A stretch of DNA of 64,000 bases. Origin: Candidatus Rokuibacteriota bacterium. GTDB lineage: Bacteria > Methylomirabilota > Methylomirabilia > Rokubacteriales > CSP1-6. The notes beneath the pieces were generated by a model. The model had not been told where the DNA came from, did not search any database, and was given only the letters and a program-made list of their open reading frames with translations. The stretch lies in the NCBI GenBank assembly GCA_016184125.1, contig JACPDG010000061.1:1-64000 (forward strand). The letters run 5' to 3'. Position 1 is the first letter of the stretch; every line of letters begins with the position of its first letter. The translations under genes and the position numbers were made by a program. This document shows, in pieces, positions 1-64,000 of this stretch.

Positions 1-182
1 GTCGCTGTTCTGATGGATCGCGGAGCCGCCGATCTTCGCAGTTCAGCGGACCGGGGGGCTCGCGATGCTCGCCCTCCGGCCGCTGACTGCGGGCGTTCGG
101 CGGCTGTCCCTGCCAGCGAGCGGTTCGTGGCCCGGCGTGTACTATTGCTCAAGGGGCACGGAAGGAGGAGGGACGTCTCTGA

Positions 183-419
183 ATGCCGAGGATCAAGGGC
201 ATCCCGGGGCCTTACCGCTTCTTCTTCACGAGTTTCGACTGCAACGAGCCAGCGCATGTGCACGTGGAGCGCGAGAGCAGCACCTGCAAGTTCTGGCTCG
301 AGCCGATCGAGTTAGCGCGGAGTCACGGTTTCAACGCCCACGAACTGAACGCGATCCGCCGAATCATCAGGGCGCAGCGTGACAAGCTCCTGGGGGCATG
401 GCATGAACACTGCGGCTAG
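183..419 (+). CDS. DUF4160-family small protein
   Basis: ORF MPRIKGIPGPYRFFFTSFDCNEPAHVHVERE...; typical DUF4160 YRFFFxSxDxxEPxHVHV motif. Confidence 0.85.
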   Translation: MPRIKGIPGPYRFFFTSFDCNEPAHVHVERESSTCKFWLEPIELARSHGFNAHELNAIRRIIRAQRDKLLGAWHEHCG

Positions 420-750
420 CAACGATCCGCGTATCCACGAGGTGAGGGTCACTGAAGACGAGATCGTCGCGCATCTTGCCGACGGCCGGGTCATCAGCGT
501 CCCGCTTGCTTGGTCCTGGCGACTGTCGGAGGCGACGCCAAAGCAACGCGCGAACTTTCGTCTCATCGGGTCAGGCCAGGGAGTGCACTGGCCTGATGTC
601 GATGAGGACATCAGCGTCGAAGGGATGCTTCATGGTGTTCCCGCGCGTCGCCCCCGATCGGGATCAGCCAGTGGAGTCCGCACCGCACGTGGTCACGAAC
701 CGCCGAACAAGCGTATCCAGCCGACGGCGCGCCGGGCGCGCCGCGGCTGA
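403..750 (+). CDS. DUF2442-family protein, partner of DUF4160; C-terminus reads into attC-like repeat (NKRIQPTARRARRG)
   Basis: ORF VTEDEIVAHLADGRVISVPLAWSWRLSEATPKQRANFRLIGSGQGVHWPDVDEDISVEGML is typical DUF2442; overlaps the upstream gene. Confidence 0.8.
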   Translation: MNTAASNDPRIHEVRVTEDEIVAHLADGRVISVPLAWSWRLSEATPKQRANFRLIGSGQGVHWPDVDEDISVEGMLHGVPARRPRSGSASGVRTARGHEPPNKRIQPTARRARRG

Positions 751-765
751 TACGCAGCGTTGGGC
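702..765 (+). repeat. attC-like integron recombination site (imperfect hairpin)
   Basis: GCCGAAC-AA-GCGTATcCAGCCGaCGGCGCG-CCGGG-CGCGCCGCGGCTGATACGC-AGC-GTTGGGC: inverted arms with two unpaired bases on one arm (717, 724) and a GTTGGGC core (GTTRRRY); R'' core has one deviation from RYYYAAC. Confidence 0.6.
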
Positions 766-777
766 GCACTGACAACG

Positions 778-1320
778 ATGCCCGAATGGAGACACACCCT
801 CACCGTTGATGCCTCGTATGACCGATCACGTCGCGTGACGGGCATCGGCATCGTCGTCCAGGAGCGGGTCGGAGTTGGCGGGCGCGGACCCATCGTCGAG
901 GAGATAGTCGAGGCACACGGGGGCATTCCGCCCGGCGCGGGGGAGAAGTTCGCGGTCTTGCGGGCGCTTCAGATCGCGAAGGAGCGTGGGTTCACGCGGC
1001 TCAAGGTCCGATCTGACTCGAACCGGATGCGACGCCAACTCCGCGAACATCACCGCGCCGGACTCGATCGTGAGGGCGACGACTTACATCGAGAGGTTCT
1101 GCGGGTCGCGGCGGCATTCGCCTGGATCGACTTCGGGTATGTCCCAAGACGCCGGAACCAGGTCGCCCATCGCCTCGCCAGGGCAGGGAGGACGAAGGAG
1201 CCGACCGATCACCGTGGTTCGTCGTCGCCTTGTTCGCGAACGGGCCCAGCCCCGACACCTCCCGGTCAGTTCGGCCGATGTCGTCCTGGCGTTCTGGTCC
1301 GGCCCCTTCCGGCTCGCTGA
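778..1320 (+). CDS. RNase H-like (reverse transcriptase-like/RnhA fold) protein; C-terminal ~45 aa uncertain
   Basis: LTVDASYD...TGIGIVVQE...GEKFAVLRALQIAKERGFTRLKVRSDSNRMRRQLREH...YVPRRRNQVAHRLARAG pattern of RNase HI-like proteins. Confidence 0.7.
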   Translation: MPEWRHTLTVDASYDRSRRVTGIGIVVQERVGVGGRGPIVEEIVEAHGGIPPGAGEKFAVLRALQIAKERGFTRLKVRSDSNRMRRQLREHHRAGLDREGDDLHREVLRVAAAFAWIDFGYVPRRRNQVAHRLARAGRTKEPTDHRGSSSPCSRTGPAPTPPGQFGRCRPGVLVRPLPAR

Positions 1321-1423
1321 CGAGCGTTACTGGAGCGTGTTCGAGGACGTGCTTCGCGCGGAAGCCGGTCATCGTGCGGTCCCATTCGTGGCGGGCGAGT
1401 CCGGAGACCAGGCGCGCGCCTCC

Positions 1424-2989
1424 TCAGCGCTCCAGCACGAGGCGCTGCCAGACCGAGACGGCCTTCTGGCCGTTGCGGTCACGCTCGGCGCCGTCCCACA
1501 CCGCGAACGCGACGGCCGACGCCTCGCCCGGGCTGAACTGGGCATCGCGCGCGTTCGGCGTGCGGAGGGCGCGGGCGACGACGACGCGCCACCGGCCGTC
1601 CGCCCAGCGTCCCTCCCCGCGCACGACCGGCGCGTCAGGCGGCTGCGAGGTGAGCGTGCCGACGCCGGTCGCGTTCAGGTTCTCAACCGCGGACCGGCGG
1701 GCGCGCGACATCGGGTTGCCGGCGGCGAGCCCGGTCAGGAACACCGGATCGTGGCGGTCGACGGCCGCGACGGCGGCCTCCGCGGAGGAGGAGCGCGCCC
1801 CGCGCACGAACGGCGTATCGTCGACGACGACGGCGGCGAAACGGTCCTCGCGGTCGCGGTAGCGCGCGACGTCGAGCTGCCAGTCGGCCTTCCAGTGCCA
1901 GATGTTGACCGGGTTGTCCTTGTCGCCCATCACGTAGCTCGGCTCGGGGTGGCCGTGCGCGTGCAGCGCCGTCGCGCGCGTCGGGAACTGGACGGCCACG
2001 GCGTCGCGGAACTGCTCGACGCCGAGCGCGGCCACGTCACCGGCGGGATCGTCCCACTCGAGGAGGAGCGCGAGCTCTCGGCCGTTGTGCACGGCTGCCA
2101 CCCGCACCTCGGGGATCTGCTTCGCGCGCAGCCAGAGCGTGCGCAGCGGGACGGCCTGCAGCCGTGCCCGGCGCCACGTCGCGGCCGACGGGTCGAGCGC
2201 GATCTCGCCCTGGACGCGCCGCACGCGAACGGTCCCGTTCTCGACCGGCGCCGTGGCTGGACGGCTGCCGGCGAGCGAGAGCACGTGGTACGCGACAGCC
2301 CACGTCTCCTCCTCGGAGAGCGAATCGCCGTACGCGGGCATCGGCGTGCCACCGATCCCGTTGCGCAGCGTGCGGTACACGTCGCGCACGGTGTTGCCGG
2401 CCTTCATGCGGCCGGGGATGGTGAAGTCGTACGGCACGATCGCGTAGCCCCACTCGTCGCGCAGCGTGTCCGCCGATTCGCCGTCGCCGCGGCCGCCGGC
2501 GCCGTGGCACTTGAGGCACTCGGCGTCGGCGTAGAACTGCTTGCCGAGCTCGAGCAGCGCCGCCGTCCGCTTCGGCACGGGCGGCATCGCAGTCGGCTTC
2601 GGCGCCGGCTGCTCCTTCCAGACCGCGGCGAGCGTCTTCACGTGCGCCACGACGTCGCGCCGCTGCTGCTCGGTCAGCACGCTGAAGGCCGGCATCGCCG
2701 TCCCGGGGATCCCCCGCGTGACGACACGAACGAGGTCGTCGTCGGTCGGCAGCGTCGGCGTCGAGCGGATCTTGAACTTGCCGCTGGTCAGATCGCGCGG
2801 CTTCGGGAACAGCACGAGCTCGGCCGGGCCGTCGCCCTTGCCGGTGGCGCCGTGACAGACCGCGCACTTCTGCGCGTAGACCGTCGCGCCGCGGGTGGCG
2901 TCGCCGGGCGCTGCGGCCGGGAGGTCGACCGCGACGAGCGTGATCGCGAGGAGCAGGGACACGGCGCCCACGACGAGGGATCGCTTCAT
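1424..2989 (-). CDS. diheme c-type cytochrome fused to ethylbenzene-dehydrogenase-type (DMSOR gamma-like) heme-binding domain
   Basis: signal peptide, CAVCH and CLKCH motifs, C-terminal domain resembling EB_dh gamma subunits (NIWHWKADWQ). Confidence 0.75.
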   Translation of the reverse strand: MKRSLVVGAVSLLLAITLVAVDLPAAAPGDATRGATVYAQKCAVCHGATGKGDGPAELVLFPKPRDLTSGKFKIRSTPTLPTDDDLVRVVTRGIPGTAMPAFSVLTEQQRRDVVAHVKTLAAVWKEQPAPKPTAMPPVPKRTAALLELGKQFYADAECLKCHGAGGRGDGESADTLRDEWGYAIVPYDFTIPGRMKAGNTVRDVYRTLRNGIGGTPMPAYGDSLSEEETWAVAYHVLSLAGSRPATAPVENGTVRVRRVQGEIALDPSAATWRRARLQAVPLRTLWLRAKQIPEVRVAAVHNGRELALLLEWDDPAGDVAALGVEQFRDAVAVQFPTRATALHAHGHPEPSYVMGDKDNPVNIWHWKADWQLDVARYRDREDRFAAVVVDDTPFVRGARSSSAEAAVAAVDRHDPVFLTGLAAGNPMSRARRSAVENLNATGVGTLTSQPPDAPVVRGEGRWADGRWRVVVARALRTPNARDAQFSPGEASAVAFAVWDGAERDRNGQKAVSVWQRLVLER

Positions 2990-3693
2990 GGCTCGTCTCC
3001 CGGGTCTTCGGAGTCCGTGAGGCCGAGCTCGGCGCGCTCGGCGGCAAGACATCGCTCGAGGACGGCGGCCCCGGCGGCGAGCGGCCCGTCGGTCCGCCGG
3101 CCGATCGCGCGGGCGAGCGCGGGGCCCCAGGCGGCCAGGTGCTCGGCGAGGAAGCGCGCCTGCGCGTCCCGAAGCATGGCCACGGCGTCGGGCCCGTGGC
3201 GCTCGCGCGCGTAGGCTTCGCGATACGTGAGGTAGTGCATGAACTCGAGCTCGACGGAGACGTGATCGGCGCGCTCGCCGGCGTCTTCGGCGAGGTCGAG
3301 CCCGAACGCGCGGTAGAAGCCGGCGAGATCGGCGAGCGCCTGCGACTGCCGGAACGCGCCGGCGCTGTCGCCGACCGTCTCGTAGAGCGGGCAGTCGGGC
3401 AGCGTCACGTGACCGAACGTGGCAGCGTGATCCGCGCGCAGGTCCTCCAGCGTCGTGCCGGCGAGCGCCGCGTGCAGCGCGCCGAGCGCCTCGGCCAGGG
3501 GCATCGGGATGCAGCCGGCCACGTCGATGGGGTCGCTCAGCCGTAGGAGCACCGGCACGGACGCGCCGTCGGGATAGCGGAACGCGAGCGCGGCGACGCG
3601 ATAGACGCGGCTGCGCACGAGTGCGCGGGCCGCCTGGGCGCGGTCGTCGACGAGGGCGCTGCTGGAGGCGGTGCGAGGACGCGCGGGAGTCAT
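2986..3693 (-). CDS. TorD/DmsD-family molybdoenzyme maturation chaperone
   Basis: ORF MTPARPRTASSS...RVYRVAALAFRYPDG...FGHVTLPDCPLYET...ADHVSVELEFMHYLTYREAYA; overlaps the cytochrome start by 4 nt. Confidence 0.8.
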   Translation of the reverse strand: MTPARPRTASSSALVDDRAQAARALVRSRVYRVAALAFRYPDGASVPVLLRLSDPIDVAGCIPMPLAEALGALHAALAGTTLEDLRADHAATFGHVTLPDCPLYETVGDSAGAFRQSQALADLAGFYRAFGLDLAEDAGERADHVSVELEFMHYLTYREAYARERHGPDAVAMLRDAQARFLAEHLAAWGPALARAIGRRTDGPLAAGAAVLERCLAAERAELGLTDSEDPGDEP

Positions 3694-3704
3694 CGTCGCG
3701 GACC

Positions 3705-4487
3705 TCAGATCGAGTTTGCGTACTGCGCCGACCGCACGTGGATCGGTTCCTCGACCGTCACCCGCACCGCCTCGCGGCCGGCGCGGTCGTAGCCGATGAC
3801 CGTGTCGTTGTACATCGCCCACGGCGTGCCGTTGATCTCGGTCTCGTGGACCTTCGGCCCCTCCTTGATCTCGTAGCGGAAGAGCATCGTCTGGGTGCTG
3901 CGAAAGAGCTGCGCGATCGCGATCATGCCCTTCGCCGCGTACGTGTACGCCTCGTCCCACGTCGCCCGGAGCAACTCGTCCTGCCCGCGCGCGTCGAACT
4001 TGTACCTGGACAGCGTCTCGGGCGTGAGCTCCGGGAACCCGTCGTCCGCCCACCGCTTCCATCCCTTGCGGATCAGCGGGTACCGCAGGCGGTACGGCCC
4101 GTAGACGCGACGCTGGAACGTGAAGCCGTTCAGGCAGCCCCGCGGGTTCCACGCCACCGACGCCCGGTTGCCGTGGAGGTCGCCGATGCGGTGCGAGTCG
4201 TAGTTCTGCTCGCTGCGCAGGAACACGCCGTTGCGCACGAAGCCGCGCAGGCGGCACTCGTGCGTGCAGTTCGGCGAGCAGACCCACGTGAACGAGCCGT
4301 CGTACCGGTACTGGTCGCGGTAGACCCGCTCCCAGTCCCGCGCGGGGTAGTGCTCCAGCGGATTGCCCACCTCGACGGTCGGTCTGAGCGCCGAGAGCGC
4401 GAGCGCGGGATCGGCCAGGCCGAGCGCCACGCCGGCGGTGAGCCCGGCCTTCAGGAACTCGCGGCGGGAGGCGTTGACCGGCGTCAT
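3705..4487 (-). pseudogene. shortened molybdopterin oxidoreductase alpha subunit (type II DMSO reductase-like N-terminus, ~260 aa)
   Basis: Tat-like signal RREFLKAG, CSPNCTHECRLRGFVRNGVFLRSEQNYDS...NPRGCLNGFTFQRRVYGPYRLRYPLIRKGWKRWADDGFPELTPE; far shorter than the usual ~900+ aa and lacks the catalytic body. Confidence 0.6.
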
Positions 4488-4708
4488 AAAGATCGCGGGC
4501 GGGGATCATTTGCGAAGCGGCCACCGTCGGCGGTGGCCGCCATCGTCTCCGGCGAGTTCGTCGCGGCCCACGAGTCGCTCGGGCGCAACCGCCCCGACCC
4601 CGCCGGGAGCTGACCGCCGGTCGACTCGAGTGGTGACCGGACGGCGAGGCCATCAGCAAGGCCGTCTGCCCGAGAGCCACGTGCTCCCCCCGGCGCGATG
4701 ACCTGAGA

Positions 4709-4754
4709 GTTCGAGCAACAATCGACCGCCGGGCGGTCGATTGTTGGCTCGAAC
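4709..4754. repeat. near-perfect 46 bp inverted repeat/hairpin in divergent intergenic region
   Basis: GTTCGAGCAACAATCGACCGC...GCGGTCGATTGTTGGCTCGAAC; arms ~21 bp with one bulge. Confidence 0.85.
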
Positions 4755-4837
4755 TGAGTCACGGCCCGTCTCGGACGTGCTATTCTTCGGCCGCCCGAGC
4801 GACCCGGCACGGCTCCAGTCCGTGCAAGGAGGCGGCC

Positions 4838-7102
4838 GTGGACAACGACCTCGACTTCCGTGGCGCCCTCGGACGGACCTGGCGCGAGTCCACGCCGTGG
4901 TGGCCGGAGCCGGTGCGGCCTCCCGCCGGCGCGCCGAACATCGTGGTCATCGTGCTCGACGACGTCGGGTTCGCCGATCTCGGCTGTTACGGCTCGGAGA
5001 TCGCCACACCGGCCATGGACCGGCTCGCCGCCGGCGGTCTCCGCTACAACAACTTCCACGTCACGGCGATGTGCTCGCCGACGCGGGCGTGCCTGCTCAC
5101 GGGACGGAATGCGCACGCCGTCGGGATGGGGATCATCGCGGAGTGGTCGACGGGATTCCCGGGCTACCGCGGGCGGATCACGCCGCGGGCGGCGACGCTC
5201 CCGGAGATCCTGCGCGAGCACGCCTACGCCACGCTCGGCGTCGGCAAGTGGCACCTCACACCGCTGGCCGAGGCCACGGCCGCCGGACCGTTCGGCGACT
5301 GGCCGCTCGCGCGCGGCTTCGACCGCTGGTACGGCTTCCACGGCGCGCTCACCGACCAGTGGAACCCGGAGCTGTTCGAGGACCAGCACGCGATCGACGT
5401 CCCGCGCGAGGGCTATCACCTCAGCCAGGACCTCGTGGACCGTGCCATCGCGTTCGTCCGTGACCAGCAGTCCGTCGCCCCCGAGAGGCCGTTCTTCCTC
5501 TACGTCGCGTTCGGCGCCTGCCACTGGCCGCATCACGCGCCGCAGCCGTATCTCGAGAAGTACCGGGGCCGCTATGACGAGGGCTGGGACGCGGTGCGCG
5601 AGGCGCGCCTGGCGCGACAGAAGACGTTCGGGATCGTGCCACCGTCCACGGAGCTGGCTCCACGCAATCCCGGCGTCGCGGCGTGGGCCGCGCTCTCGGC
5701 GGACGAGCGGCGTGTGTTCGCGCGGCTCCAGGAAGCGTACGCCGCGTTCCTCGAGCACACCGACGTCCAGATCGGCCGGCTGCTCGCGTCCCTCGGGAGC
5801 ATCGGCCGGCTCGACGACACGCTCGTCGTGCTGCTGTCCGACAACGGCGCCAGTCCCGAGGGCGGCGCCACCGGCGCGCTGAACGAGCGCAAGCACCTCG
5901 CGTACGAGCCGGACACCGTCGCGGAGGCGCTCGCCGGCATGGATCTGATCGGGACGGAGCACGCGTTCAACCACTACCCGACCGGCTGGGCGCAGGTGAG
6001 CAACACCCCGCTCAAGTGGTACAAGAAGGATGCGCACGGCGGCGGGATCCGCGCGCCGCTCGTCGTGCAGTGGCCCGCGCGCCTCCGCGACCGCGAGCGG
6101 GTGCGAACGCAGTACCACCACGTGATCGACATCGTGCCGACGGTCCTCGAGGTCGCCGGCATCGAGGCGCCGGCGGTCTTCCGCGGCGTCCCGCAACTGC
6201 CGATCCACGGCGTGAGCCTCGCGTACACCTTCGACGGCGCGGAGGTCCCGGCGCGCAAGGTCACGCAGCACTACGAGATCCTCGGCGACCGCGCGCTCTG
6301 GCATCGCGGATGGAAGGCGGTGGCCCGCCACGACAAGGGCGCCGACTTCGAGCGAGACCGCTGGGAGCTCTATCACACCGACGAGGACTTCGCCGAGTGT
6401 CACGACCTCGCCGATCAGCACCCGGAGCGGCTCCGCGAGCTGGTCGATCGCTGGTGGGCCGAGGCCGGCGCGCACCAGGTGCTGCCCCTCGACGACCGCG
6501 AGTACGAGCGCGTCGCCGATGCGGTCCGGGCGCGCGCGCGCGCGCGCTACGTGTACTACCCCGGCATGGCGCGCATCGACCGTCTGAGCGCGCCCGAGAT
6601 CACGGATCGCTCGTGGAGCGTCGCGGCCGACGTCGAGATCCCCGAGGACGGCGCCGAGGGCGTGATCCTGGCGGCGGGCACGCGCTTCGCCGGCTACGTG
6701 CTCTACGTGCGGGACGGTCGATTCGTGTGGGAATACGCGTACTCCCCCACCGTGCGCCACGTGATCCGATCCGAGGCGCGCGTGCCGACCGGCCGCGTCG
6801 AGCTGCGCTGGGAGTTCACGCGGACCGGGTCGCGCCGGGGACGCGGGGCGCTCTTCGTCGACGGCAAGCTCGCCGGGACCACGGAGATCCCGAAGACGTG
6901 GCCGATCCACGGGACGACGGGCGGCGTCCATTGCGGTCGCGACGGCGGCGCGCCGGTGAGCGAGGCGTACACGCCTCCCTTCACGTTCACGGGCACGATC
7001 CACCGGCTCGTCGTGGAGCTGGCGCGCGACGGCGAGGGGGCTTCCTCCGGGAGTCCCGAAGGCCGCGCGGGGGCCGCGCGCCACGCGCTCGAGGAGGACT
7101 GA
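4838..7102 (+). CDS. arylsulfatase (sulfatase family)
   Basis: NIVVIVLDDVGFADLGCYG and CSPTRACLLTGRN sulfatase signatures. Confidence 0.95.
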   Translation: MDNDLDFRGALGRTWRESTPWWPEPVRPPAGAPNIVVIVLDDVGFADLGCYGSEIATPAMDRLAAGGLRYNNFHVTAMCSPTRACLLTGRNAHAVGMGIIAEWSTGFPGYRGRITPRAATLPEILREHAYATLGVGKWHLTPLAEATAAGPFGDWPLARGFDRWYGFHGALTDQWNPELFEDQHAIDVPREGYHLSQDLVDRAIAFVRDQQSVAPERPFFLYVAFGACHWPHHAPQPYLEKYRGRYDEGWDAVREARLARQKTFGIVPPSTELAPRNPGVAAWAALSADERRVFARLQEAYAAFLEHTDVQIGRLLASLGSIGRLDDTLVVLLSDNGASPEGGATGALNERKHLAYEPDTVAEALAGMDLIGTEHAFNHYPTGWAQVSNTPLKWYKKDAHGGGIRAPLVVQWPARLRDRERVRTQYHHVIDIVPTVLEVAGIEAPAVFRGVPQLPIHGVSLAYTFDGAEVPARKVTQHYEILGDRALWHRGWKAVARHDKGADFERDRWELYHTDEDFAECHDLADQHPERLRELVDRWWAEAGAHQVLPLDDREYERVADAVRARARARYVYYPGMARIDRLSAPEITDRSWSVAADVEIPEDGAEGVILAAGTRFAGYVLYVRDGRFVWEYAYSPTVRHVIRSEARVPTGRVELRWEFTRTGSRRGRGALFVDGKLAGTTEIPKTWPIHGTTGGVHCGRDGGAPVSEAYTPPFTFTGTIHRLVVELARDGEGASSGSPEGRAGAARHALEED

Positions 7103-7103
7103 C

Positions 7104-7465
7104 TCTTCGCACGCCTGCTCCTGGTCCCGCGCGACGTGCTGCTGGCGCTGATCCTCCTCGTGTCCGTCGTCGGGGTGTTCAGCGTCAACAACAGCGTGCT
7201 GGACCTGCTCGTGATGGTGGTCATGGGCGTCGTCGGCTACGGGCTGCGCAGGGCCGGCCTCAGCCCGGCCACGCTGATCCTGCCCTTCGTCATCGGCACG
7301 CTCATGGAGCAGTCGCTCGTCCAGACGCTGATGCTGGCCCGCGGGCGGCCGGGCTACCTGCTGGAACGCCCGATCGCGCTCGCGCTGTTGCTGGCCGGCG
7401 CCGCGGCGCTGGCGTGGCCCTGGCTCGCGAATATATCCTATTCACGAGAAAGGAGCGCTCCCTGA
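7104..7465 (+). pseudogene. C-terminal fragment of a TctA-family tricarboxylate transporter permease
   Basis: FARLLLVPRDVLLALILLVSVVGVFSVNNSVLDLLVMVVMGVVGYGLRRAGLSPATLILPFVIGTLMEQSLVQTLMLARG matches the TctA C-terminus; no N-terminal part present. Confidence 0.75.
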
Positions 7466-7743
7466 TGCCCACGACCACGGTGCACCTCCCCCCCAAGCTG
7501 CTCCGCGCGCTTGACGCCCTGGCCGCTCGCAAGAAGGCCAGCCGCAACCGACTGGTGGTGGAGGCCTGCGAGCGCCTCGTCCGCCACAACCTGGGCGAGT
7601 GGCCCCCCGGCCTCCTCGAGTCCGCGCATCTGTCACCGAGGGACCGCAAGGAGCTCGCCGCGGCCGGCCGAACGCTGGAGCGAGTCATCGGCGGCGCGCG
7701 TCGGAACCGGCGCGGCACTCCGTTCAGCGATGCTGGTGCTTGA
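7465..7743 (+). CDS. ribbon-helix-helix antitoxin
   Basis: MPTTTVHLPPKLLRALDALAARKKASRNRLVVEACERLV. Confidence 0.8.
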   Translation: MPTTTVHLPPKLLRALDALAARKKASRNRLVVEACERLVRHNLGEWPPGLLESAHLSPRDRKELAAAGRTLERVIGGARRNRRGTPFSDAGA

Positions 7744-8146
7744 CACCAGCGCCCTCTCGCGGGTGATGCGCGCTGACTCGCTGGCGCTGGCCCACGCCCG
7801 CGAGCACAGTCCCGGAGAGCTCTTCCTGGTCCCGCCGGTGGCGGCTGAGATCCGGTACGGCATCGCGCGGTTACGGGCCGGGTCACGACGCGTCGAGCTG
7901 TTGCGCTCGCAGTACCGGCGCTGGAGGGCGCTGCTGCAGTGGCTCGACTGGACAGAACCGGCGAGCGACATCTTCGGGGATCAGAAGGCGCGCCTGGAGG
8001 CGCGCGGCACCAGGATCGACGACATGGACGTTGCCGTGGCCGCGATCGCGATGGCTCACGGCCTCGGCGTCGCGACCTGCAACGTCCGGCACTTCGAACG
8101 GATCGACGGCCTCCGCGTCGCCAACTGGGCCGCGACCCGTCCGTGA
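7730..8146 (+). CDS. PIN-domain (VapC-like) toxin
   Basis: MLVLDTSALSRVM...DMDVAVAAIAMAHGLGVATCNVRHFERIDGL; overlaps antitoxin by 14 nt. Confidence 0.88.
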   Translation: MLVLDTSALSRVMRADSLALAHAREHSPGELFLVPPVAAEIRYGIARLRAGSRRVELLRSQYRRWRALLQWLDWTEPASDIFGDQKARLEARGTRIDDMDVAVAAIAMAHGLGVATCNVRHFERIDGLRVANWAATRP

Positions 8147-8271
8147 ACCCGGCCGGCGGTCCACGAGCGCGCGACCGACCGCATTGACCGGGCTCCGGCC
8201 CTCCGACGACAATAGGGCGCGTCGTCTGCGAGCACGTCCGGACGTCCGGCTCCAGCGCTGAGGAGGCACCC

Positions 8272-9645
8272 ATGGACCGTGACCTCGGCTCTCCCACGCG
8301 ATCGGCGACCCGAAGGACCTTCTTGCGGACAGCCACCGCCGCCCTCGCCCTCGGGGCCCTCGGCGGCCGGCCGCCCGCGGTGGCGGGGCAGGCCAAGGAG
8401 TTCAAGGGCGTCACGCTGAGTGGCGCCTGCTTCCAGCACGCTTACACCAACGTGCTCAAGGAGCTGCTCCCGGACTTCGAGGCGAAGACGGGGATGAAGG
8501 TGGACTTCCAGACGCCGGCCTTCCCCGTCTACAACCAGCGCGCGGAGCTGGAGCTCTCCACTCGCGGCAGCGCCTGGGATTTCCTCAACATCACGTTCAT
8601 CTACTCCGGCCGGTGGATCGGCGCCGGGTGGATGACGAGCCTCGAGGAGTTCATCCGTGACCGGAACGCGACGCCGCCCGACTGGGATGCGGACGATTTC
8701 GTCTCCGGCGCGCAGGCCTCGCTCACGGATGCCAGGGGCACGCGGTACGGGTTCGCCTGGGAGGCCGGCGCGATGATCATGGCCGCCAGCCGCGCGGACC
8801 TCATCGACAAGGCGGGCATGAAGCTCCCCGAGACGTTCGACGAGCTCGCGAAGGTCTGCGCGGCGATCGACGGCAAGGACGGCGTCAAGGCGTTCGGCAA
8901 CGACAACCTCCATCACTGGCACTGGCCGCCGTACCTCATGGGATTGGGCGGCAAGGTCTTCGTCGATCCGCCCGGGACCCTGACCCCGGTCCTCGACAGT
9001 CGCGAGGCGGTGGAATCGGCCGACTTCTACGCGACCCTGCTGCGCCAGTATTCGCCTCCGGGCACGCTTTCCCACACCATGGACCAGACGGCGCGCGTTC
9101 ACCGGACCGGGAAGGTCAACATCCGGACCCAGGCGATCGCATGGCTCGTTCCGCTCGCCAACGCCGACGACAGCACGGTGAAGAACACCGTTCGCTTCGG
9201 GTACATGCCGCGCGGCCCCGCGGGGGCGTTTCCGAGCTCCGTGTCACACGGCTTCGGCATTCCGGCCGGTGCCCGGCAGAAGCGTGCCGCGTGGGAGTTC
9301 ATCAAGTGGGCGCTCTCGGGGGAGATGGTGCGGCGCGCCGCGCTCGAGAAGGGGTACATCGCCGTGTGCCGCCGCTCGGTGATCAATGATCCGGCCTACC
9401 GCAAGAACATGACGTTCAACGGCCAGGACGTCGGCGCGCTCTACCTGCGCGTGCTGGAGGAATCCGGACGACTGGGCTACATGCGCTACCGCGTGGTCCC
9501 GGTGTTCCCGCAGGTCGGCGACAAGATCAACAAGGCCATCGAGCGCATCGTGACTCGACAGCAGTCGGCCAAGGACGCCATGGCGCAGGCGCAGCGCGAG
9601 ACGATCGTCGAGCTCAAGAAGGCCGGGATCAAGATCGACGCGTAG
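8272..9645 (+). CDS. extracellular solute-binding protein family 1 (sugar-type ABC), Tat signal
   Basis: SATRRTFLRTATAALAL signal; SBP pattern; followed by two permeases. Confidence 0.9.
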   Translation: MDRDLGSPTRSATRRTFLRTATAALALGALGGRPPAVAGQAKEFKGVTLSGACFQHAYTNVLKELLPDFEAKTGMKVDFQTPAFPVYNQRAELELSTRGSAWDFLNITFIYSGRWIGAGWMTSLEEFIRDRNATPPDWDADDFVSGAQASLTDARGTRYGFAWEAGAMIMAASRADLIDKAGMKLPETFDELAKVCAAIDGKDGVKAFGNDNLHHWHWPPYLMGLGGKVFVDPPGTLTPVLDSREAVESADFYATLLRQYSPPGTLSHTMDQTARVHRTGKVNIRTQAIAWLVPLANADDSTVKNTVRFGYMPRGPAGAFPSSVSHGFGIPAGARQKRAAWEFIKWALSGEMVRRAALEKGYIAVCRRSVINDPAYRKNMTFNGQDVGALYLRVLEESGRLGYMRYRVVPVFPQVGDKINKAIERIVTRQQSAKDAMAQAQRETIVELKKAGIKIDA

Positions 9646-9656
9646 CGAGCCGCGAG

Positions 9657-10607
9657 ATGCGCGTGGCGGCCTCGGCGGCGAAGCGCGTGGTGGCCGACGC
9701 GCGGCGCGATGCCGCCGCGCTGCCCGCCGCGGTTCGCCGTCAGCTCGCCTGGAAGCTCTGCCTGCTGCCGTCGCTGGCCGTGCTGGGCGCGGTCACGGTC
9801 GCGCCGGCGGTGTACCTCCTCGTCACCAGCCTGACCCCGCTCGACCTGACGCGGCCGGACACGGCGCGGGACTTCACCCGGCCGCTCGTCAACTACAGGC
9901 TCCTGCTCGACGATGATCGCTTCTGGAACTCGGTGTGGGTGCAGATCAAGCTGTCCGCCGCCACCGTCGGGCTCCAGCTCGCGGGCGGTTTCGCCCTCGC
10001 GCTCCTCCTGAACGTGCGCTCCGGCTTTCTCGAGGCCTGCCGCACCGTGTTCCTGATCCCGATGGTGCTGCCGCCGATCGTCGTGGCCATCCTCTGGAAG
10101 GTGCTCTACACCCCCGACATCAGCCCGGTGCACTGGGCGTTCGCCGCGGCCGGCTTCCCGATCCCCGCGCTCATCACCGATCCGAACCTCGCGCTGCCCG
10201 CGATCGTGATCGCGGATGTCTGGGAGTGGCTGCCGTTCACGATGCTCATGGTGCTGGCGGCGCTCCAGATGATGCCGGACGAGCCCGTGGAGGCGGCCCG
10301 GATCGACGGCGCGAGCGCCTGGCAGGTGACGCGTCACGTCGTCGTGCCGTACCTGCGGCCCACGCTCCTGGTCGCGGGTCTCTTCCGGCTGATCGACAGC
10401 ATCAAGGCGTTCCCCCTGATCTTCGTGCTCACGGACGGCGGGCCGGGGACGGTGACCGAGGTGACCAACTACTACGCGTTCCGGCAGGCCTTCAACTTCT
10501 CCTATCTCGGGTTCTCGAGCGCGATCACGGTCGTCATGGTCGCCGCCGTCTTCGCGCTGAGCTGGTGGCTCATCCGCGTGATCGGCGCCGGAGCGGACAT
10601 TGAGTAG
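9657..10607 (+). CDS. ABC transporter permease (MalF/UgpA-like)
   Basis: EAARIDGASAWQVTRHVVVPYLRP EAA loop, multiple TM segments. Confidence 0.92.
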   Translation: MRVAASAAKRVVADARRDAAALPAAVRRQLAWKLCLLPSLAVLGAVTVAPAVYLLVTSLTPLDLTRPDTARDFTRPLVNYRLLLDDDRFWNSVWVQIKLSAATVGLQLAGGFALALLLNVRSGFLEACRTVFLIPMVLPPIVVAILWKVLYTPDISPVHWAFAAAGFPIPALITDPNLALPAIVIADVWEWLPFTMLMVLAALQMMPDEPVEAARIDGASAWQVTRHVVVPYLRPTLLVAGLFRLIDSIKAFPLIFVLTDGGPGTVTEVTNYYAFRQAFNFSYLGFSSAITVVMVAAVFALSWWLIRVIGAGADIE

Positions 10608-10735
10608 GAGCATGTCGGAGAGATCGAGGAGCGCCACGGGTTCCACGGGTGCGTCCGCGCACCCCCCGGGGCGCTCCGAGCGTTGGGGGGCGTGGGGGGC
10701 CATTTCGGGGCCCCCCACACCGCCGTCTAGGCGGC
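10602..10735 (+). repeat. interspersed palindromic repeat R1 (type A end)
   Basis: GAGTAGGAGCATGTCGGAGAGATCGAGGAGCGCC...GGGGCGCTCCGAGCGTTGGGGGGCGTGGGGGGCCATTTCGGGGCCCCCCACACCGCCGTCTAGGCGG; shared with R4. Confidence 0.9.
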
Positions 10736-11562
10736 CTGCGGCGCGACGCGGCCGCCGCCAGCGGTTCCTGGCCCACCTGCTCGCCGTCGTCCTGCTGCTC
10801 CTCGTGAGCGCGCCGTTCCTCTGGCTCCTCGGGATGTCGCTCAAGAGCAACGCCGACATCTTCGCGATGCCGCCCAGGCTCCTGTTCCGCCCGACGGCCG
10901 AGCACTACGTCGCGGTCTGGCACTCGGAATTCCCGCGCGCGCTCTGGAACAGCACCGTCGTCAGCGTCCTCACGACGGGGCTCGCGATGCTGATCGGCGT
11001 CCCCGGCGCCTTCGCGCTCTCCCGCGGGGGCGTGCGCGCGACGGGTCGCATCAGCCTGTGGATCCTGGCCACCCGCATGGCGCCGCCGATCGCGTTCACG
11101 CTGCCGTTCTTCCTCATCTACCGCCACGTCGGTCTGCTCGACACGCGCACCGGCCTCGTCCTGATCTACCTGACGTTCAATCTCTCGCTCGTCGTCTGGA
11201 TGATGCGCAGCTTCTTCGACGCCACCGCCCGCTCGCTCGACGAGGCCGCGTGGATCGACGGCGCCGGCATCTGGGACACGTTCCTGCGGATCAACCTGCC
11301 CCTCGCCGCGCCGGGGCTGGCCGCCACGGCGGTCTTCTGCTTCCTCTTCTCGTGGAACGACTTCTTCTTCGCGCTGATCCTGACGCGCACCAGGGCGGTC
11401 ACGGCGCCGGTGGCCGTGGTGAACTTCCTCAACTACGAGGGCTGGGAGTGGGGGAAGATCGCCGCCGCCGGCACGATGGTGATGCTGCCCGTCCTCGTCT
11501 TCTCGGTCCTGGTTCGACGCTATCTCGTCCGGGGGCTGACCGCCGGCGCGATCAAAGGATGA
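10612..11562 (+). CDS. ABC transporter permease (MalG/UgpE-like) with N-terminus encoded by an interspersed repeat
   Basis: DEAAWIDGAGIWDTFLRINLPLAAPG EAA loop; first ~40 codons lie within repeat R1. Confidence 0.9.
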   Translation: MSERSRSATGSTGASAHPPGRSERWGAWGAISGPPTPPSRRPAARRGRRQRFLAHLLAVVLLLLVSAPFLWLLGMSLKSNADIFAMPPRLLFRPTAEHYVAVWHSEFPRALWNSTVVSVLTTGLAMLIGVPGAFALSRGGVRATGRISLWILATRMAPPIAFTLPFFLIYRHVGLLDTRTGLVLIYLTFNLSLVVWMMRSFFDATARSLDEAAWIDGAGIWDTFLRINLPLAAPGLAATAVFCFLFSWNDFFFALILTRTRAVTAPVAVVNFLNYEGWEWGKIAAAGTMVMLPVLVFSVLVRRYLVRGLTAGAIKG

Positions 11563-11614
11563 CCCGCACGAAGCCGGTTGACACCAGCGCCCCAGTCGGT
11601 AATGTCTTGGCCTC

Positions 11615-12604
11615 ATGAAGCTCCACACGCGCCTCTGTGACCTCCTCGGTGTCCGCTATCCGATCTGCCAGGCCGGAATGGCGTGGGTCGCGCGGTCCAA
11701 GCTCGCCGCGGCAGTCAGCGAGGCCGGCGGGCTCGGCGTGATCGCGGCCGCGCACGGAACGCCCCAGGACCTCCGCGACGAGATCCGGCGCGTGCGAGAT
11801 CGCACCGACAAGCCGTTCGGCGTCGACCTCCTCTTCGCCACCCTGCGCGTCGGCGGCAAGGAGGCCGAGCAGTTCACGGACGACGTGAAGGGGTGGGCCG
11901 AGGTGGCGCTCGACGAGCGCGTGCCGGTGCTCATCGCGGGGCTCGGCAATCCCGGGCCGTACACCGCGGAGGCGCGCCGGCTCGGCATCAAGGTGATGGC
12001 GCTCTGCGGCAACGTGAAGCAGGCGCGCGACCACGCGGCGAACGGCGTCGATGTCGTCATCGCGCAGGGACACGAGGCGGGCGGCCACACGGGACGGATC
12101 GGCGGGCTCGTCCTGATCCCGGCCGTCGCCGACGCCGTGGCGCCGCGGCCGGTGGTCGCCGCCGGCGGCATCGCCGACGGCCGGGGCCTCGCGGCCGCGC
12201 TCGCCCTGGGGGCGGAGGGCGTGTGGATGGGGACCCGGTTCATCGCGACGCCGGAGGCGTGGGGACACGAGAACTACAAGAAGAAGATCGTCGCGATCGA
12301 CGAGGAGGGCACGGTGGTCAGCCGGGCCGCGAGCGGCAAGCCGAACCGGCTCATCCGGAACAACTTCACGCGTGACTGGGAGCAGCGGCAGCACGAGATC
12401 CAGCCGTTCCCGATCCAGCTCGAGCGCGTCGGCCGCGCCGCCGCGACGCTGGCCCGCGAGCGGGGCGATATCGAGAACGGCTCCGCCGCCTGCGGCCAGA
12501 GCGCGGGCCTGATCCACGGTGTGGTGCCGGTGCGCGAGGTCATCGAGCGCATCGTGAGCGAGGCGGAGACGGTGCTGGCCCGCTTCGGAAGGCGAGCGAC
12601 GTGA
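11615..12604 (+). CDS. nitronate monooxygenase (2-nitropropane dioxygenase family)
   Basis: CDLLGVRYPICQAGMAWVA...QGHEAGGHTGRIGGLVLIPAVAD...VVAAGGIADGRGLAAALALGAEGVWMGTRF. Confidence 0.93.
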   Translation: MKLHTRLCDLLGVRYPICQAGMAWVARSKLAAAVSEAGGLGVIAAAHGTPQDLRDEIRRVRDRTDKPFGVDLLFATLRVGGKEAEQFTDDVKGWAEVALDERVPVLIAGLGNPGPYTAEARRLGIKVMALCGNVKQARDHAANGVDVVIAQGHEAGGHTGRIGGLVLIPAVADAVAPRPVVAAGGIADGRGLAAALALGAEGVWMGTRFIATPEAWGHENYKKKIVAIDEEGTVVSRAASGKPNRLIRNNFTRDWEQRQHEIQPFPIQLERVGRAAATLARERGDIENGSAACGQSAGLIHGVVPVREVIERIVSEAETVLARFGRRAT

Positions 12605-12628
12605 AACGCTGGACAGTACTGAGAACAC

Positions 12629-12725
12629 GTGAACGCATCGCATCCCCGAGGGCCGTCCCGGGTTTCCCGGGACGGCTCCGAGCCACCCTGGGGGGCTTGG
12701 GGGGCTTCGATAGTCCCCCCATCAT
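12629..12725 (+). repeat. interspersed palindromic repeat R2 (type B end)
   Basis: GTGAACGCATCGCAT...GTCCCGGGTTTCCCGGGAC...GGGGGGCTTGGGGGGCTTCGATAGTCCCCCCAT. Confidence 0.8.
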
Positions 12726-12728
12726 CTG

Positions 12729-13877
12729 ATGGACTTCGCGCTCACGCCCGAGCAGGAGGATCTCTGCCGCACGCTGCGCGCCTTCGCGGCGCGCGAGCTG
12801 GCGCCGCGCTCCCAGAGCTGGGACAAGGGCGGCGAGTTCCCGTGGGACGTCTGGCGGCAGCTCGGCGAGCTCGGCATCTTCGGCTTCCGCGTCCCGCCCG
12901 AGTACGGCGGCATCGCGTCCGACTTCCTGACGATGGGGCTCGCGACGGAGCAGATCGCGCGCGGCGATTTCTCCTGCACGGCCGGCATCCAGCTCGCGGG
13001 CCTCGCCGGCGAGATCCTCGGCCGCCACGCATCCGACGAGGTCAAGCGGCGCTGGCTGCCGCCCGTCGCCGCCGGTGAGGCGATCGTGGCGCTGGCGCTC
13101 ACGGAGCCGTCCGTCGGATCGGACGCCGCGCGGCTCGTCTGCCGCGCCGAGCGCGACGGCGACGAGTACGTCCTCACGGGCGAGAAGTCGGGCATCACGC
13201 TCGGCATGGCGGCGCACGCGACGGTCCTGTTCGCACGCACCACGGACGCTCGCGCGCGTGGCATCACCACGTTCCTGGTCCCGCTCGACCTTCCCGGGGT
13301 GACGCGCAGCCCGCTGCGCGACATGGGCGGCCGTCTCATCGGCCGCGCGGTGATCTCCCTCGACCACGTCCGCATCCCCGTGTCGCACCGCCTCGGCCCC
13401 GAGGGGGGCGGCTTCTACGAGGTGATGCGCGGCTTCGACTTCAACCGCATCATCATCGCGCTCGCCTGCCTCGGCATCGCGCAGGTCTCGCTCGACGAGA
13501 CGATGGCCTACGTGAAGGAGCGGCACGCGTTCGGCCGCGCGCTCGCGCGGTTCGAGGGCGTGTCGTTTCCGATCGCGGAGGCGGCGACCCAGCTCGAAGC
13601 CGCGCGGTGGCTCTGCTACCGCGCGCTCTGGCTCTGCGACCACGAGATGCCCTTCACGAAGGAAGCGGCGATGGTGAAGTGGCTGGCTCCGAAGCTGGGC
13701 GCCGAGGTCGTTCACCAGTGCCTGCTCCTGCACGGCCACTACGGCTACACCGACGAGCTGCCGTTCGAGCAGCGCCTGCGCGACGTGATCGGGCTCGAGA
13801 TCGGCGACGGCACCGCCGAGGTGATGAAGATCATCGTCGCGCGCGAGCTGATGGGCCGCGAGAGCCTCCCCTACTGA
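12729..13877 (+). CDS. acyl-CoA dehydrogenase
   Basis: MDFALTPEQEDLCRTLRAFAARELAPR...LALTEPSVGSDAARL...LHGHYGYTDELPFEQRLRDVIGLEIGDGTAEVMKIIVAREL. Confidence 0.94.
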   Translation: MDFALTPEQEDLCRTLRAFAARELAPRSQSWDKGGEFPWDVWRQLGELGIFGFRVPPEYGGIASDFLTMGLATEQIARGDFSCTAGIQLAGLAGEILGRHASDEVKRRWLPPVAAGEAIVALALTEPSVGSDAARLVCRAERDGDEYVLTGEKSGITLGMAAHATVLFARTTDARARGITTFLVPLDLPGVTRSPLRDMGGRLIGRAVISLDHVRIPVSHRLGPEGGGFYEVMRGFDFNRIIIALACLGIAQVSLDETMAYVKERHAFGRALARFEGVSFPIAEAATQLEAARWLCYRALWLCDHEMPFTKEAAMVKWLAPKLGAEVVHQCLLLHGHYGYTDELPFEQRLRDVIGLEIGDGTAEVMKIIVARELMGRESLPY

Positions 13878-14680
13878 TGCGGCCGGCGCCGCTCAGCGGA
13901 CGCGTGGCGCTCGTGACCGGCGGGTCGCGCGGGATCGGCCGCGGCATCGCGCTCCGGCTGGCGGCGGACGGCGCCGACTGCGTCATCACGTACAGGAAGC
14001 AGGCGCAGCTCGCCGAGGAGGTCGTCCAGGCCATCGAGCGCGGCGGGCGGCGGGCGCTCGCGCTGCCGCTCGACCTCGCGGACCCGACCGGCGTCCCCGC
14101 GACGATGGAACGGGTGGCCGAGCGGTTCGGCCGACTCGACATCCTCGTGGCGAACGCGGCCGCGACCGCGTTCCGGCCGATGGAGGAACAGAAGCCGCAC
14201 AACATCGACCGCACCTTCGCGATCTCGGTCGGATCGTTCATCGCGGCCGTCCAGGCCGCCGTCCCGCTGATGCGCTCGCCGGGACGCATCGTCGGGATCT
14301 CCGGGATCGACAGCCACCAGGCGATGCTGCGCCACGGCGTGCTCGGCGCCGCCAAGGCCGCGATGGAGAGCCTCGTCCGCACGTTCGCGCTCGAGCTCGG
14401 CCCGCGGGGCATCACGGTCAACGCCGTGAGCCCGGGCATCATCGTGACCGACTCGTCGCAGATGTACATGGAGCGCGGGCTCGAGCGCGAGTGGACGCCG
14501 GGGGCGGCCACCGTGATCGAGATGACTCCCGTCCGTCGTCTGGGCACCGCCGAGGACGTGGGGGGGCTCGTCGCCTATCTCGTGTCCGACGCGGCCGGGT
14601 TCCTCACCGGCCAGACGATCCTGATCGACGGCGGACTCACGATGGTCTCGCCGATGAACCGGCTGAAGGAGGGAGCGTGA
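13877..14680 (+). CDS. SDR-family oxidoreductase
   Basis: VALVTGGSRGIGRGIALRLAADGA...NAVSPGIIVTDSS; overlaps upstream stop. Confidence 0.93.
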   Translation: MRPAPLSGRVALVTGGSRGIGRGIALRLAADGADCVITYRKQAQLAEEVVQAIERGGRRALALPLDLADPTGVPATMERVAERFGRLDILVANAAATAFRPMEEQKPHNIDRTFAISVGSFIAAVQAAVPLMRSPGRIVGISGIDSHQAMLRHGVLGAAKAAMESLVRTFALELGPRGITVNAVSPGIIVTDSSQMYMERGLEREWTPGAATVIEMTPVRRLGTAEDVGGLVAYLVSDAAGFLTGQTILIDGGLTMVSPMNRLKEGA

Positions 14681-14685
14681 ACCGC

Positions 14686-15477
14686 ATGAGCCCCGACCCG
14701 CGCACCACCGTGGTGACGTTCGAGCGCGACGGCGCGATCGCGCGCCTCGTCCTCAACCGGCCGCAGCAGCTCAACGCCATCAGTCCCGAGCTGCTCGGCG
14801 ATCTCGACGCGATCTGCCAGGCGCTGGAGTCGGACGACAGCATCAAGGTGGTCACGCTCCGCGGCAGCGGCCGCGCGTTCTGCGCGGGCGCGGATCTCAA
14901 GGTCGTCGAGGAGTACGCGCCCGATCCGGACAAGTGGCAGCGCTTCATGACCCGGTGGCACCGCGTGTTCGACCGGATCGAGGCGCTGCCGCAGATCGTC
15001 ATCGGCGGCGTCCACGGCTTCGCGCTCGCCGGCGGGCTCGAGCTCGTCCTCGTGTGCGACCTCACCGTCGCGGACGAGGAGGCGCGCGTCGGGGATCAGC
15101 ACGCGAACTTCGGCCTCGTCGCGGGCGGCGGGGGCAGCCAGCGCCTGCCCCGGCTGATCGGCGCGCGGCGCGCCAAGGAGCTCATGCTCCTCGGCGGCTG
15201 GCTCAGCGCGCGCCAGGCCATGGACTGGGGCCTGGTGAATCGCGTGGCGCCGGCCGGCAAGCTCGCCGAGACGCTCGGCGAGCTCGCGCGGGACCTCGCG
15301 TCGAAGAGCGGCTCGTCGAACCGCACGGTGAAGACGCTCGTGAACCGCTCGTTCGACTGCGATCTCGCGAGCGGGCTCGAGCTCGAGCGCGCGGCGGTCG
15401 CCCGCCACATGCAGAGCGCCGACGCGAAGGAAGGTCTGCGGGCCTTCGCCGAGAAGCGGCGGCCGACGTTCCGATAG
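14686..15477 (+). CDS. enoyl-CoA hydratase/isomerase family protein
   Basis: ARLVLNRPQQLNAISPELL...GRAFCAGADLKVV...GGVHGFALAGGLELVLVCDLTVADEEARVGDQHANFGLVAGGGGSQRLPRLIG. Confidence 0.94.
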   Translation: MSPDPRTTVVTFERDGAIARLVLNRPQQLNAISPELLGDLDAICQALESDDSIKVVTLRGSGRAFCAGADLKVVEEYAPDPDKWQRFMTRWHRVFDRIEALPQIVIGGVHGFALAGGLELVLVCDLTVADEEARVGDQHANFGLVAGGGGSQRLPRLIGARRAKELMLLGGWLSARQAMDWGLVNRVAPAGKLAETLGELARDLASKSGSSNRTVKTLVNRSFDCDLASGLELERAAVARHMQSADAKEGLRAFAEKRRPTFR

Positions 15478-15479
15478 TC

Positions 15480-15600
15480 ATGGGGGGACTATCGATGCCC
15501 CCGACACTCGTACGAAGGGGGCTCACGCCCCCCTCGTACTCCCCCGGCCCCGCGCTCGGAGCGCCCCGGCACAGCCGTGGCGCTCCTCGGAGCGACGCGA
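15480..15600 (-). repeat. interspersed palindromic repeat R3 (type B end)
   Basis: ATGGGGGGACTATCGATGCCCCCGACACTCGTACGAAGGGGGCTCACGCCCCCCTCGTACTCCCCCGGCCCCGCGCTCGGAGCGCCCC; near-identical to the reverse complement of R10. Confidence 0.9.
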
Positions 15601-15821
15601 CCGCCGTCCACCTGCCGCTCACCGGCGTGAGGGTCGTCGAGCTCTCGCTCAAGGAGGTCATCGACGAGCCGCAGGCGCATGCCGTCGGGATGATCGAGAC
15701 GGTGCCCGAGCTCGGGATCGAGGTGATCGGCATGCCGGCATCGTTCGACGGCGTGCGACCGCCGATTCGCCGGCGCGCGCCGCGGCTCGGCGAGCACACG
15801 CGGGAGATCGCGGGCGAGTAG
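15600..15821 (+). pseudogene. CaiB/BaiF CoA-transferase remnant (N-terminal ~10 aa joined to C-terminal ~60 aa)
   Basis: LPLTGVRVVELS joined directly to LKEVIDEPQAHAVGMIETVPELGIEVIGMPASFDGVRPPIRRRAPRLGEHTREIAGE. Confidence 0.75.
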
Positions 15822-15930
15822 GCGCTTGTCGGAGAAATCGAGGAGCCCACGGGTTTCCCGGGGCGCTCCGAGCGTTGGGGGGTGTGGGGGGCCATTTCGG
15901 GGCCCCCCACACCGTCGGTCTAGGCGCTTC
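15816..15930 (+). repeat. interspersed palindromic repeat R4 (type A end)
   Basis: GAGTAGGCGCTTGTCGGAGAAATCGAGGAG...GGGGCGCTCCGAGCGTTGGGGGGTGTGGGGGGCCATTTCGGGGCCCCCCACACCGTCGGTCTAGGCGC. Confidence 0.9.
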
Positions 15931-16113
15931 GGTGGGCGCGCCCCCGTCCCGCCGACGACGGCGCGGCACGCCCGGCGTGGCGAGAAGCTGACCGGCGACG
16001 CTGGTCATCCGCTATCCATTACAGGCCGCGTTCACGTCACCGCGTGATCGCCAAGTGCGCGACACGAAAAGCGCAAGGCGCGCCGGGCACCGCACTTGCT
16101 TTCCTGCCCGCGC

Positions 16114-16452
16114 ATGACACGCATCCTCCGCATCTTTCAGCCAGGGATCGAAGCGGCGATCAAGGCCACGCTCGTGATGGCGCTGGTCAGCGCGTACGTC
16201 GTCACGTTCGCGTGGGGCTACGAGGGCCGGCAAGAAGCTCGCCGATGGCGGGAGCTCGCGTGCAGTTATCGAGTCAGCGAGCTCGAGCGCGTGACGCCTG
16301 GACTCGCCGACGGACGTGGTGCCTGTGATGTGCTGGATCGCGTCGGGATGAGCCCGATCCGCGAAGGGTCGACGAGCGCCCGGTGGTCGGCGGCGCTCGG
16401 CGCGCGCGTGGTCGGCGTCGGCATCCCGTACATCGGGAGAATCAGTCGATGA
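16114..16452 (+). CDS. hypothetical membrane-anchored small protein
   Basis: ORF with one TM segment (ATLVMALVSAYVVTFAW); no family recognised. Confidence 0.4.
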   Translation: MTRILRIFQPGIEAAIKATLVMALVSAYVVTFAWGYEGRQEARRWRELACSYRVSELERVTPGLADGRGACDVLDRVGMSPIREGSTSARWSAALGARVVGVGIPYIGRISR

Positions 16453-16676
16453 TCCGCACGGCCGCGACGCTGTTCGCGCAGCTCTACCGGAGCCTCTGCC
16501 TCGAGTGCCTCGCGAGCGAGCTCGGCGTCACCCTTCGCGAGGCCGACGAGATCGCTCACGATCTTGCGCGAACCCCGCGGTTCGTGCGGGAGTGGTGGGT
16601 GTGCTCGTGCTGCACCGAGGACGACATCGTCCTGCGGCACGTCCCGATGTGGCCGCTGCAGACCGGCGGCTGCTGA
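16449..16676 (+). CDS. hypothetical 75 aa protein
   Basis: ORF MIRTAATLFAQLYRSLCLECLASELGVTLREADEIAHDLARTPRFVREWWVCSCCTEDD, overlaps upstream ORF by 4 nt. Confidence 0.45.
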   Translation: MIRTAATLFAQLYRSLCLECLASELGVTLREADEIAHDLARTPRFVREWWVCSCCTEDDIVLRHVPMWPLQTGGC

Positions 16677-17083
16677 CCCGCTCGGCCCACCGGACGGCAC
16701 CGCGCTGCACGGCGAGCGGCGGGCCCCAATTGCTTGAACTGGGGGCCGTCGTCGGAGTAGCGTGCTCCCGATGCTCCGTGAGGCGACAGTCACGCGACCT
16801 CATGCCGCCGCGGAGGATGGCCCGCGGCGGGACGCGGCCGGGTTCTTCCCGGCCCGCGCCGGGACGCCCCCCCGCACGCTGCTCCTCGTTCGCCGCGATC
16901 AGCGCGACGTGTACGAGCACCTGGCGCGGTGCTTCGCTCGCGTGCGCGGCGTGGAGGTGCGTCTCGATCAGCGTGTGGACGCCGGCGTCGCGCCCGAGGG
17001 CGCGGAGCGCCGGCGCGCACGCCCCGTCTTCGACGCGTTCGGCGTCTCGGTGATCCAGCGCGCCGAGTGACGAGCGCGGAGCG

Positions 17084-17197
17084 ATGTCGATCAAGGCGCG
17101 GCAGGCCGGGTTCCACGACTGCATGGACACCGAGGACATGTTTCGCAAGTGGCTCCGGAGGTTCCAGGACCTGGGCTGGCTGCCGCCACCGCGCTGA
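17084..17197 (+). pseudogene. C-terminal fragment of NAD-dependent epimerase/SDR
   Basis: MSIKARQAGFHDCMDTEDMFRKWLRRFQDLGWLPPPR resembles epimerase C-termini (KARxxGFxDxxDTExMFxxW). Confidence 0.5.
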
Positions 17198-18711
17198 TGA
17201 GCGCCTTGTTCGCCAGACCGCTTTGGCTCCTCGCCGGCGCCCTCGTTTCCGTCTGCCTCGTCACCGCGGCTTACCCTGTCGTCGCCACCCACGTGGCGCG
17301 GAACCGCGCCGCGCTGCTCGAGCGCAACGAGGGGCTTCTCGATCCATTCCGCCCAGCCGAGGCCATGTCATCCGAGCGCGACTTCGAAGGGCTGTTCCGT
17401 TACTTCCTCGCCGGATACGTGACGTACCTGGCCCCGGAAGGGAGCCTGGTCCGGTACCCCGGCGCGGCCAGCAGGAATGGGCCACGCGCCGACCAGATGG
17501 AGGGCTTCTCCCGCGTCGTCCCGCTCATCGCCGTGTGGATCGCGTCCGGCCGCCCACGCACGGTCAGCCTCCCCACGCACGGCTCGATCGATCTGCTGGC
17601 GCTGGTGAAGACCGGTCTCCTCGGCGGAACGGATCCGGCGTCACCGGGATACTGGGGAGAGATCGCCCCGTTCGACCAGCGCATCGTGGAGGCCGCAGAC
17701 ATCGCGCTCGCTCTCTGGCTCCTCAGGAAGGATCTGTGGGCTCGTCTCTCCACCATGGAGCGATCCCGGATCGCGGTGTGGCTCGGTCGCGTGACTCGCG
17801 CGCGCGTCTATGACACCAACTGGCACCTGTTCGTGGTGCTGACCAACGCGGTGCTGAAAGGCCTGGGGGCGCCGTACGCCCGGGAGGAATACGTCGCTCA
17901 CTATCTCAGGTTCAAGACGTTTTACCGGGGAGACGGCTGGTTCAGCGACGGCCCGGATGACCGGTTCGATTACTACAACGCGTGGCAGATTCACTATCAC
18001 CTGCTGTGGATCGACGAGATCGATCCGGACCTCGACCGTGACTTCATCCGAGACACCCATCGGGCCTTCGCGAAGACCTACATCCATTTCTTCTCGCCTG
18101 CGGGATTCCCGATCCTGGGCCGGAGCATCTGCTATCGGATGGCGACCCCCGCGCCCCTCGTGCTGGCGGAAGCCCTGGGGCACTCGCAGGTCCCGCCGGG
18201 CCAGGCGCGGCGCGCCCTCGGAGTCACCTGGCGTTACTTCATTGCGCGGGGTGGCGTGAGACGCGGTCACGTGACCCAGGGGTACTGCGCGGAGGACTTA
18301 CGATTCCTGGATTACTACTCTGGCCCGGCCAGCTGTCTCTGGTCGCTCCGTTCCCTGGTGGCGGCCTTCGCCAATGCACCCGGCTCCCGCTTCTGGGCGA
18401 CGCCTGAAGCCGCTCTCCCGGTGGAGCAGCAGGACTTCGATCTGCCGATCCCGGCGGTGGCCTGGAGGGTCGTCGGGCGGCGGGCCGACGGGGATGTCAC
18501 CGTCATCCAGGAGGGAGAAGGCCTTGACGATACCCTCCGCGTCCGGGAATACCGGCTCTACGCGCGGGCCACGGATGCCATCGCTGGATTCTACGGTCTG
18601 ACGCGGCTCGTGCGAGGGCCGTGGCGGCCCTGGAACAGGCCGGTCGCGTATCGCCTGCCGCGGTATTCCTCGAGTGAGCCGTTCTGCGGGTGTGCGAGGC
18701 CCGTCCCCTGA
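17197..18711 (+). CDS. DUF2264 domain-containing protein
   Basis: ERDFEGLFRYFLAGYVTYLAPEGSLVRYPGAASRNGPRADQMEGFSRVVPLIAVWI... and NWHLFVVLTNAVLKGLG typical of DUF2264. Confidence 0.8.
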   Translation: MSALFARPLWLLAGALVSVCLVTAAYPVVATHVARNRAALLERNEGLLDPFRPAEAMSSERDFEGLFRYFLAGYVTYLAPEGSLVRYPGAASRNGPRADQMEGFSRVVPLIAVWIASGRPRTVSLPTHGSIDLLALVKTGLLGGTDPASPGYWGEIAPFDQRIVEAADIALALWLLRKDLWARLSTMERSRIAVWLGRVTRARVYDTNWHLFVVLTNAVLKGLGAPYAREEYVAHYLRFKTFYRGDGWFSDGPDDRFDYYNAWQIHYHLLWIDEIDPDLDRDFIRDTHRAFAKTYIHFFSPAGFPILGRSICYRMATPAPLVLAEALGHSQVPPGQARRALGVTWRYFIARGGVRRGHVTQGYCAEDLRFLDYYSGPASCLWSLRSLVAAFANAPGSRFWATPEAALPVEQQDFDLPIPAVAWRVVGRRADGDVTVIQEGEGLDDTLRVREYRLYARATDAIAGFYGLTRLVRGPWRPWNRPVAYRLPRYSSSEPFCGCARPVP

Positions 18712-18732
18712 ATTGACGCCCCTCCTGACCGG

Positions 18733-18850
18733 TTCGACCCCGAGTACGCGGCCGGCAAGGCCGCCATCGAGTACATCGGTGAGGCGTACCTGCTGGCGAA
18801 CGATCTCGCCGGAGCCGAGAAGCATCTGGCCGCCCTCGCTCGACGCTTGC
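18733..18850 (+). pseudogene. TPR-protein fragment
   Basis: FDPEYAAGKAAIEYIGEAYLLANDLAGAEKHLAALARR; no start or continuation. Confidence 0.5.
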
Positions 18851-19186
18851 TCACCCGACCAGCTCAAAGAGACCTTCGACGACGCGATCCACCTCGTCCG
18901 CGCCCAGGGCGCCGATGCGGCGGCCAAGCCGTCCGACCGACAGCGTGCGGATCTGGCTGATCTTGACCCACGAGGTCTTGGGAAGGCGCAGGCTCTCCAC
19001 AGGGTGCGTGAGCGGGAAGCCGGCACGCTGCGGCTGACTGGTGATGGCAAGCGCGATCACGGTGCCGGAGTGCCGGTTCAAGGCCTCGTGGCTGATCACG
19101 AGGACGGGCCGGAGGCCGGCTTGCTCGCGGCCACGGGCGCGATTGAGATCGGCCCAGTAGACCTCTCCTCTCAGTACTCGGGCCAC
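18851..19186 (-). CDS. MazF/PemK-family toxin
   Basis: RGEVYWADLNRARGREQAGLRPVLVISHEALNRHSGTVIALAIT...KTSWVKISQIRTLSVGRLGRRIG. Confidence 0.92.
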   Translation of the reverse strand: MARVLRGEVYWADLNRARGREQAGLRPVLVISHEALNRHSGTVIALAITSQPQRAGFPLTHPVESLRLPKTSWVKISQIRTLSVGRLGRRIGALGADEVDRVVEGLFELVG

Positions 19187-19413
19187 GTCGTCTCCTCACC
19201 CGTCATCCCCTCCTCGGCCAGGGCCCGCTCCTCTTTGCGATCAAGTTTCTTGGCCTCCACAGACAGCCGACGACGCCGGTGCCGGTCGAGCTTTTCCCGC
19301 ACCGCCTCCTCGATGGCGCGGCTGCGATTCCGGTACAGCCCGGATCTCACCCCCCGGTCGATCTCCTTGACCAGCTCCCGGTCGAGCGTGATGGCGATCT
19401 TGTCCGCCGGCAT
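19171..19413 (-). CDS. ribbon-helix-helix antitoxin (partner of MazF-like toxin)
   Basis: DKIAITLDRELVKEIDRGVRSGLYRNRSRAIEEAVREKLDR; overlaps toxin. Confidence 0.88.
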   Translation of the reverse strand: MPADKIAITLDRELVKEIDRGVRSGLYRNRSRAIEEAVREKLDRHRRRRLSVEAKKLDRKEERALAEEGMTGEETTWPEY

Positions 19414-19440
19414 TCACCCGCCTCCTCCACGAGTATGACG

Positions 19441-19690
19441 TTACATCATACCGTAACCGTCGCCAGGTGATCGTGGGAACGGAGCGGCTGCCCTGGTTGT
19501 CGTTCGATTGAGCGAGAGGATGCGCTCGAACACGCGCTGCGCCTCGCCGAGCCTTCCCAGGCGCCAGAGGCACAGACCAGAGCCCTGCAGGCAACGAAGG
19601 AACGGCCGGTTGTAGATCCGGCCCCGGACGAGCAGCCCCTCGAAGCCGGCGGGAAGCGAGAGCTCGCCGATGCGCATGCGGAGCGTGACT
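19441..19690 (-). pseudogene. TPR-protein C-terminal fragment with frameshift
   Basis: GRIYNRPFLRCLQGSGLCLWRLGRLGEAQRVFERILSLN, then the expected NDNQG continuation appears in a different frame. Confidence 0.5.
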
Positions 19691-19727
19691 TGGTGCCCGG
19701 GCGTGCGTGGTGCCGAAAACGCGCTCG

Positions 19728-20048
19728 CTACGCGACGACCAGCACCACGACCCAGGCGACCGTGAACACGACGTGCAGGCCGCCCGACGTCGCGACGATC
19801 GCATGGCGCCAGACGCTCTGCCGGATGAGGGCGAGACCGGCGCTCGCATGGCCTACACACACGACCGCGGCTGCGACGATGAGGGGGGACGGCACCCACG
19901 ACGTGGCGAGCAGCAGCGAGGCGACGAGGAGCAACGCCGAGTAGACGAGGAGACCGATGCCTGCCCGCCTCGCATCGCCGGCGACACGAGCGACGACCTC
20001 GGCGATCTTGCGACTCGCTACGGAGCTACGCGCTGCTGACCCACGCAT
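19728..20048 (-). CDS. hypothetical membrane protein
   Basis: 106 aa ORF with several hydrophobic segments. Confidence 0.5.
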   Translation of the reverse strand: MRGSAARSSVASRKIAEVVARVAGDARRAGIGLLVYSALLLVASLLLATSWVPSPLIVAAAVVCVGHASAGLALIRQSVWRHAIVATSGGLHVVFTVAWVVVLVVA

Positions 20049-20236
20049 GAAGGATCCCCTCCTCGACGTCGCGGGCCCGACCCGCGGTCCGAAACAATGC
20101 GCGGAATGTCAGCACATTGGATGCCACGGCGCCGGCGAGCTGTAAGCGCGCGACATATCGAGGGAGCGCCGCGGAATCGCGACCGCCGGGTGATCAGCGG
20201 GTGCGCAGAAGAGAACCACCGCTGGGTGAAACCGGA

Positions 20237-20926
20237 TCATGCCGATCGTCGCGGCTCGTCCGCGAGCGCCGCGCCCCACTCGGCGCTGCGCCTGAAGCTG
20301 TGGACGCCGTACCAGAGCGACCAGGTCATCAGCGCGAGCGTGATCGGCACGCCGGTCACGACGTTGATCAGGACGAAGACGTCGACGTTGCCCCAGGACA
20401 GGACGAGCAGGCGGAAGGCGCTGCGCGCCAGCAACAGCGCGCCCCACGCGAGCGAGATGATCGAGAACGTTCTGCGAAACGTTCGCGAGGCCTTCACCTC
20501 GGGCGGGAACGGATACGACTCGGACGCGAAGACGCCCGCAAGCGGACGGCCGATGGCGACCGAGCCGGCGAACACGAGCCCGTAGATCGCGTTCGCGATC
20601 ACGGCCGGCGCGAAGTAGCCGATGGCGCTGCCGGAGAGCGCGCCCACGAGGGCCTGCGTGAGCGCGATGCCGAGGCCGATCGCCGCGCCGAGCCCCGAGC
20701 GCAAGCGGCGCCGTTCCCAGAAGAACGCGGCGAGCGCCACGCCCGTGCCGAGCACGATGCCGGCGCCGAGACCGGCGAGCTTCCACGCGATGTAGAACGC
20801 GAGCACGGGCCCGAGGGCGTCGCGGGCGAACCTCGGTCCCGTGCCGAGCATCAGCGACCGGAACGATACGTGGGGCCGGTCGGCCGTGGCGCGCGTGTGC
20901 CGCGCGGTGTCGCCGGGATCGATCAT
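20237..20926 (-). CDS. VC0807-like/DUF3159-like integral membrane protein
   Basis: GPVLAFYIAWKLAGLGAGIVLGTGVALAAFFWERRR...; 229 aa multi-TM. Confidence 0.6.
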   Translation of the reverse strand: MIDPGDTARHTRATADRPHVSFRSLMLGTGPRFARDALGPVLAFYIAWKLAGLGAGIVLGTGVALAAFFWERRRLRSGLGAAIGLGIALTQALVGALSGSAIGYFAPAVIANAIYGLVFAGSVAIGRPLAGVFASESYPFPPEVKASRTFRRTFSIISLAWGALLLARSAFRLLVLSWGNVDVFVLINVVTGVPITLALMTWSLWYGVHSFRRSAEWGAALADEPRRSA

Positions 20927-21019
20927 CGGTGGGCGTGAGCATCGAGGACGGCGAGGCCGATGGCGGACGGCACGCAGGTCACGCCGCTCCCCGCCACGCG
21001 ATGCCGCGTCTCAGAGCCC

Positions 21020-21168
21020 GTGAACGAATCCCATGATCGAGCCGCGCCCCGGGTCCCCCGGGTGCGTCCGCGCACCCCCCGGGTGCGTCCGCGCACCCCC
21101 CGGGGCGCGTGCGAGCGCGGGGGGCTTGGGGGGCATCGATAGTCCCCCCATTGAAATAGTCCCCCCAT
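21020..21168 (+). repeat. interspersed palindromic repeat R5 (type B end) with internal tandem duplication
   Basis: GTGAACGAATCCCATGATCGAGCCGCGCCCCGGG(TCCCCC)GGGTGCGTCCGCGCACCCCCCGGGTGCGTCCGCGCACCCCCCGGGGCGCG...GGGGGCATCGATAGTCCCCCCATTGAAATAGTCCCCCCATGAAGTCAGTC. Confidence 0.9.
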
Positions 21169-21172
21169 GAAG

Positions 21173-22903
21173 TCAGTCGCCGCTCTCGACGAGTGTGGAC
21201 GCTCGCACGCCTTCCGCCGGCGTGGCACGCGTGAACGCGACCGGCTCGATCGAGACCGCGACGCCGTCACCGCGGCGCTGGAGCTGCACGACGACGGGCA
21301 CGCCCGAGGCCTCATCGGGGAAGTCGCTGCGGTAGTGCGCCCCACGGCTCTCGCGGCGTTCCAGCGCGCTCGCGGCGATCAGGCGCGCCACGGCGGTCTG
21401 GTTCCTGAGGTTCAGCCAGTCCTGCCAGGCGACGTTGAACGCGAGCCCGCCCGGCACGCCAGCGGTCTCCAGCGTCGCGTCGAGCCGCTCGATCTCCTCC
21501 CGGGCGGCGGCGAGCCCGGCGGCATCCCGCACGAGACCGACGCGGTCCCACATCACGTCGCGCAGCCGGCGCTGCAGCTCGTAGAGATCCGCATGCGAGG
21601 TGCGACCGAGCGGTGCCGAGAGCCGGCGTGCGACGTCGTCGAGCGCGGTGGACGACAGCCGCGCGAGCGGCCGGCCGTCGACGGACGCGGCCATCGCATC
21701 GCCGGCGATGCCGCCGAACACGGTCGACTCGCCGACGCCGTTGCCGCCGAGACGGTTCGCGCCGTGCACGCCGCCCGCGTCCTCGCCGGCGGCGAAGAGC
21801 CGCTCCACCGCGGTCCGGCACTCGGAATCGATGACGACGCCGCCCATCATGAAGTGCGCCGTCGGTCCGACCTCGACCGGCTCGCGGGCGAGGTCTCGGC
21901 CGAAGTCGCGGCAGCGCTTCACCATGCCGCGGAAGTTGCGCTCGACGAGCTCGGCGCCGAGGTGCGAGACGTCGATCCAAACCGCGCCGTGGTCCGTGCC
22001 GCGGCCGGCCTGGATCTCCATGAACGATGCGCGCGAGACACGGTCGCGCGTGGAGCGCTCCGTGCGTGCCGGGTCGTAGCGCTCCATGAAGCGCTCGCCG
22101 AGCCCGTTCCTCAGATGCCCGCCCGCGCCGCGCAGCCCCTCCTCGAGCAACGCGCCCGTCATCAGCGAGCCGGGAATGACCAGTCCCGTGGGGTGGAACT
22201 GCACCATCTCCATGTCGCGCAGCGGCAGCCCGGCGCGCCACGCGAGCGCGAGACCGTCGGAGGTCTTGTCGGCGGAGCACGCGAAGACCTTGTACATCGT
22301 CGGGCCGCCGCCCATCGCGAGCAGGGTCGCGCGCGCGCGCAACGCGAAGACCCGCCCGCTGCGCATGTCGAGGCACAGCGCGCCGGCCGCGCGGCCCTCG
22401 TCGTCGAGGATCAGCTCGACCGCCCGGCACTCCTCGAACGCGCGGACGTTCGCCCGCTCGATCACGTGCTCGGTGAGCCGGTTCATGATCTCGATGCCGG
22501 TGAGGTCGCCCTTGTGGATGGTGCGGTCGTGCGTCTGGCCGGCGAACGGCTTCTGGTGAATCCGCCCGTCGGGCATGCGGTCGAAGAAGCAGCCGTAGCG
22601 CCACTCGAGCTCGAGCACGCGCGCCGGGGATTCGCGCACGAGCGTCCAGACGAGCTCCTGGTCGTTGATCCAGCCGCCGCCCCGGAGCGTGTCGAGCAGG
22701 TGCGCCCCGAGCGAGTCCGGCTCGGTGAGCACGGCGTTGTAGCCGCCCTGCACCATGCGCGTGCAGCCGGCGCGACCGAGCAGCCCCTTCACGACGACGG
22801 CGACGGAGAGCTTCGGCGACGCATCGGCGGCGTGGAGCGCGGCGCACAGCCCCGCGCCGCCTGCGCCGAGGACGAGCACGTCGGCGTCGTGGACGTCGAT
22901 CAC
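21173..22903 (-). CDS. FAD-binding protein, succinate dehydrogenase/fumarate reductase flavoprotein subunit family
   Basis: ADVLVLGAGGAGLCAALHAADAS...MVQFHPTGLVIPGSL...GANRLGGNGVGESTVFGGIAG. Confidence 0.88.
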   Translation of the reverse strand: MIDVHDADVLVLGAGGAGLCAALHAADASPKLSVAVVVKGLLGRAGCTRMVQGGYNAVLTEPDSLGAHLLDTLRGGGWINDQELVWTLVRESPARVLELEWRYGCFFDRMPDGRIHQKPFAGQTHDRTIHKGDLTGIEIMNRLTEHVIERANVRAFEECRAVELILDDEGRAAGALCLDMRSGRVFALRARATLLAMGGGPTMYKVFACSADKTSDGLALAWRAGLPLRDMEMVQFHPTGLVIPGSLMTGALLEEGLRGAGGHLRNGLGERFMERYDPARTERSTRDRVSRASFMEIQAGRGTDHGAVWIDVSHLGAELVERNFRGMVKRCRDFGRDLAREPVEVGPTAHFMMGGVVIDSECRTAVERLFAAGEDAGGVHGANRLGGNGVGESTVFGGIAGDAMAASVDGRPLARLSSTALDDVARRLSAPLGRTSHADLYELQRRLRDVMWDRVGLVRDAAGLAAAREEIERLDATLETAGVPGGLAFNVAWQDWLNLRNQTAVARLIAASALERRESRGAHYRSDFPDEASGVPVVVQLQRRGDGVAVSIEPVAFTRATPAEGVRASTLVESGD

Positions 22904-22930
22904 GCGGCTATCTTACGGGCCCCGCCCGCG

Positions 22931-25753
22931 TCACTCCATCCGGTACGCGTCCGGGTGCGGCTTGAACGCGCGCGGGATCCAGAGGGGGCGGCGGAGGTTG
23001 CCGGGGCCCGGGGCCGGACGCGTCATCGCGAGCCACTCGCGGTAGACCTGGAACGACTTCTCGGTGTCGACGACCACGTCGCCGTGGCGGTCGTCGGGTC
23101 CGGCCTTCGTCACGCGCACTTTCTGGTGCCAGCAGTGCTGCCCGGAGATCGGATCGGGCTGGACGGGGAACGTGAGGTTCTGATGCACGCCCGCCTCGTC
23201 CCACCAGATGCGCTCGGAGTCGGGATCGTCGCTCGCGAACGGCTCCACGCCACGCACGCGGCGCATGCGCCACGTGCTTCCCTCGTGCTCGAGCGTCACG
23301 AGCGCCGTCGACCAGCGCTCGCCGCCCGTCGTCTCGGCCAGGCGCCAGCGGCCGAGGTGATGCGAGCACGCGATCACGCCGGGCCGGAGGCCCTCGGTCA
23401 CCCAGGCCTTGTCGATGAAGTACCCGATCGCGGTCTCGACCTTCAGCAGGTCCCCCGTCTTCACGGCGAGCCTGCGCGCGTCGTCGGGGTTCATCCACAC
23501 GGGGTTCGCGTGCGAGAGCTCGTTGAGCCACTTCGCGTTGCTCGAGCGCGTGTGGATGAGCGTGGGCAGGCGGAACGTCGGCAGCAGCAGCATCTCGCCG
23601 CGCTCGCGGTCGATCCGTGACCAGTGGACGTGGCTCCGGATGTAGCTCGGCACCGCCTGCTCGGGCCACTTCCAGGCCTTCAGCGTCGATGAGAAGAACT
23701 CGAGCTTGCGCGAGGGCGTGGGGAAGCCGGCGTGGGCCTTGCCGTCGATCTCCACGCCGATCGCGGCACCGTTCTTCGTGAGAATCCTCGTCGCCGGATC
23801 GACGGTCGCGCCGTCGAGCTCCGCGGCGGTGGGCGGCTGCTCGTGCGTCCGGTAGACGCCGTCCTGGACCAGGAACGAGCCGTACTTGCGCATGTACGCG
23901 AGCGGCGTGAGCCCTTCCTTCCTCGCCGCCTCGGGGAGGCCCGGGACCGAGTGCTCGAAGATCCAGCCGTAGAACTCGTCGATGCGGAGCCGCTCACCCG
24001 GCCGATCGGGTGACTCGAAGTACTTCCTGATACCGAGCGACCCGTCAGGGTCGATGCGCCACGTGAGCGCGATCCAGAACTCGTCCTCCTCCCACACCTG
24101 CCCGAGTCCCGCGGCCTCGTGCGCCTGCCACGTCCAGTCGAAGGTCTTGCCCTGTCGCTCGAGCGCGACGCGCAGCACCGGCTGCCGGAACCCGATCCAG
24201 CGCGCGGCGTGCGTCTCCTGCGACATGAGGTCGTGTCGCTCGGACGCGTGTCCCATCGGCAGCACGTAGTCGGCGAACCAGGCCGTCTCGCTCCAGATCG
24301 GCGTCAGACACGCGTGGCGCTCGACCTTCGCCTCGTCGGTCAGCACCTCCAGCCACGACATCCCGTCGGGATTGGTCCAGACGGGGTTGTACACGCGCGT
24401 GAAGTACATCCCGAGCTTGCCACGGCCCTCCTTGAGGAAGTGCGGCAGCAGGAAGCTCATCTCGAAGAACGCGAGCGGATACTCGCGCGGCATCAGCAGC
24501 TCGCTCCACACCGTCGCGGGCGGCGGCATCATGGGCGGCTGCGGGATGGACTTGTTCCACGCGCTCGGCGCGGTCCCGCCGGGCGCGCCCACCGCGCCCA
24601 TCAACACGACGAGCAGCTGGAGCGCGCGGGCCACCTGCCAGCCCCCGAGGTTGCCGGCTGCGGTGTTGCGCCAGACGTGGGTCGCGAGCGCGGGACCGGC
24701 GTCCGCGATCGCGTGCGCGATCTCGACGATCGTCGCGGCGGGAATCCCGGTCTCGCGCTCGGCGAACTCCGGCGTGTACCCGGCGTACAGCTCGAGGAGC
24801 GCCTGCTCGAACGCCTCGAAGGTCCGCGGCCAGTCCGGGCGCTCGGACGCGAGGTACTCCTCCCAGTTCACCCAGCGGCGCACGAACTCGCGATCGTGGC
24901 GCCGCTCCAGCACGAGCAGGCGCGCGATCGCGAGCAGCAGCGCGGCCTCGGTGCCGGGCCACGGCGCGAGCCACCAGTCCGCCATCGACGCCGTGTTGGA
25001 AAGGCGCGTGTCGATCACGCAGACCTTCGCGCCGCGCATCTTGCCCTCGATGATGCGCTGCGCGTGCGGGTTGAAGTAGTGCCCGCTCTCGAGGTGCGAC
25101 GACAGCAGGAGGATGAAGCGCGCGTTGGCGTGGTCAGGCGACGGCCGGTCCATGCCCATCCAGAACGCGTAGCCCGCGCGCGCGCCGGCCGAGCAGACGT
25201 TCGTGTGGCTGTTGTGGCCGTCGATGCCCCAGGCGTGGAAGACGCGCTGGAGGTAGACGAGCTCGTGCCCCGGCCGCCCGAGGTGATACATGACCTCCTT
25301 GGGCCGCCCCTCGACGAGCGCCTTCCGGATGCGGCCGGCGATGTCGTCGAGGACCTCGTCCCACGTCACGCGCTCCCACTGGCCGCCGCCGCGGCGGCCG
25401 ACGCGACGGAGCGGGTAGCGAATGCGCTCCGGGTCGTTCACCTGGTTCAGCGTCGCGGGTCCCTTCGCACAGTTGCGCCCGCGACTGCCCGGGTGCGCGG
25501 GATTGCCCTCGAACTTCTGGATGCGGCCCGTCTCCCGGTCGACGTACGCGAGCAGCCCGCACGCCGCCTCGCAGTTGAAGCAGATCGTCGGGATCAGCGA
25601 GTAGCGCCGCCTGACCTTGCGGGGCCACGCGGCCGGGTCGTACTCCTCCCAGTCGTCCCAGCGCTCCACCGGTGGGAAGCTGCGGAGCTCGGCCGAGCGC
25701 GCGGGCAGCTCCTTGGCGACGGGATGCAGCGGCTCGGCATTCACGGGCGTCAT
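22931..25753 (-). CDS. molybdopterin-dependent oxidoreductase (bis-MGD, DMSO reductase superfamily)
   Basis: CFNCEAACGLLAYVDRETGRIQKFEGNPAHPGSRGRNCAKGPATLNQVNDPERIRYPLRRVG...; 940 aa. Confidence 0.93.
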   Translation of the reverse strand: MTPVNAEPLHPVAKELPARSAELRSFPPVERWDDWEEYDPAAWPRKVRRRYSLIPTICFNCEAACGLLAYVDRETGRIQKFEGNPAHPGSRGRNCAKGPATLNQVNDPERIRYPLRRVGRRGGGQWERVTWDEVLDDIAGRIRKALVEGRPKEVMYHLGRPGHELVYLQRVFHAWGIDGHNSHTNVCSAGARAGYAFWMGMDRPSPDHANARFILLLSSHLESGHYFNPHAQRIIEGKMRGAKVCVIDTRLSNTASMADWWLAPWPGTEAALLLAIARLLVLERRHDREFVRRWVNWEEYLASERPDWPRTFEAFEQALLELYAGYTPEFAERETGIPAATIVEIAHAIADAGPALATHVWRNTAAGNLGGWQVARALQLLVVLMGAVGAPGGTAPSAWNKSIPQPPMMPPPATVWSELLMPREYPLAFFEMSFLLPHFLKEGRGKLGMYFTRVYNPVWTNPDGMSWLEVLTDEAKVERHACLTPIWSETAWFADYVLPMGHASERHDLMSQETHAARWIGFRQPVLRVALERQGKTFDWTWQAHEAAGLGQVWEEDEFWIALTWRIDPDGSLGIRKYFESPDRPGERLRIDEFYGWIFEHSVPGLPEAARKEGLTPLAYMRKYGSFLVQDGVYRTHEQPPTAAELDGATVDPATRILTKNGAAIGVEIDGKAHAGFPTPSRKLEFFSSTLKAWKWPEQAVPSYIRSHVHWSRIDRERGEMLLLPTFRLPTLIHTRSSNAKWLNELSHANPVWMNPDDARRLAVKTGDLLKVETAIGYFIDKAWVTEGLRPGVIACSHHLGRWRLAETTGGERWSTALVTLEHEGSTWRMRRVRGVEPFASDDPDSERIWWDEAGVHQNLTFPVQPDPISGQHCWHQKVRVTKAGPDDRHGDVVVDTEKSFQVYREWLAMTRPAPGPGNLRRPLWIPRAFKPHPDAYRME

Positions 25754-25889
25754 GACGTCTCCGAAGCATGCGGCGACAAGAGACGAGCCAGACGAGGCCC
25801 GAGCGAGCCGGCAGCCCGAGCGTACGGGCTGGTACGTGAGGGCTGACGGCGAGCGAGAACGAAGTATGGCGAAGTCAATTGTCGCCGCA

Positions 25890-27533
25890 TCAGCTGAGAG
25901 GGATGGATTGGCCGGCTTTGACCCAGAGGTCCTCGTACACCCAGAGGCCGATCAGCGCGAGCACGGCGCCGAGCGCGGCCGCCGGGGGCGAGATCCACAC
26001 GAGCACGATCGGCAGCAGGGTGCCGAGCCCGCCGGCGAGGCCCCAGAAGCGCCGGCGCCACGGGCCGTGCGTGATGAGCCGCGCCGCGCGCGCGGTGTCG
26101 ACGTTCGCGTGCGAGCCGGACAGCTCGGCCAGGAGTGTCACACCATGGATCACCAGGCCCGACGCCATGACGAGCGCGAACACCAGCAGGTGCCACGGGG
26201 CGGCACCGGTGAGGAAGCCCGCCAGCACGAGCACGGCAGCGCCCGCGACGACGGCGCCGATCAGGAGCTGCGGCAGGAGCAGCGGGCTCTGCCAGAAATC
26301 ACGGCCCTCCGCCTGGCCGAACAAAAACGCGCTGTAACCCGCAGACGCCGCCGCGAGGACGAACGCCGGCACGGCGAGCGCGTGGAGCAGACCGGGCCGG
26401 TCGAGGAGCCCGCCGATGAGCCAGGCAGTCGCGACGGCGCCGTACGCCATCAGGATCCACGCGCCCCACACGAGCCACGACGTCCGGTTCGGCTTGAGCA
26501 GGATGTAGTGGAAGCGATCGGGCCGCTCGAGATCGAACACGAGAAGCCCGGTCGTGAGAGCCAGGAAGACCAGCGCGAGCAGCGGCGCGCCTACGGCGAG
26601 GAGGCGCTCGCCCGGGTCGGCGCCCGCGAGCACGGCGCCGGCCGCGAGCAGGAGCGCTCCCGCGGACACGGCCTTCGCCCAGAGGTACGCCGACACCTTC
26701 CACCCCCATGGCCGCGGCATGTGCGGCGCGTCGTACACCGCTCGGCTCAGCGTGCCCGCACCGTTCCCCTCCTCGGCCTGTGCGCGCACGACGAGATCGA
26801 CGAGGTCGAGCTCCGCCGCCGGCCGCTGGGCCCACAGGTACTCGCGGGCCGGCTGCTGGAGCTGCGGCGTCAGCGCCGACGTCTCCGCGCCGAGATAGTA
26901 GACCTTCGGCCGGGTCCCCTGCTCGGCCTTGCGCACCTGGACCTGCTCGGTCGTCACGAGTCGCGCGATGCGGCTCTGCGGGTCGTCGAGGTCTCCCGCG
27001 ATGATCGCCTGCTCGGGGCACACGATCACGCACGCCGGCTCGAGCCCGACCTCGATGCGATGCGCGCAGTAGTGGCACTTCGCCGCGGTGTTCGTGGCGG
27101 GATCGATGTAGAGCGCGTCGTAGGGACACCCCTGCATGCACGACTTGCAGCCGATGCAGCGGCTGCCGTCGAAGTCGACGATGCCGTCGGCACGGCGGTA
27201 GAGCGCGACCGTCGGGCAGATGGCGACGCACGGAGCGTCGTCGCAGTGGTTGCAGCGCAGCACCGAGAAGTACCGCCGCGTGGCCGGGAACGTGCCCTTC
27301 TCGACGTACTTCACCCACGTGCGGAACGCGCCGAGCGGGACGCCGTTCTCTTCCTTGCACGCGACCGTGCAGGCGTGGCAGCCGATGCACTTGCGCTGGT
27401 CGATCACGAACCCGTAGCGCACGTCCGCACGTCCCTCCTTCGGTGCCCACGCCACTGGGAGGTGCGGCGTGGGCGACAGCTCGAATGTCGACCAGGCCGC
27501 GCCCGGCTGCCGGCGCACCTGCGCACGATACAC
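25890..27533 (-). CDS. 4Fe-4S dicluster ferredoxin fused to NrfD/PsrC-like membrane subunit
   Basis: KCIGCHACTVACKEENGVP...CNHCDDAPCVAICP...CIGCKSCMQGCPYDAL followed by ~9 TM NrfD-like region. Confidence 0.9.
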   Translation of the reverse strand: MYRAQVRRQPGAAWSTFELSPTPHLPVAWAPKEGRADVRYGFVIDQRKCIGCHACTVACKEENGVPLGAFRTWVKYVEKGTFPATRRYFSVLRCNHCDDAPCVAICPTVALYRRADGIVDFDGSRCIGCKSCMQGCPYDALYIDPATNTAAKCHYCAHRIEVGLEPACVIVCPEQAIIAGDLDDPQSRIARLVTTEQVQVRKAEQGTRPKVYYLGAETSALTPQLQQPAREYLWAQRPAAELDLVDLVVRAQAEEGNGAGTLSRAVYDAPHMPRPWGWKVSAYLWAKAVSAGALLLAAGAVLAGADPGERLLAVGAPLLALVFLALTTGLLVFDLERPDRFHYILLKPNRTSWLVWGAWILMAYGAVATAWLIGGLLDRPGLLHALAVPAFVLAAASAGYSAFLFGQAEGRDFWQSPLLLPQLLIGAVVAGAAVLVLAGFLTGAAPWHLLVFALVMASGLVIHGVTLLAELSGSHANVDTARAARLITHGPWRRRFWGLAGGLGTLLPIVLVWISPPAAALGAVLALIGLWVYEDLWVKAGQSIPLS

Positions 27534-27749
27534 GAGATCACGGCCGTGGGGTATCGCCGCGCCCGGTGACCGGCTCGTATCTCAGGTCGTCGCGCGACTC
27601 CCCCGGAAGCGGGCGGGCGCGGGCACCGTGCGCCTGCTCCGGACCGGCGTGCGGAGTGACCTCGCGATCGAGCGCGCGGCCATCCTGCTCGGCGCGACAC
27701 CGGTCCCATCCGGCCCGACCGACACGCTGATGCCGGCTGGGAGCGACAC

Positions 27750-27867
27750 TTCAGTGCGCAACTTCCACCTGCCGCTTCCCGAGCCTCTGTACCGGCGACT
27801 GCGTGAGGCTGCCGCGCAGACCAATCAGCCGGCGACGACCGTCGCGCGCTATGCGATCGAGGCGTAG
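27750..27867 (+). pseudogene. degenerate RHH-type antitoxin fragment
   Basis: FHLPLPEPLYRRLREAAAQTNQPATTVARYAIEA-stop(TAG)-LRQQRKA; sequence after TAG continues in frame. Confidence 0.45.
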
Positions 27868-27943
27868 CTGCGGCAGCAGCGAAAGGCCGGGGGTCGACCC
27901 GTCGTCACGCGAGGTCATCTCTCCAACCACGCGAGGTAGAAAG

Positions 27944-27965
27944 GTGCTCATGATATCATGAGCAC
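27944..27965. promoter_or_regulatory. perfect 22 bp palindrome abutting antitoxin start codon; probable autoregulatory operator
   Basis: GTGCTCATGATATCATGAGCAC directly followed by ATG at 27966. Confidence 0.7.
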
Positions 27966-28220
27966 ATGAAGCGCACGCTCGTACAGCTCGATGACGAGAC
28001 CTATCGGAAACTGCGGCAGCAAGCCTTCCAGCAGGAGCGTTCTGTGTCCTCCCTCGTGCGCGAGCTCGTCGCACAGGGCCTGGAAGGTGGTGCGGTGCGC
28101 CGGAGGCCGACGCGCGTCAGTCAGTTCTCGTCCGTGCGCGCGGGTCGGTCGAGGCAAGGCCGGGTGTCTCCTGTCTCGGAGAAGCACGACCAGGCGCTGG
28201 CGGCGGCGTTCGAGAAGTGA
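27966..28220 (+). CDS. ribbon-helix-helix antitoxin
   Basis: MKRTLVQLDDETYRKLRQQAFQQERSVSSLVRELV. Confidence 0.88.
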   Translation: MKRTLVQLDDETYRKLRQQAFQQERSVSSLVRELVAQGLEGGAVRRRPTRVSQFSSVRAGRSRQGRVSPVSEKHDQALAAAFEK

Positions 28221-28612
28221 TCTTCCTGGACACGTCAGCGATCTACGCGTGGGCGGACGCCGCCGATCCCAACCATCACACGGCGGTTCGGCGTCTGCAG
28301 GGGGTTCTGGACAACGGGGAGGAGCTGCTGACCCACAATTACGTGCTCGTCGAGTCGATCGCTCTGCTCCAGACGCGTCTCGGACTCGCGGCCGCTACCA
28401 AGCTGGCACGGGACTCGACGGCGTTCGTCGTCGAATGGGTGGATGACGATCTGCACGCCTCCGGCATCCGTGAGCTGGAGCGCTCGAAAAGGCGCCACGT
28501 CAGTCTCGTGGACCACATCAGCTTCCTCGTGATGAGGCGCCGTCATGTGACAACGGCGTTTGCCTTCGACGCCGACTTCACCTCCGCCGGCTTCCGGCTC
28601 CTCGAGGGCTAA
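28217..28612 (+). CDS. PIN-domain (VapC-like) toxin
   Basis: MIFLDTSAIYAWADAADPNHHTAVRRL...FAFDADFTSAGFRLL; GTG start overlaps antitoxin stop. Confidence 0.92.
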   Translation: MIFLDTSAIYAWADAADPNHHTAVRRLQGVLDNGEELLTHNYVLVESIALLQTRLGLAAATKLARDSTAFVVEWVDDDLHASGIRELERSKRRHVSLVDHISFLVMRRRHVTTAFAFDADFTSAGFRLLEG

Positions 28613-28762
28613 CGTAAGAGGCGGGATCCCCGCCGCCATGCACCCGCAGCAGCTGGAAGCGCGGCGCGGGAATGAGCACCGCCAACTTTTCCACCAGCTC
28701 GAGCGGATCCAAGGTGGTCCAATCTCAAGGTGGTTTTGGACCCAAGGACCGGCGAGGGGCCA

Positions 28763-30355
28763 ATGGACGCCACACGCGCGGGAATCGGCCGGCGGATCAG
28801 TCTCGCCGTCAGGGTCGTGTTCGCCCTCGTGCTGCTCGTCGGAGGGATCTCCGTCCTCCTTGCCTGGACGATCTATGTCGGGGTGGAGGAGGGGCGACAG
28901 CGAAGCCTGGAGGTGCAGGCGATCGAGCGGATCCACAGCGTCATTCAGCATTTCATCGGCGACCTCCACCTCGTGTCCCAAGGGACCCCGGCCCGAGACC
29001 ACCAGCCGCCCCGGCTCGTCCTCGAGGATCTCCGGGCACGGATCGCGGCCTACGAGGCGGGCGAGCGCGCCCAGGGGAGCGCCGAAGCCGGCCAGGAGCT
29101 GGCGCAGCTCGCGACGCTCACGTCGTTGCTCGCCCGGCTCGAGACCGTCTCGCTGGCGGTCGTCGAAGCGGCCGCGCGAGGGCGGCCGCCGACTCCCCGT
29201 GAGGTCGCGTTGATCAGCGAGTCGGCGCACGAGATCTCGGCGGTCGTCGAGGAGCTCCACGCCGCGCACGAAAAGAAATTCCAGCGCGCGATCGATACCA
29301 CCCAGCGACAGATGCTCCTGATCTCTGCGCTCTATGTGGCGTTCATCCTCAGCGGTGGGCTCTTGCTGCTGTACGGCGACCGCTTTCTCTCCCGGAACCT
29401 CGTCACTCCCATCGCCCGCCTCGCCGAGGCCGCCGTTCACATCGCCGGCGGCGACCTCTCCCGGCGCGTCCCGGTCCGGTCCGGCGACGAAGTCGGGCAG
29501 CTCTCGCGGGCCTTCAACCTGATGGCCGAGCGCCTGGAAGCCGACGAGGCCGAGCGGCTCACCTTCGAGGCGGAACTGGAGCGGCAGGTCAAGGCGCGGA
29601 CGCGGGAGCTGGAAGAAACCGGCGCGAGGCTCCAGGCCACGCAGGCCCAGCTCATCAGATCCGAGCGGATCGCGGTGACGGGGCAGATCGCCGCCGGCGT
29701 GACTCATGAGATCCGCACGCCCCTCAACTCCCTCGCGATCAACGTCCAACTGCTCCGGCGCGAGCTGTCCGGGGACGCCGGGCCGCCGTCGTTCCGCGAG
29801 TTCCTCGACGCGGTGGCGACCCTGGAGTACGAAATCACGCGCATCAACCGGATCCTCGAGGAATTCGTCAACTTCGCCCGTTTGCCGGTGCCGAAGCTCG
29901 AGCCCGTCGAGATCGACGCCCTCCTCCAGGAGACCCTGGGGCTCTTGCGACCCCAGGCGGCTGCGGCTGGAGTTCGCATCGAGCCGATCACGCCCATGTC
30001 CGCGGCCTCGGTGAAGGGAGATGGGGATCAGCTTCGCCAGGTCTTCCTCAACCTGGCGCAAAACGCCTTTCAAGCGATGCCCAACGGCGGCGTTCTCGGC
30101 GTGGAGGTCGGCCGGGACAGCGAGCGGGTGAAGATCGCGATCGCGGATTCGGGGCCGGGCGTCCCCGAGGCTGAGCGGGAGCTGATCTTCCAGCCCTTCG
30201 TCAGCAGCAAGACGGACGGCCTCGGGCTCGGGCTGCCCATCGTCAGGCGAATCGTCGAGGCGCACGGAGGAAGCGTCTCCTGTGAGGTGCGGGTCGCAGG
30301 GGGGGCCGTGTTCACCGTCCGCCTCCCAGTCGCCCGACCAGGCGACGAGGGTTGA
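28763..30355 (+). CDS. membrane sensor histidine kinase with HAMP domain
   Basis: RNLVTPIARLAEAAVHIAGGDLSRRVPV HAMP; AAGVTHEIRTPLNSLAIN H-box; IADSGPGVPEAERELIFQPFVSSKTDGLGLGLPIVRRI. Confidence 0.94.
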   Translation: MDATRAGIGRRISLAVRVVFALVLLVGGISVLLAWTIYVGVEEGRQRSLEVQAIERIHSVIQHFIGDLHLVSQGTPARDHQPPRLVLEDLRARIAAYEAGERAQGSAEAGQELAQLATLTSLLARLETVSLAVVEAAARGRPPTPREVALISESAHEISAVVEELHAAHEKKFQRAIDTTQRQMLLISALYVAFILSGGLLLLYGDRFLSRNLVTPIARLAEAAVHIAGGDLSRRVPVRSGDEVGQLSRAFNLMAERLEADEAERLTFEAELERQVKARTRELEETGARLQATQAQLIRSERIAVTGQIAAGVTHEIRTPLNSLAINVQLLRRELSGDAGPPSFREFLDAVATLEYEITRINRILEEFVNFARLPVPKLEPVEIDALLQETLGLLRPQAAAAGVRIEPITPMSAASVKGDGDQLRQVFLNLAQNAFQAMPNGGVLGVEVGRDSERVKIAIADSGPGVPEAERELIFQPFVSSKTDGLGLGLPIVRRIVEAHGGSVSCEVRVAGGAVFTVRLPVARPGDEG

Positions 30356-31707
30356 GGGTGGGGTACGTCGTTCTCGTGGCCGAAGACGATGCTCGGACGC
30401 GGGAGGGCCTCAGCCGCGCTCTCACCCGGGCCGGATATCGGACGCTGGCGGCGGCGGACGGTGCGGAGGCCCTCACCATCCTGAGAAACGAATCCGTCGA
30501 CATCCTCCTGACCGATCTCAAGATGCCGGGGGCCGACGGCCTCGCCATCCTGGAACGGGTCCGCGCCGAGTTCCCGGAGATCATCGTGATCATCCTCACC
30601 GCCTTCGGAACCGTGGACGTGGCGGTCGAGGCCATGAAAAAAGGGGCCTACGATTTCCTGACCAAGCCGATCAACCTCGACAAGCTCGAGCTGCTGCTGC
30701 TGCACGCGCTGGAGGCCCGGCGCCTGGTCCACGAGAATCGTGAGCTGAGGCTTCGCCTGCGCGAGACCTCCGGCCTCAAGCAGCTCCTGGGACAGTCCGC
30801 GCCGATGCAGCGCCTCCGGGAGGCGATCCAGCAGGTCGCCGCCACCGACGCGGCGGTGCTGATTCTCGGAGAGACGGGGACCGGCAAGGAACTGGTGGCC
30901 CAGGCCATCCATTACGGCGGCCACCGGGCCGACCGCGCGTTCGTGAAGGTGAGCTGCGCCGCGCTCCCCGAGGGGCTCCTCGAGTCGGAACTCTTCGGCC
31001 ACGAGCGGGGGGCCTTCACGGGTGCCCGGGAGCGGAGAAAGGGACGGTTCGAGCTGGCTCACGGGGGCACGCTGTTCCTGGACGAGGTGGGCGACATGAG
31101 CCCGCCCACGCAGGCCAAGCTCCTTCGCGTGCTCCAGGAGCGGGAGTTCGAACGGGTCGGCGGGACCGAGACGCTCCGGATCGATGTCAGGCTCATCGCC
31201 GCCACGAATCGAGACCTGGAGGGCCTCGTCGGCGAGGGCGCGTTTCGCGAGGACCTCTACTACCGCCTCAACGTCGTGCCCGTCCCGGTGCCGTCCCTCA
31301 GGGAGCGGGCCGAGGACATCCCTGCCCTCATGGCTCACTTCCTTCGGGCCTTCGCCGAGCGCTGGGGAAAGCCCGTCCCCGAGGTGACGGGCGAGGCGCT
31401 CGCGCTGCTCTGCCGCTATTCCTGGCCCGGAAACGTCCGGGAGCTCCAGCACCTCGTCGAGTCGATGCTCGTCTTCTCGAAGGGGGGACCCGTCACCGCC
31501 GCGGATCTTCCCGCGGCCGTGCGCGGCGAGGATCGAGGCGCCGGTTCGGGCGATCGCGCGTCGAGTGCCACGCTCCGTGAGCTGGAGCGCCAAGCCATCG
31601 AGCGGACGCTCGTGGCGACCGGCGGGAACAAGCGGAAGACCTCCGAGATCCTGGGCATCGGCCTCAAAACGCTCTACCGAAAGATCCAGGAGTTCGGCCT
31701 CCGGTAG
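30352..31707 (+). CDS. sigma-54-dependent response regulator (NtrC family)
   Basis: receiver VLVAEDDARTREGL; GETGTGKELVAQAIH; GAFTGARERRKGRFELAHGGTLFLDEVGD; C-terminal Fis-type HTH. Confidence 0.95.
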   Translation: MRVGYVVLVAEDDARTREGLSRALTRAGYRTLAAADGAEALTILRNESVDILLTDLKMPGADGLAILERVRAEFPEIIVIILTAFGTVDVAVEAMKKGAYDFLTKPINLDKLELLLLHALEARRLVHENRELRLRLRETSGLKQLLGQSAPMQRLREAIQQVAATDAAVLILGETGTGKELVAQAIHYGGHRADRAFVKVSCAALPEGLLESELFGHERGAFTGARERRKGRFELAHGGTLFLDEVGDMSPPTQAKLLRVLQEREFERVGGTETLRIDVRLIAATNRDLEGLVGEGAFREDLYYRLNVVPVPVPSLRERAEDIPALMAHFLRAFAERWGKPVPEVTGEALALLCRYSWPGNVRELQHLVESMLVFSKGGPVTAADLPAAVRGEDRGAGSGDRASSATLRELERQAIERTLVATGGNKRKTSEILGIGLKTLYRKIQEFGLR

Positions 31708-31885
31708 ACCTGTCGTTTTGACCGGTCGGCGGCCGCCCCCGCGGTCATTCTGACCCCGTCCCAGGTCGGGCATCCCGTCGCGTCGCCTGGTCTGCTTCCG
31801 CCAACCCGCGGTGCCGATGAGGGATCCGGGCGGCCGCCCCATCTCCTCCAGAAGTGGCGCGGGAAGTGCCCACGGAAACGGCGCG

Positions 31886-32302
31886 ATGAGGCCACCTGAA
31901 TCGATCCTGGTGGTGTCGCCTGATGCAACCACCTTACAGGGCCTGACGCGGGCGCTGCTGCAGCGCGGATGGCCCGTGCTCTCCGCGCTCGGATGGGCCG
32001 AGGCGGAATCCCGGCTTCAGCGGATGCCGGTGTCCGTGGTGGTGACCGACACGGAGGAGTTGAGCCGCGAGACGTTGAGCAGGGTTCGCCAGCTCCGATC
32101 GGCGTTCCCGAACGTGGGAGTCATCGCGCTGGTCTCGTTCTCCACTCCGGAGGCTCGGGCGGCGGAAACCGAGGGACTCGTTCTGTCGGTCCTCGAGAAG
32201 CCCATCGCCCTCGCAGACCTGGAGGAGAGCGTGAGACTGGCGCTCCCGCGGACCGGCGTCGCCGTGAGAATGCACGACGGAAGAAGGGAGGACGAACGAT
32301 GA
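31886..32302 (+). CDS. stand-alone, partly degenerate response-regulator receiver domain
   Basis: SILVVSPDATTLQGLTRALLQRGWPVLSALG...VVVTDTEE...SVLEKPIALADLEE. Confidence 0.75.
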   Translation: MRPPESILVVSPDATTLQGLTRALLQRGWPVLSALGWAEAESRLQRMPVSVVVTDTEELSRETLSRVRQLRSAFPNVGVIALVSFSTPEARAAETEGLVLSVLEKPIALADLEESVRLALPRTGVAVRMHDGRREDER

Positions 32303-33048
32303 GGCGCACAGGGCTCGTGTTGACCAGCGTCTGGCTCCTGGGGGCCGGACTTACCCTCGCGAACGTTGCGTGGGCACAGGCGCCATCGCCCGCCAGCATC
32401 GCCACCGGCGGGAGGCTCTACGACAAGTGGTGGAAGGAGGTCGCCGGCATGAAGGCGCCCGCGGGCGACCATCCCGTGTGGGCGCTGCAGACCACCAACA
32501 AGCGGAAGGGCGAGACGACGTGGCGGTGCAAGGAGTGCCACGGCTGGGATTATCGGGGGAAGGACGGCATCTACGGTTCCGGCTCTCACAAGACCGGCTT
32601 CCCCGGCGTCCTGGCCGCGCAGGCCAACAGCGTGGATCAGCTCATGAAAGGCTTCGCCAATCCCAAACATGGGTTCGCTTCCGTCCTGAACGACGCCACA
32701 CTGACCCATCTCGCAAACTTCCTGAAGCATGGGCTCGTGGATCTGACCCCGGCCATCGACCGCAAGACGAAGAAGCCGGTGAAGGCTGACGAGGCCCGAG
32801 GCAAGCAGTTGTCCGTCATATGCGCCGCCTGCCACGGTGCCGACGGGAAAACGCGGAACTTTGGAAAGCCGGACGACCCCGAATACGTCGGGACGGTGGC
32901 CAGAGAGAATCCCTGGGAGTTCGTGCACAAGGTCCGCTTCGGCCAGCCGGGGTCGGACCCTCCCATGCCCGCCGGGGTGGAGATCGGGTGGAGCTTGCAG
33001 GATGTCCTGGATGTCCTGGCCTACTCTCAGACCCTGCCGGAGAAATGA
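32299..33048 (+). CDS. diheme c-type cytochrome
   Basis: signal peptide; CKECH and CAACH motifs. Confidence 0.88.
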   Translation: MRRTGLVLTSVWLLGAGLTLANVAWAQAPSPASIATGGRLYDKWWKEVAGMKAPAGDHPVWALQTTNKRKGETTWRCKECHGWDYRGKDGIYGSGSHKTGFPGVLAAQANSVDQLMKGFANPKHGFASVLNDATLTHLANFLKHGLVDLTPAIDRKTKKPVKADEARGKQLSVICAACHGADGKTRNFGKPDDPEYVGTVARENPWEFVHKVRFGQPGSDPPMPAGVEIGWSLQDVLDVLAYSQTLPEK

Positions 33049-33082
33049 GATCAGAACACGGCGAGGCGGAAAGGACGCCGCC

Positions 33083-33922
33083 ATGAGAACCGGAGCGACA
33101 CGAGTCGTCGTGATCGGCCTCGCCCTTCTGGTCTTGGGCATCCCTCTCCCCGCCCTCGCCGGCGAGGGGAGTGACAGGGCCGAGGAGGTGGCGCTGCCGC
33201 CCACTCTGGTCACCGAGGGGGCCACGCCCGCGACGGAGCTGGAGGCGACGTTCACCACGTCGAAATCCAGCACCGAGCGAGGGTACGGATTCGGCTTCAG
33301 CAGCATCCAGTACGCCCCTGTTCCCTCGTTCGGTCTCAAGCTGGTGGTCCCGTTCGCCGTCCGCGACCCGCGAGACACCGAGCCCACCGTGGGGGGGATC
33401 GGTGATATCAGCCTGATGGCGAAGTACGCCCCCGTCATCCTGCCCGCGCATCAGTTCGCCCTCTCGGGCGGCCTCACGCTGACCTTCCCGACGGGGAGCG
33501 AGCGGCGGGAGCTGGGGGGCGAGCTCGCCGTCGCGCCGTTCCTCGCGGCCGGCAAGGCATTCGGTCCCTTCAGCCTTCAGGCCGATGCCGCCTACAGCTG
33601 GCAGGTCAACGCGCCTCGAAGCGTCGAGCCGGAAGAGGAGGGCGAACCCCGGGTGAGGCCGGACAAGGCGCAGTCGGTGAACGCCAACCTGACGGCCACC
33701 TACTCGCCCGTGGAGCGGCTGGATCTGCTCCTCGAGATGAACAGTGTCATGGTGGTCAAAGGCGACGAAGAGCTGAAAGAGCGGGTACAGCTCTATCTGA
33801 CGCCGGGCGTCAGCGTGGCGCCGGCCGAGGGGTGGAATCTCCGTGCCGGGGTCCAGTTACCCGTGACGAGCGCCAAGGAGTTCGACTACAACGTCATCGT
33901 CATCCTGACGAAAGAATTCTAG
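33083..33922 (+). CDS. outer-membrane MetA-pathway/transporter-like beta-barrel protein
   Basis: signal peptide, FGFSSIQYAPVPSFGLKLVVPF...ISLMAKYAPV..ALSGGLTLTFPTGSERRELGG. Confidence 0.7.
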   Translation: MRTGATRVVVIGLALLVLGIPLPALAGEGSDRAEEVALPPTLVTEGATPATELEATFTTSKSSTERGYGFGFSSIQYAPVPSFGLKLVVPFAVRDPRDTEPTVGGIGDISLMAKYAPVILPAHQFALSGGLTLTFPTGSERRELGGELAVAPFLAAGKAFGPFSLQADAAYSWQVNAPRSVEPEEEGEPRVRPDKAQSVNANLTATYSPVERLDLLLEMNSVMVVKGDEELKERVQLYLTPGVSVAPAEGWNLRAGVQLPVTSAKEFDYNVIVILTKEF

Positions 33923-34000
33923 GTAGCGCAACCGTCTCATTGACGTGCTGTCACCACTCGGCAACGCTGCCCCCGATCCAGACTCCCCGAGGGCACCGCG

Positions 34001-34096
34001 GTGATCATCGATTTCCATTGCCACATCGGCCGGTCCAAGCTCTTCTCCAAGGGCTCGGGAACGGCGAAGGATACGGTACGGTCGGGCGAGCGATGA
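34001..34096 (+). pseudogene. N-terminal fragment of amidohydrolase
   Basis: VIIDFHCHIGRSKLFSKGSGTAKDTVRSGER-stop; metal-binding DFHCH start of amidohydrolase_2 family. Confidence 0.5.
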
Positions 34097-34359
34097 CGGA
34101 CTCCGTGATCGGCGCCAGCGTGCCACGTGTCGATGCGGTCGAGAAGGCCTGCCGAGAGGGCCGCGTCGGGGAGATCTGGCTCATCGATGCCGAGCGGCGG
34201 CAGTTCGCCGCCCATGCGTGGACGGGCGAGAACTACGTCAGCCGCGTCCTCGCCACGGGTACCTGGCTGTCCCTGGCCCTCACCGGTCTCGAGATTCGCA
34301 TCGATTGCCTGTGGCAGGACCCCCTGCCCAGCGTCCGGGAGTGCATCAGGACGAGCTGA
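34093..34359 (+). pseudogene. C-terminal fragment resembling Uma2/DUF820 family endonuclease
   Basis: CREGRVGEIWLIDAERRQFAAHAWTGENYVSRVLATGTWLSLALTGLEIRIDCLW. Confidence 0.5.
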
Positions 34360-34499
34360 CCCACTTGGCCCGGATCAGAAGGTCGCCGGCCTTTCCGCGG
34401 CATCGGCCGGCAACGAACCGGCGCGCAGGATCTTCCTTGGGGCTTCCGCGGTGGCCCGGTGCGGGGACGGGTCCCGGAGTTGACCGATCAGACCTCGCG

Positions 34500-36713
34500 T
34501 CACGAGGACGCGCGGAAGTCGGCCGCGAAGTCCTCGAGCGCGCGCAGCAGCGCGATCGGCGCCGCCTGGCCGAGGCCGCAGAGCGAAGCCGACTGCATGG
34601 TCTCGGCCAGGTCGCGCGCGCGCCGCGCCACGGTCTCGTCGTCCGGGGCGGCACGCAGCTCGTCGACCATCGCGAGCAGGCGCGGCGCGCCTTCGCGGCA
34701 TGGCGTGCACTTGCCGCACGACTCGGCCGCGTTGAACGCGAGCAGCGTCTTCACGACGTCGACGATGGACACCCCTTCCGGGATCGCGACAATGCCGCCC
34801 GTACCCGGCGACACCTGGCCGCGCGGCTCCATCGGCACGTCGAACAGCGCCGCGGGGACGACACTCCCCGAAGGTCCGCCGACGAGCGCGCCCAGGAGCC
34901 GCCCGCCGCCGGGAAGACCGCCGCCGATGTCGTGAAGCAGCGACGATAGCGTGACGCCATTGCGGACCTCGACCACACCGGGCCGCACGATCGGGCCCGA
35001 CAGCCCGAAGACTTTCGTGCCGGGTGCCTTGTCGGTGCCCAGCGCCATGAAGCGCGCGGCCCCGAGCGCGAGGACCGCGGGGACGGCGGCCAGAGTCTCG
35101 ACGTTGTTGACGACGGTCGGCTTGCCCCAGAGACCGGACTCGACCGGGAACGGCGGGCGCGTTCGCGGCTGCGCGCGCCGACCTTCGATCGACTCGAGCA
35201 GCGCCGTCTCCTCGCCGAGCACGAACCCCCCGGCGCCGCGGCGGATCTCGACCTCGCAGTGGACGTCGCGGCCGAGCATCCGCGGCCCGACGATCCCGGC
35301 CGCCTCGGCCTCCGCGACCGCGCGCGCGAGTCGCGCGGCCGAGAGGTCGGCCTCGCCGTGCACGTACAGGATGACGCGTGTCGCGCCGGCCGCGTACGCC
35401 GCGATGAGGACGCCTTCCAGCACCCGGTGCGGATCCGCCTCCATGAGGTGCCGGTCCTTGAAGATCCCCGGCTCGCCCTCCTCGCCGTTCATGACGAGGT
35501 ACTTCGGCTCGCCGGACGCCTTGCGACACGCCTCCCACTTGACGGCGGCGGGGAAGAACGCACCGCCGTTTCCCCGCAGGCCAGCGGCCTTGACCTCGGC
35601 GATCACGTCGTCCGGCCGGCCGTCGAGCGCGCGCGCGAGCTGCCGGTAGCGGTCCGCGACGAGCGCGTCGTCGAGATGACCCGGATCGATCGTCCCCGCG
35701 CGGTCGAGCAGCACGCGCTCCTGACCGCGCCAGAACGGGTGAGCGCCGGCGGGCGTGAGGCTGCCCCACGCCGAATCGGCCCAGACGATGCCAGCGGAGC
35801 CGCCGGCATCGAAGACGTCGACACCGCCCGCGAGACGCTCGACGAGAGCCGGGACGGCTGCGGCCGTCACGCGCTCGAGAACGAACCACGGCCAGCCCCG
35901 ACGCTCGACGCCGACGACGGGTGCCGCGTAGCACATGCCATTGCACGAGCCCTCGACGACCTCACACCCGAGACCATGCACCCGGACCGCCTCGCGCAGC
36001 GCGCCAAGGACGGCGCCGGCGCCGACCGCGCGTCCACACGTCCCCGCCTGCACGATGATGCGGAGCGGCGGAGCCGCGGCGCGCCGCGCCTGCGCCGGCT
36101 GCACCAGATCGTCGAGCGTCTCGCTCGCCGAGCCGCGGGCTGCACGGCGCTCGGAGCGAGCGTCGCCACGCCGGGACGGCTCGTCCTCGAGGCGGCGCGG
36201 CTCGTCAGCGAGGCGCGTGCCCGCGTGCGGGATCTCGGGCGCGATCGCGGCCGCGCCCGCGAACCGCTGCTCGATCGCGCCGGCGTCTTCCGCGGTGACG
36301 CGACCGGCGAGGGCGGCGTCCACCTCCACGAGGGGCGCGACCGCGCACTGGAAGAAGCAGTCGGCCGATTCGAGCGTGACTTCGGGCGAGTCGCCGGCGG
36401 CGGGCGCCGCGCCGAAGCGAGCCGCGAGGCGCGCGAGCAGGTCCCGCCCGCCGAGCAGCGAGCACGTCACGCCCGTGCAGACGCGGACGTGGTGTCGGCC
36501 GGCCGGCGTCACCCGCAGCTCCGGGTAGCCGGTGGCGACGCCATAGACCTCGCTCACCGGCACGCGGAGATGCGCGGAGACCGCGACCAGCACAGCCTCG
36601 GACAGATACCCGAACGAGCGCTGGACGGCATGGAGCGCCGGCAACAGCCGGCGGCGTTCGCGAGGGAACCGGGCGAGGATCGCGCCGAGGGCTGCGGGGT
36701 CGTGCGAGATCAT
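34500..36713 (-). CDS. fused NuoE/NuoF-type NADH-binding subunit (formate dehydrogenase FdsG-FdsB-like)
   Basis: N-terminal 2Fe-2S thioredoxin-like domain (CTGVTCSLLGG...CFFQCAVAP), second Trx-like domain, FMN/NADH domain GLRGNGGAFFPAAVKW, and ESCGKCTPCREG. Confidence 0.88.
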   Translation of the reverse strand: MISHDPAALGAILARFPRERRRLLPALHAVQRSFGYLSEAVLVAVSAHLRVPVSEVYGVATGYPELRVTPAGRHHVRVCTGVTCSLLGGRDLLARLAARFGAAPAAGDSPEVTLESADCFFQCAVAPLVEVDAALAGRVTAEDAGAIEQRFAGAAAIAPEIPHAGTRLADEPRRLEDEPSRRGDARSERRAARGSASETLDDLVQPAQARRAAAPPLRIIVQAGTCGRAVGAGAVLGALREAVRVHGLGCEVVEGSCNGMCYAAPVVGVERRGWPWFVLERVTAAAVPALVERLAGGVDVFDAGGSAGIVWADSAWGSLTPAGAHPFWRGQERVLLDRAGTIDPGHLDDALVADRYRQLARALDGRPDDVIAEVKAAGLRGNGGAFFPAAVKWEACRKASGEPKYLVMNGEEGEPGIFKDRHLMEADPHRVLEGVLIAAYAAGATRVILYVHGEADLSAARLARAVAEAEAAGIVGPRMLGRDVHCEVEIRRGAGGFVLGEETALLESIEGRRAQPRTRPPFPVESGLWGKPTVVNNVETLAAVPAVLALGAARFMALGTDKAPGTKVFGLSGPIVRPGVVEVRNGVTLSSLLHDIGGGLPGGGRLLGALVGGPSGSVVPAALFDVPMEPRGQVSPGTGGIVAIPEGVSIVDVVKTLLAFNAAESCGKCTPCREGAPRLLAMVDELRAAPDDETVARRARDLAETMQSASLCGLGQAAPIALLRALEDFAADFRASS

Positions 36714-37381
36714 CCGCGGCGCTCCATCGTCTGGACGATCCGCTCACCGAGCCCGGCGGCCTTCGCCTCGAGATCCGCGAGCTCGTTCTGGAGCTTCTCG
36801 GCTGACTCGGGATCGAGTTCGACCACGTTGGCGCGCGCCGTCGTGACGCTTCCTTCGACCGCCGCGCGTGCGAGAGAGACGGCGACAGCCACGTCGCTCG
36901 CGACGACTGATGGCACGGCGCCCGCGAGCTCTCCGCACAGGGTGAGGACTTCCAGGCTCGCTCTCGCGACAGCGAGTGGAACGTCGGTCGCCACCCGCAA
37001 TGCGACGATCACGTGAGGCGACTCGCGTTTGTCCGCCGCACCGGCAGCTCGCGGACGAGAACCTCCCGGTCGCCGCGCCTCGATCACCCCCCGGTACGCC
37101 TCGGCGTCGCGGTCGGCAAGCGCGAGGAGGGTCCGGCGGAGCTCGTCGGCGGAGCTCGCCAGCAACGTCCACCGCGCGTCACCCGACCGGCGTGCGGTGA
37201 CGCGTGTGGCCATGCCGGCGAGCCCGGCCGCGGTCGCGGCGACGACGGCGCACGCCGCGCCGCCCGCCGGCGTCGGCGTCCCGTCGGCGAGCGCGGCCAG
37301 GAGCTCGTCGACCGTCTGGGCCGCGATCGGACGGGCTCGGTCGCTCTCAGCCGCGCCCGCTGCCGGCGTGCCGCCCGTCAT
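36710..37381 (-). CDS. cyclodeaminase/methenyl-THF cyclohydrolase family protein (FchA-like)
   Basis: VDELLAALADGTPTPAGGAACAVVAATAAGLAGMATRVT; ELDPESAEKLQNELADLEAKA. Confidence 0.85.
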   Translation of the reverse strand: MTGGTPAAGAAESDRARPIAAQTVDELLAALADGTPTPAGGAACAVVAATAAGLAGMATRVTARRSGDARWTLLASSADELRRTLLALADRDAEAYRGVIEARRPGGSRPRAAGAADKRESPHVIVALRVATDVPLAVARASLEVLTLCGELAGAVPSVVASDVAVAVSLARAAVEGSVTTARANVVELDPESAEKLQNELADLEAKAAGLGERIVQTMERRG

Positions 37382-37387
37382 CGATCA

Positions 37388-37470
37388 CTCCTGGGGGGCC
37401 CCGAGATGGCCCCCCAGACCCCCCCGCGTTCGGAAGCGCCCCGGGTCACCCGGGGCGCTCCTCGAGGACC
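37388..37470 (-). repeat. interspersed palindromic repeat R6 (type A core)
   Basis: TGGGGGGCCCCGAGATGGCCCCCCAGACCCCCCCGCGTTCGGAAGCGCCCCGGGTCACCCGGGGCGCTCCTCGA. Confidence 0.9.
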
Positions 37471-40229
37471 CGCTCGGCCTTCGCGGCGCGCACACCAGCC
37501 ACCGGCTCGACGCGCACCGCGCACACCTTGAACTCGGGGATCTTCGACGAGGGGTCGCAGGCGGCGTTGGTGAGGAAATTCGCGGCGGATTCCGCGAGCC
37601 GCACGAACGGCACGAAGATCGAGCCGGGACGGACCGCCTCCGTCACGCGCGCGTCTCCCGTCAGCTTACCGCGCCGGGAGGTGACGCGCAGCGGCTCGCC
37701 GGTCTCGACGCCCAGACGCCGCGCGTCGACCGGGTGGATCGCGATCTCGAGCCGTGGCGCCAGCTCCATCAACCCCTGCACGCGCCGCGTGATCGTGCCG
37801 CCGTGCCAGTGGTAGAGGAGACGCCCGGTGTTGAGGACGAACGGATAGTCGGGATCGGGGAGCTCCGCGGCCTCGACCGTCTGGATCGCCGGGACGAACC
37901 GCCCCGTGCCGCGCGGGAACGACTCCGCGTAGAGGAAACGCGTGCCCGGATGATCGGGCGCCGGGCACGGCCACTGGAGCCCCCCTTCGCGATCGAGCCG
38001 CTCGTGCGAGATGCCGCCGAGGAACTGGACGAGCGCCGCCATCTCGGCGAAGATCTCGGCCGGGCTCGCGGCGTCGAACTGGCCGCCGACGGGGAGCCCG
38101 AGCTTCCCCGCCACGCGCTTCGCGAGCGCGTACGTGATCCACCAGTCCGGCCGCGCCTCGCCCGGGGGGTCGATCGCGCGCCGCACGCGCTGCACCCGCC
38201 GCTCCGAGCTGGTGAACGTGCCCTCCTTCTCGGCGAACGACGCGGCGGGCAGGAACACGTGCGCGTGCTCGGCGGTCTCGTGCAGGAAGAGGTCCTGCAC
38301 GATCAGCATGTCGAGCTGCGAGATCGCCTTCTCGGCGTGGTGCAGGTCCGGCTCGGACAGCAGCGGGTTCTCGCCGACGACGTACATCGCGCGCAGGTCG
38401 CCGGTGAGGCACGCCTCCACCATCTCCGTGACCACGAGGCCCGTCTGGCCGGGTGGCCGCATGCCCCAGGCGCGCTCGAACGTCGCGAGCGTCGCCTCGT
38501 CGTAGCGCCCGTAGCCCGGGAGGTTCGTCGGGATGCACCCGGCGTCGCCGCAGCCCTGCACGTTGTTCTGACCGCGGAGTGGCGAGATCCCAGAGCCGGG
38601 GAATCCGAGCTGCCCGGTCACGAGCGACAGGTTCAGCAGCGCGTGCGCGTTGTGCGTGCCGTTCGTGTGCTGCGTGACGCCCATGCCCCACACGAGGCAG
38701 GAGCCTCGCGGCCGTGACGACGGGCGCCGCTCGCCGTCCGCCATCACGTCGAGATCCGGCCGCGCGTACCAGCGCGCGGCCTGGACGATCGCCTCCGCGG
38801 GGACACCGGTGACCACCGATGCCCGCTCGGGCGGCCACGCGTCCACCGACCGGCGCCACGCCTCGAAGCCCTCGGTGCGGTCGCGCACGAAGTCGAGGTT
38901 CGCGAGCCCCTCGTCGAGGATGACCTTCGCCATCGCGTTGAAGAGGGCCACGTCCGTGCCCGGCCGCTGCTGGATCCAGAGGTCCGCCTGGTCGCAGAGC
39001 TCGATGCGCTTGGGGTTCACGACGACAATCCTGGCGCCGCGGCTCATCGCGCGCCGGAACCGGATCGCGATGACGGGATGGTTCGCCGACGCGTCCGCGC
39101 CGGCGATCATGAGGCAGCCCGCCTGCTCGTAGTCGACGTAGGAGTTCGACGTGGCGCCGGAGCCCATCGAGACGAGCATCGCCTCGACCGAGGGCGAGTG
39201 GCACAGCCGCGTGCAGTGGTCGACGTTGTTGGTGCCCATCACCACGCGGCAGAGCTTCTGGATCGCGTACCCGTCCTCGTTCGTCGCCTTCGCCGACGCG
39301 AGCGCCGCGAACCGTCGCCGGTGCCGGGCGAGGCCCTCGGCCGCGAGGTCGAGCGCCTCGTCCCATGACGTCTCGTGCCACCGCCCGTCGCGCCGCACCA
39401 GCGGCCGCACGATCCGGTCACGCGCGTGCACGAACCCGGTGCCGAAGCGGCCCTTCACGCAGAGCATGCCCTCGCTCGACCGGTTCGCAGGGACGTCGTC
39501 CGCCATGAGCGCGAGGCGCCCGTCGGTTCGCACGCCGACGTCGAGGCCGCACCCGACGCCGCAGTAGGGGCACGTCGTCTCCACGCGGCCCCGGAGCGGC
39601 ACGCGCTCCTCCTTCGGCGACAGCGCGCCCGTGGGGCAGGTCGCGACGCACTGGCCGCACGACGTGCACACCGACGACGACAGGAGACCGTCGCGGAACA
39701 CCCCGACCTTCATCCCGTGGCCGCGGCCGAGCATCGAGATCGCGCCGATCTGCTGCACGTCGTCGCACGCGGTGGTGCACCGCCCGCAGAGGATGCAGGC
39801 GTCGCGGTCGAGCACGAAGAACGACTTCGACGCGTCCACGGCGTGGTGGTGCAGCGGCGCGGACGCCGGCGCCCCGATGCCGTGGCGCGCGCAGGCGGCG
39901 CCCAGCTGGCCGAACCCGTCCTCCCCACCGGCGAGCGGTTCGCGGGGCGTGAGCATCGAGCGTGTCAGCTCGAGCACCACCGTCCGCACGCGGACGACGT
40001 CCGGATGCGTCGTGCTCACGACCATGCCGTCGCGCGCCGGCAGGTGGCACGCCGCCGGCGTCCCGCGCAGCCCGCCGACGTGCACCAGGCACGTGCGGCA
40101 TGCGCCGAGCGGCGGGCGGTCGGGGTCCTTGCAGAGCTGCGGCAGCGCGATGCCGAGGCGGTTCACCGCATCGAGCACCGTGGCGCCGGCCGGGACGTCG
40201 ACCACGCGTTCGTCAATGGACAGCTTCAT
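37446..40229 (-). CDS. formate dehydrogenase alpha subunit (NAD-dependent, FdsA/FdhF-like, N-terminal 2Fe-2S and 4Fe-4S domains)
   Basis: CRTCLVHV, CILCGRCTTACDDVQ, CTSCGQCVATCPTGAL, CPYCGVGCGLDVGVR, NNVDHCTRLCHSPSVEAM. Confidence 0.93.
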   Translation of the reverse strand: MKLSIDERVVDVPAGATVLDAVNRLGIALPQLCKDPDRPPLGACRTCLVHVGGLRGTPAACHLPARDGMVVSTTHPDVVRVRTVVLELTRSMLTPREPLAGGEDGFGQLGAACARHGIGAPASAPLHHHAVDASKSFFVLDRDACILCGRCTTACDDVQQIGAISMLGRGHGMKVGVFRDGLLSSSVCTSCGQCVATCPTGALSPKEERVPLRGRVETTCPYCGVGCGLDVGVRTDGRLALMADDVPANRSSEGMLCVKGRFGTGFVHARDRIVRPLVRRDGRWHETSWDEALDLAAEGLARHRRRFAALASAKATNEDGYAIQKLCRVVMGTNNVDHCTRLCHSPSVEAMLVSMGSGATSNSYVDYEQAGCLMIAGADASANHPVIAIRFRRAMSRGARIVVVNPKRIELCDQADLWIQQRPGTDVALFNAMAKVILDEGLANLDFVRDRTEGFEAWRRSVDAWPPERASVVTGVPAEAIVQAARWYARPDLDVMADGERRPSSRPRGSCLVWGMGVTQHTNGTHNAHALLNLSLVTGQLGFPGSGISPLRGQNNVQGCGDAGCIPTNLPGYGRYDEATLATFERAWGMRPPGQTGLVVTEMVEACLTGDLRAMYVVGENPLLSEPDLHHAEKAISQLDMLIVQDLFLHETAEHAHVFLPAASFAEKEGTFTSSERRVQRVRRAIDPPGEARPDWWITYALAKRVAGKLGLPVGGQFDAASPAEIFAEMAALVQFLGGISHERLDREGGLQWPCPAPDHPGTRFLYAESFPRGTGRFVPAIQTVEAAELPDPDYPFVLNTGRLLYHWHGGTITRRVQGLMELAPRLEIAIHPVDARRLGVETGEPLRVTSRRGKLTGDARVTEAVRPGSIFVPFVRLAESAANFLTNAACDPSSKIPEFKVCAVRVEPVAGVRAAKAERVLEERPG

Positions 40230-40310
40230 CGGGGCAACTCCGGCGCATTGTCAACCCTCGCCGACCCGTGTCGCAAGCGATCGACCGCGAGAGCCACCGA
40301 TCGTCCAGGT

Positions 40311-41081
40311 CTAGCGGAGCGACTTCAGGACGAGGGCGGCGCCGGCCAGGACGAGCGCGACCGCCAGCAGCCGGATCAGGCTCGCGCCGCTGAGCCGCTC
40401 GGAGACGGCGGCGCCGGCCTGAGCGCCGCACAACGCCCCGACGCCGAGCGACAGCAGCGGGACGAGTCCCGCGCGGAACTCTCCGCCGACGACGTGTGTC
40501 GCGACCGCCCCGACGACGGTCAGCAGCACGATGAACTGCACCGTCGGCATCGCGCGCCACACCGGCACCTGCATGACGTGGGTCAGCACCACGACCTGCG
40601 GCGGCGCACCCCCGATACCCAGGAGGCCCGCGAGGCAGCCGAGCATTGCGGACAGCGCCATCCCGATGCGCCAGTGGCCGTAGACGGCCGGGGCGAGCAC
40701 CTCGGTGGGATCCGGGGTCCGGCGCCGCCCGCCGGGCGGGCGCGCGATGATGACCGCGGCGAGCGCCAGGAGCAAGAGCCCGAACGACAGCTCGAACGTC
40801 GAGCGCGGAACGTACGGCGTCACCACCGCTCCGATCATGCTCCCGGGGACGCTGAACGCCGCGACGGACAGCGCCAGGCGGTAGTCGATGCGTCGCTTGC
40901 GCGCATACGCCGCGGTGCCGGACGCGGCGTTGAGCGCCACGACGGAGAGCGACAGGCTCGTGAGCGCGGGCACGGCCTCCGTCGGGTACAGGAACAGCAG
41001 GAGCGGCATCAACACGAAGCCGCCCCCGGCGCCGATGATCGTCCCGTACGCGCCGACGGCGGCGCCGAGCACGAAGAGCAA
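40311..41081 (-). CDS. sulfite exporter TauE/SafE family protein
   Basis: LGAAVGAYGTIIGAGGGFVLMPLLLFLYPTEAVPALTSLSLSVVALNAASGTAAYARKRRIDY. Confidence 0.9.
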   Translation of the reverse strand: MLFVLGAAVGAYGTIIGAGGGFVLMPLLLFLYPTEAVPALTSLSLSVVALNAASGTAAYARKRRIDYRLALSVAAFSVPGSMIGAVVTPYVPRSTFELSFGLLLLALAAVIIARPPGGRRRTPDPTEVLAPAVYGHWRIGMALSAMLGCLAGLLGIGGAPPQVVVLTHVMQVPVWRAMPTVQFIVLLTVVGAVATHVVGGEFRAGLVPLLSLGVGALCGAQAGAAVSERLSGASLIRLLAVALVLAGAALVLKSLR

Positions 41082-41115
41082 GACGGGCAGCGTGGCACCT
41101 CCGACTGACTGACTT

Positions 41116-41295
41116 CATGGGGGGACTATCGAGGCCCCCCAACCCCCCCGAGCGCTCGCACGCGCCCCGGGGAACCCGGGGCGCGGCTCGATCTCCCGCG
41201 GTGAACGGGAGGGCCACCACGAGCGCGCGGCCCTTCCCAGCGCGCTCGCACGCGCCCCCGGGGAAACCCAGGGAAAACCCGGGGCGCTCCGACAA
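41116..41295 (-). repeat. interspersed palindromic repeat R7 (type B end, compound)
   Basis: CATGGGGGGACTATCGAGGCCCCCCAACCCCCCCGAGCGCTCGCACGCGCCCCGGGGAACCCGGGGCGCG... followed by a second CGCTCGCACGCGCCCCCGGGG...CCCGGGGCGCTCC core. Confidence 0.85.
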
Positions 41296-41379
41296 CCACA
41301 AACGAGCGCGAGGATACGACACCCACCTGGACCGCGGCACGGTTTTCGCGGTTCGGCCGCGACGCGGGTCAGCCGACGA

Positions 41380-42264
41380 TCAGACGCCGGCGAAGAGGGC
41401 CGGATCGAGGAGCTGCGAGGGCCGCAGCCCAGCGATCGGCCGTGCGAGCGGCCGGGGAAACGCGTCAGCCGGTGCACAGCCCACGAGCTCGTACTCGACG
41501 ACGTCGGTGCCCGCTCGAAGCGCCTCGGTCTCCAGCCGCTCGGCGACGAGCGAGACCGGCGTGCGCTGGTAGTCGAGCAGGTTCATCGACACCTGGGCCA
41601 GCGAGCGCGTCGCCAGGGAGACGCCGATCGCGCGGACCGCCGGCAGTCCCCCGGATGACTCGCGGATCGCCCGCGCGATCCGCGCGGCGACCCGCACGTC
41701 CGGGGTGGTCAGCACGGCGTTGAACGCGATGAGCACGCGGCGTGCGCCGACGATCGCGGCGCCGGCGGTCGGGTGCAGCCGTGTGGGGCCGGCATCAGCG
41801 GTCCATGCCCCGGCGACCAGCCGCCGCTGGAGTCCCTCGAGGCCTCCGGCGCGGATGGACGGCAGCTCGCGCCGCTCGGGAACGAGCGCCGCGTCGCCGT
41901 AGAAGAACACGGGGATGTCGTGCTCCTTCGCCAGCCCACGCCCGACCGCGTGCGCGGTGTCGACGGCGTCGTGCATCGACGAGCCACGCAGCGGAACGAA
42001 CGGCATCACGTCGAGCGCACCGACCCGAGGGTGCACGCCGGCGTGACGCCGGAGGTCGACCGAACGGATGGCCGCACCGCCGAGCGCGAGCGCCGCCCGC
42101 GCGACGACGGCGCGTGCGCCGACGAAGGTGAAGACGGATCGGTGGTGATCGGAATCGCGATGCGCGTCGAGCAGCTCGGCCCCGGCGTCGCGAATCACGG
42201 TCGCGAGCCGCTCGACGACCGAGGCGTCCCTGCCCTCGCTGACGTTGGGAACGCACTCGAGCAT
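41380..42264 (-). CDS. glutamate formimidoyltransferase
   Basis: MLECVPNVSEGRDASVVERLATVIRDAGAELLDAHRDSDHHRSVFTFVG...DLRRHAGVHPRVGALDVMPFVPL. Confidence 0.93.
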   Translation of the reverse strand: MLECVPNVSEGRDASVVERLATVIRDAGAELLDAHRDSDHHRSVFTFVGARAVVARAALALGGAAIRSVDLRRHAGVHPRVGALDVMPFVPLRGSSMHDAVDTAHAVGRGLAKEHDIPVFFYGDAALVPERRELPSIRAGGLEGLQRRLVAGAWTADAGPTRLHPTAGAAIVGARRVLIAFNAVLTTPDVRVAARIARAIRESSGGLPAVRAIGVSLATRSLAQVSMNLLDYQRTPVSLVAERLETEALRAGTDVVEYELVGCAPADAFPRPLARPIAGLRPSQLLDPALFAGV

Positions 42265-42315
42265 GCGCGGACCGAGTCGAGCTACCGGCGGCGGCTCACG
42301 AACCGCCCGGTGGTT

Positions 42316-42452
42316 GCTCGCCGGGCGGTGGGCCGGGGGGCCTCAGGAAATCCGTGTGAGCGGAAGGTCATCGAAGGCTCACGCGCCGGCCAGTCTCGCA
42401 CAGGGTAGCCACGCGGATTTCCGGAGGCCCCCCGGCCCGCCGCCCGGCGACC
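42316..42452. repeat. MITE-like element: ~40 bp imperfect inverted arms separated by ~50 bp
   Basis: CGCCGGGCGGTGGGCCGGGGGGCCTCAGGAAATCCGTGTG...CACGCGGATTTCCGGAGGCCCCCCGGCCCGCCGCCCGGCG. Confidence 0.8.
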
Positions 42453-42469
42453 ACGCGCGAGGGTGTCCC

Positions 42470-44551
42470 TCAGTGCTTCTCGGCCTTCTCCTTCTCCGCC
42501 TTCGCCTCCTTGATCACCCTGTCGGCGATGAAGGACGGCACCTCTTCGTAATGCGAGAACTCCATCGAGTACCCGCCGCGCCCGCCGGTCATGGATCGCA
42601 GACTCGGCTCGTACGTCAGCATCTCGGCCATGGGGACGGTCGCGCGCACCACGGCGGTCTCGCCGGCCGGCTCCATGCCCACGATCCGCCCGCGGCGCGA
42701 GTTCAGGTCTCCGATCACGTCGCCGGTCGTCTCCGACGGGCACGTGACCTCGACGTTCATGACGGGCTCGAGCAGGATCGGGTGCGCCTCCATGAAGACC
42801 TTCTGGAAGCCCATCGACGCGGCGATCTGGAACGCCATGTCCGACGAGTCGACGTCGTGATAGGTCCCGTCGTACAGGGTGCACTTGATGTCCACGACGG
42901 GGTAGCCCGCGACGACACCGCGCTTCATCGCGTCGCGCACGCCCTTTTCCACCGACGGGATGTACTGGCGCGGCACGGCGCCGCCGAAGATGTCGTCGAC
43001 GAACTCGAACCCGCCGCCGCGCTGCAGCGGCTCGAGCCTGAGCCACGTGTCGCCGTACTGGCCGCGGCCACCCGTCTGCTTCTTGTACTTGCCCTGCCCT
43101 TCCGCGCGCCCCTTGACCGTCTCCTTGTAGGGGATGCGCGGCGGGAGCAGGCTCACGTCGACGTTGTACTTGCGCTTCATGCGCTCGATGGTCATCTCGA
43201 CGTGAAGGTTCCCGAGCCCGGCGACCAGGAGCTGCTTCGTCTCCGGGTCGAAGTGGTAGTGGATCGTCGGGTCCTCTTCCGCGATGCGCGCGAGCGCGTT
43301 CGAGATCTTGTCCTCGTCGCCACGCGTCTTCGGCTGGATCGCGAACGAGATCGCGGGTTCGGGGAACGTGATGCGCGGCAGCTCGACGGGTTGCGCCTCG
43401 TCGCAGAGCGTGTCGCCCGTGAGCGTCTCCTTGAGCTTCATCGCGACGCCGATCTCGCCGGGCCCGAGCGCGTCGACGCTCTTCTGCGTCTTGCCCATGA
43501 GCCACGCCACGTGGCCCATCCGCTCCTTCGCGCCGCGCGCCGGATTGAGCAGCGTCGTGTCCGACTTGACCGTGCCCGTCGTCACGCGGAAGAGCGTGAG
43601 CTTGCCGATGTGCGGGTCGGTCAGGGTCTTGAACACGAGCGCCGCCGCCGGCGACTTCGCGTCGACCGGCCGCGTGACGGCCGCCTTGGTCTTGGCGTCG
43701 ATGCCGGTCACCTCCCCGCGCTCCGCGGGGGACGGGAACTCGTGGATGATGAGGTCGAGCACGGGGTGGGCGCCGATGTTCTTCGCGGCGCTCGCGCAGA
43801 GCACGGGCACGATCTTGCCCTCGGCGATGCCCCGGCGGAGCGCCGTCCACGTCTCCTCTTCGCCGAGCGCCCCTTCTTCGAGGTACTTGTTGAGTAGCTC
43901 GTCGTCGGTCTCCGCTGCCGCCTCCACGAGCTTCTCGCGGTACTCCTTGGCGCGATCGACCACCTCGGCCGGGATGTCACCGACGACAGGCTTGCCGTCG
44001 TTGGAGAGGACCGCCTTCATGTGCACGAGGTCGACGACACCGCGGAAGGCGGATTCCTCGCCGACGGGGATCTGCAGGGGGACGAGCCGGCCCTTGAGAC
44101 GCCGGTTGAGCGACTCGAGCGTCCGGTCGAAGTCCGCGCGCTCGCGGTCCAGTCGGTTCACGACGACGGCGCGCGCCAGCTCGTACTCGCTGGCGAACTT
44201 CCACACCTTCTCGGTCTGGACCTGCACGCCGGCGACGGCGTCGACGACGACCAGCGCCGCCTCGACGACGCGCAGGCCGGCGCGCGCGTCCGGGATGAAG
44301 TCGCCGTATCCCGGCGTGTCGACGAAGTTGATCCGGTGACCCTTCCAGTCGGCGTAGGCCACCGCCGTGTTGATCGAGATCTGCCGGCGGATCTCGTCCG
44401 GGTCCCAGTCGGTGGTCGTCGTGCCGTCATCGACCTTCCCGAGTCGCGTGAGCGCGCCGGCGACGTAGAGCAAGGCCTCGACCAGGGAGGTCTTGCCGAC
44501 ACCGCCGTGGCCCACGACGCCGACGTTACGGATCTTGTCGATCTCGATCAT
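42470..44551 (-). CDS. fusA: elongation factor G
   Basis: IRNVGVVGHGGVGKTSLVEALLY...INFVDTPGYGDFIPDARAGLRVVEAALVVVDAVAGVQVQTEKVW; 693 aa; non-canonical EF-G paralogue likely. Confidence 0.92.
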   Translation of the reverse strand: MIEIDKIRNVGVVGHGGVGKTSLVEALLYVAGALTRLGKVDDGTTTTDWDPDEIRRQISINTAVAYADWKGHRINFVDTPGYGDFIPDARAGLRVVEAALVVVDAVAGVQVQTEKVWKFASEYELARAVVVNRLDRERADFDRTLESLNRRLKGRLVPLQIPVGEESAFRGVVDLVHMKAVLSNDGKPVVGDIPAEVVDRAKEYREKLVEAAAETDDELLNKYLEEGALGEEETWTALRRGIAEGKIVPVLCASAAKNIGAHPVLDLIIHEFPSPAERGEVTGIDAKTKAAVTRPVDAKSPAAALVFKTLTDPHIGKLTLFRVTTGTVKSDTTLLNPARGAKERMGHVAWLMGKTQKSVDALGPGEIGVAMKLKETLTGDTLCDEAQPVELPRITFPEPAISFAIQPKTRGDEDKISNALARIAEEDPTIHYHFDPETKQLLVAGLGNLHVEMTIERMKRKYNVDVSLLPPRIPYKETVKGRAEGQGKYKKQTGGRGQYGDTWLRLEPLQRGGGFEFVDDIFGGAVPRQYIPSVEKGVRDAMKRGVVAGYPVVDIKCTLYDGTYHDVDSSDMAFQIAASMGFQKVFMEAHPILLEPVMNVEVTCPSETTGDVIGDLNSRRGRIVGMEPAGETAVVRATVPMAEMLTYEPSLRSMTGGRGGYSMEFSHYEEVPSFIADRVIKEAKAEKEKAEKH

Positions 44552-44742
44552 TCACCGGCCTCCTGGATCATCGCAGGGGCGCCTCGACGGTCCCCTCCGA
44601 AACGTTCAGGCCTCAACGGGCGGGGATTCAGCCGGATCGTACCACAGCGCCGCGGCCGAACGTCCCGGCGCGCGGGGGCAGGGCACCGGCTTCCGCACCC
44701 GAGCACCGCCGACGGACGGCGCGACGAGGCCCGGGCCGGGCG

Positions 44743-45987
44743 TCAGCGAGCCGAAGCGGCCAGCACGCGCTGGACGGTGGCGGCCGCCTCGTCCGGCGAG
44801 CCGGTGAGGTCCACCGGCGACGGCAACGGCGGTGGGAGGTACTTGATCCCGGCGCCGGTGAAGACCATCACCACCTCGGTGTCGCGCGTGACCTCGCCGC
44901 GGTCCTTCAAGATCCCGAGCGCGGTGACGAGCGCGGCGGCCTCCGGCATCGCCCAGATGCCCTCCGTGCGCGCGACGAGGTGCTGCGCCTCGACGATCGC
45001 CGGCTCGCTCACCGCGACCGCGCCGCCCTTCGTCTCGCGCAGGATCCTGAGCATCTGGCGTCCGGCAAACGGTGACGGCACCCGCAGCCCCGGGGCGTTG
45101 GTCGCCGGGTTCGGGAACGGCTCGGTGTTCTCCGCCCCGTCGTGGAACGCCTTGACCACGGGCGCGCAGCCCTCGGCCTGGATCGCGTAGATCCTCGGCA
45201 GCGGACCCGAGAGCCAGCCGATCGCCTTCAGCTCCTCGTAGCCCTTCGGGATGCCGACGAGCCCCGTGCCGCCCCCCGTCGGATAGAGCAACACGTCGGG
45301 CATGCGCCAGCCGAGCTGCTCGGCGAGCTCGAGGCCCATCGTCTTCTTGCCCTCGAGCCGGTACGGTTCCTTGAGCGTCGAGAGATCGAACCATCCCACC
45401 GCGCGCGCCGCCTTGGCGACGACCTTGCCGGCGTCCGCGATGCTGCCCTCGACGGTGAAGACGTGCGCGCCCGCGATCTGCGCCTCGGCGATCGCGCCCG
45501 CCGGCGTCGCGCGCGGCACGATGACGGCCACCGGCAGGCCCGAGCGCGCTCCGTAGACGGCCGCCGCGCCTCCGGCATTCCCGGCGGAGGGAATCACGAG
45601 CCCGCGCGCGCCGAGCGTCCGCGCGCGCGTGACCGCCATCCCGAGGCCGCGCGCCTTGAACGAGCCGGTCGGGTTCTGGCCCTCGTCCTTCGCCCACAAC
45701 CGGTCGAGCCCGAAGTGGCGCGCGAGCCGCGGCAGCGCGAGCAACGGCGTCGAGCCCTCGCCCAGCGTGACGGGCTCCTCGAGATCGTCGAGCGGCGTCA
45801 GCTCACGGAAGCGATACATGCCGGGCGGCCGCATCCGGAGCGCCTCCCTGGTGACGCCGGCCCGGACGCGATCGGTGTCGTAGCGGGCCGCGAGCATCTG
45901 CCCGCACTTCTCGCAGACGGTGAGCAGGCGATGGGCATCGTGGTGCTGCCCGCAGACCGTGCACTCGACGTGGCTGACGAAGCTCAT
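44743..45987 (-). CDS. thrC: threonine synthase
   Basis: zinc-ribbon N-terminus CTVCGQHHDAHRLLTVCEKCG; LWAKDEGQNPTGSFKARGLGMAVTRA; PSAGNAGGAAAVYGAR. Confidence 0.93.
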   Translation of the reverse strand: MSFVSHVECTVCGQHHDAHRLLTVCEKCGQMLAARYDTDRVRAGVTREALRMRPPGMYRFRELTPLDDLEEPVTLGEGSTPLLALPRLARHFGLDRLWAKDEGQNPTGSFKARGLGMAVTRARTLGARGLVIPSAGNAGGAAAVYGARSGLPVAVIVPRATPAGAIAEAQIAGAHVFTVEGSIADAGKVVAKAARAVGWFDLSTLKEPYRLEGKKTMGLELAEQLGWRMPDVLLYPTGGGTGLVGIPKGYEELKAIGWLSGPLPRIYAIQAEGCAPVVKAFHDGAENTEPFPNPATNAPGLRVPSPFAGRQMLRILRETKGGAVAVSEPAIVEAQHLVARTEGIWAMPEAAALVTALGILKDRGEVTRDTEVVMVFTGAGIKYLPPPLPSPVDLTGSPDEAAATVQRVLAASAR

Positions 45988-46077
45988 GACGGTCTCCTGG
46001 TTTGCGAGGAACAGCTCGCCGCCGGGCCCGGGCCACGGCTCCACGACCTGGCCCCCACTTCCCTCGGCCGGACCCGC

Positions 46078-47082
46078 TCAGCCGGCTCGGGTCGCGTCCC
46101 GCTCCCGGTCCGGCAGAGCCGCGCCGCGCTCGTGCGCGATGCGTTCGAGCTCCGGCGGAAGCGCGAACCGGACGTCCTCCTCGACCACGTGGACTTCCCG
46201 CACGCGCTGCGCGCCGAGCGCGCGCAGCGCGTCGACCGTCTCCGTGACGAGCACCTCGGGCGTCGAGGCGCCGGCCGTCACGCCGACGCGCGTGCTGCCG
46301 GCCAGCCACTCGGGTCGGACGTCGCGGACGTCGGTAATGAGGTACGCCCGCGTGCCGCGCGAGCGCGCGACCTCCACGAGGCGGTTCGCGTTCGAGCTGT
46401 TCGCGGCGCCGATGACGAGCAGCACGTCGACGTCGGTCGCGACCGTCTTCACCGCCGCCTGGCGGTTCTGCGTGGCGTAGCAGATGTCGTCCCGCGAGGG
46501 TCCGACGATCTTCGGATAGCGCCGCCGGAGCGCGTCGATCACGTCGCGCGTGTCGTCCACGGAGAGCGTCGTCTGCGTGAGGTACGCGATCTTGTCGGGA
46601 TCGGGCACGTCGAGCGTCTCCACGGCCTCCACACCGTCGATCACGATGATCCGGTCGGGCGCCTCGCCGAGCGTGCCGATGACCTCGTCGTGGTCGGCGT
46701 GCCCGATGAGCACGATGCTGTAGCCCTCGCGCGCGTACCGCACGGCCTCGAGGTGCACCTTGGTGACCAGCGGACACGTCGCGTCGATCACCCGGAGCCC
46801 GCGCGCGCGCGCGTCGTCACGCACCGACGGCGCGATGCCGTGGGCGCTGAAGATGACGGTCGCGTCGTCCGGAACCTCGGTCAGCTCCTCGACGAAGACC
46901 GCGCCCTTCTGCCGCAGGCTCTCGACGACGTGCCGGTTGTGCACGATCTCCCGGCGCACGTAGACGGGCGGCCCGCACGCGAGGAGCGCGAGCTCCACGA
47001 TCTCGATGGCTCGCTCGACACCCGCGCAGAAGCCGCGGGGACCGGCGAGGACGATCTCACTGATCGGGATGGTGGTCGCCAT
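46078..47082 (-). CDS. ispH: 4-hydroxy-3-methylbut-2-enyl diphosphate reductase
   Basis: EIVLAGPRGFCAGVERAIEIVELAL...VYVRREIVHNRHVVE...FSAHGIAPSVRDDARARGLRVIDATCPLVTKVH. Confidence 0.95.
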   Translation of the reverse strand: MATTIPISEIVLAGPRGFCAGVERAIEIVELALLACGPPVYVRREIVHNRHVVESLRQKGAVFVEELTEVPDDATVIFSAHGIAPSVRDDARARGLRVIDATCPLVTKVHLEAVRYAREGYSIVLIGHADHDEVIGTLGEAPDRIIVIDGVEAVETLDVPDPDKIAYLTQTTLSVDDTRDVIDALRRRYPKIVGPSRDDICYATQNRQAAVKTVATDVDVLLVIGAANSSNANRLVEVARSRGTRAYLITDVRDVRPEWLAGSTRVGVTAGASTPEVLVTETVDALRALGAQRVREVHVVEEDVRFALPPELERIAHERGAALPDRERDATRAG

Positions 47083-47138
47083 GGAGCTTCCGGCCATCAT
47101 ACCCCGCGGCGTCCCGCGGGCGACGGCTCAGAGCTCGG

Positions 47139-47215
47139 TGGTCGAGACGGGCCCGGGTTCACCCCGGGCCCGGCGAGCGTTGGGGGGTTTGGGGGGCCAT
47201 TTCGGGGCCCCCCAT
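47139..47215 (+). repeat. interspersed palindromic repeat R8 (type A core)
   Basis: GGGCCCGGGTTCACCCCGGGCCCGGCGAGCGTTGGGGGGTTTGGGGGGCCATTTCGGGGCCCCCCAT. Confidence 0.85.
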
Positions 47216-47236
47216 GATCTCGGTTCGCTCGAGCTC

Positions 47237-47839
47237 TCACGGGAAGAACACCGACACGCCGAAGACGCCGCCGTGGGATTCGAAGCCCCGGTTGGGCGAG
47301 TCGACGTTCCCGTTCGACACGTGCTGGAAGCGGTAGCCCGCGTAGAGCGCCGTGCGGTCGGTCGGGAAGACGGAGAAGCCCGCGCCGCCGTGGACCAGGA
47401 ACGTGAACGTCGAGTCGATCTCGCGGACCTCCAGGTCGGTGCCGCCCGCAGCGCCCATCACCTCGATGTACGGCACGACCCGTCCGAACGACAGCAGATG
47501 GTAGCGGGCGACCGCGCCGAGGCCTGCGAAGAACGCGTCGACCGGGTCGACGTACCGCTGGTAGAACGGCTCGAGGCCGACCTCGAGCGATCCCAGGAGC
47601 GGGCCGGGACCGACGGGCTCGAACGGCAGCAGCGACAAGCGTGCCCCCGCGTTCCAGAACTCGAGCCCCGTCTGGAAGCGGTGGCCCTCGATGTTCGCCT
47701 GCTCGTGGTATCCGCCCTCGAGCGAGAGGACGACCGCGCCCTTCCTGAACGTCTGCTCCGCATCGAAGGCGTGGGCCGGCGCCGCGGTGGCGGCGAGGCC
47801 GACGGCGGTGGCGACGGCGACGGCGACGAGCGTTCTCAT
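47237..47839 (-). CDS. acyloxyacyl hydrolase/lipid A 3-O-deacylase (PagL-like)
   Basis: signal peptide; beta-barrel pattern; YAGYRFQHVSNGNVDSPNRGFESHGG PagL-like H-S motif. Confidence 0.82.
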   Translation of the reverse strand: MRTLVAVAVATAVGLAATAAPAHAFDAEQTFRKGAVVLSLEGGYHEQANIEGHRFQTGLEFWNAGARLSLLPFEPVGPGPLLGSLEVGLEPFYQRYVDPVDAFFAGLGAVARYHLLSFGRVVPYIEVMGAAGGTDLEVREIDSTFTFLVHGGAGFSVFPTDRTALYAGYRFQHVSNGNVDSPNRGFESHGGVFGVSVFFP

Positions 47840-48861
47840 GGCGTGATCAGCACCTTCAGGGCCTCCCCCCGGGACATGAGCGCGAGCGCGTCCGGCACCT
47901 GGCCGAGCGCCATCCGGTGGGTGACGATGCCGTCAGGAACGACGGCGCCGCTCTCCATCAGATCGACGGCTTGCCGGATCGTGTCCGGGGTGTGGTGAAA
48001 TGCGCCGAGGAGTGCCAGCTCCTCGTAGTGAAGGCGCCGCGTGTCGACGGTGATCGACGTGCCGGGGGCGCAGCCGCCGAAGAAGACCACCGTGCCTCCG
48101 CGCGCGACGGCGTCCACGGCTTGCTCCCACACCTCCGGGCGGCCCGTCGCGTCGAAGGTCACGTCGCCACCGCGGCCGGCCGTCCGGGCGCGGATCTCGG
48201 CCACGACGTCGGGCGACCCGGCCGCGTCGATGCACTCGCCGATGTCGAGGGCCGCCACGCGGTCGAAGCGCCATCCCGCCTTGCCCACGAGGATGACGCG
48301 TGCCTTCCTCGCGGCGGCCACCATCGCGAGCAGACACCCGAGCGGTCCGTGCCCGAGCACGACGACCGACTGTCCGGCGTCGACGCGGGCGCGCTCGACG
48401 GCGAGCAGCGCGCACGCGAGCGGCTCCGCGAACGCTGCCCGCGAGGCCGGGAGGTCCGGTCCGAGGCGGACGACGTTCCGCGCGACGAGCCGCGCCGGGA
48501 GCGCGATGTACTCGGCATACGCGCCGTTCACGAACAGCAGGTCCTCGCAGAGGTTGGGCCGTCCGGCCACGCACGCGGCGCACTCGCCGCACGGCGCCGA
48601 GTTCGCCGCGACGAGCCGGTCGCCCGCGCGAATGCCGCGCACCCCTCGGCCGAGCGCGGTCACGGTCCCGGCGAGCTCGTGACCGAAGACGGTCGGCACG
48701 CGCGGGATCATGACCGGGTGGCCGCGACGCAGCGTCTTCACGTCGGTGCCGCAGGTCAGTGCCGCGTCGATCCTCAGCACGACCTCGCCGGCACCCGGCG
48801 TCGGCACCGGCAACTCCTCCGCACGGAGGTCACCGGGACCGTGGAACACCATCGCCCTCAT
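47836..48861 (-). CDS. zinc-dependent medium-chain dehydrogenase (alcohol/polyol type)
   Basis: CGTDVKTLRRGHP...FGHELAGTVTALGRGVRGIRAGDRLVAANSAPCGECAACVAGRPNLCED. Confidence 0.9.
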   Translation of the reverse strand: MRAMVFHGPGDLRAEELPVPTPGAGEVVLRIDAALTCGTDVKTLRRGHPVMIPRVPTVFGHELAGTVTALGRGVRGIRAGDRLVAANSAPCGECAACVAGRPNLCEDLLFVNGAYAEYIALPARLVARNVVRLGPDLPASRAAFAEPLACALLAVERARVDAGQSVVVLGHGPLGCLLAMVAAARKARVILVGKAGWRFDRVAALDIGECIDAAGSPDVVAEIRARTAGRGGDVTFDATGRPEVWEQAVDAVARGGTVVFFGGCAPGTSITVDTRRLHYEELALLGAFHHTPDTIRQAVDLMESGAVVPDGIVTHRMALGQVPDALALMSRGEALKVLITP

Positions 48862-49868
48862 GGCGTCACGAAGACCTTGAGGGCCGCACGGCGCCGGGCC
48901 AGAGCGACCGCGTCGGGAAGCGCGTCCAGCGTGACGCGATGACTGATGAGCGCGTCCACGGCGACGTCGCCGGCGGTCACGAGCCGGAACGCCTCGGCCA
49001 GATCGACGGGCGAGGACGAGTACGTCGTCGTGATGGTCAGCTCGCGATGGTAGAGCGTCGCGAGCGCGACGGGCAGGCGGTCACCGCCGCCGCCGGCGAA
49101 GTAGTGGATCGTCCCGCCGTCGCGCACCTGCTCCACCGCCCACGGCAACACGTCCGCGCCGCCGCCGGTGACGATCACCTGGTCGGCGCCGCGCCCGCCG
49201 CTCAGCTCGGCGACCGCCGCGCCCGATCGCTCCATCCCGCCGCTCACGTCGGCGCCGAGACGCTTCGCCAGCGCCGCGCGCTCGGCCAGCGGATCCACGC
49301 CGAGGACCGCGGCCCCCGCGCGGCGGGCAAGCTGCACGAACAGGCAGCCGATCGAGCCGAGACCGATGACGACGACGGTGTCGTGCGCGCCGATGGGCGC
49401 CCGACGCGCGGCGCGCAGGCAGCAGGCGAGCGGCTCGACGAACGACGCCGCCTCGTCGGAGAGGTGCGGCGGAATGCGAAACGTCGCGTGCCGGACGTTG
49501 TCGGCCGGGACGCGGACATACTCGGCGAACCCGCCGGGATCGAGGTTCGACGTCTTGAACGTGCGGCACATCGACTCGCTGCCGCGCCGGCAGTAGTGGC
49601 AGCGGCCGCACGGCACGTGGTGGGCCGCGACGACGCGGTCGCCGGGCGAGAACGCGCCCACGTCGGGACCGATCTCGACGACGTCGCCGACGAGCTCGTG
49701 GCCGAGCACGGCGGGCACCCTCGGCCCGGGTCCCACGATCTTGAGGAGGTCCGAGCCGCAGAGCCCGCAGCCGCGCAGCCGCAGCAGCAGCTCACCGCCA
49801 TCGATCGACGGGCGCGGCCAGTCCTCGACCACGAGGCGCTCGCACCCACGCAGCACCACCGCCTTCAC
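48858..49868 (-). CDS. zinc-dependent medium-chain dehydrogenase (paralogue of preceding)
   Basis: CGLCGSDLLKIVGPGPRVPAVLGHELVGDVVEIG...HHVPCGRCHYCRRGSESMCRTF; overlaps neighbours. Confidence 0.9.
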   Translation of the reverse strand: MKAVVLRGCERLVVEDWPRPSIDGGELLLRLRGCGLCGSDLLKIVGPGPRVPAVLGHELVGDVVEIGPDVGAFSPGDRVVAAHHVPCGRCHYCRRGSESMCRTFKTSNLDPGGFAEYVRVPADNVRHATFRIPPHLSDEAASFVEPLACCLRAARRAPIGAHDTVVVIGLGSIGCLFVQLARRAGAAVLGVDPLAERAALAKRLGADVSGGMERSGAAVAELSGGRGADQVIVTGGGADVLPWAVEQVRDGGTIHYFAGGGGDRLPVALATLYHRELTITTTYSSSPVDLAEAFRLVTAGDVAVDALISHRVTLDALPDAVALARRRAALKVFVTP

Positions 49869-50737
49869 GCGGCCCGCCTTCCCGCGAGCCCGAGTCGGGC
49901 GCGCGCCCAGCAGCCGACCGCGATCGCGATCTTTCGACGCACCGGGAGCCTCACCCGCTCCTCGAACACGCGGAACCTCCGCGCCTCGATCTCCTCGAGC
50001 AGCGCGCGGTAGACCCGTCCCATGATCTCCGCGGCGACGAGCGAGCGCGCGTCGGCGAGGGGAAAGCGCTCCGCCGCGGCGCGGTAGTAGCGGCGCGCAC
50101 GCTCGGCCTCGTGGCTCATGAGGTCCACGAAGCTCGGCGTGTAGCGCGCAGCCCGCAAGTCCTCCACGCGCACGCCGAACTTGCGGAGGTCCTCCTGCGG
50201 GACGTAGACGCGACCGGCACGCGCGTCGGCGCCCACGTCGCGGATGATGTTCGTGAGCTGGAGCGCCTGGCCGAGATTGATCGCGTACTCGCGCGCCGAC
50301 GGCTCAGTGTACCCGAAGATCTCGATGCAGCAGAGGCCCACGGCCGAGGCGACGCGGTCGCAGTAGAGGTAGAGGTCGTCGGCCGTCTCGTACGTGGTGT
50401 GGTCCAGGTCCATCTCGACGCCGTCGACGATGGCGTCGAGGGCCTCGCGCGGGATCGGGTACGCGCGCACCGCGGCGGCCAGGCGCTGCGCGATGGGATG
50501 GCGCGGAGCGCCTCCGAGCTCGAAGCAGCGCGCCACCTCCGCCCGCCACTCCGCGAGCTGCCGCCGCACGGCGTCCCGCCCCTCGCCCGTCGCGGCGTCG
50601 GCGATGTCGTCGACCGTGCGGCAGAACGCGTACACCGCGTAGAGCGCCTCGCGCCGCGGCCGCGGCAGCACCAGGAACGCGTAGTAGAAGTTCGAGCGAC
50701 TGCGCCGCGTCAGCCGGGACGTGATGTCGCCGATCAT
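49865..50737 (-). CDS. hpnD: squalene/phytoene synthase family, presqualene diphosphate synthase HpnD-like
   Basis: SNFYYAFLVLPRPRREALYAVYAFCRTVDDIAD...QLTNIIRDVGADARAGRVYVPQEDL; hopanoid context. Confidence 0.88.
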   Translation of the reverse strand: MIGDITSRLTRRSRSNFYYAFLVLPRPRREALYAVYAFCRTVDDIADAATGEGRDAVRRQLAEWRAEVARCFELGGAPRHPIAQRLAAAVRAYPIPREALDAIVDGVEMDLDHTTYETADDLYLYCDRVASAVGLCCIEIFGYTEPSAREYAINLGQALQLTNIIRDVGADARAGRVYVPQEDLRKFGVRVEDLRAARYTPSFVDLMSHEAERARRYYRAAAERFPLADARSLVAAEIMGRVYRALLEEIEARRFRVFEERVRLPVRRKIAIAVGCWARARLGLAGRRAA

Positions 50738-51747
50738 GCCGGCACCGCCCGCACCTTCGGGAGCCTCACGTAGCCGTGCTCGGCGAACCACAGCGCGGCG
50801 TCGCGGAGCGCCTCGCGCACGTCGGTCTGAGGCAGCCCCAGCTCGCGCACCGCCTTGGCGGGACTGAAGTACATGCGCTTCTTCGCCATGCGGACCGCGG
50901 TGAGCGGCACGCGCGGCGCGGTCCGGGTCAGGCGCGCGACGCTCTCCATGCAGGCCGCGCCCGTCCAGGCGAGCGCGTACGGGACGCAAAAGCGCGGCGG
51001 GCGAATACCGGTGAGCGCGGCGAGGAGCCGGCCGATGTCGGCGAGCGAGAGGTTCTCGTGCCCGAGGATGTACTTGTCGCCGATCCGGCCCTTCTCCGCG
51101 GCGAGCCGATGCCCGACCGCGACGTCGCGCACGTGCACGAGGTTGAGCCCGGTGTCCATCGTCGCGAACATCCGACCGGCGAGGAAGTCCACCAGCATCT
51201 GACCCGTCGGCGTCGGCTTCACGTCCCACGGGCCGACGGGTGCCGACGGGTTCACGATGACGATCGGCAGCCCGCGGCGCGCCAGGCCGATCGCCACCTG
51301 CTCGGCGAGGAACTTCGTCCGCTTGTACGGCCCGACCATGTCCGCGAGCGTGACGGCCGTGTCCTCGGTGCCCGGCGTGCCGTCCTCCGGGATCCCGAGC
51401 GCGCCGACCGTCGACGTGTAGACGATGCGCTTCACGCCCGCCGCGCCGGCCGCTTCCAGGATGGCGCGCGTGCCTTCCACGTTCGCCCGGTAGAGCGCCT
51501 GCGGATCCGGCGCCCAGAGCCGGTAGTCGGCCGCGACGTGAAAGACGAGCTCCGTGCCCTTCACGGCGCGTTCGAGCGACGCACGGTCCGTCAGGTCGCC
51601 CTCGACCAGGTCGACGGGCAAGCCCGCGATGGCGCGGCGGTCGCCGGCGGGTCGGACCAGGACGCGGACGGTCGCACCGGCGCGAAGCAGCTCGCGCACG
51701 ATGTTCGCGCCGACGAACCCGGTGCCGCCGGTGACCAGCGCGGACAC
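50734..51747 (-). CDS. hpnA: hopanoid-associated sugar epimerase
   Basis: VSALVTGGTGFVGANIVRELLRAGATVRVLVRPAGDRRAIAGLPVDLVEGDLTDRASLERAVKGTELVFHVAADYRLWAPDP. Confidence 0.92.
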   Translation of the reverse strand: MSALVTGGTGFVGANIVRELLRAGATVRVLVRPAGDRRAIAGLPVDLVEGDLTDRASLERAVKGTELVFHVAADYRLWAPDPQALYRANVEGTRAILEAAGAAGVKRIVYTSTVGALGIPEDGTPGTEDTAVTLADMVGPYKRTKFLAEQVAIGLARRGLPIVIVNPSAPVGPWDVKPTPTGQMLVDFLAGRMFATMDTGLNLVHVRDVAVGHRLAAEKGRIGDKYILGHENLSLADIGRLLAALTGIRPPRFCVPYALAWTGAACMESVARLTRTAPRVPLTAVRMAKKRMYFSPAKAVRELGLPQTDVREALRDAALWFAEHGYVRLPKVRAVPA

Positions 51748-51754
51748 TATTGTG

Positions 51755-51840
51755 TGGGGGGCCCCGACATGGCCCCCCACGCCCCCCCGTCGCTCGCACA
51801 CGGCCCGGGACACCCGGGCCGCGGCTCGACGTGCCGTTCT
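51755..51840 (-). repeat. interspersed palindromic repeat R9 (type A core)
   Basis: GGGGGGCCCCGACATGGCCCCCCACGCCCCCCCGTCGCTCGCACACGGCCCGGGACACCCGGGCCGCGGCTCGACG. Confidence 0.88.
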
Positions 51841-51853
51841 CCGCCGGCCACGT

Positions 51854-52543
51854 TCAGGCCCCCGCCGCCGTCGCGCGCGCGACGCTGGCCAGCGCGCGCG
51901 CCACGGCCGAGAGCGCCGCCGTCGTGCCGCGACGCAAGCCGAAGGCGCGGCCGAGCACCGCCGGACGCGTGAGCGCCGCGCGGACCGCGCGCGACGGACT
52001 CAGCGTGCCGTCAACGGCGACGGCGGCAGCCAGCTCGGGCGGGACGGACTCGCTCGCGCTGTCCGAGACGGCACGCACGACCGCGGCCGGCACACCGGCC
52101 TCGCGTGCCCACGCGAGGATCGGCCCCGACTCCATGTCGACCGCGAGCGCGCCGGTCTCGATCCACAGGCGAGCCTTCTCCGACGGCGACTCGACGAGCT
52201 CCCGCGCCCACAGCAGTGTTCCGGACGGTACCAGCGGAGCCACGCGGCCGGTGGCGAAGCGCTCACCGCTGGCGCAGACGACGGCTTCGGGAACGACGAG
52301 CATCCCCTCCCGCAGCGCGGGAGACAGGGCGCCGCACACGCCTGCGGAGGCGACGAGCGCCGGCCTGCGGCACGCGGGCGCGCGCGCTGCAAGCGCGCTC
52401 GCCCGGAGCCCGACGCACGCGATCTCGAGCACCCCACCCCGGAAGTGCGGCCAGCCGCTCGACGGGACGGGCTCGAGACCGAGCTCGCGCGCGAGCGTGC
52501 GCGCTTCGAGCTCGAGCGCGGTCAGGACCAGCACGCTCCTCAC
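51854..52543 (-). CDS. hpnG: hopanoid-associated nucleoside phosphorylase (HpnG-like)
   Basis: VLVLTALELEARTLARELG...SAGVCGALSPALREGMLVVPEAV...AVDMESGPILAWAREAGVPAAVVRAVSDSA. Confidence 0.85.
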   Translation of the reverse strand: MRSVLVLTALELEARTLARELGLEPVPSSGWPHFRGGVLEIACVGLRASALAARAPACRRPALVASAGVCGALSPALREGMLVVPEAVVCASGERFATGRVAPLVPSGTLLWARELVESPSEKARLWIETGALAVDMESGPILAWAREAGVPAAVVRAVSDSASESVPPELAAAVAVDGTLSPSRAVRAALTRPAVLGRAFGLRRGTTAALSAVARALASVARATAAGA

Positions 52544-52863
52544 CGCTCGGTCTGCGCCTTGTCCGCCTTCTTGCGCTCGAGCCACGCCGCGTACGACTTC
52601 CCCGACGCCGGGTCCTTGCCGGTGAACCGGATCGTGCGGATGTCGGCGTAGCGCACGGTGACGGGCCCGGCGGCCGCCGGCTCGAGCAGCTGCGCCTGCC
52701 CGCGCTCGCGGCTGCGGTTGAAGAGGTACCCGACACGCTCGGTGCCGTCTCGCAGGACGATGGTCACGTCGCCGCGGTAGTCGAACGCCATGTCGACGAC
52801 GTGCGCGAGCTCGTCGGCGTCTCGCGGCTCCGGCGCCCACCCCTGGAGCGAGTCGTCGCCCAT
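52540..52863 (-). CDS. hypothetical protein in hopanoid cluster
   Basis: 107 aa ORF MGDDSLQGWAPEPRDADELAHVVDMAFDYRGDVTIVLRDGTERVGYLFNRSRERG; overlaps both neighbours by 1-4 nt. Confidence 0.75.
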   Translation of the reverse strand: MGDDSLQGWAPEPRDADELAHVVDMAFDYRGDVTIVLRDGTERVGYLFNRSRERGQAQLLEPAAAGPVTVRYADIRTIRFTGKDPASGKSYAAWLERKKADKAQTER

Positions 52864-53885
52864 CACAGCTTGCCCGTCAGCGTGGCGGTCGCGGCGGACC
52901 GGAAGCCGCGCCACGAGTTGAACGTGTGGTGGACGGCCGTCGGCTCGTACCCGCAGTGGACCATGCAGTCACGGCACTTGTCGTTGCCGCTCGCCCGCCC
53001 GTACCGCTCCCACGGCGTGGTCTCCATCAGCTCCTGGAACGTCGACGCGTAGCCTTCCTGCAGCAGGTAGCACGGACGCTGCCACCCGAAGAGGTTGTAC
53101 GTCGGGTTCCCCCACGGCGTGCACTCGAAGTCCTGCTTGCCCATGAGGAACTGCAGGAACAGCGGCGACTGGTTGAACTTCCAGCGACGGTTGGGGTGCT
53201 CGAGAATCCGCCGGAAGAGCGCGTGGGCGCGTTGCCGGCGCAGGAAGTGCTCCTGGTCGGGCGCCTTCGAGTAGCTGTAGCCCGGCGACATCATCATCCC
53301 CTCGACCCCGAGGTCCATCATGGCGTCGCAGAACGTCCGCACGCGCTCGGGGTCCACGCCGTCGAACAGGGTCGTGTTGGTCGTCACGCGGAAGCCGCGG
53401 CGGAGCGCCTCGTGGATCGCGTGGACGGCGGTGTCGAACACCCCCTCGCGGCACACGGCCTCGTCGTGCTCATCGCCCAGCCCGTCCATGTGGACGCTCA
53501 GTGACAGGTACTTCGACGGCTCGAGCACCCCCTGCGCCAGCTTGTCCTCGAGCAGGATCGCGTTGGTGCAGAGGTACACGTACGTCTTGCGCGCGACGAG
53601 CTCCTTGACCAGACGCCCGATCTCGGGGTACAGGAGTGGCTCGCCGCCGGGAATCGAGACTATCGGCGCGCCGCACTCCTCGGCCGCCGCGAGGCACTGC
53701 TCGACGGTCAGCTGGCGCTTGAGCACGTGTGCGGGGTACTGGATCTTGCCGCAGCCGGCGCACGCGAGGTTGCAGCGGAACAGCGGCTCCAGCATGAGCA
53801 CGAGCGGGTACCGTGTGCGCCCCCGGAGCCGTTGCCGGAGCACGTAGGTGGCGACGGTCCACATCTGGGACAGCGGAACGCTCAT
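52863..53885 (-). CDS. hpnH: hopanoid biosynthesis-associated radical SAM protein HpnH
   Basis: LMLEPLFRCNLACAGCGKIQYPAHVLKRQLTVEQCLAAAEECGAPIVSIPGGEPLLYPEI; CRDCMVHCGYEPTAV. Confidence 0.95.
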   Translation of the reverse strand: MSVPLSQMWTVATYVLRQRLRGRTRYPLVLMLEPLFRCNLACAGCGKIQYPAHVLKRQLTVEQCLAAAEECGAPIVSIPGGEPLLYPEIGRLVKELVARKTYVYLCTNAILLEDKLAQGVLEPSKYLSLSVHMDGLGDEHDEAVCREGVFDTAVHAIHEALRRGFRVTTNTTLFDGVDPERVRTFCDAMMDLGVEGMMMSPGYSYSKAPDQEHFLRRQRAHALFRRILEHPNRRWKFNQSPLFLQFLMGKQDFECTPWGNPTYNLFGWQRPCYLLQEGYASTFQELMETTPWERYGRASGNDKCRDCMVHCGYEPTAVHHTFNSWRGFRSAATATLTGKL

Positions 53886-54766
53886 GCGCGCTGTACTCCC
53901 CGCCCGCCGAGCGCGAGCCGGAGCTCGGCGGTGTGGTTCACGTGACGGAGCCCGATGGCGAGCACACCGTGGAGGGCCAACCCCACCGCGGCGAGCAGCC
54001 ATTCACCGATCCACATGGTCACGACGAGGTTGAAAGCGGCCACCGCGTAGTATAGCGCGACCCCTCCGGCAGGCTGTCGGCCGTACCGGTCGCGCGCGGC
54101 CGAACTCGTGAACGAATCGGGTGGTCGAGGAGCGCCCCGGCTTCGCCGGGGCGCTCCGAGCGCGGGGCCGGGGGAGTACGAGGGGGGCGTGAGCCCCCTT
54201 CGTACGAGTGTCGGGGGCATCGATAGTCCCCCCATGAGGTCGAGCGCGAGGTAGCCACCCACTGCGAGCGTGCCGACGACCCACCAGCCCGCGAAGTTCG
54301 AGAGCGGGACGCCGAAATACACGCCTCCGTCCGGGTAGTAGAAGATCCGGCCGAGGAACCAGCGGTCACCGCGCACCGCGAGCGGGTCGATCACGACGTC
54401 GAGCAGCATCATGAGCGCGCCGGCGAGGACCGCGACCGCCGGCGCGGGGACGTGCCGGCCGCCGAGCGCCACCCGGGCCAGGCAGAACGCCGCGTACGCC
54501 AGGAAGGCGAAGGAGAGCGAGTCCATGAACGGGACGTTCGCGATGAAGAGCTCCTGACCGCGGGTCGATCCGGTGTAGTGGTACAGCCCGAACGGGATCC
54601 CGACGCGCGTCGACGAGAACTCCGCCAGCCACGCGAGCGGCCACGCCCACGCCGCGAACACGAGCGTGCGGCGCCACCCGACGTCGCGGGAGGCGACGGC
54701 GACGAACGCCGCCAGGAAGCCGAACACGTAGGGCCGGAGCAGGAGCGTGCCGAGGGCGAGGTCCAT
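53882..54766 (-). CDS. CruF-like carotenoid biosynthesis protein (DUF422) carrying an in-frame repeat-encoded insertion
   Basis: MDLALGTLLLRPYVFGFLAAFVAVASRDVGWRRTLVFAAWAWPLAWLAEFSSTRVGIPFGLYHYTGST...FGVPLSNFAGWWVVG; ORF stays open through R10. Confidence 0.8.
   Translation of the reverse strand: MDLALGTLLLRPYVFGFLAAFVAVASRDVGWRRTLVFAAWAWPLAWLAEFSSTRVGIPFGLYHYTGSTRGQELFIANVPFMDSLSFAFLAYAAFCLARVALGGRHVPAPAVAVLAGALMMLLDVVIDPLAVRGDRWFLGRIFYYPDGGVYFGVPLSNFAGWWVVGTLAVGGYLALDLMGGLSMPPTLVRRGLTPPSYSPGPALGAPRRSRGAPRPPDSFTSSAARDRYGRQPAGGVALYYAVAAFNLVVTMWIGEWLLAAVGLALHGVLAIGLRHVNHTAELRLALGGRGVQRA
54107..54235 (+). repeat. interspersed palindromic repeat R10 (type B end), inside a CDS
   Basis: GTGAACGAATCGGGTGGTCGAGGAGCGCCCCGGCTTCGCCGGGGCGCTCCGAGCGCGGGGCCGGGGGAGTACGAGGGGGGCGTGAGCCCCCTTCGTACGAGTGTCGGGGGCATCGATAGTCCCCCCAT; reverse complement matches R3. 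Confidence 0.92.
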
Positions 54767-54803
54767 GGTCGTGGCCGCCGCGGGCATGGTACCATCACGG
54801 ACC

Positions 54804-56705
54804 GTGACCGGCCTCGACTCGGCCATCTCTCGCGCCCAGGCCCGTCTGCTCTCACTGCAGCGTCCCGACGGTCACTGGATCGGCGAGCTCGAAGCCGACG
54901 TCACCATCACCTCCGAGTACCTCCTGCTCTGCCACCTCATCGATCGGGTCAACCACGACCGCGAGCGGCGTGCGGTGCGCTACCTGCGCCGCCGGCAGCT
55001 CCCGGACGGCGGCTGGAACCTCTTCGAAGGCGGTCCGGCGAACCTGTCGGCCACGATCAAGGTGTACTTCGCGATGAAGATGGCCGGCGTCCCGGTGGAC
55101 GATCCCGCGATGCGGCGGGCGTGCGACGCGATTCGCGCCACGGGTGGGCCGCCGAAGGCGAACGTGTTCACGAAGATCCAGCTGGCGCTCTTCGGCGAGT
55201 ACGACTGGAACGGCGTGCCGGCCATGCCGATCGAGATCATGCTGATCCCGCGCCCGTTCTTCCTGTTCAACATCTACGAGATCTCGTACTGGTCGCGCAC
55301 GGTCCTCGTGCCGCTGCTCGTCATCATGGACCGCAAGCCGATCACGTGGCTGCCGCCGCACCTGTCGCTCGACGAGCTCTGGCCCGTGCCCCGCGAGCAG
55401 GCGAGCCTCAGGTTCCCGCGGATGCCGGACCCGTTCACCTGGCGGGGCCTCTTCTGGAAGAGCTTCTTCATCGGCGTCGACGACGGCCTCAAGATCTGGG
55501 AGCGCTTCTCCCCGCGCCCCGGCCGGAAGCTCGCCGTCGAGACGGCGCGACGCTGGCTCGAGGAGCGCCTCGCCCTCCCCGGCGGCCTCGGCGGCATCTA
55601 TCCCGCGATGGCCAACTCCATCCTCGCCATGCGGCTCCTCGGGTATCCTGACGACCATCCGCTCGTCATGGGACAGATCAAGGAGATCGAGGCGCTCGCC
55701 GTCGAGAGCGACGACGAGGTCCACTACCAGCCGTGCGCCTCACCGATCTGGGACACGGCGCTGGCGATGAACGCGCTCGCCGAGAGCGGCCTCCCGGCGC
55801 ACCACGAGGCGCTGCGCCGTGGCGCGGAGTGGCTGCTCGAGAAGCAGATCCTCGTCCCGGGGGACTGGCAGAAGAAGCGCCCGCACGTGCAGCCCGGCGG
55901 GTGGGCCTTCCAGTACTTCGACGACTACTACCCCGACCTCGACGACACCGGGATGGTGCTGATGGCGCTCGAGAAGGTCCGCGGTCTCGAGGCGAACCGG
56001 GTGCGCCTGGCGAAAGAGCGGGGGCTCGGCTGGTTCCTCGGGATGCAGTGCGAGGGCGGCGGGTGGGCGTCGTTCGACGCCGACAACGCGCGGATGTACC
56101 TCAACCACATCCCGTTCGCGGACCACGGCGCGCTGCTCGACCCGCCGACCGAGGACGTGACGGGGCGCGGGCTCGAGCTGCTGGGGACGTTCGGGTATGG
56201 CCCGGAGTTCGAGCCGGCGGAGCGCGCGCTGCACTTCATTAGGCGAACGCAGCGCCACGACGGGCCCTGGTACGGCCGCTGGGGCGTGAACTACGTCTAC
56301 GGCACGTGGTCGGTCCTCCGCGGTCTCGGCGCCCTCGGGGTCGATCCGCGTCACGAGTACATCCAGCGCGCCATCCGGTGGCTGCTCCGGGTGCAGAACG
56401 AGGACGGAGGGTGGGGCGAGACGTGCGAGAGCTATGACGACCCCGCGCTCGCCGGGCGCGGGGCCTCGATCCCGAGCCAGACGGCGTGGGCGCTCCTCGG
56501 GCTCTTCGCCGTCGGCCACACCCGCGGCGACGCCGTCGAGCGGGGCATCGAGTACCTGATCCGGACGCAGAGCGCTGACGGCGCCTGGGACGATGCGTAC
56601 TGGAACGGGACGGGGTTCCCCCGGGTCTTCATGCTCAAGTACCACCTCTACGCCAAGTACTTCCCCCTGTGGGCGCTGGGAGTCTACCGCCGCTCCCTCG
56701 AATGA
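54804..56705 (+). CDS. shc: squalene-hopene cyclase
   Basis: QRPDGHWIGELEADVTITSEYLLLCHL...DGGWNLFEGGPANLSATIKVYFAMK...PDLDDTGMVL...QNEDGGWGETCESYDDP QW-type repeats. Confidence 0.96.
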   Translation: MTGLDSAISRAQARLLSLQRPDGHWIGELEADVTITSEYLLLCHLIDRVNHDRERRAVRYLRRRQLPDGGWNLFEGGPANLSATIKVYFAMKMAGVPVDDPAMRRACDAIRATGGPPKANVFTKIQLALFGEYDWNGVPAMPIEIMLIPRPFFLFNIYEISYWSRTVLVPLLVIMDRKPITWLPPHLSLDELWPVPREQASLRFPRMPDPFTWRGLFWKSFFIGVDDGLKIWERFSPRPGRKLAVETARRWLEERLALPGGLGGIYPAMANSILAMRLLGYPDDHPLVMGQIKEIEALAVESDDEVHYQPCASPIWDTALAMNALAESGLPAHHEALRRGAEWLLEKQILVPGDWQKKRPHVQPGGWAFQYFDDYYPDLDDTGMVLMALEKVRGLEANRVRLAKERGLGWFLGMQCEGGGWASFDADNARMYLNHIPFADHGALLDPPTEDVTGRGLELLGTFGYGPEFEPAERALHFIRRTQRHDGPWYGRWGVNYVYGTWSVLRGLGALGVDPRHEYIQRAIRWLLRVQNEDGGWGETCESYDDPALAGRGASIPSQTAWALLGLFAVGHTRGDAVERGIEYLIRTQSADGAWDDAYWNGTGFPRVFMLKYHLYAKYFPLWALGVYRRSLE

Positions 56706-57493
56706 CCGCCTGGGTCGATCCGGTCCTCCGCCTCGTGGAGGCCCTCGGCGCCGCCGTCCTCTCGATCGTCGACGCGCTCGGACGGTTCGGGGCGTTCCTG
56801 GGTCACGCGATCGCGGTCATGCTGACGCCGCCGTTCAAGGCGCGCGCGCTCGTCGACCGCATCCACTACATCGGCTTCCGCTCGCTGCTCATCATCCTGC
56901 TGACCGGCGCGTTCACCGGCATGGTGCTCGGCCTGCAGATCTTCCTCGTGCTGTCGCGGTTCGGATCGGAGGCGTTCCTCGGTCCGGCGGTCGCGCTGTC
57001 GATCATCCGGGAGCTCGGCCCCGTGCTCGCGGCCCTCATGGTCACGGGGCGCGCCGGATCGGCGCTCACCGCGGAGATCGGGATCATGCGGATCACCGAG
57101 CAGATCGACGCGCTCACGGTGATGGCGCTCAACCCGGTCCGCTACCTCGTGGTGCCGTCCATCCTCGCCGGGCTGATCACCTTCCCGCTGATGACGGCGC
57201 TCTTCGACGTGGTCGGCATCTTCGGCGGCTACCTCGTCGGCGTGCAGCTCCTCGGGCTGTCGGAGGGCACGTACTTCGGCGAGATGGAGACGTTCGTCCG
57301 GATGGACGACATCATGACGGGCTTCTGGAAGTCGCTCTCGTTCGGTGTGATCGTGACCTGGGTGTGCACCTACAAGGGCTTCAACGTCGGCCACGGCGCC
57401 GAGGGCGTCGCCCGCGCGACGACGCAGGCGGTCGTGCTGTCGTCGGTGCTGATCCTCGTCTGGGACTACTTCATGGGCTCCGTCCTGCCCTGA
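56702..57493 (+). CDS. mlaE: Mla/MCE-type ABC transporter permease
   Basis: FTGMVLGLQIFLVLSRFGSEAFLGPAVALSIIRELGPVLAALMVTGRAGSALTAEIGIMRITEQIDAL. Confidence 0.95.
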   Translation: MTAWVDPVLRLVEALGAAVLSIVDALGRFGAFLGHAIAVMLTPPFKARALVDRIHYIGFRSLLIILLTGAFTGMVLGLQIFLVLSRFGSEAFLGPAVALSIIRELGPVLAALMVTGRAGSALTAEIGIMRITEQIDALTVMALNPVRYLVVPSILAGLITFPLMTALFDVVGIFGGYLVGVQLLGLSEGTYFGEMETFVRMDDIMTGFWKSLSFGVIVTWVCTYKGFNVGHGAEGVARATTQAVVLSSVLILVWDYFMGSVLP

Positions 57494-57502
57494 CGGCGCC
57501 CG

Positions 57503-58234
57503 ATGATCGAGGTCAAGGGGCTCCGGAAATCGTTCGGGCGCCAGCAGGTGCTGCGCGGTGTCGACCTGCGCGTCCCGACCGGTTCGATCACGATCATCAT
57601 CGGGCGCAGCGGCGGCGGGAAGTCGGTGCTCCTGAAGCACCTCATCGGGCTCCTCCGCCCGGACGCCGGACAGGTGCTGGTCGACGGCGTCGACGCCACC
57701 GCGATGCGCGGCAAGGGCCTCGACGACCTGCGCCAGCGCTACGGCGTCGTGTTCCAGGGCGGGGCGCTCTTCGACTCGATGACCTGCGCCGGGAACGTCG
57801 CGTTCCCGCTCCGCGAGAAGTCGAAGCTGCCGCGCGCGGCCGTGGCCGAACGCGTGCGTGCCGCGCTCGCCCAGGTCGGGCTCGAGGGCGCCGGCGACAA
57901 GTACCCCGCGGAGATCTCCGGCGGCATGCGCAAGCGCGTCGCGATCGCGCGGGCGCTCGTGACCGAGCCCGACATCATCTTCTTCGACGAGCCGACGACC
58001 GGGCTCGACCCGATCCTCGTCAACACCATCCACGGCCTGATCCGCGAGCTGCACGCCCGGTACCGCTTCACGGCGCTGATCGTCAGCCACGAGATTCCCG
58101 AGATCTTCGAGATCGCAGATACCGTCGCCATGCTCGCCGACGGCCGGATCGTGGAGAGCGGCTCCCCGGCCATGATCCAGGAATCGTCGAACCCGGTCGT
58201 CCGGCAGTTCATCCGTGGCGAGCCGGAGGCGTGA
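57503..58234 (+). CDS. mlaF: Mla-type ABC transporter ATP-binding protein
   Basis: GRSGGGKSVLLKHLIGLL; ISGGMRKRVAIARALVTEPDIIFFDEPTTGLDPI. Confidence 0.95.
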   Translation: MIEVKGLRKSFGRQQVLRGVDLRVPTGSITIIIGRSGGGKSVLLKHLIGLLRPDAGQVLVDGVDATAMRGKGLDDLRQRYGVVFQGGALFDSMTCAGNVAFPLREKSKLPRAAVAERVRAALAQVGLEGAGDKYPAEISGGMRKRVAIARALVTEPDIIFFDEPTTGLDPILVNTIHGLIRELHARYRFTALIVSHEIPEIFEIADTVAMLADGRIVESGSPAMIQESSNPVVRQFIRGEPEA

Positions 58235-58273
58235 GCGGCGCCCTCGGCCCTGGCACCCGAAGGAGGACGTTCG

Positions 58274-58714
58274 ATGGAGCGCTCAAAGCTGAACCTGGCG
58301 GTCGGGATGTTCGTGATCCTGGGCGTCTTGGCATTGGGATACCTTTCCATTAGACTCGGTCGCGTATCTCTGTTCGGCGGCGGCGGCTATCTCGTCACGG
58401 CCGACTTTCCCTCCATCGGCGGCCTCAAGGAGGGGTCCGGCGTCGAGATCGCCGGGGTGCAGATCGGGCGCGTGGAAGGCATCGGGCTCGCCGACTACCA
58501 GGCCCGCGTGACACTGCGCATCAGCCAGAACGTGAAGCTGCAGGAGGACTCGATCGCCTCGATCAAGACCAAGGGCCTGATCGGCGAGAAGTACATCCGG
58601 ATCAGCCCCGGTGGCTCCGACCGGATCATCCCGCCGAACGGCAAGCTCCGGGAGGTCGAGGCGCCCGTGGATTTCGAGGAGCTCCTGTCGAAGTACATCT
58701 TCGGAAAGGTGTGA
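58274..58714 (+). CDS. mlaD: MCE-family outer membrane lipid asymmetry protein MlaD
   Basis: KLNLAVGMFVILGVLALGYLSIRLG...FPSIGGLKEGSGVEIAGVQIGRVEGI. Confidence 0.94.
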   Translation: MERSKLNLAVGMFVILGVLALGYLSIRLGRVSLFGGGGYLVTADFPSIGGLKEGSGVEIAGVQIGRVEGIGLADYQARVTLRISQNVKLQEDSIASIKTKGLIGEKYIRISPGGSDRIIPPNGKLREVEAPVDFEELLSKYIFGKV

Positions 58715-58848
58715 GCCTCTCCACGGACTGACGGACTGGACGTACCCCGGGCCTTCGATCACGGGGTGGCGCTCCAGGAACTTCTCGTCGATCCCGACGC
58801 CGATGCCGGGCGCGTCGAGCGGTCGCACGCAGCCGTCCTCGCCGATCG
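58689..58848 (+). repeat. ~160 bp direct repeat copy A (mlaD 3' end plus downstream enolase-family 3' end)
   Basis: CGAAGTACATCTTCGGAAAGGTGTGAGCCTCTCCACGGACTG...CGCAGCCGTCCTCGCCGATCG; paired with 59526..59686. Confidence 0.95.
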
Positions 58849-58853
58849 GCGCC

Positions 58854-59186
58854 CTACTCTCCGTACATTTCGGTGATGAGCCGGCGAACCCGGGCCGCGA
58901 GCGATGGTGCAAGCCGGTCGACTCGCCGGCTGAGACGCTCCTTGCTGACCGTCCGGATCTGGTCCACGGCGATCTCCGCCCTCCGACTCGCGCACACGCA
59001 CTGGATGCGGCTGCGCCAGCGGGGGTGAAGTCGGGTGGTGAGAGGGCACACGACGACGATATCGAGGTACCGGTTCATCGCGTCCAGGCTTACCACGACC
59101 ACGGGCCGCGTCTTGGCGATCTCACGGCCACGGGTCGGATCGAGGTCGGCCAGATAGATGCCGTACCGCTCGATCGCCTGGCTCAC
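58854..59186 (-). CDS. MazF/PemK-family toxin
   Basis: RYGIYLADLDPTRGREIAKTRPVVVVSLDAMNRYLDIVVVCPLTTRLHPRWRSRIQC...AEIAVDQIRTVSKERL. Confidence 0.93.
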   Translation of the reverse strand: MSQAIERYGIYLADLDPTRGREIAKTRPVVVVSLDAMNRYLDIVVVCPLTTRLHPRWRSRIQCVCASRRAEIAVDQIRTVSKERLSRRVDRLAPSLAARVRRLITEMYGE

Positions 59187-59473
59187 CAGGGTTCTTTGTC
59201 GAGGCCGTCGTTCAGGGTCGCGTCGAGGTCGCTCCAGTCCTCGCGTTCGTGAGCCATGGCCTTGAAGGTGTCCTCCCAGGAGAGCCGCCGGTCACGCTTG
59301 CTTCGAAGCAGGAGCCCGTCCTCCCGCTCCTCGACGACCACGGCGTCCCGGATGGCGTATTTGTCGAGGACGCCTTTGGGGAGGCGCACGCCGCGAGAGT
59401 TCCCGACCGGGACAACCTTGAGCTCTAGCGGCTGAGTGCTTCGTCGCCTCCGTGCCGTTCCACGGCGAGCCAT
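59183..59473 (-). CDS. AbrB/MazE-type antitoxin
   Basis: KVVPVGNSRGVRLPKGVLDKYAIRDAVVVEEREDGLLLRS; overlaps toxin by 4 nt. Confidence 0.9.
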   Translation of the reverse strand: MARRGTARRRRSTQPLELKVVPVGNSRGVRLPKGVLDKYAIRDAVVVEEREDGLLLRSKRDRRLSWEDTFKAMAHEREDWSDLDATLNDGLDKEPW

Positions 59474-59525
59474 AATGTAATTACTGTACGCACGCGCCGA
59501 GGTCGCGTCAACGCGACCTTCGAAG

Positions 59526-59686
59526 CGAAGTACATCTTCGGAAAGGTGTGAGTCTCTCCACGGACTGAACGGATTAGACGTACCCCGGGCCTTCGATCAC
59601 GGGGTGGCGCTCCAGGAACTTCTCGTCGATCTCGACGCCGATGCCAGGCGCGTCCAGCGGTCGCACGCAGCCGTCCTCGCCGATCG
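59526..59686 (+). repeat. ~160 bp direct repeat copy B
   Basis: CGAAGTACATCTTCGGAAAGGTGTGAGTCTCTCCACGGACTGAACGGATTAGACGTACCCCGGG...; a few substitutions and one indel vs copy A. Confidence 0.95.
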
Positions 59687-60713
59687 CGCAGGGCTTCGAT
59701 CCGAGCTCGTCGCGAAACAGGTTGAGCTTCGAGACATCGGCTTCGAAGTACCCGCCGTTGTCGATCGCGGCCAGGACATGAATCGACGCCGCCATGCTGA
59801 GCCCCGTCATCGACGTGTGCGGGTTGATGGAGAGCTTCCACGTGGACGCGAGCGCCGCGATCCGGAGCACCTCGGTGATGCCACCGGCCTTCGAGAGATC
59901 TGGCTGCAGCACGGTGATGACGCGGTCCTCGATGACGCGCGAGAACTCGAAGCGCGTGTAGTGGTTCTCGCCGGCTGCGAGCGGCACGCGGCCGAAGGTC
60001 GCGGCGAACGCATAGCTGCGGTGGTCGTGCGGCGGGAAAGGCTCTTCCAACCAGCCGACGCCGTGGGCGTCGAGCCCGGGGATAGCGCGCCGCGCGTCGG
60101 CGACCGTGTACCCGGTGTTCGCGTCGGTCAGGATCGCGAGCTCGTCGCCGAACGCCTTGCGGACGGCGGCGACCCGCTCGAGGTCGCGCGACGGCGTGTC
60201 GCCGATGCGCAGCTTCACCGCGCGGTAGCCCGCGTCGATGTGCACGCGCGCCTCGTCGACGAGCGCCGTCGGGTCCTGATAGCCGAGCGAGACACCGCCG
60301 GCGTATGCCGGGATCGGTCGCGACGTCCCGCCGAGGAGCCGGTAGAGCGGCCAGCGGACCGCCTTCCCGCGAATGTCCCACAGCGCCATGTCGACGCCGC
60401 TGAGCCCGATCGACGTCGCAGCCCCCATGCCGTGACTGCCGAGCTGCATCTTGTAGACGCGCGCCCACACACCGACGACGTCGGTGGCTTCCATGCCGAG
60501 CACGAGCTGACGGAGTGTCGTGTTGATGTTGTGCGCGACCGCACCGGGCGAGCGGCCATGGTGCGCTTCACCCCAGCCGACGAGCCCTTCGTCGGTCGTA
60601 ACCTTGACGAGGACCGCGTCGCGCTTCACTGCTCGACCGATGCCGAGCGTGACGCTCGCCTCCGGCGGAACGGGAAACGATGTGGGGTAGGCGCGCACAT
60701 CGACAATCTTCAT
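59574..60713 (-). CDS. mandelate racemase/muconate lactonizing enzyme family protein
   Basis: MKIVDVRAYPTSFPVP...GSHGMGAATSIGLSGVDMALWDIRGKAVRWPLYRLLGG...VKLRIGD...LTDANTGYTVADA. Confidence 0.92.
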   Translation of the reverse strand: MKIVDVRAYPTSFPVPPEASVTLGIGRAVKRDAVLVKVTTDEGLVGWGEAHHGRSPGAVAHNINTTLRQLVLGMEATDVVGVWARVYKMQLGSHGMGAATSIGLSGVDMALWDIRGKAVRWPLYRLLGGTSRPIPAYAGGVSLGYQDPTALVDEARVHIDAGYRAVKLRIGDTPSRDLERVAAVRKAFGDELAILTDANTGYTVADARRAIPGLDAHGVGWLEEPFPPHDHRSYAFAATFGRVPLAAGENHYTRFEFSRVIEDRVITVLQPDLSKAGGITEVLRIAALASTWKLSINPHTSMTGLSMAASIHVLAAIDNGGYFEADVSKLNLFRDELGSKPCAIGEDGCVRPLDAPGIGVEIDEKFLERHPVIEGPGYV

Positions 60714-61104
60714 GGTCTCCTCCAGGATGCTCTCGGGGAGGCGCGCCAGCGCGGCGCGCCGTCCGGCGTTCCGCTATGATGCCCGATGCGCGCGCCCTGT
60801 GCGATCCTCATCGCCGCTCTGCGTCCTGCGGGTTCGTCGTGCACGCATCGATTTCTCCGGGCACGGCCGCGCCGCTGCTTGGCCTGTCCGCCTATGCAGG
60901 GCCATTCACTCAAATCGAATGGTTTGGGTGCGTCAGTACGAGGAGTTGCGGCAACTGCTCGACGACTTAGTCGATGTCCAGGAAGATGCATGGCAAGGGC
61001 GGCTCACGGGTCGAGGATTCTTGAGAGCCGGACCCGAGTCGCCGAGCCTCGGATGGCGACGCGTATAATGCGCCGGGTCTGGGGACGCTCGCCGCGAGGA
61101 AAGA

Positions 61105-61497
61105 TCACGAGCGTCGAAGGCGCGGCCCTTCTGGGACAGCGTCCGGCCGCTCTTCGAACGCTACGATCTCTTGCTCACGCCGACGACGTCGGTCCCTGCG
61201 TTTCCAGTCGGACGGCTCAATCCGGAGGCCTATCCGCAGCACCGCCGGGACTGGTTCGCGTGGGCGTCGTTCACCTATCCGTTCAACTTCACGGGACAGC
61301 CCGCCGCGTCCGTGCCGGCCGGTTTCACCCCGGCGGGTCTGCCGGTGGGCTTGCAGATCGCCGGTCGCCGCTTCGCGGACGTCGCCGTGCTTCAGGCGTC
61401 GGCCGCATTCGAGGCGGCGCGCCCCTGGATCGACCGTCGCCCGGCCTCCAGTTCCTCCGCGTCGGCGGTGCCTTCGCGCGTGCCTCTTGGCCCGTGA
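61105..61497 (+). pseudogene. C-terminal fragment of amidase
   Basis: RYDLLLTPTTSVPAFPVGRLNPEAYPQHRRDWFAWASFTYPFNFTGQPAASVPAGFTPAGLPVGLQIAGRRFADVAVLQASAAFEAARPW. Confidence 0.8.
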
Positions 61498-61605
61498 ACG
61501 AATCCGATGATCGAGCCGCGCCCCGGGTCCCACGGGTGCGTCCGCGCACCCCCCGGGGCGCGTGCGGGCGCTCGGGGGGCTTGGGGGGCATCGATAGTCC
61601 CCCCA
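61493..61605 (+). repeat. interspersed palindromic repeat R11 (type B end)
   Basis: GTGAACGAATCCGATGATCGAGCCGCGCCCCGGGTCCCACGGGTGCGTCCGCGCACCCCCCGGGGCGCGTGCGGGCGCTCGGGGGGCTTGGGGGGCATCGATAGTCCCCCCAT; very close to R5. Confidence 0.92.
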
Positions 61606-61614
61606 TGTTCTCTG

Positions 61615-61985
61615 TTGACGGAGGCCTGATCGTGTCGAGGACGCGCGCCAGTGCCTGGACGCCGTTCTCCAGTTCTTGCTCCGAGAAAGCGCCGAACCCG
61701 AAGACGAGGCCCGCTGGCCTGGGCGTCTCGATGCAGTAGCGCGACACGTTCGGGACCTGAATGCCCGCGCGTGCAGCCTGCAGCGACACCTCGCGGTCCT
61801 CCAATCCCTGCGCGAGCCACCCGATCGTCTGCAGTCCCGCCTCTGCGCGTTCGATCTCGACGGCGCCGCGCAGCCACTTCTGCGAGTAGTGCACCAGGAC
61901 CTCCATCCGCGACTTGTACACGTCTCGCATGCGTCGGACGTGACGACCGAGGTGCCCCTCGAGGATGAACTTCGCGAGCACCTGG
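61615..61985 (-). pseudogene. C-terminal fragment of PLP-dependent aminotransferase (MocR/PdxR-type)
   Basis: QVLAKFILEGHLGRHVRRMRDVYKSRMEVLVHYSQKWLRG...GFGAFSEQELENGVQALARVL. Confidence 0.7.
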
Positions 61986-62354
61986 GGACGGCTCACCGGC
62001 CGCCCTGGCGTGCTGTTCTCCAACCCGGGCCCGGGGATCGCGAACCTGGTCACCGGGAACAACCAGGCGTTCGGGTGGGTGCAGTACAACCAGGTTCTCA
62101 ACAAGAAGCCGCTCATCGGGACCGGCTTCGAAGTGGCGCCCGACTTCACCGCGATCGCCGAGGCGCAAGGGTGTCGCGGCTTCCGGCTGACCGATCCCGG
62201 CTGCGTCGATGCGACCGTCGCGCAGGCACACGAGCTCAATCGCAGCGGAGTGCCTGTCCTCATCGACGCGCAGATTGCCAGGCACGACTATTACGACGGC
62301 TTCGTCGAAATTCACGAAGCGGCCCTCGCCCACCCGCAGGTAGATCCCGACTGA
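61985..62354 (+). pseudogene. TPP-dependent enzyme remnant (N-domain motif joined to C-terminal TPP domain)
   Basis: RLTGRPGVLFSNPGPGIANLVTG joined to NNQAFGWVQYNQVLNKKPLIGTGFEVAPDFTAIAEAQGCRGFRLTD...GVPVLIDAQI. Confidence 0.75.
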
Positions 62355-62395
62355 CTTCATGGGGGACTATCGATGCCCCCCAAGCCCCCCGCGCC
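62355..62395 (-). repeat. interspersed repeat R12 (partial, type B end)
   Basis: GACTTCATGGGGGACTATCGATGCCCCCCAAGCCCCCCGCGC; flank shared with R5 and R7. Confidence 0.8.
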
Positions 62396-62499
62396 GCAAG
62401 TTCATCGACCCGAAATCCGACGGGCCTTGGTTCGTCTTTTGCTACACTTACGCTTCGTGTCACCCGCGTGCATCTTCGGAAAGGTCTAGGGGGGCTGTC

Positions 62500-63168
62500 A
62501 TGAACGCATACTGGTCTCGCCGCGCGATGCTCGTCATCGCGCTGGCGCTCGTCGGGGTCGTTGCGCCGGGAGGCCGGGCGGTGGCCGGGCCGCCCACCGA
62601 GCAGCTGCGCACGCAGATCGATCGCGTGATCAAGACCCTCGAAGACCCGGAGCTCCTGAAGGAGCACCGCGCGGTCGAGCGGCGCAAGGCCGTGCGCAAG
62701 ATCGCCGAGGAGATCTTCGACTTCGCCGAGACCGCCAAGCGGTCCCTCGGTCGCCACTGGGCGGCGCGCACCCGCGCCGAGCGGGACGAGTTCGTCAAGC
62801 TGTTCGCCAACCTGATGGAGCGCTCGTACATCTCGAAGATCGAGCTCTACGGCGGGGAGAAGATCGGCTTCAGCGGCGACACCGTCGAGGGCGACATCGC
62901 GACCGTCAAGAGCAAGATGGTGACCAAGGGCGGCAGCGAGGTCCCGATCGACTACCGGATGCTGAAGAAGGGGGACCGCTGGCTCGTCTACGACGTCTCG
63001 ATCGAGGGCGTGAGCCTCGTGGCGAACTACCGGACGCAGTTCAACAAGATCATCCAGACCTCGTCGTACCAGGAGCTCGTGAAGAAGCTCAAGATCAAGC
63101 AGGAGGAGTTCCTGGAAGGCGACAGGCAGAAGCGGACGTCCCGCGCGCCCGGGGACGCCACGCTGTGA
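62500..63168 (+). CDS. mlaC: phospholipid-binding protein MlaC (Ttg2D family)
   Basis: signal peptide; PTEQLRTQIDRVIKTLEDPEL...RKIAEEIFDFAETAKRSLGRHWAARTRAERDEFVKLFANLMERSYISKIELY. Confidence 0.94.
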   Translation: MNAYWSRRAMLVIALALVGVVAPGGRAVAGPPTEQLRTQIDRVIKTLEDPELLKEHRAVERRKAVRKIAEEIFDFAETAKRSLGRHWAARTRAERDEFVKLFANLMERSYISKIELYGGEKIGFSGDTVEGDIATVKSKMVTKGGSEVPIDYRMLKKGDRWLVYDVSIEGVSLVANYRTQFNKIIQTSSYQELVKKLKIKQEEFLEGDRQKRTSRAPGDATL

Positions 63169-63887
63169 ACGCGATCGTCCTCGCTGCCGGCGTCGGCCGG
63201 CGCCTCGCGCCGCTGACCGACACGACGCACAAGTGCCTGCTCCCCGTCGGCGGACGGCCCCTGCTCGCCCGCATGCTCGAGTCGCTCGCCAGCGTGGGCG
63301 TGGAGGACACCGCGCTGATCGTGGGCCACTGCGCCGACCAGGTCCAGGCGCTCGCCGGCGACCGGTTCCACGGCATGCCGGTTCGCTACGTCCACAACCC
63401 CGACTACGCGCGTGGATCGGTGCTCTCGCTCCGTGCCGCGCGCGATCTCCTCGGGGGACCGACGCTCGTGATGGACGCCGACGTGCTGTTCGCGCGCGAG
63501 ATCCTGGCGCGCCTGGTCCGGAGCGCCGAGCCGACGGCCCTGCTCATCGACCGGGGATTCGCGGATACCGGCGAAGAGGAGAAGGCGTACGTGGTCGGTG
63601 AACGCGTCGTCACGCTCTCGAAGAAGGTCGTCCCCGAGCGCTGGGACACGGTCGGGGAGAGCGTCGGGTTCTTCAAGTTCGGCCCTTCGGACGCTCCGGA
63701 GCTGGTCCGCATGCTGGACGAGGTCGTCGCCGAGGGGACCGGGCTCGAGGAATACGAGGACGCGATCCACCGGCTCTCGCGCCGGCGGCGCCTCGGCTGG
63801 GTCGACGTCACGGGACTGCCCTGGACCGAGATCGACTTCGTCGAGGATCTTCGCCGCGCCGAGACCGACGTGCTCCCACGCCTCTAG
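63165..63887 (+). CDS. nucleotidyltransferase family protein (sugar/choline-phosphate nucleotidylyltransferase-like)
   Basis: MNAIVLAAGVGRRLAPLTDTTHKCLLPVGGRPLLARMLESLASVGVEDTALIVGH. Confidence 0.9.
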   Translation: MNAIVLAAGVGRRLAPLTDTTHKCLLPVGGRPLLARMLESLASVGVEDTALIVGHCADQVQALAGDRFHGMPVRYVHNPDYARGSVLSLRAARDLLGGPTLVMDADVLFAREILARLVRSAEPTALLIDRGFADTGEEEKAYVVGERVVTLSKKVVPERWDTVGESVGFFKFGPSDAPELVRMLDEVVAEGTGLEEYEDAIHRLSRRRRLGWVDVTGLPWTEIDFVEDLRRAETDVLPRL

Positions 63888-63892
63888 GGACG

Positions 63893-63990
63893 TGGGGGGC
63901 CCCGACATGGCCCCCCACACCCCCCAACGCTCGGAGCGCCCCGGGCGGTGCGCGGACGCACCGGTGGAACCCGGGGCGCTCCTCGATTCG
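63893..63990 (-). repeat. interspersed palindromic repeat R13 (type A core)
   Basis: TGGGGGGCCCCGACATGGCCCCCCACACCCCCCAACGCTCGGAGCGCCCCGGGCGGTGCGCGGACGCACCGGTGGAACCCGGGGCGCTCCTCGAT. Confidence 0.9.
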
Positions 63991-64000
63991 CCGTTTCTCC

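Follow-up and report, generated by a model that had tools for sequence, protein, structure and literature searches.

A probable integron attC site that ends a DUF4160-DUF2442 cassette in Rokubacteria and also encodes the DUF2442 protein tail

Introduction

An imperfect hairpin lies between a pair of small genes (DUF4160 and DUF2442) and an RNase H-like gene in a genome of the Rokubacteria (Methylomirabilota), and the last codons of the DUF2442 gene fall within it. Is this hairpin an integron recombination site (attC), as the initial annotation of the DNA proposed, and what does it mean that a protein-coding sequence ends inside it? The window that we analyzed is the whole 64-kb stretch (64,000 nucleotides), which starts where its contig (C50 of genome G000) starts, so that the rest of any array on this side has been cut off. 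The features at this end of the window are as follows (strand in brackets).

28-101 (+): attC no. 1, with R'' GCCGATC at 28-34 and R' GTTCGGC at 95-101; upstream cassette edge; 64.6 bits in the covariance model
96-759 (+): complete gene cassette of 664 bp, bounded by the crossover points predicted in the two R' boxes (G/TT)
183-419 (+): DUF4160 protein, 78 aa (PF13711, 66 bits); DhiT-type toxin by analogy
403-750 (+): DUF2442 protein, 115 aa from ATG 403 (PF10387, 79.1 bits, and the DUF2442 alignment); DhiA-type antitoxin by analogy
702-765 (+): attC no. 2, with R'' at 702-708, unpaired C 717 and A 724, and R' at 759-765; found by the held-out covariance model
706-750 (+): tail-coding part of attC no. 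2, encoding the DUF2442 tail NKRIQPTARRARRG, with the stop TGA (748-750) in the L' arm
778-1320 (+): RNase H-like (RVT_3) ORF (PF13456, 49.5 bits), starting at ATG 778, or at TTG 760 inside R'
1424-3052 (-): cytochrome c / ethylbenzene-dehydrogenase-type heme b subunit; first chromosomal gene past the array, at whose 3' end DNA similarity to relatives ends

Sequence and Fold of the Hairpin

The sequence at 702-765 is as the initial annotation described it, with inverted repeats (R''/R' and L''/L') that form an imperfect hairpin, two unpaired bases confined to one arm, and the same tail and stop codon in translation. R'' (GCCGAAC, 702-708) is followed by AA and by two stems (GCGTAT at 711-716 with ATACGC at 750-755, and CAGCCG at 718-723 with CGGCTG at 744-749) around an inner hairpin of 19 nt (725-743); a spacer (AGC, 756-758) then leads to R' (GTTGGGC, 759-765). 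The unpaired bases occur in just one arm, that of R'', where the top strand has C 717 and A 724 and the bottom strand has G and T; unpaired bases occupy equal positions in the aligned sites of the genome. R' is a perfect match to GTTRRRY and R'' ends in AAC as required; the fourth base of R'' is a G, which departs from RYYYAAC, and there is one R''/R' mismatch.

Folded as DNA, the 91-nt region around the hairpin reaches -33.0 kcal/mol on the top strand (z -5.2) and -32.2 on the bottom strand (z -4.7), and 0 of 200 shuffles were as stable. An Rfam search of the window at gathering thresholds gave no match, ARAGORN predicted no tRNA in the window, and a nucleotide search of plasmids with window positions 1-1400 gave no match either. 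A dispersed repeat was considered and rejected, since this exact sequence occurs only once in the genome.

Covariance Model and Genome-Wide attC Sites

We trained a covariance model on sites from the same genome, 11 in all, leaving out 702-765; these training sites had first been chosen in that genome by eye and by a descriptor, whose scan covered the contigs with an integrase or pattern matches and found sites of equal geometry on C105, C38, C42, and C96, with 28-101 added by eye. The held-out site scored 60.2 bits (E 2e-13), which supports the attC architecture originally claimed for it. The site at 28-101, overlooked in the first reading, scored 64.6 bits (E 1.4e-14; it is itself part of the training set) and has the same geometry (two stems of 6 bp, each followed by one unpaired base), with a degraded R'' that has ATC in place of AAC. 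Nothing else in the 64-kb window scored above 14 bits, the best leftover being the reverse strand of 28-101. Searched with the model, the whole genome yielded about 17 attC sites, spread over nine contigs, and attC matches occur in 39 of the 40 genomes searched across the class. The initial annotation had named such a model and a search for further attC sites and intI as its check, and was to be given up if the model rejected the site and no other attC lay upstream; instead, the site was accepted, another attC stands upstream of it, and integron-integrase genes are present in the genome.

The base pairing also holds across sites: in the alignment of the 12 sites from this genome, 93.5% of the cells are paired, 13 pairs have changed on both sides, and the covariation score is 0.513, as compared to 0.128 in shuffled alignments (0 of 500 reached it) and at most 0.09 in slid controls.

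The Cassette, Its Genes, and the Chromosomal Edge

The integron crossover point is the G/TT of R'. With attC at 28-101 as well as at 702-765, both on the plus strand like the genes that they bound, the 664 bp at 96-759 therefore make up one complete gene cassette. We are highly confident that 702-765 is a genuine integron attC, forming the 3' end of this DUF4160-DUF2442 cassette, which lies where an array borders the chromosome. By the established mechanism of integrons, the attC would fold on its bottom strand into a hairpin whose extrahelical bases the integron integrase recognizes, and strand exchange in R' would excise or insert the cassette; recombination of this kind is what we infer for the locus.

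Within the cassette, the DUF4160 and DUF2442 genes overlap by 17 nt, and the overlap is kept in relatives. Proteins with these two domains act as toxin and antitoxin in the dhiTA system tested in Dickeya dadantii (PMC8198452), and the persistence of a plasmid in Thermus has led to the proposal that a similar pair is a toxin-antitoxin system (PMC12724237). The pair described here has the same two domains (PF13711 and PF10387), likewise encoded toxin gene first by overlapping genes, so by analogy it would be a dhiTA-type toxin-antitoxin system; unlike the D. dadantii pair, it sits in an integron cassette and its DUF2442 protein has a basic tail encoded by attC.

Downstream of the cassette, the RNase H-like ORF at 778-1320 has no recognizable attC after it (covariance model, 64-kb window), lacks close relatives among the 94 genomes of the class that we searched (35% identity at best), and is absent at the equivalent place in a genome of the same genus (G001). 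We consider it a cassette-like or array-end gene, located where the array gives way to the chromosome. That it might be a known plasmid gene was also considered, and the search gave no match. DNA similarity to the relatives G001 and G020 ends at window positions 1425-1429, at the 3' end of the cytochrome gene; beyond the junction (1429), G001 contains other genes and no attC, so the array is absent at that place. A different contig of G001 does have a DUF4160-DUF2442 cassette, flanked by attC sites, and the DNA there matches window positions 181-742, little beyond the coding part.

Integrases and Inverted Layout

No integrase lies within the 64-kb window, as the initial annotation had noted; the genome has several integron-integrase copies on other contigs (TIGR02249 matches), all broken as assembled. 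For example, the IntI on C75 (L002) scores 300.8 bits, above the curated cut-off, and lacks profile positions 255-293, its ORF reading AVRRAG-TQIYTHV without the HxxR box; frameshifts split the IntI on C105 (L018) into two frames and that on C23 (L019) into several pieces. Each of these two contigs also has a further intI fragment, at C105:10785-11045 and at C23:5153-5242. Relatives contain full-length IntI proteins (up to 473 bits), which align over their whole length with the IntI structure PDB 2a3v, and a genome of the same genus (G002, contig C366) has an intact IntI. With only broken copies in the assembly, the array is probably sedentary at present, unless the unassembled part contains an intact integrase. 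The earlier suggestion of a CALIN-like or orphan cassette edge fits the assembly as it stands: a CALIN has at least two attC sites and no integrase nearby (PMC7923331), and this contig has two attC sites and no intI, but the contig is cut at window base 1 and a neighboring integrase is possible.

In all ten loci of the class with both intI and attC (L018, which is C105 of this genome, and L209-L215, L217, and L222), the two are on the same strand and intI has its 3' end toward the array; L217 (G011:C4) has attC on the 5' side of intI as well. Inverted (reverse-orientation) integrons have been described for Spirochaetota (PMC9668308) and correspond to a sub-clade of IntI (PMC8352920). The integron architecture of the class, as seen at these ten loci, is of this inverted kind known from spirochaetes, the difference being the host, which here is Rokubacteria/Methylomirabilota; the window's own array is cut off on its intI side. 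A 2021 list of integron-bearing phyla does not include Rokubacteria or Methylomirabilota (PMC8618304), and our literature search found no paper on integrons of either group, although such an absence does not prove novelty. This deep uncultivated lineage, missing from that list, can now be counted as a host of inverted integrons, and relatives within it have intact integrases.

The Same Cassette in Other Phyla

We searched the contigs of the genome collection (genome_contigs) with the DUF2442 alignment (A3), which gave 210 relatives, of which 80 were kept. At the DUF2442 loci, 46 of the 48 attC model matches share the gene's strand and are frequently located at its 3' end; the other two, on the minus strand, are strong L132 sites matched in reverse. 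The hosts of DUF2442-linked attC sites span about six phyla (Deltaproteobacteria, Betaproteobacteria, Acidobacteria, Planctomycetota, Eisenbacteria, and Rokubacteria), and 11 of the 12 such genomes in other phyla have an IntI match, seven of them above the curated cut-off. The window's protein is 77% identical to that of the same genus, and identity is also about 77% to proteins of other families and of Betaproteobacteria, which fits horizontal transfer; the results show one putative toxin-antitoxin cassette common to several phyla via integrons. DUF4160-DUF2442 pairs without a recognized attC also occur in many genomes and on plasmids. In L068:1482-1546 (G015:C96), the DUF2442 protein is only 50% identical to that of the window, yet the attC is near-identical and the tail is identical (PNKRIQPTARRARRG). 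Our literature search found no paper combining "integron" and "DUF2442", an absence that again does not prove novelty.

The attC Site as Coding Sequence for a Basic Tail

The DUF2442 ORF crosses R'' in the frame that reads AAC as Asn, passes through the attC, and stops at the TGA at 748-750 in the L' arm, 15 nt before the end of the site; the attC therefore encodes a basic C-terminal tail, and most of the 64-nt site is coding. Because the stop lies upstream of the crossover point, the antitoxin tail is constant whatever cassette adjoins. Relatives with hairpins of 19, 43, 49, and 55 nt have the same frame and place of the stop.

Read-through to an L' stop was found in 16 of the 18 attC-linked DUF2442 cases (including two partly decayed sites, L140 and L062/L135), as compared to 7 of the 47 cassettes of other kinds in the class (Fisher p 4e-8, a value that ignores shared ancestry). 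The exceptions are L169, which stops before attC, and L136, which has a frameshift (45-nt hairpin). In the latter (L136:2355-2444, from a Betaproteobacteria MAG), the hairpin is 2 nt longer, the frame is shifted, and the ORF extends far past the attC. As a general property of cassettes, read-through to the L' stop was rejected, since most of the others stop before attC or in R''. The hairpin length is 1 modulo 3 in 16 of 17 DUF2442-linked sites, as compared to 56 of 150 in the class, a comparison that again ignores shared ancestry; when each distinct hairpin length is counted once, only a weak excess is left (4 of 5, p 0.07). A multiple-of-three rule for attC length across the class was likewise rejected (the 150 sites split 72/56/22 by length modulo 3).

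Comparison of substitutions in the tail (Nei-Gojobori) gave in-frame pN/pS ratios of 0.69 for the 64-nt type and 0.54 for the 88-nt type, versus 0.97-1.35 in the other frames. Taken together, the read-through and length counts, the four related genomes described below in which the model gives no attC match and the tail is still open, and these ratios are no more than suggestive of selection on the attC-encoded tail as protein. Our tentative reading, which we hold to be just short of an even call, is that this is a dual-use attC, in which a recombination hairpin also encodes a conserved basic tail, with the L' stop fixed and length changes mostly in multiples of three, in several phyla among which integrons would spread the cassette. 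If the tail is under selection, a mobile recombination site has been turned into part of a protein, and such selection is open to direct testing by changing the codons while leaving the hairpin unchanged.

Discussion

What else could place such a hairpin at the end of these two genes? A strong hairpin that overlaps an operon end might be an intrinsic terminator or an mRNA hairpin with a superficial likeness to attC, and this is extremely improbable here: no T run follows the hairpin, the unpaired bases are fixed, the R boxes lie outside the stem, the same geometry is found at unrelated genes on nine contigs, and integron integrases adjoin such sites in this genome and in relatives, so that both the genome-wide covariation and the linkage to intI contradict it. 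It is very improbable, too, that an ordinary chromosomal DUF4160-DUF2442 operon acquired the attC separately by chance. The many pairs without a recognized attC would suit this explanation, but in the window attC is found on both sides of the cassette, the same genus has an attC-flanked copy at an unrelated place, and in several phyla the attC is at the 3' end of the gene and on its strand.

The integron origin of the site can also be accepted while its present use is questioned: the site may be a relic, attC-derived and kept mainly as coding sequence, which no longer serves as a recombination substrate in this organism. We regard this as a real, if lesser, possibility. Besides the broken integrases (such as the C75 copy described above), it is favored by four related genomes in which the attC at the same gene is not matched by the model and a basic tail of 15-16 residues is still open. 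Against it, the stem at 702-765 is intact, as its model score reflects, and R' fits its consensus perfectly; assembling a metagenome can introduce false frameshifts; and since a same-genus genome has an intact IntI, activity in trans or a recent loss is possible.

The attC reading, for its part, agrees with what is established for chromosomal integrons and their attC sites (59-base elements): the R''/L''/L'/R' boxes, the two extrahelical bases on one arm, the GTTRRRY core adjoining the next cassette, the array context, and IntI in the genome and its relatives. The site departs from them in holding the antitoxin stop in its L' arm and in its single R''/R' mismatch. Elsewhere in the genome, three attC sites lie at C38:38733-39800 (L021), in the middle of a 79-kb contig and far from any integrase that we found.
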